This document shows positions 1-36,315 of a stretch of DNA of 36,315 nt, piece after piece (the stretch's first letter is position 1; every line of letters begins with the position of its first letter). The DNA is from an uncultured Saprospiraceae bacterium. GTDB taxonomy: Bacteria > Bacteroidota > Bacteroidia > Chitinophagales > Saprospiraceae. The position numbers and the translations under genes are program-made. The notes under the pieces were generated by a model. The model was not told the origin of the DNA, did not search any database, and saw only the letters and a list, made by a program, of their open reading frames with translations. The DNA lies in the NCBI GenBank assembly GCA_937924145.1, contig CALDTJ010000024.1, positions 1 to 36,315 on the forward strand, given 5' to 3'.

Positions 1-534
1 TTCGCCCAACCCAAAGAAAAAGATTACGCCAATCTACTCCAACAAGAATTAGGGGGACAGAGAGAATATCCCGTAACTTCTGGCTATATCGACTTACTAA
101 CAGAAACGCATGCCATTGAAATAGAATTTGCCCACAAGTGGAAACAATCAATTGGTCAAGCATTGTGGTATGGACAGCAAACCATCCAACAACCTGCAAT
201 CATTCTGATTTTAAGAAAAAAAGCAGACTATAAATACTTTATCCAATTGAATACTGCGCTTGATTATGGAGGCTTAACCGAGAAAATAAAAGTTTGGCTT
301 TACCCGAATGATTTTCCAAATCTTTCTTTTTCTTCTTTCGATGATTCGTTAGGTAAATATGAAAACCCTAAAAAGGGAGAAGAAACACCTCTTCCACTTA
401 TCAATACTGGCAGTTTTTGGTTAACTAAATCTAGTGGTATTCGGCACAATTCGGGATGTCGATACTATGAAAATACTAGGGGTAGCAATTGTGAGGCTAC
501 TGAGGGGCGAGCCTGCAAAAAATGTGGTGGATAA
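1..534 (+). CDS. PD-(D/E)XK nuclease-like protein with Cys-rich tail, 5' partial
   Basis: The frame is open from base 1, so the true start lies outside the window; the TTG at 163 is only an internal codon. The visible 177 residues hold a restriction-endonuclease-like core: YIDLL with D31, then IEIEF with E40 and E42, followed by HKWKQSIGQALWY, a pattern typical of PD-(D/E)XK folds that bind DNA. The usual E-x-K is E-x-E here. The C-terminal 35 residues (RHNSGCRYYENT, then CEATEGRACKKCGG) carry four cysteines and a histidine and look like a small zinc-binding module. I recognise this tail from uncharacterised bacterial proteins but cannot assign a function. The nuclease assignment is inferred from motif spacing. 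No terminator is evident after the stop. Confidence 0.6.
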   Translation, partial: FAQPKEKDYANLLQQELGGQREYPVTSGYIDLLTETHAIEIEFAHKWKQSIGQALWYGQQTIQQPAIILILRKKADYKYFIQLNTALDYGGLTEKIKVWLYPNDFPNLSFSSFDDSLGKYENPKKGEETPLPLINTGSFWLTKSSGIRHNSGCRYYENTRGSNCEATEGRACKKCGG

Positions 535-675
535 AATTTTATTATTTACTCATTACTAAGCAGCAAATACTTCTTTCTCTCCGTTATTGAGTTACTAAAG
601 TTGGTCAAATGCCTGACGAAAGTTGCAGAAAGTCAAAAAATAGCCTAATTCTCTAATTTTTTTGATTTTTTCTCT

Positions 676-707
676 TTTGGAAAGCAACCAAAAAACGACT
701 ATCTTTA
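676..707 (+). promoter_or_regulatory. Candidate Bacteroidota sigma promoter for the ECF sigma gene
   Basis: TTTG at 676-679 is separated by 20 bases from TATCTTTA at 700-707, close to the Bacteroidota consensus TTTG-N19-21-TAnnTTTG (last base differs). A start near 714 would leave a leader of about 39 bases before the ATG at 753. Confidence 0.5.
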
Positions 708-752
708 CTAAGTGACTATAGGGGTTTTCCCTGTCGTGCTTAATTCTTTTTT

Positions 753-1301
753 ATGGACTTCGTATTGCCTTTCGAATATAACGAAAAGGACTTTATAGAT
801 GCTTGTATCCGCAACGAACGCTGGGCTCAAAAGCAACTCTATGAAGCCCACTACTCTCAGATGATGGGGGTTTGTCTTCGTTATGCTAAAAATGAACACG
901 ATGCGCTAGATATTTTGCAAGAAGGCTTTATTAAAGTTTTTAGGAATATCGCCAAATATCAAGTTGGTACCACTTTAGCCGCTTGGATTCGAAGAATCAT
1001 GGTTAATACAGCCATTGATTTTTATCGGAAAAATATTAGGCGTCGAACAGAAGACTTGGATACTGCGTTTAATATTAAATCTCTAGATGCAGATGCCATT
1101 AGTCAATGTACGGAAAAGGAGATTTTAGCCGCAGTACAACAATTGACCCCTGCTTATAGAGTTGTTTTTAATTTATACGCCATTGAAGGTTATTCTCACA
1201 AAGAGATTGCTGAGTTGATGGAAATTACAGAAAGTACCTCTCGTTCCAATCTGGTTAAATCCAGAATGAAATTGAGAGAAATTATAAAAAAGAAAATGTA
1301 G
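753..1301 (+). CDS. ECF-type RNA polymerase sigma factor
   Basis: A 182-residue sigma-70 family factor of the extracytoplasmic-function class, containing only regions 2 and 4. Region 2 is seen around residues 25-100 (HDALDILQEGFIKVFRNI, then AAWIRRIMVNTAIDFYRK), which contacts core polymerase and the -10 element. Region 4 is a helix-turn-helix near residues 130-180 (LTPAYRVVFNLYAIEGYSHK, then EIAELMEITESTSRSNLVKS). The start follows a T-rich stretch with no Shine-Dalgarno, as expected in Bacteroidota. The next gene begins 109 bases downstream on the same strand and encodes a membrane-spanning protein that may control it. The regulon is unknown. Confidence 0.93.
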   Translation: MDFVLPFEYNEKDFIDACIRNERWAQKQLYEAHYSQMMGVCLRYAKNEHDALDILQEGFIKVFRNIAKYQVGTTLAAWIRRIMVNTAIDFYRKNIRRRTEDLDTAFNIKSLDADAISQCTEKEILAAVQQLTPAYRVVFNLYAIEGYSHKEIAELMEITESTSRSNLVKSRMKLREIIKKKM

Positions 1302-1410
1302 AATAATCAAACTAGAGGTTCTAAAATAATTTTAAACTGTTAGTCCCTTTTGATGTTAATCATTTTCTACTATTATTTTAACACGCAAGCGAATATTTGA
1401 GCATTTAGCA

Positions 1411-3099
1411 ATGGAGCAGCAACCTTTCGATAAGGCGGTAAAAGATTCTTTAGAGAATATGAACGTAGCGTTTAATGCTGACCACTGGCAGCAAATGGAA
1501 TCGCTATTGAATAATCTTCCTGTAGGAGATGAAGGGGCTATTGATGCGCATTTCGATGCGGTGATCAAAGATAAGGTTGGGGCAATTGAACCACCTCTCG
1601 CAATGGCTGCTTGGGCGAACATCGAAGCTGGATTATCTCTTGCCGAAACAGCAGATGCTCAATTTGATCATACAATTACAGATAAAATAGGCAACCTTCA
1701 AGGAAATACGACCCCTAATTGGGCATCCATTGAGCAAGCATTAGAAATAGAAGAAGTAGCAGATGCTGAATTTGATGCGCAGATTTACACTAATTTACAA
1801 AATTTACAACCAACCTATAAAGTAAGTCACTGGCAGCGTTTAATCAATAAATTAAATGCAGATTATGCGGTAAGGGAAAAACTCTATCGCTATAAATTGA
1901 TGGAGGCAACTTTGATGATTTTGTTATTATTACAATTTTATCAATACCTACCTAATAATGATTTCTTCCAACAAAAGACTATTGAGTCACGGGAAATATT
2001 TGAACAACCTATTCCGTCAACGCCAACTGTTGTACCTACACCAATAGATAAGGTCACATCACCTGCGCCTAAGAAGCCCGTAGCTGCAAAAGTTGCTAAA
2101 GCCTCTAAGAGTGCTAGTGCTAAACAGGTAGTCATTCCTCCAACTAACGACACTGGTACTCAAACTGCACTAAGTGAAGGCGACGGAACAGTTACAGCAA
2201 ATACGACTCCTACAATATTTAGAAACTATAATCTTTTAAGTGAGCTTTCTAGATTAGGCTTTAATCTTGAAAATAGAAGTGGTTTATCTATTTCTGTGAG
2301 TGAAATGAATCAACATTTAACTTTACACACAGAGACAGGTAATTCTATCATTAATACGGTTCCTTCTTTAACGCCTAATTTTGTAGAGTCTATTTATATT
2401 ACGCCACTTGGTTGTAAGGACTGCAAGTATTCTAAGATACCAGCTCGTTTACGTTTAGGGGTTTCTGCTAATATTGCATTTAATAATACTTATGTCTCGG
2501 GAGGAGATATTTTAGATATCAATGCTTTCGCAGAAAGAGGGTTTGGTTACGGAAGTGGATTTAGTTTAGGATTTAAATACAGTCGATGGGAAATAGAAAC
2601 GGGGCTGAATTATGCAGCTAAACGGTATGACCCTAATATTGTAGATACCCCTGTTCCTAATCAAATTAGAACACATTTCCAGACAGTTCACTTACAAACT
2701 ATTCAATTTCCTGTTAATTTAAGATATACCTATGCTATTCTTGGTAAAGGTAGATGGCATTTATATGCGCAAACTGGTGCTGCTATCAATTTGGTCTTGC
2801 GGACAGAATATGATCTAGCACAAGTTTCTTCCATAAGTCGGTCGAAAGTAAATGATGTGACGACTTCTAGACTCAATCAAATCAATTATAATAAAGGTAT
2901 CTTCGCTGGAGATGGCTTTAAATCCAATAATTACCTATCTATCAGTATGGGAGCGGGGGCAGAAAGATATATTTCTCCAAGTTGGAGTATCTTCTTACAA
3001 CCAGATTTCAACTTCCACTTTTCTGGTAGTCGTATAGGTCCTACTCAAGACAGAATTAATACTTTCGCTATCTCTTTCGGGGCTCGGAAATCTCTCTAA
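1411..3099 (+). CDS. Membrane-spanning protein: four N-terminal F/W repeats plus C-terminal outer-membrane beta-barrel
   Basis: This is a 562-residue protein with three parts. Residues 6-148 contain four degenerate repeats of 36-42 residues, each starting with F-D and carrying a tryptophan 19-20 residues later (F6/W26, F48/W68, F85/W104, F121/W141). Residues about 163-180 form one hydrophobic helix (LMEATLMILLLLQFYQYLP). A Pro/Thr/Lys/Ala-rich linker (about 200-250) leads to a C-terminal domain (about 345-562) with alternating aromatic strands and an ending SFGARKSL, typical of PorT-like outer-membrane barrels. The lack of a signal peptide and the position of the helix suggest the repeats are cytoplasmic, the linker crosses the periplasm and the barrel sits in the outer membrane. 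Following the ECF sigma gene, it is a candidate anti-sigma sensor; that role is inference. Residues near 338-341 contain a C-K-D-C pair. Confidence 0.75.
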   Translation: MEQQPFDKAVKDSLENMNVAFNADHWQQMESLLNNLPVGDEGAIDAHFDAVIKDKVGAIEPPLAMAAWANIEAGLSLAETADAQFDHTITDKIGNLQGNTTPNWASIEQALEIEEVADAEFDAQIYTNLQNLQPTYKVSHWQRLINKLNADYAVREKLYRYKLMEATLMILLLLQFYQYLPNNDFFQQKTIESREIFEQPIPSTPTVVPTPIDKVTSPAPKKPVAAKVAKASKSASAKQVVIPPTNDTGTQTALSEGDGTVTANTTPTIFRNYNLLSELSRLGFNLENRSGLSISVSEMNQHLTLHTETGNSIINTVPSLTPNFVESIYITPLGCKDCKYSKIPARLRLGVSANIAFNNTYVSGGDILDINAFAERGFGYGSGFSLGFKYSRWEIETGLNYAAKRYDPNIVDTPVPNQIRTHFQTVHLQTIQFPVNLRYTYAILGKGRWHLYAQTGAAINLVLRTEYDLAQVSSISRSKVNDVTTSRLNQINYNKGIFAGDGFKSNNYLSISMGAGAERYISPSWSIFLQPDFNFHFSGSRIGPTQDRINTFAISFGARKSL

Positions 3100-3299
3100 T
3101 CGTATTACGATACTTACTGTACTTTTTCTACTATTCCAACTTAGTCAATACATTTTATTGAACTCATTTATTCATATATATTAAGAGTTGAGCTATAATA
3201 AAGTAAGTCATTCTATATTTAATCAACAAAAATCATCGGATCTTACCTTTTTATAAAAGTTTAATCAGTAAAAAATAACCATCTTATACTTAAGTACCT

Positions 3300-3307
3300 T
3301 ATCTTTG
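3300..3307 (+). promoter_or_regulatory. Candidate -7 box upstream of carB
   Basis: TATCTTTG matches TAnnTTTG exactly, 57 bases before the carB ATG. No TTTG-like -33 element lies at the expected 19-21 base distance, so the call rests on one box. Confidence 0.4.
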
Positions 3308-3364
3308 CGCCAATTTTGACCTAGCCAACCACCATTTTCCTTTAACATCTAAAATCTGGTATCC

Positions 3365-6184
3365 ATGCCAAAGGATAATTCGATCAAATCTATACTCATT
3401 ATTGGAAGCGGTCCGATAATTATCGGACAAGCCTGCGAATTTGATTATTCTGGTACTCAAGCCTCTCGGTCATTGCGAGAAGAAGGCATTGAAGTAACCT
3501 TGATAAATTCTAATCCAGCAACAATTATGACTGATCCGGTGACTGCGGATCACATTTATTTGTTACCCTTAACTGTAGAAAGTCTAGATAAAATATTGAC
3601 AGAAAGGCAGATTGATGCAGTCTTACCTACCATGGGTGGACAGACAGCATTAAACTTAGCTATTGAGGCAGGTAAGCAAGGTTTGTGGGAAAAACATAAT
3701 ACTCGGTTGATAGGCGTTGATTTAGATGCAATCGAATTAGCTGAAAACAGAGAGGCATTTCGCCAATTGATGGTCCAAATTGGATTAAGCGTTGCGCCTT
3801 CCTATATTGCTAATTCCTTTTTGGAAGGAAAAGAGGCTGCTCAAAAAATTGGCTTTCCTTTGGTAATCCGTCCATCTTATACCCTTGGAGGTTTTGGTGG
3901 TGGTTTTGTCCATAAGAAAGAAGACTTCGATGAATATTTAAGAAGAGGTTTAGATGCCTCTCCTACTAGAGAAGTTTTGGTAGAAAAAGCAGTTCTTGGT
4001 TGGAAAGAATACGAGCTGGAATTACTGCGAGATGCCAATGATAATGTTGTAATTATCTGTGTGGTTGAAAACTTTGACCCAATGGGGATTCATACAGGAG
4101 ATAGTATCACTGTAGCTCCTGCAATGACTTTGTCAGATACTGCTTATCAAAGAATGCGAAACGAGGCGATTCATGCCATGCGTTCTTTGGGGAACTTTGC
4201 TGGTGGGTGTAATATCCAGTTCTCAGTTGATCCAGTTACGGAAGACATGATTGTTATTGAGATTAACCCTCGGGTATCTCGGTCTTCAGCTCTAGCGAGT
4301 AAAGCAACTGGTTACCCTATTGCAAAAATTGCCGCAAAATTAGCTATTGGTTATTATTTAGATGAATTAAAGAATCAAATTACAGGTACTACTTCGGCTT
4401 ACTTCGAACCAACCTTAGATTATGTCATTGTAAAAATGCCAAGGTGGAATTTTGAAAAATTCCAAGGTGCTGATAATAAATTAGGCTTACAGATGAAGTC
4501 TGTTGGGGAAGTCATGGCGATTGGTCGTAACTTCTTAGAGGCTTTACAAAAAGCTTGTCAATCTCAAGAAAATAACCGTTCTGGATTAGGTGCGGATAAG
4601 AAAGAGTGGATCAGAACAGAAGATATTTTAAAGCGATTGGAACATGCAAGTGATGATCGATTGTTTAGAGTGAAAGATGCCTTAAGATTAGGCGTACCAG
4701 AAAGAACGGTTCATAAATTAACGAAGATTGATCCTTGGTATCTAAAGCAAATCAAGCGATTGGTTAAATATGATGAGCAAATTGCTCGTTTTAATGTGCC
4801 AGAAGATATTCCAGAAACTTTCTTTAGAGAAGTAAAAGAGGTTGGCTATTCTGATGCACAGATTGCTTGGTTGATGCGAATAGATGACGAAGATCTAATC
4901 ACTAAGCAAAGAAAGAAATTAGGCATTAGAAGAACTTATAAAATGGTAGATACTTGTGCCGCAGAATTTGAGGCGCAAACTCCATATTTCTACTCTACTT
5001 TTGACAAAGAAAATGAAAGTATTCCTTCTGATAGAAAGAAAATTATCGTGCTAGGTTCTGGTCCGAATAGAATTGGACAAGGTATTGAGTTTGATTATTG
5101 TTGTGTTCACGGTCTATTGGCAATCAAAGAGGCAGGCTATGAGGCAATTATGATTAACTGTAACCCAGAAACGGTTTCTACGGATTTTGATGTTGCTGAT
5201 AAATTATACTTCGAACCTGTTTATTGGGAGCATATCGAAGAAATCATTGAACACGAAAAACCAGAGGGTATTATAGTACAATTAGGTGGTCAAACGGCAC
5301 TTAAATTGGCAGAGAAATTCCACGAAAAAGGTATCAAGATCATCGGTTCTAGTTTTGAGGCGATGGATCTAGCAGAAGATAGAGGTGCTTTCTCTGATAT
5401 GTTGAAAGAGTTAGATATTCCATATCCAAAATATGGCGTGGCGGACGATACGGATGAAGCTTTAGAAATTGCGAATCGAGTAACTTACCCAGTTTTAGTT
5501 CGACCATCTTACGTATTAGGTGGACAACGGATGAGAATCGTGATTAATGATGAAGAATTAGAACATCAGGTGTTAAGTATCTTCAAACACATGCCTGATA
5601 ATAAAGTATTGGTAGATCAGTTTTTAGAAAGAGCCAAAGAGGCTGAAATTGATGCGATTTGTGACGGAGAGGATGTCCACATTATGGGTATTATGGAACA
5701 TATCGAACCTGCGGGTATTCACTCAGGTGATAGTTCGGCGGTTTTACCACCATACAGTTTATCGGATAATGTACTCGATCAAATGAGGGAGTATACTAAA
5801 CGATTGGCTTTTGCCTTAAAAATTAAAGGATTAATCAATATTCAATTTGCTATCAAAGGTGAAAAAGTTTATGTAATTGAGGCAAACCCTAGAGGTTCTA
5901 GAACAACACCTTTTATTGCGAAAGCTTACCAATACCCATTCTTAAAAATGGCGACACAGGTCATGCTAGGAACGCATAAGATCAAAGACTTTAAAGTTGA
6001 AAAGAAGTTGAAAGGGTATGCGATCAAAGTACCTGTTTTCTCTTTCAATAAATTCCCAAATGTTGACAAAACATTAGGGCCAGAGATGAAATCTACTGGT
6101 GAGGCAATTCGATTTATTGATGATTTAACGGATCCTTTTTTCAGAGAATTAGACAAGAATAGATCAAGATATTTGTCTAGATAA
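3365..6184 (+). CDS. carB: Carbamoyl-phosphate synthase large subunit
   Basis: CarB makes carbamoyl phosphate from ammonia (delivered by CarA), bicarbonate and two ATP, feeding arginine and pyrimidine synthesis. Both homologous halves are present. The N-terminal ATP-grasp unit starts with IIGSGPIIIGQACEFDYSG and has PTMGGQTALNLA; the C-terminal unit repeats the pattern with VLGSGPNRIGQGIEFDY near residue 560 and QLGGQTALKLA. ATP-grasp signatures RPSYTLGGFGGG and RPSYVLGGQRM are intact, as are EINPRVSRSSALASKATGYP and EANPRGSRTTPFIAKAYQYP. The protein ends at residue 939, shortly after the second carboxyphosphate/carbamate domain, so the C-terminal MGS-like allosteric domain of the roughly 1,070-residue E. 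coli enzyme is absent. I believe this short form is usual in many Bacteroidota. No carA is adjacent. Confidence 0.97.
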   Translation: MPKDNSIKSILIIGSGPIIIGQACEFDYSGTQASRSLREEGIEVTLINSNPATIMTDPVTADHIYLLPLTVESLDKILTERQIDAVLPTMGGQTALNLAIEAGKQGLWEKHNTRLIGVDLDAIELAENREAFRQLMVQIGLSVAPSYIANSFLEGKEAAQKIGFPLVIRPSYTLGGFGGGFVHKKEDFDEYLRRGLDASPTREVLVEKAVLGWKEYELELLRDANDNVVIICVVENFDPMGIHTGDSITVAPAMTLSDTAYQRMRNEAIHAMRSLGNFAGGCNIQFSVDPVTEDMIVIEINPRVSRSSALASKATGYPIAKIAAKLAIGYYLDELKNQITGTTSAYFEPTLDYVIVKMPRWNFEKFQGADNKLGLQMKSVGEVMAIGRNFLEALQKACQSQENNRSGLGADKKEWIRTEDILKRLEHASDDRLFRVKDALRLGVPERTVHKLTKIDPWYLKQIKRLVKYDEQIARFNVPEDIPETFFREVKEVGYSDAQIAWLMRIDDEDLITKQRKKLGIRRTYKMVDTCAAEFEAQTPYFYSTFDKENESIPSDRKKIIVLGSGPNRIGQGIEFDYCCVHGLLAIKEAGYEAIMINCNPETVSTDFDVADKLYFEPVYWEHIEEIIEHEKPEGIIVQLGGQTALKLAEKFHEKGIKIIGSSFEAMDLAEDRGAFSDMLKELDIPYPKYGVADDTDEALEIANRVTYPVLVRPSYVLGGQRMRIVINDEELEHQVLSIFKHMPDNKVLVDQFLERAKEAEIDAICDGEDVHIMGIMEHIEPAGIHSGDSSAVLPPYSLSDNVLDQMREYTKRLAFALKIKGLINIQFAIKGEKVYVIEANPRGSRTTPFIAKAYQYPFLKMATQVMLGTHKIKDFKVEKKLKGYAIKVPVFSFNKFPNVDKTLGPEMKSTGEAIRFIDDLTDPFFRELDKNRSRYLSR

Positions 6185-6209
6185 ACTCTATTGAAATAAT
6201 AATATAAAA

Positions 6210-6242
6210 GGTACATCTGATTCGTTCGGATGTGCCTTTTTT
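6210..6242 (+). terminator. Rho-independent terminator after carB
   Basis: GGTACATCTGA (6210-6220) pairs with TCGGATGTGCC (6226-6236), an 11-bp stem with two G-T wobbles around a 5-base loop, followed by six Ts. Confidence 0.85.
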
Positions 6243-6462
6243 GGTTTTAGTAGCAAAATTTGGAAAAACTACAGTCATTCTAAATTGCTCCTAATTATAG
6301 TTTGTTACTTAGACAAAAGACCTTTTAAGTATATTCTACCCTATTTTCTCGAGTTATTCCTAATAAATCTACTAACAGATATTCTCTGTTTTCCGTAAAA
6401 GCCTTAATATCGCAACTTTATTAAACCCTAAGCGTTTTCTGACAAAAAACAACTCTTAATTA

Positions 6463-6494
6463 ATTGACAAAGGAATAAGATATAGTTCCTTTTG
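6463..6494 (+). promoter_or_regulatory. Candidate promoter for lpdA
   Basis: ATTG at 6463-6466, a 20-base gap, then TCCTTTTG at 6487-6494, one base off TAnnTTTG; the lpdA ATG follows at 6516. The rest of the 6243-6515 gap is AT-rich and shows no coding frame or RNA structure that I can support. Confidence 0.35.
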
Positions 6495-6515
6495 TTAGTT
6501 CAAAATATAGACAGT

Positions 6516-7919
6516 ATGAAATTCGATGTAACAGTAATTGGTTCTGGTCCAGGTGGCTATGTTGCAGCTATTAGATGTGCTCAATTAGGACTAAAAACAG
6601 CAATTATAGAAAGATATTCCACTTTAGGCGGGACTTGTTTGAATGTAGGTTGTATTCCATCAAAAGCCTTGTTGGATTCATCTGAACATTATCACAATGC
6701 GACGCATACTTTTGAGACGCACGGAATTGATGTGAAAGACGTCAAAGTGAATATGAAACAGATGATTCAGCGAAAAAATGATGTTGTTTCTCAGACTTGT
6801 AGCGGTATCGACTTTTTAATGAAAAAGAACAAAATCACGGTCTTTCATGGGCACGGTTCTTTTGTCAATAAAAATACCATTAGTGTTGCCAAAGATGATG
6901 GTACTACGGAGACCGTAGAAACAGACAAGACGATTATTGCAACGGGATCAAAGCCTATAACTCCTGCTGCCTTTAATTATGATAAAAAAAGAGTGATTAC
7001 TTCTACCGAGGCTTTGAATATTACTAAAGTTCCTAAACGAATGGTCGTAATTGGCGCAGGTGTGATTGGCTTGGAATTAGGTTCTGTATATGCTCGTTTA
7101 GGTACTGAAGTAGAAGTAGTTGAATTCATGGATAGAGCGATTGCCAGCATGGACAAAGACTGTAGTAAAGAATTAACTAGAGCTTTGAAAAAAACAGGGA
7201 TTAAGTTCCATTTGGGACACGCTGTAACGGAGGTAAAAGGAACAACCAGAGGCGTAACGGTCAAAGCAAAAAGCAAAAAGACTGAAGAAGAAATAACGCT
7301 TAAAGCGGACTACTGCTTGATTGCAATTGGTCGAAGAGCTTATACGGATAATTTAGGATTGGAAAATGTAGGCATCGACAAAGACGATAGAGGTAGAGTT
7401 GTAGTCGATGGTCATTTACAGACGAAAGTTCCTGGTATTTATGCTATTGGTGATGTGATTAAAGGTGCCATGTTAGCGCATAAGGCTGAGGAAGAAGGAA
7501 CTCTAGTGGCAGAAGTGATTGCAGGACAACAACCACATATTGATTATAATTTAATTCCTGGGGTGGTTTATACTTGGCCAGAAGTTGCGGCTGTTGGAAA
7601 AACGGAAGAGCAGTTAAAAGAGGCAGGCGTTCCTTATAAAGTAGGTAAATTCCCAATGAAGGCATTGGGTCGAGCAAGAGCGAGTATGGATACTCAAGGA
7701 ATGGTAAAGATGTTAGCACACAAAGAAACGGACGAAGTTTTGGGTGTTCACATGGTCGGCCCAAGAGTAGCAGATATGATTGCCGAGGCAGTTGCAGTAA
7801 TGGAATTTAGAGGTTCGGCAGAAGATGTAGCTCGAATGAGTCACGCACACCCAACTTATACCGAGGCGACGAGAGAGGCAGCTTTAGCAGCTACTGAAAA
7901 TCGTGCGATACATATATAA
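6516..7919 (+). CDS. lpdA: Dihydrolipoyl dehydrogenase (E3)
   Basis: This is a 467-residue FAD/NAD disulfide oxidoreductase that reoxidises the lipoyl groups of pyruvate, 2-oxoglutarate and branched-chain dehydrogenase complexes and the glycine cleavage system. The FAD-binding motif VIGSGPGGYVAAIRCAQLG opens the protein. The redox-active pair is C41/C46 in GGTCLNVGCIPSK. The NAD-binding motif is VIGAGVIGLELG, and a second FAD motif GIYAIGDVIKGAMLAHKAEE follows. The C-terminal dimerisation domain provides the catalytic His445 and Glu450 in HAHPTYTEA. An in-frame TTG at 6492 would add eight residues, but the ATG at 6516 puts MKFDVTVIGSGPGG where family members start. The other complex subunits are not in the window. 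A terminator follows. Confidence 0.97.
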   Translation: MKFDVTVIGSGPGGYVAAIRCAQLGLKTAIIERYSTLGGTCLNVGCIPSKALLDSSEHYHNATHTFETHGIDVKDVKVNMKQMIQRKNDVVSQTCSGIDFLMKKNKITVFHGHGSFVNKNTISVAKDDGTTETVETDKTIIATGSKPITPAAFNYDKKRVITSTEALNITKVPKRMVVIGAGVIGLELGSVYARLGTEVEVVEFMDRAIASMDKDCSKELTRALKKTGIKFHLGHAVTEVKGTTRGVTVKAKSKKTEEEITLKADYCLIAIGRRAYTDNLGLENVGIDKDDRGRVVVDGHLQTKVPGIYAIGDVIKGAMLAHKAEEEGTLVAEVIAGQQPHIDYNLIPGVVYTWPEVAAVGKTEEQLKEAGVPYKVGKFPMKALGRARASMDTQGMVKMLAHKETDEVLGVHMVGPRVADMIAEAVAVMEFRGSAEDVARMSHAHPTYTEATREAALAATENRAIHI

Positions 7920-7964
7920 AACGGTAGACGTTTAGTAAAACGCAGACTTTAAGAATAAAAATTT

Positions 7965-8007
7965 AAAATAGGGTTTCCTTGCAACTAGGGAGACCCTATT
8001 TTTGTTT
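7965..8007 (+). terminator. Rho-independent terminator after lpdA
   Basis: AAAATAGGGTTTCC (7965-7978) pairs with GGAGACCCTATTTT (7989-8002), a 14-bp stem with one wobble and a 10-base loop, running into a T-rich tail. Confidence 0.85.
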
Positions 8008-8034
8008 TAAGGATTCAGGTAGTAGTTTCGTCCT

Positions 8035-8062
8035 AATCCTGTTAATCCTGTAAAATCCTGTC
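8035..8062 (+). repeat. Three short tandem copies of AATCCTGT before dinB
   Basis: AATCCTGT occurs three times with 9-10 base spacing, ending just before the dinB start. It is AT-rich leader sequence that may influence dinB translation; no known regulator is recognised. Confidence 0.6.
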
Positions 8063-8065
8063 ATC

Positions 8066-9154
8066 TTGTCTCGAAAAGTAATCCATATCGACATGGATGC
8101 CTTCTATGCATCTGTTGAACAAAGGGATCACCCTGAGTTAAGAGGCCAGCCTATTGCCGTAGGTGGTGGTAGTTTGCGTGGAGTGGTAGCAGCAGCGAGT
8201 TATGAGGCAAGGAAATATGGCGTCCGTTCTGCTATGCCGAGTGTGACCGCTAAACGATTATGTCCTAATTTAATTTTTGTCAAACATCGTTTTGAAGTTT
8301 ATCGAGAAGTTTCTCAGCAAATCCGAGACATTTTTTTTGACTATACGGATTTAGTAGAACCGCTTTCTTTGGATGAGGCTTACTTGGATATTACAGAGAA
8401 TAAGAAATCTTTAAATTCTGGTACTTTGATAGCGGAAGAGATTCGAAAACGCATTTTTGAAACGACCAACTTAACGGCATCAGCAGGAGTTTCTTATTGC
8501 AAATTTTTAGCAAAAATAGCCTCGGATATTAATAAACCAAATGGCATCAAAGTCATCACGCCCGAAGAGGCAATACCTTTTTTAGAAACTTTAAAAATTG
8601 AAAAATTTCACGGCATTGGAAAGGTAACGACTAAGCGAATGCACAAGTTTGGCATTTATACAGGAGGTGATTTAAAAAAACGCTCAGAAATAGAATTATT
8701 CCAACGCTTTGGTAAAGCAGGCCGACATTATTATAAAATTGTCAGAGGAATCGACGATCGAGCCGTAAATCCCAATCGCATCCGAAAATCTTTAGGGGCA
8801 GAGCGAACTTTTGGCGAAGACTTAGATAAATGGGAAGACCTGAAAGCAAGATTAGACCCAATTATTGATGCTGTTTTTGAATCACTAAAAGAGAAAGATA
8901 ACTTTGGTCGAACAATTAATTTAAAAATAAAAAACTCAGATTTTCAAATTTTTACTCGTAGTAAAACTTTCAATAGTGAAGTGAGAGATTTGGCTATCTT
9001 TCGTCAGACAGCTTTAGAGTTATTAGAAGAGAATTATGAGGCGGCTGGTAAAATTCGATTATTGGGCGTGGCAGCGTCTAATCTGATGCGAGAGAATTTT
9101 GGTGAGGGTGGTATTCAGTTGGAGTTTGATTTTCCTATTGATGAAGAGGGATAA
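8066..9154 (+). CDS. dinB: DNA polymerase IV (Y family)
   Basis: A translesion polymerase of 362 residues. The palm carries the metal-binding aspartate D9 in VIHIDMDAFYASVE and the pair D103/E104 in SLDEAYLD. The thumb has the helix-hairpin-helix FHGIGKVTTKRMHKFGI, and the little-finger domain follows from about residue 235. The C-terminus has a beta-clamp binding peptide, QLEFDF at 351-356. The start must be a non-ATG codon: an in-frame TAA lies at 8051, and the first ATG (8093) would remove the essential D9, so TTG at 8066 is the best start. No LexA box is recognised upstream, so SOS control cannot be shown. The gene stands alone between the lpdA terminator and a palindrome array. Confidence 0.95.
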   Translation: MSRKVIHIDMDAFYASVEQRDHPELRGQPIAVGGGSLRGVVAAASYEARKYGVRSAMPSVTAKRLCPNLIFVKHRFEVYREVSQQIRDIFFDYTDLVEPLSLDEAYLDITENKKSLNSGTLIAEEIRKRIFETTNLTASAGVSYCKFLAKIASDINKPNGIKVITPEEAIPFLETLKIEKFHGIGKVTTKRMHKFGIYTGGDLKKRSEIELFQRFGKAGRHYYKIVRGIDDRAVNPNRIRKSLGAERTFGEDLDKWEDLKARLDPIIDAVFESLKEKDNFGRTINLKIKNSDFQIFTRSKTFNSEVRDLAIFRQTALELLEENYEAAGKIRLLGVAASNLMRENFGEGGIQLEFDFPIDEEG

Positions 9155-9192
9155 ACCCTAGGAGGATTTTTTTTCTTCCCAAACTTTTGTTG

Positions 9193-9308
9193 TCGATATT
9201 CCTAGTCTCCAGACTAGGAATCCATATCAAAGTCGTCTCCTGACGACATCTACGCTGGTCTGGAGACCAGCAAATATTGATTTCAAGTCAGGAGACTTGA
9301 AATATCGA
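9193..9308. repeat. Array of four palindromes inside an outer inverted repeat
   Basis: An outer 8-bp pair, TCGATATT (9193-9200) and AATATCGA (9301-9308), encloses four hairpins: 9199-9220 (10-bp arms), 9232-9247 (6-bp arms), 9254-9271 (8-bp arms) and 9281-9302 (9-bp arms). Their 10-base centres are GTCTCCAGAC, GTCTCCTGAC, GTCTGGAGAC and GTCAGGAGAC. The third is the reverse complement of the first and the fourth of the second, giving the order A B A' B'. The array lies between the convergent ends of dinB and the rhodanese gene. No protein or T-tract is associated; it may be a repetitive element or an RNA structure. Confidence 0.8.
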
Positions 9309-9317
9309 GTGAAGAGT

Positions 9318-9350
9318 AAACCTTGGAGTTTTTCAAAAATTCCAAGGTTT
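9318..9350. terminator. Dyad between dinB and rhodanese gene, possible bidirectional terminator
   Basis: AAACCTTGGA (9318-9327) pairs with TCCAAGGTTT (9341-9350); the interior is itself complementary (five Ts then five As), extending the stem. It sits between convergent genes, but no long T-run follows on either strand, so terminator function is tentative. The arm sequence recurs inside-out at 25898-25930. Confidence 0.5.
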
Positions 9351-9358
9351 AAATCCAT

Positions 9359-9661
9359 CTAGTTCCCATACTTTTCAATCCAAGCCAAGACCCCGCCTTC
9401 CAAGTTTCGCACATTAGAAAAGCCATGCATTTCTAAAATTTGCTGGGCTTTTCCACTTCTTGCACCAGAGCGACAGTGGACTACAATTTCATCATCTCGG
9501 TGTTCTTCTAATTCATCTACGGCGTCCATGACATCGCCTAACGGAATGAGTTTGGCGCCTAGATTAAATTCATCATATTCGTAATCTTCTCTAACGTCGA
9601 TGAAAACAAATTTTTCACCTTTGTCTAATTTTTCTTTTAATTCGGTTACGTTAATATCCAT
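9359..9661 (-). CDS. Single-domain rhodanese-like sulfurtransferase
   Basis: This is a 100-residue protein consisting of one rhodanese homology domain. The active-site loop is HCRSGARSGKA with the catalytic Cys63, which would carry a persulfide. Other family marks are FIDVREDYEYDEFNLGAKLIPLGD near the N-terminus and GFSNVRNLEGGVLAW at the C-terminus. No signal peptide is present, so it is probably cytoplasmic, as in GlpE/PspE-like small rhodaneses. The physiological sulfur acceptor cannot be told from sequence. The gene is monocistronic and convergent with dinB. Confidence 0.92.
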   Translation of the reverse strand: MDINVTELKEKLDKGEKFVFIDVREDYEYDEFNLGAKLIPLGDVMDAVDELEEHRDDEIVVHCRSGARSGKAQQILEMHGFSNVRNLEGGVLAWIEKYGN

Positions 9662-9724
9662 TTTTTAATTGATTGATAATTAATTAGTCGTCTATTTTAG
9701 GACGGTTTCTATCTTAAAAGAATA

Positions 9725-9732
9725 CAAAAATA
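9725..9732 (-). promoter_or_regulatory. Candidate -7 box for the rhodanese gene
   Basis: On the minus strand the bases read TATTTTTG, an exact TAnnTTTG match, 63 bases upstream of the ATG. No good -33 partner was found at 19-21 bases. Confidence 0.3.
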
Positions 9733-9819
9733 CAGTAGAAAAAGTTCTTTGTATAAAAAAAATGGATGTCCATAGAATTAACTGTGTCCTTTCTACTATA
9801 TTTAGCATTATTGTTTTCG

Positions 9820-9941
9820 TAGAGTAGAGAATATAGACCGTTTTACTGAGAGAAAAAAGGTCTGCAGTTGGTCGAAATCCCCTGTAGCAAGTCTCTATTC
9901 TCTCAATTTCGCTTGCGAAATAGTCTCTGCTCTCTACTCTA
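9820..9941. repeat. Imperfect inverted repeat region
   Basis: TAGAGTAGAGA (9820-9830) is the exact complement of TCTCTACTCTA (9931-9941). Inside, AGAGAATATAGAC and GTCTCTATTCTCT form a second near-perfect pair, and ATTTCGC/GCGAAAT makes a small hairpin near 9906-9921. Together with 9988-10155 it fills most of the 510-base gap 9662-10171, which otherwise shows no supported gene. Confidence 0.6.
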
Positions 9942-9987
9942 AAAATAAGATAGCTAGTTTGAATGCACAACATTCACCAACAACCCG

Positions 9988-10155
9988 TTAGGGAGTAGGA
10001 AATAGATAAGATACCAATAAATGTGGTTTTAGTTTGTTCTTATACAAGGCACAAAAAACGGAGTTATGCTTTTGCATAATGAGTATTTTTGTAACGCAGT
10101 AGAAGAACAAAATAAAGCCGCAGAATTGGTAAGTTATATTTTTCCTACTCCCTTA
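9988..10155. repeat. 168-bp imperfect palindrome upstream of ABC transporter genes
   Basis: Two arms of about 80 bases fold around the tetraloop TTTT at 10070-10073. Paired blocks from outside in include AGGGAGTAGGAAA with TTTCCTACTCCCT, TACCAAT with ATTGGTA, GTTTGTTCTT with AAGAACAAAA, ACAAAAA with TTTTTGT, and TTATGC with GCATAA. Several differences between the arms give G-T pairs rather than mismatches, which suits a folded RNA, although a degraded mobile repeat would look similar. It ends 16 bases before the next ATG, so it would lie in the leader or promoter of that gene. Confidence 0.75.
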
Positions 10156-10171
10156 AACACCAACTTAACTT

Positions 10172-11092
10172 ATGTCGATTCTACGATTAGAAAATGTCAT
10201 TAAAACCTATGAAAATCATACTGCAGTGAACAACGTCAGCTTTGAAGTTCCCAAAGGCAGTATTTTTGGTTTATTAGGACCAAATGGAGCAGGCAAAACC
10301 TCCATGATTAGAATTATTACCACTATTACTGGCGCAGATTCAGGAACAGTTTATTTAGATGGCGAAAAACTCAATAATGATCACCCTGGTCAAATTGGAT
10401 ATATGCCCGAAGAACGTGGACTTTATAAAAAAATGAAAGTCGGCGAACAACTGATGTACTTAGCTCAACTAAAAGGCTTATCTGCTAGTGCTGCCAAAGA
10501 AAACATTCAATATTGGTTTAAACGCTTAAATATTGAAGATTGGTGGGACAAAAAAGTAGAAGAATTGTCCAAAGGAATGCAGCAAAAAGTACAGTTCATT
10601 GCTACGGTAGTACACGGTCCAAAACTCCTCATTTTAGATGAACCCTTCTCTGGGTTAGATCCGATCAATACCAATTTAATTAAAGATGAGATTCGCCGAA
10701 TGAATGACGAAGGCGTAAGCATCATCTTTTCTACGCACCGTATGGAACAGGTCGAAGAAATATGTGAGTACATCACTTTGATCAATCAAGGAAAAATCAT
10801 CCTAGGAGGAAAAGTAGATGAGGTCAAACAGCAATTTAAAGAGAATTTATTCAAAATAGATTTTACAGGAGCAGTACCTGCTGATTTAGCATCTGTCAAT
10901 GCAGCAGATGCTGATTGGGAGATTGTCAAGCAAGAAACAGGCTCAATGACCGTTAAGGTGAGCAATGACGATGCCTCCAATCGGGTATTAAATTACTTCT
11001 TGAAAAGTGGTTTACACGTAAGTGCTTTCAATGAGATTCTACCAAGTTTAAATGAGATATTCATTAAACATGTCGGAGAATCGAACGAGTAG
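10172..11092 (+). CDS. ABC transporter ATP-binding protein (NatA-like)
   Basis: A 306-residue ATPase subunit of an ABC-2 type exporter. It has Walker A GPNGAGKT (36-43), the Q-loop region IGYMPEERGLY typical of NatA-like ATPases, the signature LSKGMQQ (133-139), Walker B LLILDEP (153-159) followed by FSGLDP, and a switch histidine in STHRMEQ. Residues beyond about 220 form the accessory domain often present in this group. The permease gene follows 93 bases downstream, so the two likely form one transporter. NatA/NatB exports sodium in Bacillus, but related pairs move other substrates, so the substrate here is unknown. Confidence 0.93.
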   Translation: MSILRLENVIKTYENHTAVNNVSFEVPKGSIFGLLGPNGAGKTSMIRIITTITGADSGTVYLDGEKLNNDHPGQIGYMPEERGLYKKMKVGEQLMYLAQLKGLSASAAKENIQYWFKRLNIEDWWDKKVEELSKGMQQKVQFIATVVHGPKLLILDEPFSGLDPINTNLIKDEIRRMNDEGVSIIFSTHRMEQVEEICEYITLINQGKIILGGKVDEVKQQFKENLFKIDFTGAVPADLASVNAADADWEIVKQETGSMTVKVSNDDASNRVLNYFLKSGLHVSAFNEILPSLNEIFIKHVGESNE

Positions 11093-11120
11093 CATTTCAG
11101 AATTTCTTAAGTAATTTAAA

Positions 11121-11150
11121 TATCAGATATTTTGAAAGTATCAGATATTT
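11121..11150 (+). repeat. Direct repeat TATCAGATATTT between the ABC genes
   Basis: TATCAGATATTT occurs at 11121-11132 and 11139-11150, an 18-base period in the short gap between the ATPase and permease genes. Each copy is partly palindromic. It could be a protein-binding site or a processing signal; no match is recognised. Confidence 0.6.
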
Positions 11151-11185
11151 GGCACACCTCCTCTAACAAAATAACTTTATCTATT

Positions 11186-12505
11186 ATGAATAAATTATGG
11201 TTAATTATAAAAAGAGAATATCTAGTAAGGGTTAGAAAGAAGACCTTCATTCTAGCGACTCTACTGACACCTTTAGCAATTATCCTTTTCTACGCATTAA
11301 TATTTTTCATTCCGCAATGGACGAATGAGACTAAGCGAATTGTAGTCAAAGACGATTCTGGTATTTTCACCAGACCCATTGCGGACTCAAAACAAGCAAA
11401 GTTTAAATTCTCTGATAAAAGTCTAGATGAATTAAGAAAGACCTATAAAGAAGATAAATTTGATGGTGTACTGCATATTCCTGATTTTAAAAATTTGAAT
11501 AACGAGTTATACATTCAATATTACTCTGATCAACAAATAGCCATTACTCAAAAAGGCTTTATTGAAGGTCGGATTTCTAGAAGAATCAAAGATCACAAAA
11601 TGACAGAAGTTGGACTTGATCAAAAACAATTAGATCAACTAAAAACGAACGTCAATTTAAAGCAAACTAAGCAGACTCTGGGGGCAGACGGAGAAATCGA
11701 AGAAGACAACCAAGAGGCCAATGCAGGGATTGCTACGGCAATCAGTTTTATCCTCACGATGTTTTTCTACATGGCACTAATCTTATACGGACAGATGGTC
11801 ATGCGATCTGTGATGGAAGAAAAAATCAATCGAATCGTAGAAATTATCATTTCTTCAGTTAAACCTTTTCAGTTAATGTTGGGCAAGATTATTGGTGTTG
11901 CGGGAGTCGGTTTAACCCAAATATTAATCTGGGGTGGAGCGATCTCTTTAATCCAAATGGTATTGGTTCCTTTTTTAGTAGGTCGTTCGGGAACTGCAAA
12001 TTTACCAGAAACAGAAGGGATGGAGAACGAAGAAGTACTCGCTCAAGCGATGAATATCATGGAGGCATTCGGTGAACTGAATTGGTCGATGATTTTACCA
12101 ATGGTTATCATCTTTTTCTTAGGCGGATATTTTATCTATGCCTCTTTATTTGCAGCGGTTGGTTCGGCAGTAGGAGAGGACCAAGGAGAGGCTCAAAGTT
12201 TATTATTCCCAATCATGTTACCAATCATTTTAGGACTGGTCATTAGCATGTCTATGGTGAATAATCCAAATGGAGGATTGGCTGTTTTTGGTTCTATGTT
12301 TCCCCTATTCTCCCCAATCGTAATGCCTGCAAGGTTAGCTTTTGATCCACCCGTTTGGCAAATCGTTTTATCGGTGGTTATTTTATTAGCCTCTGCCCTG
12401 TTCTTTGTTTGGCTATCTGCAAGAATTTATCGAGTTGGTATTTTCATGTACGGTAAGAAACCAAGCTTTAAGAATATTGTCAAGTGGATGTTTTATAAAG
12501 CGTAG
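11186..12505 (+). CDS. ABC-2 type transporter permease (NatB-like)
   Basis: This is a 439-residue inner-membrane permease. The first membrane helix is at about residues 21-43 after a basic N-terminus (KREYLVRVRKKT). A hydrophilic domain of about 140 residues follows, probably extracytoplasmic, and then five or so hydrophobic segments, including AISFILTMFFYMALILYG, IIGVAGVGLTQILIWGGAIS, and a last helix near the C-terminus (IVLSVVILLASALFFVW). The motif VMEEKINRIVEIIISSVKP is characteristic of ABC-2 permeases of the NatB/YhaP kind. A TTG at 11132 would add 18 polar residues over the direct repeat, and ATG 11186 is the better start. It partners the ATPase upstream and converges on polA. Confidence 0.92.
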   Translation: MNKLWLIIKREYLVRVRKKTFILATLLTPLAIILFYALIFFIPQWTNETKRIVVKDDSGIFTRPIADSKQAKFKFSDKSLDELRKTYKEDKFDGVLHIPDFKNLNNELYIQYYSDQQIAITQKGFIEGRISRRIKDHKMTEVGLDQKQLDQLKTNVNLKQTKQTLGADGEIEEDNQEANAGIATAISFILTMFFYMALILYGQMVMRSVMEEKINRIVEIIISSVKPFQLMLGKIIGVAGVGLTQILIWGGAISLIQMVLVPFLVGRSGTANLPETEGMENEEVLAQAMNIMEAFGELNWSMILPMVIIFFLGGYFIYASLFAAVGSAVGEDQGEAQSLLFPIMLPIILGLVISMSMVNNPNGGLAVFGSMFPLFSPIVMPARLAFDPPVWQIVLSVVILLASALFFVWLSARIYRVGIFMYGKKPSFKNIVKWMFYKA

Positions 12506-12509
12506 TTTT

Positions 12510-12578
12510 CTGGTTGCTAGTTACTGGTTGCTAGTTGTAAATCTAGTATAGAACCAGCAACTAGCAACCAGCAACTAG
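12510..12578. repeat. Double inverted repeat, likely bidirectional terminator, copy 1 of a dispersed family
   Basis: The left arm 12510-12536 contains CTGGTTGCTAGTT twice in tandem; the right arm 12552-12578 contains the complement, AACCAGCAACTAG, twice. The arms pair over about 20 bases with one mismatch, or each unit can pair separately. It fills the 75 bases between the convergent permease and polA stops. A related hairpin lies at 31193-31233. Confidence 0.8.
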
Positions 12579-12579
12579 A

Positions 12580-15387
12580 CTAATGCGCCTCCAACCAGTT
12601 CGCCCCCGTATCCATACCCACCAAAATAGGTACTTTCAACCCTGGCATCGCCTCTTTCATATTCTTTTCAATAATTGGCATCACTTCGTCCGCCTCTGGT
12701 TTATACATATCAAAAACCAATTCATCATGCACTTGCAGGATCATTTTGGTTTTATAATTTCCATCTTTCAGCGCCTTTTGCACTTTAATCATTGCCATCT
12801 TAATCATGTCAGCCGCAGTACCTTGAATGGGCGTGTTGACCGCATTTCTTTCTGCATGACTTCGAATCATACCATTCTTAGAGTTAATGTCTCTTAAATG
12901 TCTTCTACGGCCCATTAAGGTAGTGACAAAGCCATCTTGTTTAGCTTGTTCTACCACTTTATCCATATAGGTTTTTAACCCTTGGTAACGAGCGAAATAT
13001 TTTTTAATCAAGGCACTAGCCTCCTTTCTTGGAATGCCTAATTGTTGAGATAGGTTAGTCGCACCAGCACCGTAAATAATACTAAAGTTGACCGTTTTCG
13101 CATTCCGTCTTTCATCAGATGTGACTTCTTCTAAAGATTTATCATAAACTCTTGCTGCCGTAGCTTGGTGAATATCTTGTCCTTTTTGGAAAGCCTCTAG
13201 CATCGCCTCATCTCCACTCAATTCTGCAATTAAACGCAATTCAATTTGTGAGTAATCCGCTGCTAATAAAATATAATCTTCGCCTTTAGGAATAAAAGCC
13301 TCTCTAACTTTCCGACCTTCAGGTGTTCGAATTGGAATATTTTGTAGATTCGGATTATTCGAACTCAATCTACCCGTGGCAGTTAATGCTTGATTGAAAG
13401 AACTATGAATTCTACCCGTTTTTGGGTTGACCATATTAGGCAACGCATCGACATAAGTAGATTTTAATTTAGAATAGCTCCGATATTTTAAAATCTTATT
13501 GACAATTTCAAAATCATCTGCCATCTCCGCTAACTTCTCTTCACTCGTAGAATATTGACCAGATTTTGTCTTCTTCCAACGATAGGGTAATTCCATTTTT
13601 TCAAATAAAATCTGACCTACTTGTTTGGGCGAAGAAATATTAAATTCAGTTCCCGCATCTTTATAAATTTCAGCCTTCGCCTCTTTAATTATGACATCTA
13701 ATTCCTTAGAATATTCCTCCAAATACCCGACATCTAAATTGATTCCATTATACTCTAAATCGACCAATACTTTCATCAATGGTTCCTCCATCTCATGATA
13801 AAGTTTTTCCAAACCTTCTTCTTTCAATTTTGGTCTAAAGTATTCGCCTAATTGCAAGGTAATATCCGCATCCTCACCAGCATATTGTACCACCTTTTCA
13901 ATGGGTACTTGGCGCATACTCATTTGATTCTTTCCTTTTTTACCAATCAAAGTTGTAATGGAAACAGGTTGATATTTCAAATAAGATTCTGCGAGATAAT
14001 CCATTCCGTGTCGCATTTCTGGTTCAATTAGATAATGCGCTAACATGGTATCAAAAAATGCACCTGCTACCTCTACCCCATACCATTTCAAAACAATACA
14101 ATCGTACTTTAAATTCTGTCCTACTTTCTCAATATTTTCATCTTCTAATACTTCCTTGAATTCCGCTACGATTGCCAGTGCTTTTTCCTCATTCGCAGGA
14201 ATGGGCACATAAAATGCTTCCGAAGATTTGAAAGAGAAAGCAATACCGACTAACTCTGCGCTATTCGCATCAATACTCGTCGTTTCTGTATCAAAACAAA
14301 ACGATTTTTCTTTTTTTAATTTTTCAATTAAGGCTTTTCGCAATTCAGGCGTATCGGCTAATTGATAATCATGCTCGGTATTTTCAATATTCTTTTCAGC
14401 AACTGAATGAGCCGCTGGTTCATTGACGTAGCGTTTTTGAGCCGTTGAAGTTGCCCCTGCCGATAATGGATTCCCGAACAAATTGCCCTGCTGTCCGACT
14501 TCGGTAGATGCTGTAACCCCTAAAATAGATTTGGCTAACGACCTAAATTCTAATTCTTTGAAAACCTTTTCTAATTTTTCTCTGTCGAACGCCTCGATTT
14601 CATATCTAGTTGCATCAAATTGAATCGGTACATTTAAATCAATCGTCGCTAACTGCTTAGACAACCGTCCTTGTTCAGCAAACTGTATGACCTTTTCTTT
14701 TTGCTTACCTTTTAATTGATCGGTATTCGCTAATAAGCCTTCCATCGAGTCAAATTGAGCTAATAACTTGACCGCTGTTTTAGCACCAATCCCAGGAATA
14801 CCAGGAATATTATCAACTGCATCTCCTTGCAAACCTAAAATATCAATTACCTGATCGACTCTTTGAATTTGCCATTTTTCTAATACTTCTTTTTCTCCTA
14901 AAATTTCTACCCCGTTGCCCATTCGAGCTGGTTTATACATAAAAATCTTATCCGAAACCAACTGGGCATAATCCTTATCGGGCGTGACCATAAATACATC
15001 AAATCCTTCTTTCTCTGCCTGTTTAGCCAGCGTTCCAATCACATCATCTGCCTCGTAGCCTTCTTTAGTAACTACAGGAATTTTAAAGCCTTCGATAATT
15101 TCTCGGATATAAGGCAAAGCGATTGTAATATCTTCTGGTTGTGCCTCTCGATTGGCCTTGTATTCTGGATACATTTCGGTTCGAAAAGTAGGACCACTTA
15201 AGTCAAAAGCTACAGCAATGTGGGTTGGATTTTGATTGCGAATAACATCCCAAATAAAACGAGTCATCCCCATCATGGCAGAGGTATTAACTCCTTTAGA
15301 ATTGATTAAAGGTCGAGCAATAAAGGCGTAATGTGCTCGATAAACAAGGGCGTGACCATCTAGTAAAAATAATTTCTTCTCAGCCAT
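12580..15387 (-). CDS. polA: DNA polymerase I
   Basis: Three-domain repair and Okazaki-fragment polymerase of 935 residues. The N-terminal 5'-3' exonuclease (about 1-290) shows LFLLDGHALVYRAHYAF, EADDVIGTLA and a helix-hairpin-helix PGIPGIGAKTAVKLL. The central 3'-5' proofreading domain keeps its catalytic acids, D366 and E368 in FDTETTS, so proofreading is predicted to be active. The C-terminal polymerase domain has DYSQIELR at D711, RRNAKTVNFSIIYG in the O-helix region and QVHDEL at 885-890, all intact. The start has MAEKKLFLLDGHALVYRAHY in register with the family. The gene is divergent from the first sulfatase and convergent with the ABC transporter pair. Confidence 0.98.
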   Translation of the reverse strand: MAEKKLFLLDGHALVYRAHYAFIARPLINSKGVNTSAMMGMTRFIWDVIRNQNPTHIAVAFDLSGPTFRTEMYPEYKANREAQPEDITIALPYIREIIEGFKIPVVTKEGYEADDVIGTLAKQAEKEGFDVFMVTPDKDYAQLVSDKIFMYKPARMGNGVEILGEKEVLEKWQIQRVDQVIDILGLQGDAVDNIPGIPGIGAKTAVKLLAQFDSMEGLLANTDQLKGKQKEKVIQFAEQGRLSKQLATIDLNVPIQFDATRYEIEAFDREKLEKVFKELEFRSLAKSILGVTASTEVGQQGNLFGNPLSAGATSTAQKRYVNEPAAHSVAEKNIENTEHDYQLADTPELRKALIEKLKKEKSFCFDTETTSIDANSAELVGIAFSFKSSEAFYVPIPANEEKALAIVAEFKEVLEDENIEKVGQNLKYDCIVLKWYGVEVAGAFFDTMLAHYLIEPEMRHGMDYLAESYLKYQPVSITTLIGKKGKNQMSMRQVPIEKVVQYAGEDADITLQLGEYFRPKLKEEGLEKLYHEMEEPLMKVLVDLEYNGINLDVGYLEEYSKELDVIIKEAKAEIYKDAGTEFNISSPKQVGQILFEKMELPYRWKKTKSGQYSTSEEKLAEMADDFEIVNKILKYRSYSKLKSTYVDALPNMVNPKTGRIHSSFNQALTATGRLSSNNPNLQNIPIRTPEGRKVREAFIPKGEDYILLAADYSQIELRLIAELSGDEAMLEAFQKGQDIHQATAARVYDKSLEEVTSDERRNAKTVNFSIIYGAGATNLSQQLGIPRKEASALIKKYFARYQGLKTYMDKVVEQAKQDGFVTTLMGRRRHLRDINSKNGMIRSHAERNAVNTPIQGTAADMIKMAMIKVQKALKDGNYKTKMILQVHDELVFDMYKPEADEVMPIIEKNMKEAMPGLKVPILVGMDTGANWLEAH

Positions 15388-15422
15388 TATAGGATGTTTT
15401 AAGGTAGTTCTCTTAGAAAGTT

Positions 15423-15430
15423 CAAAAATA
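15423..15430 (-). promoter_or_regulatory. Candidate -7 box for polA
   Basis: The minus strand reads TATTTTTG, an exact TAnnTTTG match, 35 bases upstream of the polA ATG. The -33 box is not clear. Confidence 0.35.
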
Positions 15431-15527
15431 GGGATTTAATTGATAGGAAGGCTACTTCAATAAATGAAAATTAATTTTATCGAATAGAAATCAAAGCCGC
15501 AATGTTCAACAAAGGCTGACTAAACGA

Positions 15528-15559
15528 GTTGTTAATCATGGAATTGATTTGTATTTTTG
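15528..15559 (+). promoter_or_regulatory. Candidate promoter for sulfatase 1
   Basis: GTTG at 15528-15531, a 20-base gap, then TATTTTTG at 15552-15559 (exact TAnnTTTG). The leader to the ATG at 15692 would be about 125 bases. With the polA box it accounts for the 304-base divergent gap 15388-15691; nothing else is seen there. Confidence 0.5.
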
Positions 15560-15691
15560 ATGTTCCAACAAAAAAAGATTATTTTTTCAGTACATTCCAG
15601 ATTTTCTTACCTTATATAATCAAAAACAACTCCCAGAGAATCTAAAGAAAAGCCAGTTAAACTTTCTTTACCCAAACTTTTAATACATCGT

Positions 15692-18523
15692 ATGAAACAC
15701 TTTTTACACCTAAAAAGGAGCAACATCCTTTTAATCTTACTTATTCTTTGTTTTTATAATATCCCTTCTATTACAGCACAAACTGACCCGACCAAACCCA
15801 ATATTTTATTAATCGTTGCTGATGATTTAGGCGTAGATGCCTCAAATGGTTATCAAACCAGTGCTATGTTACCTAATACGCCTCATCTTGATTCTTTAAG
15901 AGGTGCAGGCGTCACGTTCATGAATGTTTGGGCTGCTCCCAAATGTACCCCAACTAGAGCGACTATTATGAGTGGTAAATATGGTGTCAAAACGGGCGTT
16001 ACCAATACGCCAGGTAATCTTGATGCTAGCCATACCTCCATCTTTAGTGCTTTGTCTACCCAAACTAGTAATGCCTATTCAGATGCAGTTATTGGTAAAT
16101 GGCACCTTTCTCAACCCGTGGATTACAACCATCCATCACAATTAGGTATCGACTATTATGCAGGGGCTTTTAGTTCGCAAGTCGAAGATTATTCTGATTG
16201 GGAAAAAGTACATAATGATGGAACTACCAGCATGGAAACCACCTACGCCACTACCGACATTACAGATGAGGCAATCAATTGGGTAAATGCTCAGAATCAA
16301 CCTTGTTTTTTGTGGTTAGCGCACATGGCTCCTCATGGTCCATTTCATGCCCCTCCAGCAGCCCTATTAGATCCTTCTACTCAAACTAATACGGTTCAAG
16401 AACAATATATGGCGATGATTGAGGCGATGGATTATGAAATTGGTAGATTACTGGATAATGTGTCAAGTGCTGTTTTAGCCAATACGGTTATTATTTTTAT
16501 AGGGGATAATGGAACACCTAATAGAATGCTCCAAAACTACCCTAATGGACATGGAAAATCTTCTGTTTACCAAGGTGGTGCACATGTACCATTGTTTATT
16601 TCGGGAGCAGGAGTGAGTAGGCAAAATGAACAAGAAAATGCATTGGTTCATTCTACAGATTTGTATGCTACTATTCTAGAACTTACTGGTGGAGACTTGG
16701 GAGGTGGTGTTAATAATAGTCTTAGTTTCAAGCATTTATTGTCTGGTACGAGTGGTGCAAAAAGAACTCATAACTATACAGAATTAGGGGATGATTGGGC
16801 GATTAGAGATGAACAGTATAAACTAATTGAATTTGCAGACGGCACGCAAGAATTTTATGATTTACTAGCAGACCCTTTTGAAACGAGTGATTTGATAAAC
16901 ACGCTTACAACCGAGCAATCAAATATCAAAATTTCACTTGAAACAGAGGCCGCTACGATCAGAAGTAGTTGGTCTTGTCAAGATTTAATTCAGAATGGAG
17001 ATGAAACAGGAATTGATTGTGGAGGTAGTTCTTGTGAAGGGTGTGATGGTTCGTCTGCTCCAGCTTACTGCACAGGAGATATGAGGGTGATTGACACTGA
17101 AATAACGGAAGATATTTCTATTTATGTTAAAGAATACATAACTTCTGACCAAGCCTTAAGTACTGATAATGCTATTTTTCAAGCAGGAGACAGTGTTGTA
17201 TTAAAGCCTAGGTTTGAATTTTCTGGAACGAGTGGAACACTTGATATTAAGATAGCGACGTGTGAAGATGCTGGGATTGATGATGCCAATTGTCCAAATA
17301 GTAATTCGACTAGTTATACCAATATTGGTTGTTGTGCTACCCCTGCTACTGCTAGTATGTACACTGAAACAGTCAATAATGATATACGATCCATTTCTAC
17401 TAATAATTTCCCAAATCATAATTATTGTTATAATACGGTTAATCAACAACCGAGTCCAGTTAATTACAATTTGGCGATGGATGCTACACCTACGCTAGCT
17501 AATGCTACTACCTCTATTCTTTCTGAGAATAGTAGACCTCAAAGGCATTTTGGTGTTGCGCTCAACGGTGTCATCTTTGCACCTGCACCTGCATCCCCAT
17601 TTATTTTTACAAATACAGCAACGGGTGAGTTCAACTGGGATTGGGTTTTCGAGCCAACCAATAACCAAGGAAGAGGGGCTGATAAGGTAGGTTTAGACTG
17701 TGCCTCGGCTCATACTGGTGGACAAGGTTATCACTATCATGGTAATCCCTTCCAATATGTTGAAGGGATTCAAACTGGAATTAGTACAACAAATACACCT
17801 CCTGCTACTCCTATACAAATTGGATGGGCAGGAGACGGATTTCCTATTCTCTATCGTTTTGGACCCGATGAAAATGGAGATATGAAAGAACTAACACCAG
17901 GTTATCAATTAAAATACGGTAATCGTCCAGGTGATGGCATATCTGAACCATGTGGCAGCTATAATGGAAAATATACGAAAGATTATGAGTACATCGCCTC
18001 CGCTGGTGACTTAGATGAGTGTAATGGTGTTGCCAGAACTATCACATTGGCCACTGCACAAGGAAGTGAGACTTTCTCTTATTTTTATGTCGTTACTTCA
18101 GATTTTCCACAAATTCCAAGATGTTTCTCAGGAACGCCTGACGCTGCATTTGATAATTTGACAGAAGGGTTTATCGAAGCCTATTTCAACTTAGGTAATG
18201 AAGAAGACACCCCTATAGTAACTGCCGTCAATCTTGAAAGTAAGAATAATACACCAACAACAATCGATTTGGATATGCAAGTAATGCCAAACCCTACAGA
18301 TAATGAAGTATTGGTATCTTTTAATGGCCTAAAAGGAAAAGCATATCAGATAGATATTTTCAACTATCAGGGACAAAAAATCCAACAACCATTGGTTAAA
18401 AAAATCAATGCTGATGAACGCATCACTACTACTCTTTTCTTAAATGATTATCCGTCTGGAATCTATATTTTAAGTTTAAATATTGAAGGCGTGATTAGTA
18501 CTCAGAAAATTATTAAAGAATAG
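15692..18523 (+). CDS. Secreted sulfatase fused to coathanger-like, YHYH and T9SS sorting domains
   Basis: 943 residues. A signal peptide covers about 1-30 (ending SITAQ). The sulfatase domain (about 36-420) has the metal-binding D44/D45 in LLIVADDLG and the formylglycine motif C-x-P-x-R as CTPTR with C85, so it should be active once that cysteine is oxidised by a maturase not present here. IGKWHLS, HMAPHGPFH and IGDNGTP are further family marks. A short Cys-rich segment (CQDLIQNGDETGIDCGG, about 429-451) follows, then about 458-525 resembling the 3-coathanger stack domain of Bacteroidota, then a YHYH domain (about 530-835, motif at 680-683). The last 80 residues (from VMPNPTDNEVLVSF) are a type A T9SS sorting domain, predicting surface attachment or release. 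The substrate, presumably a sulfated glycan, is unknown. Confidence 0.9.
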   Translation: MKHFLHLKRSNILLILLILCFYNIPSITAQTDPTKPNILLIVADDLGVDASNGYQTSAMLPNTPHLDSLRGAGVTFMNVWAAPKCTPTRATIMSGKYGVKTGVTNTPGNLDASHTSIFSALSTQTSNAYSDAVIGKWHLSQPVDYNHPSQLGIDYYAGAFSSQVEDYSDWEKVHNDGTTSMETTYATTDITDEAINWVNAQNQPCFLWLAHMAPHGPFHAPPAALLDPSTQTNTVQEQYMAMIEAMDYEIGRLLDNVSSAVLANTVIIFIGDNGTPNRMLQNYPNGHGKSSVYQGGAHVPLFISGAGVSRQNEQENALVHSTDLYATILELTGGDLGGGVNNSLSFKHLLSGTSGAKRTHNYTELGDDWAIRDEQYKLIEFADGTQEFYDLLADPFETSDLINTLTTEQSNIKISLETEAATIRSSWSCQDLIQNGDETGIDCGGSSCEGCDGSSAPAYCTGDMRVIDTEITEDISIYVKEYITSDQALSTDNAIFQAGDSVVLKPRFEFSGTSGTLDIKIATCEDAGIDDANCPNSNSTSYTNIGCCATPATASMYTETVNNDIRSISTNNFPNHNYCYNTVNQQPSPVNYNLAMDATPTLANATTSILSENSRPQRHFGVALNGVIFAPAPASPFIFTNTATGEFNWDWVFEPTNNQGRGADKVGLDCASAHTGGQGYHYHGNPFQYVEGIQTGISTTNTPPATPIQIGWAGDGFPILYRFGPDENGDMKELTPGYQLKYGNRPGDGISEPCGSYNGKYTKDYEYIASAGDLDECNGVARTITLATAQGSETFSYFYVVTSDFPQIPRCFSGTPDAAFDNLTEGFIEAYFNLGNEEDTPIVTAVNLESKNNTPTTIDLDMQVMPNPTDNEVLVSFNGLKGKAYQIDIFNYQGQKIQQPLVKKINADERITTTLFLNDYPSGIYILSLNIEGVISTQKIIKE

Positions 18524-18556
18524 TTTTGCAAATGAGCAAACGTCAAAATCTAGATT

Positions 18557-18610
18557 CGTAAATTTATCTATTCGTGGGGCAAAATATCCCCACGAATAGA
18601 TAAATTTACG
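18557..18610. terminator. Perfect 23-bp hairpin after sulfatase 1
   Basis: Arms 18557-18579 and 18588-18610 are perfectly complementary over 23 bases, starting CGTAAATTTATC and ending in GGGG next to an 8-base loop. There is no T-run, so it may stop transcription only partly or protect the 3' end of the mRNA. It separates sulfatase 1 from the next gene. Confidence 0.65.
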
Positions 18611-18661
18611 GATTTAGGTGTTGACAACATATTAGACTTAATTCTTAAATACAACATATCT

Positions 18662-19117
18662 ATGTCCTATCTATTTCTATTAGCCTTTCTAAATTTTCTT
18701 AGCCCACCACATGATATTGCGATGGCTGTATTTGCAGTGACTTTAGAAGAAAATACGCTACGATTGCAAGTCCAACTAGATCGAGGAGATATTGAAAAAG
18801 CGGTAAATCTCCCTACCGAAAATGATAATTCAACTAAGGTTATTCAAGAATACGTGATGAATCATGCTATTTGGATTATCAATAACGAACCCACCGAATT
18901 CAATTTTATTACCATTAGAAAAGATGACGAATTCTATTATTTAGAGGCGGAACCTATAAATTTCACAACTCCTTTTAATACGATTGATATACATAATACT
19001 TGCTTGATTGAAGAAGTAGATAAGCACTCTAACGTCATTTATATCAAACAAAAAGATAAAAAAGTTCGAGGTTTTAGAATGAATAAAAAACGAGTAGATA
19101 TTTCAGTCGCTTTATAA
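18662..19117 (+). CDS. Small secreted or membrane-anchored protein, DUF6702-like
   Basis: This is a 151-residue protein with a short hydrophobic N-terminus (SYLFLLAFLNFLS) that may be a signal peptide or anchor. The mature part begins with HDIAMAVFAVTLEENTLRLQ and looks mostly beta-stranded; a central helical stretch (VIQEYVMNHAIWIINNEPTE) precedes strands ending in RVDISVAL. The pattern of an H near the start, a D-I-E motif and a Y-L-E-A strand resembles the DUF6702 family of Bacteroidota periplasmic proteins, but this is from memory and tentative. It lies 47 bases before sulfatase 2 on the same strand, so the two are likely co-transcribed. Function unknown. Confidence 0.7.
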   Translation: MSYLFLLAFLNFLSPPHDIAMAVFAVTLEENTLRLQVQLDRGDIEKAVNLPTENDNSTKVIQEYVMNHAIWIINNEPTEFNFITIRKDDEFYYLEAEPINFTTPFNTIDIHNTCLIEEVDKHSNVIYIKQKDKKVRGFRMNKKRVDISVAL

Positions 19118-19164
19118 ATAACTTCCAACTATATCATTGAACCTTTTTTATCAAAAAAATAAAT

Positions 19165-21786
19165 ATGACCAACTCAATACCCCGTTTACTTTTAATATTT
19201 CTACTAATTTCCATTGGATTTATTACTACAAACGCTCAAACCAATCCGAATCAACCCAATATTTTACTAATCATAGGAGATGATATCGGAGTGGATGCTG
19301 CCAATGGTTATCAAAATAGTGCAGTCTTACCCAATACGCCAAATTTAGATGCCTTACGTGCATCAGGTTTAACCTTTATGAATGCTTGGGCTGCTCCAAA
19401 ATGTACCCCAACTCGAGCCAATATTATAACTGGTAAATATGGCGTCAAAACAGGAGTTGTAGATGTACCAGGGAATTTGGCAACTACTCATACCTCTATT
19501 TTTACAGAATTAGCAAGTAGTACAAATAGTGCTTATACCAATGCCTTGATTGGAAAATGGCATCTATCTGGCCCTTCTACCGATTACACACTCCCAGGTC
19601 AACATGGAATAACTCATTACGAAGGAAGTTTCAAAGGAGCGGTTTCAGATTATTATAATTGGCAAAAAGTCAGCAACGAAACTGTCTCGATGGAAACCAC
19701 CTATGCAACGACTTATTTTACAGATAGAGCCATCGACTGGATTGGTAGTCAAAATCAACCATGGTTTTTATGGTTAGCGCATAACTCGGCTCATACTCCT
19801 TTTCATGTGCCGCCAAGTGATTTGTATACTAGTACAAATACCGATGATAATCAAGGAAAATATATGGCCATGATTGAGTCGATGGATGCAGAGATAGGTC
19901 GATTACTCGGCAATATTTCTGCCGATGTTTTGGCTAATACAACCATTATTTACATCGGTGATAATGGAACGCCGAATGGAGTATTGCAAAATTACCCCAA
20001 TCGACAAGGAAAAGGGTCGCTTTATCAAGGGGGCGTACATGTACCTATGACCGTTTCAGGCGCAGGCGTCACTAGACAAAATGAAGAAGAGACTGCAATG
20101 GTACACGCTACAGATATTTATGCAACTATTTTAGAATTAACGGGCACTGATTTATCTGGTGGTGTTCACAATAGTTTAAGTTTCAAGCATCTTTTAGATA
20201 ATTCAGCTGGTGCAAAACGAACTTATAACTATTCAGAATCAGGTGATGATTGGACTTTAAGAAACACCCAATATAAATTAATTCAACTAGCCGACGGTAC
20301 GCAAGAGTTTTATGATTTATTAGCAGACCCTTTAGAAGAAAATAACCTCATTAATAATCTGACGGCAGATCAAACAATGATTAAAACGGAGTTAGAAATG
20401 GAAGGCGCACAAACTAGATCAGGTTGGTCTTGCAATGATTTTATTTTGAATGGTGATGAGGCAACGGTAGATGACTGTATGTCTTCAGTGACTCCTTCCG
20501 AATGTGAAAACGATAACTCTACAAGCTACACCAATATTGGTTGTTGTAGTATTCAAGAACACCCAAATGCTTACTTTGAGACCGTAGAAGGGGACACGCG
20601 AACCATTTATTCTAATAATTATCCAAATCATGATTTTTGTTTTAATAATAGAATTCCTGAACCTGTATATGGCATCTATGAACTAGATGCTGTGCCACAA
20701 AAAGCGGCAACTATTACTGAGGTAGTTAGAGATAATGGTCGTCCAAGAATGCACTTTGGCATTGCAACGAATGGTGTAGCATTTGCACCTGCGCCTGCAA
20801 TGCCTTTCATCTTCGAAAATCCAAATACGGGTGAATTTAACTGGGATTGGGTATTTGAACCGACCAATAATCAAGGAGAGGGGCAAGATAAAGTTGCACT
20901 AGATTGTGCCTCTGCCCATACGAGTGCTAGCGGGTATCACTACCACGGCAATATGTTTGAATACGTAGAAACCGTTCAGCCTGGTATCTCTTCGGCTACT
21001 GATTCGCCTTCACCGCTGCATATTGGTTGGGCAGCAGATGGTTTTCCGATTTTGTATCGGTTTGGCCCTGATGGGTCAGGAGGTTTGTCTCTATTACAAC
21101 CTAGTTATCAACTCAAAGCAGGAGATAGACCTGGAGATGGCATTACAGAACCATGTGGGCCTTATAATGGAAAATATACGAAAGACTATGAATACAATGC
21201 GGATATTGGAGACTTAGATGAATGCAACGGAATAGATAGAAGTGTGACCATTTCTACAGCTAATGGTGAAGAAACCTTTCCTTATTTTTATGTCATCACC
21301 GATTCTTTTCCACAAGTACCAAGATGTGTGGTTGGTACGCCTGCTGCAGTATTCGTTGATGGAAATCAAAATTTAACGGTTATCGACAATGATAACGATG
21401 GTTATATTGCAGCAATTGATTGTGATGATAATAATGCAGCTATTTTCCCCAATGCTGCTGATATTCCTAATAATGGGATAGATGAAGATTGTGATGGAGC
21501 GGATGCAATTATCTCAAATGTTGAGGACTTGGCTCATTTTGGATTAACTATTTATCCAAACCCTGCTACGGATTTATTAGTATTAGATTTTAAGAAAGAC
21601 CTTAAAACAGACTTAACTATCAGCTTATTTGACAATAGTGGTCAACTAATTCTAAAGAAAGCAATACAAAAAGGAGCTACGGTCCATTCTATTGATGTAA
21701 CTGCTCTTGCTAAGGGAGCTTACCTTTTACAATTGAATGATGGTGTTTCAATTGGTCGACAGAAGGTGGTTATTATGCAGCCGTAG
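19165..21786 (+). CDS. Secreted sulfatase fused to YHYH, MopE-like and T9SS sorting domains
   Basis: A paralogue of the gene at 15692, 873 residues. The signal peptide is about 1-25 (ending TTNAQ). The sulfatase domain (about 30-415) keeps D39/D40 in LLIIGDDIG and the formylglycine motif CTPTR with C80, plus IGKWHLSG and IGDNGTP. The coathanger-like insert of its neighbour is absent. The YHYH domain (about 445-735, motif at 591-594) is strongly similar to that of the first protein. It is followed by a MopE-type metal-binding repeat (about 739-775: DNDNDGYIAAIDCDDNNAAI, then NGIDEDCDG), likely to bind calcium or copper. The final 80 residues are a T9SS sorting domain (YPNPATDLLVLDF). It is probably exported and surface-displayed on a sulfated substrate. 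Confidence 0.9.
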   Translation: MTNSIPRLLLIFLLISIGFITTNAQTNPNQPNILLIIGDDIGVDAANGYQNSAVLPNTPNLDALRASGLTFMNAWAAPKCTPTRANIITGKYGVKTGVVDVPGNLATTHTSIFTELASSTNSAYTNALIGKWHLSGPSTDYTLPGQHGITHYEGSFKGAVSDYYNWQKVSNETVSMETTYATTYFTDRAIDWIGSQNQPWFLWLAHNSAHTPFHVPPSDLYTSTNTDDNQGKYMAMIESMDAEIGRLLGNISADVLANTTIIYIGDNGTPNGVLQNYPNRQGKGSLYQGGVHVPMTVSGAGVTRQNEEETAMVHATDIYATILELTGTDLSGGVHNSLSFKHLLDNSAGAKRTYNYSESGDDWTLRNTQYKLIQLADGTQEFYDLLADPLEENNLINNLTADQTMIKTELEMEGAQTRSGWSCNDFILNGDEATVDDCMSSVTPSECENDNSTSYTNIGCCSIQEHPNAYFETVEGDTRTIYSNNYPNHDFCFNNRIPEPVYGIYELDAVPQKAATITEVVRDNGRPRMHFGIATNGVAFAPAPAMPFIFENPNTGEFNWDWVFEPTNNQGEGQDKVALDCASAHTSASGYHYHGNMFEYVETVQPGISSATDSPSPLHIGWAADGFPILYRFGPDGSGGLSLLQPSYQLKAGDRPGDGITEPCGPYNGKYTKDYEYNADIGDLDECNGIDRSVTISTANGEETFPYFYVITDSFPQVPRCVVGTPAAVFVDGNQNLTVIDNDNDGYIAAIDCDDNNAAIFPNAADIPNNGIDEDCDGADAIISNVEDLAHFGLTIYPNPATDLLVLDFKKDLKTDLTISLFDNSGQLILKKAIQKGATVHSIDVTALAKGAYLLQLNDGVSIGRQKVVIMQP

Positions 21787-21808
21787 ATTTAGGCAGAGAC
21801 AATAGGAC

Positions 21809-21858
21809 AATAAAAAAGGTGATTGCTCCAACTAACTGGAATAATCACCTTTTTTATT
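21809..21858. terminator. Bidirectional terminator between sulfatase 2 and XRE gene
   Basis: AATAAAAAAGGTGATT (21809-21824) pairs with AATCACCTTTTTTATT (21843-21858), with further pairing of TCCA and TGGA inside. It provides a T-run on both strands and lies between convergent genes. Confidence 0.85.
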
Positions 21859-21879
21859 GCTATGTTTAGAGAAGTACCT

Positions 21880-22395
21880 TTACTTCATTCTAGTTTTGAC
21901 GAATTCTAATAATTCTGTGTGTGCCTTCATCAACATCTCTCCCGCATCGCTTAACTGATTAAAATTAGAAACGACACATTGTAGACCTTTTGGCACCCCT
22001 TCCATAGATTTTAATTTAAAGTCATGACATACTTGCACACTTTCCATCACTTTCTTCAACTCAGCAGCATGTTTTTTAAATTTTTCTAAAACTGCTTTAT
22101 CCTCTTCCTTTAATTCATATTGATAATTATTGCGAGCATTGCCCAAAGCTACAGGGCAACGCAAATCGGAGGTCGTCAAATCTATGACGGAGACTTTATA
22201 AAAATTAGATAGATTGAGGAGATTGCAAATTTTAGGTTCTGCAGTCCCTTTTTCATAGGAAGCAATGTTACCTCTGTTCAAATCCAATTTTTTAGCTAAA
22301 TCTTCTTGGCTAATTGATAACTGCTTACGAAGATGGCGGATATTTGACGCCAACTTACTCAATTTCTTTTCTACGGTCAACTTTGACACATCCAT
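21880..22395 (-). CDS. XRE-family transcriptional regulator
   Basis: This is a 171-residue protein with an N-terminal Cro/C1-type helix-turn-helix at about residues 12-67 (IRHLRKQLSISQEDLAKKLD, then LNRGNIASYEKGTAEPKICN). The C-terminal 100 residues are mostly helical and lysine-rich (DKAVLEKFKKHAAELKKVME) and match no domain I recognise. There is no signal peptide, so it is a cytoplasmic DNA-binding protein. It is divergent from the second ECF sigma gene across 635 bases rich in inverted repeats, where it may bind; its targets are not determined by sequence alone. The start ATG at 22395 is the only one in front of the helix-turn-helix. Confidence 0.88.
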   Translation of the reverse strand: MDVSKLTVEKKLSKLASNIRHLRKQLSISQEDLAKKLDLNRGNIASYEKGTAEPKICNLLNLSNFYKVSVIDLTTSDLRCPVALGNARNNYQYELKEEDKAVLEKFKKHAAELKKVMESVQVCHDFKLKSMEGVPKGLQCVVSNFNQLSDAGEMLMKAHTELLEFVKTRMK

Positions 22396-22492
22396 TTTTA
22401 TCGTGAGTTTTTGATGATTCTTTTCTACTAAGTACTTGGATATAATTAAATTTAATTTTTGACTAAGGAGATTTTTGATTTAGACTAGGCAT

Positions 22493-22539
22493 TTTTTTCA
22501 GTAATCCCGATAGCTATCGGGACGCTATTGCTGAAAAAA
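22493..22539. repeat. Compound hairpin around CCCGATAGCTATCGGG
   Basis: The 16-base perfect palindrome at 22506-22521 sits inside an outer stem, TTTTTTCAGTAAT (22493-22505) with ATTGCTGAAAAAA (22527-22539), 13 bp with one wobble. The CCCGATAGCTATCGGG core is, from memory, a frequently repeated palindrome in Bacteroidota genomes. Confidence 0.75.
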
Positions 22540-22616
22540 TAACGACGTATAAATTAAAAAGATCCCGTCATAAAATAAAAGATAATTGTTTCCACGTACT
22601 TATAAAGTCTATAAAC

Positions 22617-22650
22617 GTAAATTTTGTTTACATCACCCAACAAAATTTAC
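22617..22650. repeat. 12-bp dyad, possible operator
   Basis: GTAAATTTTGTT (22617-22628) and AACAAAATTTAC (22639-22650) are exact complements around a 10-base spacer. With no T-run it is more like a repressor site than a terminator; the adjacent XRE protein is a possible ligand by position only. Confidence 0.5.
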
Positions 22651-22758
22651 TTTATTTTATGTATTTGATAACGAAATTTACAAATTAAGTTTTCAAATAT
22701 AAATATAATGTTAAAAAAATTAACAGCATTTGTCAAGTTTTTGTTGAGAATAGTCGAT

Positions 22759-22792
22759 AAAAAACGGCTTATCCGACAATAATAGATAAGCC
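22759..22792 (-). terminator. Orphan terminator-like hairpin on the minus strand
   Basis: On the minus strand GGCTTATC, an 11-base loop and GATAAGCC are followed by GTTTTTT. No gene ends here, so it could end a small RNA or act as an attenuator in the leader of the XRE gene. Confidence 0.4.
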
Positions 22793-22910
22793 TACACCTA
22801 TACAAACGTCTCAACCATAACATTTTAATTATTAATGTACTTTGTTTTTACACTATTGTTGAATTTTTGAACGTTTATACCTCAACAAAGAGAATAAAAC
22901 GTAAAAAATA

Positions 22911-22942
22911 TTTGCAAAATTCATTTTATGGTATTAATTTTG
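22911..22942 (+). promoter_or_regulatory. Consensus Bacteroidota promoter for the second sigma gene
   Basis: TTTG at 22911-22914, exactly 20 bases, then TAATTTTG at 22935-22942: both boxes match TTTG-N19-21-TAnnTTTG perfectly. Predicted start near 22949, with a leader of about 82 bases. Confidence 0.75.
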
Positions 22943-23030
22943 TCAATATAATTTACAAAAAGAGTATTCAACTATAATTTATAGGATTTACTCAACACCC
23001 GATTTTAGAAATATTTAAATCCGACTTATT

Positions 23031-23549
23031 ATGATAACCACCATTCAAAATCATTTAAAGAACGTAAATAATACCTTGAGAGCTTTTTCTTTGAAATTAA
23101 CAGGGGATATGGCAGATGCAGAAGATTTGTATCAAGACACAGCTATTCGTATTATTTCGAACGCAGATAAATTTCAAACAGGCACTAACTTCAAAGCATG
23201 GGCAGTCACCATCATGAGAAATGTGTTTATTAATAATTACAGAAAGAAAACTAGAAGAAGTGTCATCCTAGACCAAACGAGTAATAACTATTACTTAAAT
23301 TCTGGAGATGGTATGGAAAGAAACGACGGCGAAGGAAATATCGCTTATGGGGAGTTAATGAAAATGGTCAATAAATTACCAGACGAATTTAGAGTACCAT
23401 TCTGGTTAGCGCACCAAGGTTATAAATATGATGAAATCGCTGAGCGATTAGAAGTGCCTTTAGGTACTGTAAAAAGTAGAATTTTCTTTGCTCGTAAAAA
23501 ATTGCAGCGTATGTATAAGGTTGCTAATTACGAGATGGAAAGAGCTTAA
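23031..23549 (+). CDS. ECF-type RNA polymerase sigma factor
   Basis: A second sigma-70 factor of the ECF class, 172 residues, with region 2 at about 15-85 (ADAEDLYQDTAIRIISNADK, FKAWAVTIMRNVFINNYRKK) and region 4 at about 108-165 (LPDEFRVPFWLAHQGYKYDE, IAERLEVPLGTVKSRIFFAR). No anti-sigma gene follows: a strong terminator closes the unit 40 bases after the stop. It therefore resembles the stand-alone, growth-controlled ECF factors common in Bacteroidota more than a signal-sensing sigma/anti-sigma pair. The perfect consensus promoter suggests it is transcribed by the main sigma factor. It differs clearly in sequence from the sigma factor at 753. Confidence 0.94.
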   Translation: MITTIQNHLKNVNNTLRAFSLKLTGDMADAEDLYQDTAIRIISNADKFQTGTNFKAWAVTIMRNVFINNYRKKTRRSVILDQTSNNYYLNSGDGMERNDGEGNIAYGELMKMVNKLPDEFRVPFWLAHQGYKYDEIAERLEVPLGTVKSRIFFARKKLQRMYKVANYEMERA

Positions 23550-23589
23550 AATATTTTATTGGCAACTATGTGGCAGTTGCTGATATATT

Positions 23590-23634
23590 AAAGCAGCAGT
23601 AATAAACCTTGTGTTTATTGCTGCTGCTTTTTTT
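23590..23634 (+). terminator. Strong rho-independent terminator
   Basis: AAAGCAGCAGTAATAAAC (23590-23607) pairs with GTTTATTGCTGCTGCTTT (23613-23630), 18 bp with one wobble and a 5-base loop, followed by a T-run to 23634. Confidence 0.92.
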
Positions 23635-23659
23635 ATAAAATGCACCCAAATAGTTTTAG

Positions 23660-23725
23660 TCAACATCTAGCTTAGCAAAAATGCTATTGCTCGTTCAACA
23701 TCTAGCTATGAAAACTATTGTGCTC
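23660..23725. repeat. Two imperfect tandem copies of a 35-base unit
   Basis: TCAACATCTAGCT begins copies at 23660 and 23695; the rest of each unit (AAAATGCTATTGCTC against AAAACTATTGTGCTC) is diverged but recognisable. It lies between the convergent sigma and TonB-receptor genes. No function is evident. Confidence 0.6.
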
Positions 23726-23821
23726 TATGTGTTTTCACTATGTGACTACTGTGGTAAAAATAGCGTCTAGTTTTGAACCTTAGTATATAGAAGACCATAA
23801 TTCATAGCTCGTAGGGTGACG

Positions 23822-25858
23822 CTACTTTCCAAAATACACCTTTATCCCACCATAAAAATTAGCCGTGGGTGCAGGTTCATAAAAACGACTGCCGAAAGCA
23901 TTTACCCGAACATTATCAAAATATTTGGTGCCTAATAAGTTATTGATACCAAAAAATGGTTCTATATGCGAATTGAGCATTTGGTGTTTGTACCCTACTT
24001 TCAAATTCACTACCGTAAAACCATCTACGGCAACAGAATTATCATCTTTCGCAAACAACTCTCCTATACTTCTAACTTGTAGCGAACCAAATAGCCCTTT
24101 GTTTCTTGAATAATTCAAAGCAAAGAAGGTCGAATGTTTTGGTATGCCCGGTAAAAAGTTACCATCAAAAGAACGAAAAGAATCGTATTTGAAATCAGAG
24201 TAAGTATAATTCAAGAAAGCATTCAGTCCTCTTGCTACATTATAGGTAAAGCTAGTTTCCAATCCTTTTCTGTCCGTACTTCCCGCATTTCTAAAAAAGT
24301 CCCTGTCTGGAAAGTCTTCTAATTCAAAAGAGACAATTTCTTCTTTTACCTTAATGGAAAATAAGGCTACTTCATACCGTAATTTATTATTGACAATTCC
24401 TTTGATTCCAACTTCGTAGTTAGTCGCCTCTTGTGGCATCAATTCAGGATTGAATCCACCTAATCCAGACGGATTATTAGATAACTCCGTCAAAGTAGGC
24501 GTTTCGAAACTGGTAGAAATATTGCCGTAGATATTTGCTGCATCAGATGCACTATAGACCAAACCAAAAGTTGGATTAAAATTGCTTAAATCAGATTCAC
24601 CTGATTGATCGCCATTGCTTAAAAAATTATCGGTTGCTTTTAAGCGAACTGCATCGTAGCGTAGACCTAGCATTGCTGTAAATTTTTCAGATAAACTTAA
24701 TTCTTGTATCAAAAAAGCACCTAAACTTCTAAATTCTTCTTTTTGGTCCAAGGTCATATTTCCTTTTACACCGTCTTCATTGACAAAACGGGTTCTGTCA
24801 TCTGCCTGATTTTGTAAGTCTATCCCAATTTTCAAGCGATAAGGTTTACCAAATAAGGTATTGTCTAGGGAATAATTAGTAGTAAATCCAGTAAAAGCAC
24901 GGTCAAATTCGACAATACCACCAAAACCGAAAGGTAGACGATTGCTAAAATCTCGATTACTTATCCACGTTTTTACTTCTAATTGTTGCCCTTCAGCAAT
25001 TTGATTTTTATAAATGAGTGCAAACCTTGATTGCTTGATTTCTTCGCCTCCCATGAAAGATAAATTTCTATCCCTCGCACTTGTTCGATCTTCTTCGGCT
25101 TGCGCCAAATTAATACCTCCTGGATCATCCGCCTGTGGACTATTGGCATAATTGGCTAAGAATTGTAGCTCCGATTTCTCATTCAATTGGAAATTAAACT
25201 TACCATTTAAAATCGTGTTCTTCATGCCACTATTATCTCTATAACCATTGGTCTTGACATGAATACCGTGTAATAAATAACCAAATTTACCTTTTTGCTG
25301 TCCTGTTTTTAATTGATATTGTTGCAAGCCATAAGAACCTGCTGCTACCCTAGCCTCCACAAAAGGAGTTGCCGTAGGATTCTGAGTGGTAAAGCTAATC
25401 ACTCCACCCGATGCGTTTCCATATAAACCAGAAGAAGGCCCACGTACTACTTCAATACTTTCTAAAACGCCCAAATCTAAGTTATCAACTTGCGCCTGAC
25501 CGTCAGGAGTAGATTCAGGAATACCATCGACCAAGACTTTTACGCCCCGAATACCAAAAGCAGATCTTGCTCCAAAACCTCGGATAGAAACCCGTAAGTC
25601 TTGAGAAAAATTATTACCATTCAAGGCAAATAAACCAGGAATCGCATCCAATGATTCGTTAACCGATAATTGATTTTGTCCTCTTTGAATAAATGATTTT
25701 GATAAAGAAGTGGTCGCTAAAGGAGATTTAATATCTTCTGTTTCAAAGCGAGTCGCTTGGACAGTTACAGGGACTAATTCATAGATTTCTGTAGTATCAA
25801 TTTGAGCAATCGCAGTAAACGCTAAAAAACTGGCAAGGCTGGTAAGTAAAATTCTCAT
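23822..25858 (-). CDS. TonB-dependent outer-membrane receptor
   Basis: This is a 678-residue outer-membrane transporter. A signal peptide (residues 1-19, ending TAIAQ) precedes a TonB-box-like stretch (TEIYELVPVTVQATR). The plug domain (about 45-155) shows LDAIPGLFALNG, VSIRGFGARSAFGIRG, VLVDGIPESTPDGQ and IEVVRGPSSGLYGNASGGVI. The rest is a beta-barrel ending in YGGIKVYFGK with a C-terminal aromatic-rich strand. There is no N-terminal carboxypeptidase-like or SusC extension, so it is more like siderophore, haem or metal receptors (FecA-like) than SusC. The ligand cannot be assigned, and no SusD, TonB or ABC partner lies next to it. It stands as a single gene behind a palindrome. Confidence 0.94.
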   Translation of the reverse strand: MRILLTSLASFLAFTAIAQIDTTEIYELVPVTVQATRFETEDIKSPLATTSLSKSFIQRGQNQLSVNESLDAIPGLFALNGNNFSQDLRVSIRGFGARSAFGIRGVKVLVDGIPESTPDGQAQVDNLDLGVLESIEVVRGPSSGLYGNASGGVISFTTQNPTATPFVEARVAAGSYGLQQYQLKTGQQKGKFGYLLHGIHVKTNGYRDNSGMKNTILNGKFNFQLNEKSELQFLANYANSPQADDPGGINLAQAEEDRTSARDRNLSFMGGEEIKQSRFALIYKNQIAEGQQLEVKTWISNRDFSNRLPFGFGGIVEFDRAFTGFTTNYSLDNTLFGKPYRLKIGIDLQNQADDRTRFVNEDGVKGNMTLDQKEEFRSLGAFLIQELSLSEKFTAMLGLRYDAVRLKATDNFLSNGDQSGESDLSNFNPTFGLVYSASDAANIYGNISTSFETPTLTELSNNPSGLGGFNPELMPQEATNYEVGIKGIVNNKLRYEVALFSIKVKEEIVSFELEDFPDRDFFRNAGSTDRKGLETSFTYNVARGLNAFLNYTYSDFKYDSFRSFDGNFLPGIPKHSTFFALNYSRNKGLFGSLQVRSIGELFAKDDNSVAVDGFTVVNLKVGYKHQMLNSHIEPFFGINNLLGTKYFDNVRVNAFGSRFYEPAPTANFYGGIKVYFGK

Positions 25859-25897
25859 GTTTGATATTCGTAGTTACCTCTAAATTTTTCGCACAAG

Positions 25898-25930
25898 AGA
25901 CCTCCAAGGTTTTGAAAACCTTGGAGGTCT
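25898..25930. repeat. Perfect 33-base palindrome upstream of the TonB receptor gene
   Basis: AGACCTCCAAGGTTTT, a central G, then AAAACCTTGGAGGTCT: 16-bp perfect arms. It lies 40 bases upstream of the receptor ATG and shares 10-11 base arm segments with the dyad at 9318-9350, in inside-out order. Confidence 0.8.
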
Positions 25931-26020
25931 AAATACGCTAACATAAAGGCTATTAAAAACGACAAAGAACGCAAATTTTTAGCGTCCGATTACTATATAT
26001 TTCGTTAAAAAACTTAAAAT

Positions 26021-26062
26021 AAAAAAGGTAATGCAAAACAATCATTTTACATTACCTTTTTT
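26021..26062 (-). terminator. Terminator after the POT transporter pair
   Basis: AAAAAAGGTAATG (26021-26033) pairs with CATTACCTTTTTT (26050-26062), with AAAA/TTTT pairing inside. On the minus strand it supplies a T-run about 20 bases past the stop of the POT gene at 26081. Confidence 0.85.
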
Positions 26063-26080
26063 GTTATTTAACAAATAAAT

Positions 26081-27841
26081 CTATTCTACCTCATGCATCA
26101 ATTTCTTTACTATAGGAGACACTAAAATACAAAGGACTCCTAAAACTACAGAAACCGCAGTCAATATCCAGAAGAAATAACTAATCCCACTTTCTTCGGC
26201 GATTCCTTCGGAGGCACCACCAAATACACCCGATAGTTTCATACCAATGGCAATCGCTAAATAGTACATCCCGAACATGAAAGCAATCATTCTACCTGGC
26301 ACTAATTTACTCACTAAAGACAGCGAAACAGGAGAGATACAAAGTTCTCCTAAAGTATGAAAGAGATAGACTAGAATTAACCAGATAATACTCACCGATG
26401 CGGTCTTTGCACCTGGTGCAATATCACTTGCTCCGTAAGCAACACATGCCATCCCCAAGCCTAGTAAGAACATACCGATGGCATATTTCATATTGGCACT
26501 TGGGTTGTATTTGCTTTCCCATATTTTTGAAAATAGAGGGGCAAAAATAATGATGTATAAGGAGTTCAGAATGCCAAACCAAGAGGCGGTAATTTCTGTT
26601 TTGTCTGATACAAATTCTCTTTGCAACATCCATAAAGTAATACCCCAAATAATCAAGAAACTGATTGTCAAGAAAATGAAAGACAAGCTATATTTGCCAC
26701 CTATTTGTTTAAATAGTAGATAGATAATCCAAGTGAAAATACTTAATGGAACTAGCGTCAGAATAGAGTTGACAATATTAAAAGTCATCCCTGCACTACC
26801 TTCTAAAACTCTATCGGTATAATCTCTTGCAAAAATAGTTAAAGAAGTCGGTGCTTGTTCAAAAACTGCCCAGAAGAAAATGGTGACAAAACAGAAGAAT
26901 AAAACAGCAATCATTTTATCTCTGGTAACCTTGGCATAAGCCGCTATCCGAGGAATCAGAACAGTCAAGAAGATAATAAAAGCCGTAATAATTGTAAAAT
27001 TAGGCCCACTCATACTTCCTACACTAAAGGGCAAAAAGTTCGTTTCCCCACCCGATATTTTAGAGATTGGATCATTCATAATCCATATAAAACCTAATAG
27101 GGCAGCAATCGAAGAAAGCGCAATTTGCCAAGTAGCAAAAGGATTTAACTTATCTCCATCATCTGCTACAACGGTCACTTTATCCTGCTTTTTTGGTTTC
27201 GTTCCTGCATCTCCAAAAACACCTTGCGCAAACCAAAATTGTAATAAGCCAAAAAACATAAAAATTCCTGCTAAGCCAAACCCATAAGTCCAACCTATTT
27301 TTTCTCCTAGATAACCACAAAGTAGAATACCTAAAAAGGCACCTGAATTTACACCCATATAAAAAATGGTATAAGCACCATCTTTTTTCTCTGGATATTT
27401 CTCATACATTTCTGAGATAATAGAAGTCATACAAGGTTTGAAAAAACCACTTCCTACGACTAATAAAGCAAGCCCCGTATAGATCGCAAATGGCGTTTCT
27501 AATGCCATACATCCATGCCCCAAGGACATCAGTAAAGCACCAACTGCCACCGAATTTCGATACCCAATAATATTATCGGCAATATATCCACCTGCTAATG
27601 CGGATAGGTAAACTAAGGAAACATACGTTCCGAAAATCGCCATTGCGTGTTCTTGTGGCCAACCCCAGCCACCTGTACCGTCATCCAGTACTGCAGCGGT
27701 AAAAAACATGACCAATAAAGCACGCATACCATAGTAGGAAAATCGTTCCCACATCTCTGTAAAAAACAGTACAAAAAGACCTGATGGATGTCCTAAAACC
27801 GAACCGTTAGCAGTTAGTATATCTATATTTTTGTTTGCCAT
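26081..27841 (-). CDS. POT-family proton-coupled peptide transporter
   Basis: This is a 586-residue inner-membrane carrier of the proton-dependent oligopeptide transporter (PTR2/POT) branch of the major facilitator superfamily. The family motif E-x-x-E-R-F-x-Y-Y-G is present in FFTEMWERFSYYGMRALLVM near the N-terminus, and a second signature, FYMGVNSGAFLG, lies in helix 5. Sequence hydrophobicity predicts about 12-14 helices, with a longer linker in the middle (KPKKQDKVTVVADDGDK). The conserved FEQAPTSLTIFARDYTDR segment lies in the second half. It probably imports di- and tripeptides with protons. It lies 132 bases downstream of a second POT gene on the same strand; that gap holds two hairpins. 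The two proteins are only moderately similar, so this is an old duplication. Confidence 0.95.
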   Translation of the reverse strand: MANKNIDILTANGSVLGHPSGLFVLFFTEMWERFSYYGMRALLVMFFTAAVLDDGTGGWGWPQEHAMAIFGTYVSLVYLSALAGGYIADNIIGYRNSVAVGALLMSLGHGCMALETPFAIYTGLALLVVGSGFFKPCMTSIISEMYEKYPEKKDGAYTIFYMGVNSGAFLGILLCGYLGEKIGWTYGFGLAGIFMFFGLLQFWFAQGVFGDAGTKPKKQDKVTVVADDGDKLNPFATWQIALSSIAALLGFIWIMNDPISKISGGETNFLPFSVGSMSGPNFTIITAFIIFLTVLIPRIAAYAKVTRDKMIAVLFFCFVTIFFWAVFEQAPTSLTIFARDYTDRVLEGSAGMTFNIVNSILTLVPLSIFTWIIYLLFKQIGGKYSLSFIFLTISFLIIWGITLWMLQREFVSDKTEITASWFGILNSLYIIIFAPLFSKIWESKYNPSANMKYAIGMFLLGLGMACVAYGASDIAPGAKTASVSIIWLILVYLFHTLGELCISPVSLSLVSKLVPGRMIAFMFGMYYLAIAIGMKLSGVFGGASEGIAEESGISYFFWILTAVSVVLGVLCILVSPIVKKLMHEVE

Positions 27842-27857
27842 AAAGAGTAATATTTAG

Positions 27858-27969
27858 CTTGTGATACGGCGGCTGTTTTCTACAGCCGCTGTATTTATTG
27901 TTTTAAACGCTTATTATAATTAAACAAGGTGGCTGTAGGAAACAGCCACCTTGTAATCTACCTTGTGAT
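27858..27969. repeat. Paired hairpins between the two POT genes
   Basis: Hairpin 1 has arms ATACGGCGGCTGT (27864-27876) and ACAGCCGCTGTAT (27882-27894); hairpin 2 has ACAAGGTGGCTGT (27924-27936) and ACAGCCACCTTGT (27942-27954). Both are 13 bp with 5-base loops and share the GGCTGT/ACAGCC top. The pair is flanked by CTTGTGAT at 27858-27865 and 27962-27969. Neither has a T-run, so they may tune expression between the genes rather than terminate. Confidence 0.75.
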
Positions 27970-27973
27970 TTTA

Positions 27974-29470
27974 CTACTTAATATCCCCCATCCATTTTTT
28001 AGCAAATGGGCTTAAGGCTAAGAAAATGATTCCTGCACCAATACTTACGGTCACTACCGACATGAATAAATCAGGTACTTGTTGTACGTTTTCTGGATCA
28101 AAATTCCCTGCAAACAACCCTGCGATTAGATTACCCAATGCTGCTCCCACAAACCAGATGCCCATCATTTGACCAACATATCGTTTTGGAGATAATTTGG
28201 TCGTTGCACTCATTCCAATTGGACTTAAAGTTAACTCACCAATAGTGTGTAAGAAATAAGTTAATACTAAAAAGAACATACCTGCTTTTTCACCGCCTGC
28301 TGCAATTCTTGCTGCAAAAACCATTACTAAAAATCCAAGCCCTAGCATCATTAGACCAAAGGCAAATTTTAAAGGTGTATTCGGATTCATATTTTTAGTC
28401 GCTAGTTTCACCCATAAGGCACCCATCAAAGGTGCAAAAATGATGATGAACATAGAGTTGACGGATTGCAACGATCCTGCTGGAACGGTAAAACCAAATA
28501 ATCCTCTATCGGTATGATCTCTAGCAAATAAATTTAAGGACGATCCTGCTTGCTCAAAACCTGACCAGAAGACTGCTGCCCCAACGAATAATAAGAAAAT
28601 AATTGCGACTTTTTTCTTCTCATCTGCGGTCAACCCTCCTGCGGTAATGATGTAAATAAAGTAGAATAAAGTGACTAAAACGATGATAACACCGACACCT
28701 TGGGCAATACCCGTTGCAGTTGTCATATCGATTTGTCCAGTATATTGTAATAGCCCTAAAATACCTATTAAAAGTACGGCTAAGCCAATACCTAAAGGGC
28801 TATTAGAAGAATCTGTATTACTTAATTCTGATGCCTCTTTTGCTTTAGCTACGACTCCTAATTCCCCAAGTGTTCCTTCGGTCATTTTGTATTGAATCAA
28901 ACCTGCTAACATCCCTATTGCTGCCATTCCAAAACCTAAGTGCCAACTGACATTTTCTGCCACAATCGGTACAATCAATTGTCCTAAGAAAGCACCTAAA
29001 TTGATCCCCATGTAAAAGGTAGAAAAACCTGCATCTCTCTTTGCTCCTCCTTCTGGATATAAATCACCCACGATGGTACTAATATTCGGTTTTAATAAAC
29101 CTGTTCCAATAGCCACCAACCCTAAACCAGAGAAGAAAATGGCTGAACTTCCTGGAATTGCCAAGACAATATGCCCAAGCATAATGATAATTCCTCCATA
29201 ATAAATGGCTTTTCGTTGGCCAAAAATATTATCTGCTAACCAACCACCGGGTAAGGTTAATAAATAAACGCCCGCAGTGTACAATCCATAAACTGCTGCC
29301 GCCGTTTCTGTATCTAATCCTAATCCCTCTTGGGCTGCATCGGTGGTCATAAATAAAATGAGCATCGCTCTCATTCCATAATAGCTAAACCGCTCCCACA
29401 TTTCGGTAAAAAATAGGGTGGCTAGGCCTCTAGGGTGTCCAAAAAATGTTTTTTGTGATACTTGACTCAT
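27974..29470 (-). CDS. POT-family proton-coupled peptide transporter
   Basis: This is a second, shorter POT carrier of 498 residues. The signature FFTEMWERFSYYGMRAMLIL and the helix-5 motif FYMGINLGAFLG are intact, as is FEQAGSSLNLFARDHTDRG in the second half. A short charged linker (VAKAKEASELSNTDSSN) separates the two six-helix bundles. Predicted function is uptake of small peptides with protons across the inner membrane. It is upstream of the longer POT gene and probably transcribed with it, although hairpins in the gap may change their ratio. No peptidase gene is linked. Confidence 0.95.
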   Translation of the reverse strand: MSQVSQKTFFGHPRGLATLFFTEMWERFSYYGMRAMLILFMTTDAAQEGLGLDTETAAAVYGLYTAGVYLLTLPGGWLADNIFGQRKAIYYGGIIIMLGHIVLAIPGSSAIFFSGLGLVAIGTGLLKPNISTIVGDLYPEGGAKRDAGFSTFYMGINLGAFLGQLIVPIVAENVSWHLGFGMAAIGMLAGLIQYKMTEGTLGELGVVAKAKEASELSNTDSSNSPLGIGLAVLLIGILGLLQYTGQIDMTTATGIAQGVGVIIVLVTLFYFIYIITAGGLTADEKKKVAIIFLLFVGAAVFWSGFEQAGSSLNLFARDHTDRGLFGFTVPAGSLQSVNSMFIIIFAPLMGALWVKLATKNMNPNTPLKFAFGLMMLGLGFLVMVFAARIAAGGEKAGMFFLVLTYFLHTIGELTLSPIGMSATTKLSPKRYVGQMMGIWFVGAALGNLIAGLFAGNFDPENVQQVPDLFMSVVTVSIGAGIIFLALSPFAKKWMGDIK

Positions 29471-29752
29471 AAAAACTGCTTATAATTTATTTGATTAGGT
29501 GTTCTAAATTGCGCTCAAAATAGATTTTTTTACCTAAAATAAGGCGATGAATCATTGTTTTATTAGGAAATTGACCGTTTTAACCAAACCTTAATGGGTA
29601 TTAATGGCGGTTGCGACTAATTGTTCAACGAATTTTTGGGAAATAGTTTGCGGTGCTATGATTACTATGGCTGTTATAGTTGGTAAAACAGCAGCAACCT
29701 AGCTACAACCATGACGTAATGATAACTCTAGCATTAATCCTCTATATATTTC

Positions 29753-29760
29753 TATTTTTG
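29753..29760 (+). promoter_or_regulatory. Candidate -7 box directly before the thioredoxin-like gene
   Basis: TATTTTTG matches TAnnTTTG exactly and ends four bases before the ATG at 29765, which would give a leaderless transcript. No -33 box is seen. The rest of the gap from 29471 holds a small GCTGTT/AACAGC hairpin and nothing else that I can support. Confidence 0.35.
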
Positions 29761-29764
29761 TAGC

Positions 29765-31189
29765 ATGAAAAAAAATATCCCTACCTCCATTTTTTATATC
29801 GTCTTTTCTTTCCTTCTTTTTTGCTCAATAAACGAAGGGAAGGCGGAAGGTTATAATATTCAGTTTCAAATCAAAGGTTTGGACATTCCTGAGAAATGTA
29901 TCTTGGGCTATTACGCTGGTAATTTCACTTATGCCATCGATTCGATGAACGTCACTAAAAATGGTGCTTTAAATTTTTCGGGCAAGCGAGATTTACTAGA
30001 TGGTATGTACTTTTTGATGATTCCTCAAAAGGGTTTTATAGATTTTATCGTTTATAAAGATTATCAATTTCAGATTAAATCGGACGTTGCTAATCTACAA
30101 AAAAATCTATCCGTCAAAGGGTCGAAAGAGAACGAATCTTATTTTGCTTACCAAAGTTTCTTAGCCACCAAACGAGAAGAAATTGAGCAACAAAACCAAA
30201 TGCTCAATATGCTCAAACGGGCAACTAAAGACCCGCAAGTCATTCAAGAAAGTCAACAAAAAATCAATGAGCTACGTCAATCTATTGCTGATAAAGCTTA
30301 TGAATTGATGGAAGAAAACACGACTAGTTTTTTCTGTATGATGATGGAGGCCAATGAATTACCAGAAGTACCATCCAATATTCCTGTGCAAAAAAACAAT
30401 GCAACCAATCCAGCTTATTTACAATATGTGAAGGATTATTTTTGGAATAATTTTGATTTCAATGAGACGGGGCTTCTGCAAACTAAGATATTTTCGACCA
30501 AAGCTAGTTTCTTCTTTGAACAATTGACCGCACCGAGTGTGGAAGGATTTATTGAATCAGTAGATATTCTAGCTAATAAATCGAAAGTCAATCCGACAGC
30601 AATGCAAAATACCTTGCGATGGCTAGTGACCACTTTTGAAAACACAAAGAATAAAGGTACCGATGCAGTCTTTGTACATATTTTTGATAATTATTTCACG
30701 ACTCCAGCCGAAAATGGAATTGATGTCGCTACGTTTAGTCGTATAGAGCAAAAAGCCAATTATTTTCGACCTACTTTGATTGGTAACGTAGCTCCTAATA
30801 TTACCCTGTTGGATCAAAACGACCAACCTCAATCCCTTCATGATTTGAAGGCTAAATATACCATGCTCTATTTCTTTAGCCCCCTCTGTGACAAATGTAG
30901 AGTCGCCACACCAAAAGTGGTGGAAATCTTCAAAAAATACGAATCAAAAGGATTGAAGGGTTTTGCTGTATGCACTGATGATAAAAAAGACTATTGGAAA
31001 GCTTATTTAAAAGAAAACAACTTGCCTTGGACTTGCGTGATGGATAGAGATGATGATTTGACCATCGAAAGCAAATATTCCCCGAACAGCTTACCCAATG
31101 TATTTATTCTAGATAAGGATAAGAAGATATTGGCGAATCGAGTGGAATTTGAGGAGTTGGAAGCAGCTTTGGCGGCTTTGGTGAATTAG
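29765..31189 (+). CDS. Periplasmic thioredoxin-like (TlpA/AhpC-TSA type) protein
   Basis: This is a 474-residue exported protein. A signal peptide covers about residues 1-28 (basic KK then SIFYIVFSFLLFCSIN). The N-terminal part (about 28-130) resembles the DUF4369 lipoprotein-type beta domain. The middle (about 130-330) is helical, with a Gln-rich coiled stretch (KREEIEQQNQMLNMLKRA), and is DUF5106-like. The C-terminal thioredoxin fold (about 340-474) has the redox pair C375/C378 in SPLCDKCRVATPK and the cis-proline loop SLPNVFILDKDK. It probably reduces or isomerises disulfides in periplasmic proteins; the partner is unknown. A dispersed hairpin follows the stop, then lepA. Confidence 0.88.
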   Translation: MKKNIPTSIFYIVFSFLLFCSINEGKAEGYNIQFQIKGLDIPEKCILGYYAGNFTYAIDSMNVTKNGALNFSGKRDLLDGMYFLMIPQKGFIDFIVYKDYQFQIKSDVANLQKNLSVKGSKENESYFAYQSFLATKREEIEQQNQMLNMLKRATKDPQVIQESQQKINELRQSIADKAYELMEENTTSFFCMMMEANELPEVPSNIPVQKNNATNPAYLQYVKDYFWNNFDFNETGLLQTKIFSTKASFFFEQLTAPSVEGFIESVDILANKSKVNPTAMQNTLRWLVTTFENTKNKGTDAVFVHIFDNYFTTPAENGIDVATFSRIEQKANYFRPTLIGNVAPNITLLDQNDQPQSLHDLKAKYTMLYFFSPLCDKCRVATPKVVEIFKKYESKGLKGFAVCTDDKKDYWKAYLKENNLPWTCVMDRDDDLTIESKYSPNSLPNVFILDKDKKILANRVEFEELEAALAALVN

Positions 31190-31233
31190 TTGCTAGTTGC
31201 TGGTTGCGCTCGAAACCAGTAACCAGCAACTAG
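31187..31233. repeat. Copy 2 of the GGTTGCTAGTT hairpin family
   Basis: CTAGTTGCTGGTT (31193-31205) pairs perfectly with AACCAGCAACTAG (31221-31233), 13 bp around a 15-base loop. It overlaps the stop codon region of the thioredoxin-like gene. The same motif forms the repeat between the permease and polA genes at 12510-12578. Confidence 0.75.
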
Positions 31234-31276
31234 TCAACCCGTTTTGTAAACTAATTGTAACTACTCTCGTTACCTC

Positions 31277-31307
31277 TTTCGCCACATTGACAAAAAACGT
31301 ATCTTTG
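31277..31307 (+). promoter_or_regulatory. Candidate promoter for lepA, very close to the start codon
   Basis: TTTC at 31277-31280, a 19-base gap, then TATCTTTG at 31300-31307 (exact TAnnTTTG). The lepA ATG at 31314 is only six bases beyond, so the mRNA would be leaderless or nearly so. Confidence 0.5.
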
Positions 31308-31313
31308 CAAACT

Positions 31314-33107
31314 ATGAAAAATATTAGAAATTTTTGTGTAATAGCACATATTGACCATGGCAAGAGTACCTTGTCTGATAGATTGTTGGAATTTACCCAA
31401 ACAATCTCTGAGCGGAATATGCAATCGCAGGCTTTGGATGATATGGATATTGAGCGAGAGCGAGGAATTACGATTAAGAGTCATGCTATCCAAATGTACT
31501 ATAATCATACGGATGGACAGAAATATACCTTCAACATGATTGATACACCGGGGCACGTAGATTTTTCCTACGAAGTATCTCGGTCTATTGCAGCATGTGA
31601 GGGCGCTTTATTATTGGTGGATGCCTCTCAGGGGATTCAAGCACAGACCATCTCTAACTTATACTTGGCAATCGAGCATGATTTAGAAATTATTCCTGTT
31701 TTGAATAAAGTAGATATGGAGTCGGCGATGATTGACGAAGTGTCTGACCAAATCATTGACTTAATTGGTTGTGATCTTGAAGATATTATTCACGCAAGTG
31801 GAAAAACAGGAATCGGAATTGAGAATATCTTGGCGGAAGTAGTCGATAAAATTCCTGCACCAAAAGGTGATCCTAAAGCACCCGTTCAAGCCTTGATTTT
31901 TGATTCTATGTTCAATCAATATCGTGGAGTGATTGCGTACTTTAGAATCATGAATGGGACGCTACGAAAAGGAGACCATGTTCACTTTATGAACGTGGAT
32001 AATAAATATTACGCCGACGAAATCGGTATCCTACAAATGGATCAAGTACCGAAGAAAGAACTAGGTGCAGGCGATGTAGGATATATCGTCACAGGTGTAA
32101 AAATCTCGAAAGAAATTAAGGTAGGAGATACCATTACCACAGTAGATCATCCAGCAGAAGAACCAATTCAAGGTTTCGAGGATGTAAAACCAATGGTCTT
32201 TGCAGGTATTTTCCCGATTGACAATGACGATTTTGAGGATTTAAGAGATAGTTTGGAAAAACTACAATTGAATGATGCCTCTTTGGTTTTCGAACCTGAG
32301 ACCTCTGTTGCCTTAGGTTTTGGTTTCCGTTGTGGATTCTTGGGGATGTTGCACTTGGAGATTATTCAAGAGCGACTGTCTAGAGAATTTGAGCAAGAGG
32401 TGATCACGACGATTCCAAACGTATCGTATTTTGCTTACGATAAAAAAGGAAAAGAATATACGGTGAATACGCCAACAGAATTACCTGATCCAACAAAATT
32501 AGATCGAGTAGAAGAACCATATATCGTTGCTCAAATTATCACTAAGCCAGAATACATTGGTGGCATTATGACTTTGGCAATGGATAAGCGGGGGATGTTG
32601 ACTAAGCAAACCTATTTGACTCAAGAGCGAGTAGAATTGACTTTTGATTTGCCTTTAGCAGAAATTGTTTTTGATTTTTATGATAAATTAAAGTCCATTT
32701 CGAGAGGGTATGCCTCCTTTGATTATTCGCCAAAGGATTATCGACAATCTGATTTAGTAAAAATGGACATTATGCTTAATGGCGATGCCGTTGATGCCTT
32801 GTCTGCCTTAGTACATAGAACAAAAGCCGTTTCTTTCGGTCGTAAGATTTGTAAGCGATTGAAAGAGTTATTGCCAAGACAACAATTCGTGATTGCCATT
32901 CAAGCGGCAATTGGTGCGAAAATTATTGCTAGAGAAACGATTTCAGCTTTACGGAAAGATGTAACCGCTAAATGTTATGGTGGTGATATTACTCGTAAGC
33001 GGAAGTTATTAGAAAAGCAAAAGAAAGGTAAGAAAAAGATGCGGCAGATTGGTAATGTAGAAGTGCCACAGAAGGCGTTTTTACAGGTACTAAAATTAGA
33101 TACATAG
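31314..33107 (+). CDS. lepA: Elongation factor 4 (LepA), ribosome back-translocase GTPase
   Basis: This is a 597-residue translational GTPase. G1 is AHIDHGKST (11-19), G2 lies in [12 protein letters not shown]3 is [12 protein letters not shown] and G4 is NKVD. Domains II, III and V, and the LepA-specific C-terminal domain ([20 protein letters not shown], then [38 protein letters not shown]) follow in order. The usual length is about 600 residues. A TTG-initiated extension from 31197 would translate the hairpin and promoter, whereas [16 protein letters not shown] matches family starts, so ATG 31314 is chosen. LepA acts on stalled or mistranslocated ribosomes. The stop codon is followed directly by a palindromic repeat and a terminator. 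Confidence 0.97.
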
Positions 33108-33110
33108 TAC

Positions 33111-33220
33111 AGTACAGGCGACTTCAGTCGCCAATAGTATATATCAAAAATCCGTTGTGGTCAAAACTGACCGCAACGGATTTTTTTATTTAATAGTAGG
33201 CGACATCAGTCGCCTGTACT
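33111..33220. repeat. Inverted pair of GGCGAC palindromes at the ends of lepA and the rhomboid gene
   Basis: GGCGACTTCAGTCGCC (33117-33132) and GGCGACATCAGTCGCC (33199-33214) are 16-base palindromes with one difference. Outside them AGTACAGGCGAC (33111-33122) and GTCGCCTGTACT (33209-33220) are exact complements, so the units face each other across the terminator. The right copy overlaps the rhomboid stop codon, and the left begins four bases after the lepA stop. Confidence 0.8.
33148..33187. terminator. Bidirectional terminator between lepA and the rhomboid gene
   Basis: AAATCCGTTGTGGTC (33148-33162) pairs with GACCGCAACGGATTT (33169-33183), 15 bp with one wobble and a 6-base loop, with a T-run to 33187 on the plus strand and A-rich sequence before it that serves the minus strand. 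Confidence 0.9.
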
Positions 33221-33905
33221 ATACCCATCGTTGTTTAAATCGTTCTAATTCTTCTCCTTGAATACTTCTATAATAAAAACCAGCAATCACTCCAAAGGCA
33301 AAGCCACCAATATGTGCCCACCAAGCCACACCCGCAGTTTCTGACGTTGCAGGCCCTATCGCCGCCACTCCACTAATCAATTGTTGCACGATCCAAAACC
33401 CCAGAAATAATAATGCAGGGATTTGAAATGATCGAAGTAAAAAGACGACTAATATTTTTATTTTTGAAGTAGGAAACATGATTAAGTAAGCACCCAAAAC
33501 GGCAGCAATAGCACCACTTGCTCCAACGGTTGGAATAGTGCTATCTATATTGAAAAAGATATGAGCTGCGTGGGCTGCCAAGCCTCCTGCGATATAAAAA
33601 ATAACAAAATTTAAATTACCTATTATCTGCTCAATATTATCTGCAAATACCCAAAGGAAAAGCATATTTCCAATTAGGTGCATCCACCCGCCATGTAAAA
33701 ACATACTCGTGAATAAAGTAAATGTATCTTCTCCATTCATAGTCTCCAATGGAATAGATCCATAAGTCAATATAAACTGATCCAAATCACCTGGAGATAA
33801 ACTTGCCTCAAACAAAAAAATCAATACATTCAACCCAATAAAAAGGTAACTAAAAATAGGTTTTGCACCTCCTTGTACTTGATTGTCACCAATAGGAAAT
33901 ATCAT
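33219..33905 (-). CDS. Rhomboid-family intramembrane serine protease
   Basis: This is a 228-residue membrane protein with about six helices. The catalytic serine is S130 in GASGAIAAVLGAY (GxSG motif) and the catalytic histidine is H198 in WWAHIGGFAFG. The HxxxxHxxxN element typical of helix 2 is present as HGGWMHLIGN with N80. The fold and length match bacterial GlpG-like rhomboids without an extra cytosolic domain. It would cleave transmembrane substrates within the inner membrane; no substrate is implied by the neighbours. It converges with lepA and shares the terminator and palindrome pair with it. Confidence 0.93.
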   Translation of the reverse strand: MIFPIGDNQVQGGAKPIFSYLFIGLNVLIFLFEASLSPGDLDQFILTYGSIPLETMNGEDTFTLFTSMFLHGGWMHLIGNMLFLWVFADNIEQIIGNLNFVIFYIAGGLAAHAAHIFFNIDSTIPTVGASGAIAAVLGAYLIMFPTSKIKILVVFLLRSFQIPALLFLGFWIVQQLISGVAAIGPATSETAGVAWWAHIGGFAFGVIAGFYYRSIQGEELERFKQRWV

Positions 33906-33936
33906 CTTAATCTATTTAGAAAATTTAAAATTGGCG

Positions 33937-33966
33937 GGAAGATAATTGAAAAACAGGAAAAACAAT
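33937..33966 (-). promoter_or_regulatory. Weak candidate promoter for the rhomboid gene
   Basis: On the minus strand ATTG is followed after 18 bases by TATCTTCC, a partial match to TAnnTTTG, 31 bases upstream of the ATG. Spacing and -7 box are both imperfect. Confidence 0.25.
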
Positions 33967-34038
33967 TAGAAAACGGGGATTAAAAAGATGATTAGTCAGG
34001 CGATAAAAATAAAATGAGTAGGGAGGGCTTAAAAGAGA

Positions 34039-34070
34039 AAAAGGTGATAACCCAATGGTTACCACCTTTT
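34039..34070 (-). terminator. Terminator after rfbA
   Basis: AAAAGGTGATAACC (34039-34052) pairs with GGTTACCACCTTTT (34057-34070) apart from one mismatch, around the loop CAAT. On the minus strand it ends in a T-rich run about 30 bases past the rfbA stop. Confidence 0.8.
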
Positions 34071-34101
34071 ATGCATCTAAATATTAGTTTATTTTCGTTT
34101 C

Positions 34102-34965
34102 TTATTTCCTTAATAGATTCATTAAATATTGACCGTAGCCACTTTTAATAAATCGTTCTGCTTGTACTTCTAATTGTGCATCATCAATGAATCCCATTTG
34201 ATAAGCGACTTCTTCGATACAGCCAATTTTCAAACCTTGTCTTTCCTCAATTACGTGAATGAACTGTCCAGCTTGCATCAAAGAGGCATGCGTCCCAGTG
34301 TCTAACCATGCAATACCACGATCAAATACACCTACTTGTAACTTACCATCTTCCAAATATTTCTTGTTCACATCCGTAATCTCATATTCTCCTCTAGCAC
34401 TTGGCTTAAGGTTTTTAGCTATATCGACTACTGAATTATTGTAGAAATATAAACCAGGAACTGCGTAATTAGATTTCGGCTTTTCTGGTTTTTCTTCTAT
34501 CGTAATCGCCTTGAATTCTTTATCAAATTCGACTACTCCATATCGTTCAGGGTCGGCTACTTGATAAGCAAAAACAACACCGCCTTCAGGGTCTACACTA
34601 TTCTGCAAAGTCTTTTGTAGACCGTTTCCATAGAAAATGTTATCTCCTAAAATCAAAGCCACACTGTCATCTCCAATGAAATGTTCTCCTAATACAAAGG
34701 CTTGTGCTAGTCCATTAGGAATAGCTTGCTCTTTGTAAGAAAAATTACAACCAATTTGACTACCATCTCCTAATAATTTCCAAAAATTTGGTAAATCTTG
34801 AGGAGTTGAAATAATCAAAATATCCTTTATCCCTGCTGACATTAGCGTCGATAATGGATAATAGATCATTGGCTTATCATATACGGGCATCATTTGCTTA
34901 CTGACCGCCATCGTCAATGGATATAGTCGAGTTCCTAAACCGCCTGCGAGAATAATTCCTTTCAT
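34102..34965 (-). CDS. rfbA: Glucose-1-phosphate thymidylyltransferase
   Basis: The enzyme joins dTTP and glucose-1-phosphate to give dTDP-glucose, the first step of dTDP-rhamnose and related nucleotide-sugar synthesis. The 287-residue length is typical. The nucleotide-binding motif [16 protein letters not shown] (3-18), [17 protein letters not shown], the metal-binding LGDNIFYG, the sugar-site [19 protein letters not shown] and [14 protein letters not shown] are all present. The related rfbB, rfbC and rfbD genes are not next to it, so the end product (rhamnose or another deoxysugar) cannot be told. It is divergent from the LexA-like repressor across a 383-base gap and is a single-gene unit with its own terminator. 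Confidence 0.96.
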
Positions 34966-35279
34966 ACAAAAAATGTTATCAGCTAATTAAACTGTGATTA
35001 CTAGTTTTAATTTGACGGTCATTTAATTGGCAAATTAAATGCTCCATCCTAGTATTGCCTACATTTTTACTAATTAATGATAGCAATTGTTTCAAGCGGC
35101 AACCTTTCAATTTTCAAAGAAATTATTTGTTTGTTTTATCTTCGAAGTCTTACACTCTAAATCCTCCCACTTATCCTACCATAACAAAACCTACTTCGTA
35201 ACTCCCTAACAGCTAATAATTTATACAAAAAAACAAAACGAGTTAAATAAATTATGTTTAACAACAAAAAAATAAAATC
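34966..35279. other. Divergent intergenic region upstream of rfbA and the S24 repressor
   Basis: AT-rich with no supported gene. CATTTAATT (35020-35028) and AATTAAATG (35033-35041) form a 9-bp dyad 55 bases upstream of the rfbA ATG. A lone TATCTTCG box (35137-35144, plus) has no -33 partner. A minus-strand promoter for rfbA was looked for and not found convincingly. Confidence 0.5.
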
Positions 35280-35312
35280 ATTTGTTTTATTAAATTATTT
35301 GTTTTATATTGC
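35280..35312 (+). promoter_or_regulatory. Promoter with overlapping repeated operator for the S24 repressor gene
   Basis: ATTTGTTTTAT occurs at 35280-35290 and 35297-35307, a 17-base spacing. The first copy contains TTTG at 35281-35284, and 20 bases further lies TATATTGC (35305-35312), a partial -7 box. Repeats overlapping both promoter boxes suggest autorepression by the downstream protein; this is inference. Confidence 0.45.
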
Positions 35313-35348
35313 GACATCTTTTACTTTTTATTACTAAAGAACAGACAA

Positions 35349-36083
35349 ATGATAAGAGACGACAGAATACAACTCAACGAACGTTTTATCAATGTATTCA
35401 AATTATTGGAAGAGCGTGGTGATATAGTCCTTAATGACCGAGGCGGTAAAGGCATGGGGGATTTTGCCAACAAAATCTTAGGTAATAGAGCTTATGGACA
35501 TATTGTTCGTGCTTTCCTAAATCCTAATGATAAAAGAGTTATTGACTACCGTCACGCAAAAACACTTTGTAAAGTGTATGGTGTCAATGAAAACTATTTA
35601 CTGGATGGAAAAGGGACTCCTTTTGGTTTTGATTTACCTAAAAGTAATGCAGATGCTGATTTAGGAAAAGGCATTGGTAATATTCTTTATACTTCTACTA
35701 GTGCTTTTGCAGGTACGGCAGTCGAGGCTGGTAGTTTTGCTAGCGAAGACAATGAATATTTTGCTATTCCTGGTGTCGCAGGCGGTGGCTTAGTTGCTTT
35801 TCCTATTGATGGTAATTCAATGGAGCCTGTTATTCAAGATGGAGACATGGTAATTTGCCGTGAAATCTCTAGCTTGAAAGAAGTTCGAGAGAATGAGATG
35901 TATGCTGTAAAAAGCAATGGTACTCTTTGGATCAAGTATGTACAATTAGTACATGACCATAAAGGTAGAATTGCGAAATTAAAGTTGATTTCTGCTAACT
36001 ATTTGGAATTCGATCCTTTTGAAGAAGAAGTAAACTCTTATACTCGATTATATAAAGTAATTCGTAAGATTAGTGCGGTCTAA
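35349..36083 (+). CDS. S24/LexA-like transcriptional repressor
   Basis: This is a 244-residue regulator. The N-terminal 95 residues are a helical DNA-binding domain of XRE/C1 type (FINVFKLLEERGDIVLND, then FLNPNDKRVIDYRHAKTLCK, VYGVNENYLLDGKGTPFG), and the C-terminal 110 residues are an S24 LexA-like peptidase domain. The catalytic dyad fits S157 in FPIDGNSMEPV and K196 in LWIKYV, 39 residues apart (37 in E. coli LexA). An Ala-Gly bond at A121-G122, 36 residues before the serine, is placed like the LexA self-cleavage site, so RecA-stimulated or spontaneous autocleavage is possible. It is not close enough to call LexA; it could be a stress or element-derived regulator. A MITE-like element begins 19 bases after its stop. 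Confidence 0.88.
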   Translation: MIRDDRIQLNERFINVFKLLEERGDIVLNDRGGKGMGDFANKILGNRAYGHIVRAFLNPNDKRVIDYRHAKTLCKVYGVNENYLLDGKGTPFGFDLPKSNADADLGKGIGNILYTSTSAFAGTAVEAGSFASEDNEYFAIPGVAGGGLVAFPIDGNSMEPVIQDGDMVICREISSLKEVRENEMYAVKSNGTLWIKYVQLVHDHKGRIAKLKLISANYLEFDPFEEEVNSYTRLYKVIRKISAV

Positions 36084-36102
36084 TCCCAAAACTAACACCT
36101 TC

Positions 36103-36240
36103 TGAATTATGGTTCTTAGACAAATACTGTGGACTATCAGCGGGTCACTTCAAGTGCCCCGCTGATTTTAACAAAATTACGGGGGCACTAGAAGTGACCC
36201 CGTAATCCAACCACAGGATTTGTCTAAGAACCTGAATTAT
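36103..36240. mobile_element. MITE-like element, 122 bp with 22-bp terminal inverted repeats and 8-bp direct repeats
   Basis: Terminal inverted repeats at 36111-36132 and 36211-36232 match in 21 of 22 bases (outer end GGTTCTTAGACAAAT). They are flanked immediately by TGAATTAT at 36103-36110 and 36233-36240, which looks like a target-site duplication. Inside are two 31-base hairpins, 36136-36166 and 36176-36206, whose central 19 bases are near-exact inverted copies (GGGTCACTTC core). No coding frame is present, so it would depend on a transposase elsewhere. Confidence 0.7.
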
Positions 36241-36248
36241 TTACAATC

Positions 36249-36314
36249 AAAAAGGTTGTTAATTGTTGATTTATTGGGTTTAATTACTGATAACAGATAA
36301 TTGACAACCTTTTT
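36249..36314. terminator. Possible long-loop terminator at the window edge
   Basis: AAAAAGGTTGTTAATT (36249-36264) pairs with AATTGACAACCTTTTT (36299-36314), a 16-bp stem with one wobble around a 34-base loop, ending in Ts. It would serve the S24 repressor gene, but the window stops here. Confidence 0.5.
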
Positions 36315-36315
36315 T

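What the first reader, a model, noticed from the sequence alone, without database searches (positions are those of the whole stretch)
36103..36240. Small non-autonomous mobile element with target duplication
Seen directly: 22-bp terminal inverted repeats with one mismatch, bounded exactly by an 8-bp direct repeat TGAATTAT. The two internal hairpins are inverted copies of one core. This is the architecture of a miniature inverted-repeat transposable element, and it sits just after a repressor gene. Mobility is inferred, because no second copy is in the window.
Basis: partly seen in the sequence, partly recalled or inferred. Interest (0 to 1): 0.6.

Follow-up and report, generated by a model that had tools for sequence, protein, structure and literature searches.

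The report
Jumping mini-element with ISL3-type ends
This is a real 122-base jumping element with no gene of its own, one of several recent copies in a Saprospiraceae genome, with ends like those of the ISL3 transposase family and a pair of common hairpin repeats inside; it is a new family of a known kind of element.

Summary
Window 36111-36232 is a 122-bp element with 22-bp terminal inverted repeats (21/22 match) between two TGAATTAT copies. The same genome holds five further full-length copies, each with its own perfect 8-bp duplication. One is 100% identical to this copy. The host is a Saprospiraceae MAG. The terminal repeat occurs in 38 of 248 sampled Saprospiraceae genomes (26 of 112 genera); the reversed-pattern control gives none. 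Among 73 elements bounded by it, 43 have an exact 8-bp duplication and at most 3 an exact repeat of any other length from 3 to 13. Their interiors fall into 18 dissimilar groups, mostly hairpins. A 5'-truncated ISL3 transposase in a relative ends next to a 19/22 match to this repeat, so ISL3 is the likely mobiliser. The two inner hairpins are not specific to the element: they are an abundant covarying REP-like repeat that also occurs alone, so the element is a MITE carrying a REP-like doublet. No intact transposase with exactly these ends was found. ISL3-type MITEs are already reported in Microcystis, so this is a new family of a known kind.

The parts
36103..36110 (.). left copy of the 8-bp target-site duplication TGAATTAT
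   Evidence: other copies have different TSDs
36111..36132 (+). left terminal inverted repeat, 22 bp, GGTTCTTAGACAAATACTGTGG
   Evidence: same repeat family in 38 of 248 Saprospiraceae genomes
36136..36166 (+). left inner hairpin, REP-like unit (core GGGTCACTTCAAGTGCCCC)
   Evidence: unit repeated across the genome
36176..36206 (-). right inner hairpin, the same REP-like unit in opposite orientation
36211..36232 (-). right terminal inverted repeat, 22 bp, one mismatch to the left one
36233..36240 (.). right copy of the 8-bp target-site duplication TGAATTAT
35349..36083 (+). neighbouring gene (not part of the element): 244-aa S24-peptidase-type repressor; the left TSD begins 20 bp after its stop codon
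   Evidence: PF00717, E 1.1e-10

Best explanation
A 122-bp non-autonomous DNA transposon (MITE) of a Saprospiraceae bacterium. Its 22-bp ends are of ISL3 type. A DDE transposase of the ISL3 family, supplied in trans, most likely binds them, moves the element and makes an 8-bp staggered cut whose repair leaves the 8-bp duplication. Between the ends it carries two head-to-head copies of a REP-like hairpin that also exists elsewhere in the genome without the MITE ends, so the hairpin pair travels as cargo. Shown: exact ends, several copies at different sites with different TSDs, identity between two copies at different sites (so recent movement), and a related ISL3 transposase relic with nearly the same end. 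Inferred: ISL3 transposition in trans, and how the hairpin pair came to be inside.
For: Multi-copy with distinct perfect TSDs; a 100% identical copy at another site. The TIR occurs across Saprospiraceae with zero control matches. In 73 TIR-defined elements whose right end was chosen by TIR alone, 43 have an exact TSD of 8 bp and at most 3 an exact repeat of any other length from 3 to 13, with 39 distinct TSDs. The one intact ISL3 transposase in the genome lies in an IS with TIR GGTTCTTTGACAATTTTTGCAAA, sharing its first 13 bases with the MITE consensus, and an 8-bp TSD TCAATTAT read from two contig ends. A truncated ISL3 transposase in relative G062 (PF01610 E 1.8e-28) ends 5-14 bp from GGTTCTTAGACAAATCTCGTGG, 19/22 to the MITE consensus and the best of 6725 GG-starting 22-mers in the ISL3 loci. 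Other Saprospiraceae ISL3 elements have GG(C/T)TCT...GTGG-like ends and 8-bp TSDs. Absence at one orthologous gene pair in a relative.
Against: No intact transposase with exactly these ends was found. The resident intact IS has only 16/22 identity to the TIR consensus, and genomes rich in the TIR can lack an ISL3 match (G001: 52 TIR hits, no PF01610 match). Co-occurrence of TIR and ISL3 among 248 genomes is weak (8 shared, Fisher P 0.064). No clean same-sequence empty site was available, because relatives are only about 75% identical in coding flanks. These are draft contigs.
Confidence: 0.87

Rival explanations
1. The element is a REPIN or BIME (REP doublet) spread by a RAYT (Y1 HuH transposase), and the outer inverted repeats are merely its extended stem.
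For: The inner units are abundant inverted hairpin doublets with covarying stems and a conserved stem mismatch. The genome has two Y1_Tnp genes.
Against: 8-bp TSDs and 22-bp TIRs are not features of REPIN movement as far as I know. The TIRs occur in many genomes with wholly different interiors. Neither Y1_Tnp gene of this genome, nor any Y1_Tnp locus found in the genus, is flanked by this REP core.
Confidence: 0.04
2. A MITE mobilised by a DDE transposase of a family other than ISL3 that also makes 8-bp duplications.
For: No intact ISL3 element with exactly these ends was found, and TIR-rich genomes without an ISL3 match exist.
Against: The end sequence and 8-bp TSD resemble ISL3 elements of the same bacterial family, and an ISL3 relic has nearly the same end.
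Confidence: 0.08
3. A fixed structural element (terminator or regulatory RNA of the repressor gene), not a mobile one.
For: It lies just after the stop codon of a gene and folds strongly.
Against: Copies lie next to unrelated genes with different TSDs. The terminator scan finds no T-tract terminator here. No Rfam family reaches its gathering score.
Confidence: 0.01

Closest known systems
ISL3-family MITE of Microcystis aeruginosa (187 nt, ends GGCTCTTCG, 8-nt direct repeats; PMC11448079)
   Same: Short element, ends matching an ISL3-family IS, 8-bp duplications, stem-loop interior.
   Different: Different host phylum and sequence. There ISL3 transposases with matching ends are present in the genome; here only a truncated relic with nearly matching ends was found. 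The interior here is a genomic REP-like doublet.
ISL3-family insertion sequences (for example ISPpu12a, 24-bp IR and 8-bp DR, PMC4133298; the resident IS of this genome on C354)
   Same: GG(T/C)TCTT-type ends of about 22 bp, 8-bp TSD.
   Different: The element has no transposase, and its TIR differs from the resident IS beyond base 13.
REPINs / REP doublets (PMC3116915)
   Same: Inner part: two inverted hairpin units, many copies.
   Different: No RAYT with this repeat was found; the doublet is enclosed in TIRs with a TSD; only dozens of units in one genome and a few in a congener.

Membership tests
MITE (miniature inverted-repeat transposable element) | short, no coding capacity, terminal inverted repeats | tested here: met
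   122 bp, 22-bp TIRs, 21/22 match; no ORF of 100 aa or more there, and too short for a transposase
MITE (miniature inverted-repeat transposable element) | dispersed copies with target-site duplications | tested here: met
   six copies including this one with perfect distinct 8-bp TSDs
MITE (miniature inverted-repeat transposable element) | ends shared with an autonomous element in the same or a related genome | tested here: inconclusive
   an ISL3 relic with a 19/22 end in a relative; the intact resident IS has 16/22; no intact element with exact ends
MITE (miniature inverted-repeat transposable element) | transposition observed | not testable with these tools
   needs an experiment; an identical copy at a second site argues for recent movement
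ISL3-derived element | GG(C/T)TCTT-type termini of about 22 bp and 8-bp TSD | tested here: met
ISL3-derived element | DDE transposase PF01610 associated with these ends | tested here: inconclusive
   truncated transposase beside a near-identical end in G062; no intact example
REPIN / REP (inner hairpins only) | abundant palindromic units, often as inverted doublets | tested here: met
   42+50 matches against 0 control; doublets and singlets; stem covariation with compensatory changes
REPIN / REP (inner hairpins only) | cognate RAYT gene flanked by the same repeat | tested here: not met
   none of the Y1_Tnp loci of this genome or genus carries the core; the assembly is 91% complete
REPIN / REP (inner hairpins only) | GTAG or CGTC tag at the foot of the hairpin | tested here: not met
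   no such conserved tag seen by eye in the 71 units listed (tag classes from the title of PMC3733652)

The most novel reading that the evidence does not exclude
ISL3-type MITEs of Saprospiraceae act as general carriers: one conserved pair of ends repeatedly acquires unrelated hairpin repeats from its hosts (here a REP-like doublet without a visible RAYT) and spreads them, so palindromic repeats are amplified by a DDE transposase rather than by a HuH transposase.
Probability: 0.3. Interest if true: 0.55.

Novelty: new member of a known kind. Interest (0 to 1): 0.38.

Why it matters
It settles a tool-free guess with copy, TSD and relative data, and shows that one terminal-repeat family runs through many genera of Saprospiraceae with many dissimilar interiors. 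If the carrier reading holds, it offers a route by which REP-like hairpins can spread without a REP-associated transposase.

Tried and rejected
A mistyped TIR pattern (TGTCTTAGAACC) gave nothing useful. Search for a transposase ORF directly inside exact TIRs among 116 GTDB stretches: none found. Rfam: only sub-threshold matches. Terminator role: no T-tract terminator by the scan. RAYT link to the inner repeat: not found. Pfam on a badly framed reference failed and was repeated in frame. The literature search for Saprospiraceae MITEs returned one bioreactor paper, not followed up. Co-occurrence of TIR and ISL3 over 248 genomes is only suggestive. Five joined-flank empty sites were prepared, but only the C298 one was searched, as it used the last genome search.

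Full report
Check of the observation. The sequence at 36103-36240 is exactly as described: TGAATTAT, a 22-bp repeat, two hairpins, the 22-bp repeat inverted with one mismatch, TGAATTAT. It folds far better than shuffles (z -14). It is the only place in the window with both a 22-bp inverted repeat (at most 1 mismatch) and matching 8-bp flanks, and 60 resampled windows gave none.

Copies. A search of the window's own assembly (7.0 Mb, 654 contigs) found the full element in several other contigs. Five complete copies have perfect 8-bp duplications of their own: C298 AGAATAAT, C75 AAAAATCA, C572 AAAAATAA, C38 AGAATTAA and C250 AAAAACTT. The C75 copy is 100% identical over 122 bp, which argues for recent movement. 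C338 and C429 appear to be two contig ends over one further copy with an imperfect duplication (6/8), and C57, C518 and C45 are truncated.

Distribution. The host belongs to Saprospiraceae by inference: the end pattern in the GTDB contigs fell almost wholly in Saprospiraceae MAGs, with a few records titled only Bacteroidetes, Bacteroidia, bacterium or Treponema. In 248 sampled genomes of the window's family the end pattern (up to 1 mismatch) occurs in 38 genomes and 26 of 112 genera, up to 52 times in one genome (G001), with zero matches of the reversed control pattern in every genome. The window's own element at full length was found only in its own genome among the 61 genomes searched.

Target duplication. 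From the GTDB stretches I took 73 elements, choosing the right end by terminal repeat alone. An exact direct repeat of 8 bp flanks 43 of them; exact repeats of any other length from 3 to 13 occur in at most 3. The 43 duplications are 39 different sequences and are 92% A+T, against 63% for the window. Lengths run from 53 to 443 bp, with a strong mode at 110-112. Interiors fall into 18 groups with no detectable similarity between groups; none resembles the window's interior. Most interiors fold into hairpins or nested hairpins.

Mobiliser. The genome has one intact ISL3 transposase (PF01610 and PF14690). It lies on C354 in a 1276-bp element with ends GGTTCTTTGACAATTTTTGCAAA; its right flank and the left flank on contig C335 share TCAATTAT. 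These ends share the first 13 bases with the MITE consensus but differ beyond (16/22). Other Saprospiraceae ISL3 elements have ends such as GGCTCTTCGCCATATTTAGTGG (TSD AATTTTTT), GGCTCTATGCTAAATCGTGTGG (TSD AATAAGAA; 17/22) and GGTTCTTTATGATTTTACGTGG. In relative G062 the C-terminal part of an ISL3 transposase (37-42% identical to full-length ones, PF01610 E 1.8e-28) ends 5-14 bp from GGTTCTTAGACAAATCTCGTGG, 19/22 to the consensus, the best among 6725 GG-starting 22-mers in the ISL3 loci. This ties the end sequence to the ISL3 family, though through a relic. No intact element with exactly these ends was found, and TIR-rich genomes without an ISL3 match exist. ISL3-type MITEs with 8-nt duplications are already described in Microcystis (PMC11448079), and ISPpu12a of the ISL3 family makes an 8-bp duplication (PMC4133298).

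The inner hairpins. The core GGGTCACTTNNAGTGCCCC is much more abundant than the MITE: 42 forward and 50 reverse matches (some palindromic units count on both strands) against 0 in the control, 7+7 in G001, and almost none elsewhere. It occurs alone and as inverted pairs with varying spacers, many without MITE ends. In the 71 sequences collected by pattern the outer stem stays paired (about 0.9 to 0.99 per pair over eight positions next to the core) through compensatory changes (A-T/G-C/T-A, C-G/G-C/A-T), while register shifts drop overall pairing from 0.81 to below 0.6; a T.C mismatch in the stem is kept (a few units are listed in both orientations). None of the Y1_Tnp loci of the genus carries this core, so the usual REP partner was not seen.

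Empty site. The two genes flanking the C298 copy are neighbours in G005 (74% and 77% identity) with only a few bases between them and no element. Because the intergenic DNA is not alignable, this shows absence, not a clean empty site.

Reading. The best account is a MITE with ISL3-type ends, carrying a REP-like doublet, recently active in this genome. The mobiliser is inferred. Whether the doublet entered the MITE, or the MITE ends formed around a doublet, is open. Three cases in relatives where related elements differ by an inner hairpin block (L206/L217 vs L199, L178 vs L117, L148 vs L207) show that interiors change, but the last pair comes from one MAG and could be assembly variation.

Noticed in passing
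window 36212-36315: The last 104 bases of the window are identical to an internal stretch of contig C57, whose element is truncated and differs upstream. The left TSD of the window matches the right one, so the window junction looks genuine, but the overlap may reflect duplication, recombination between copies or assembly.
   Followed up: partly
L078 (G000:C60) and L079 (G000:C484): Two Y1_Tnp (RAYT-like) genes flanked by other palindromic repeats (for example TAGTCCCGTTAGGGACTA near CGGTAGAAA), not by this element's core.
   Followed up: no
L073 (G000:C431:1624-1752): A 129-bp element with the ends of the resident ISL3 (GGTTCTTTGACAATTTTTGCAAA) and no transposase: a second MITE-like derivative in the same genome, without a clear 8-bp duplication.
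   Followed up: partly
window 36249-36314: A 16-bp inverted repeat (AAAAAGGTTGTTAATT / AATTGACAACCTTTTT) just beyond the element.
   Followed up: no
window 18554-18613: A near-perfect inverted repeat with a short loop.
   Followed up: no
L332 (G007:C527): Between the orthologues of the C298 flanking genes lies a stretch of tandem GGGTATCGGGTACTAGGTTT-like repeats and other inserted sequence.
   Followed up: no
L207 and L148: Two contigs of one MAG carry an element with identical near flanks and TSD, with and without the inner hairpin doublet.
   Followed up: partly
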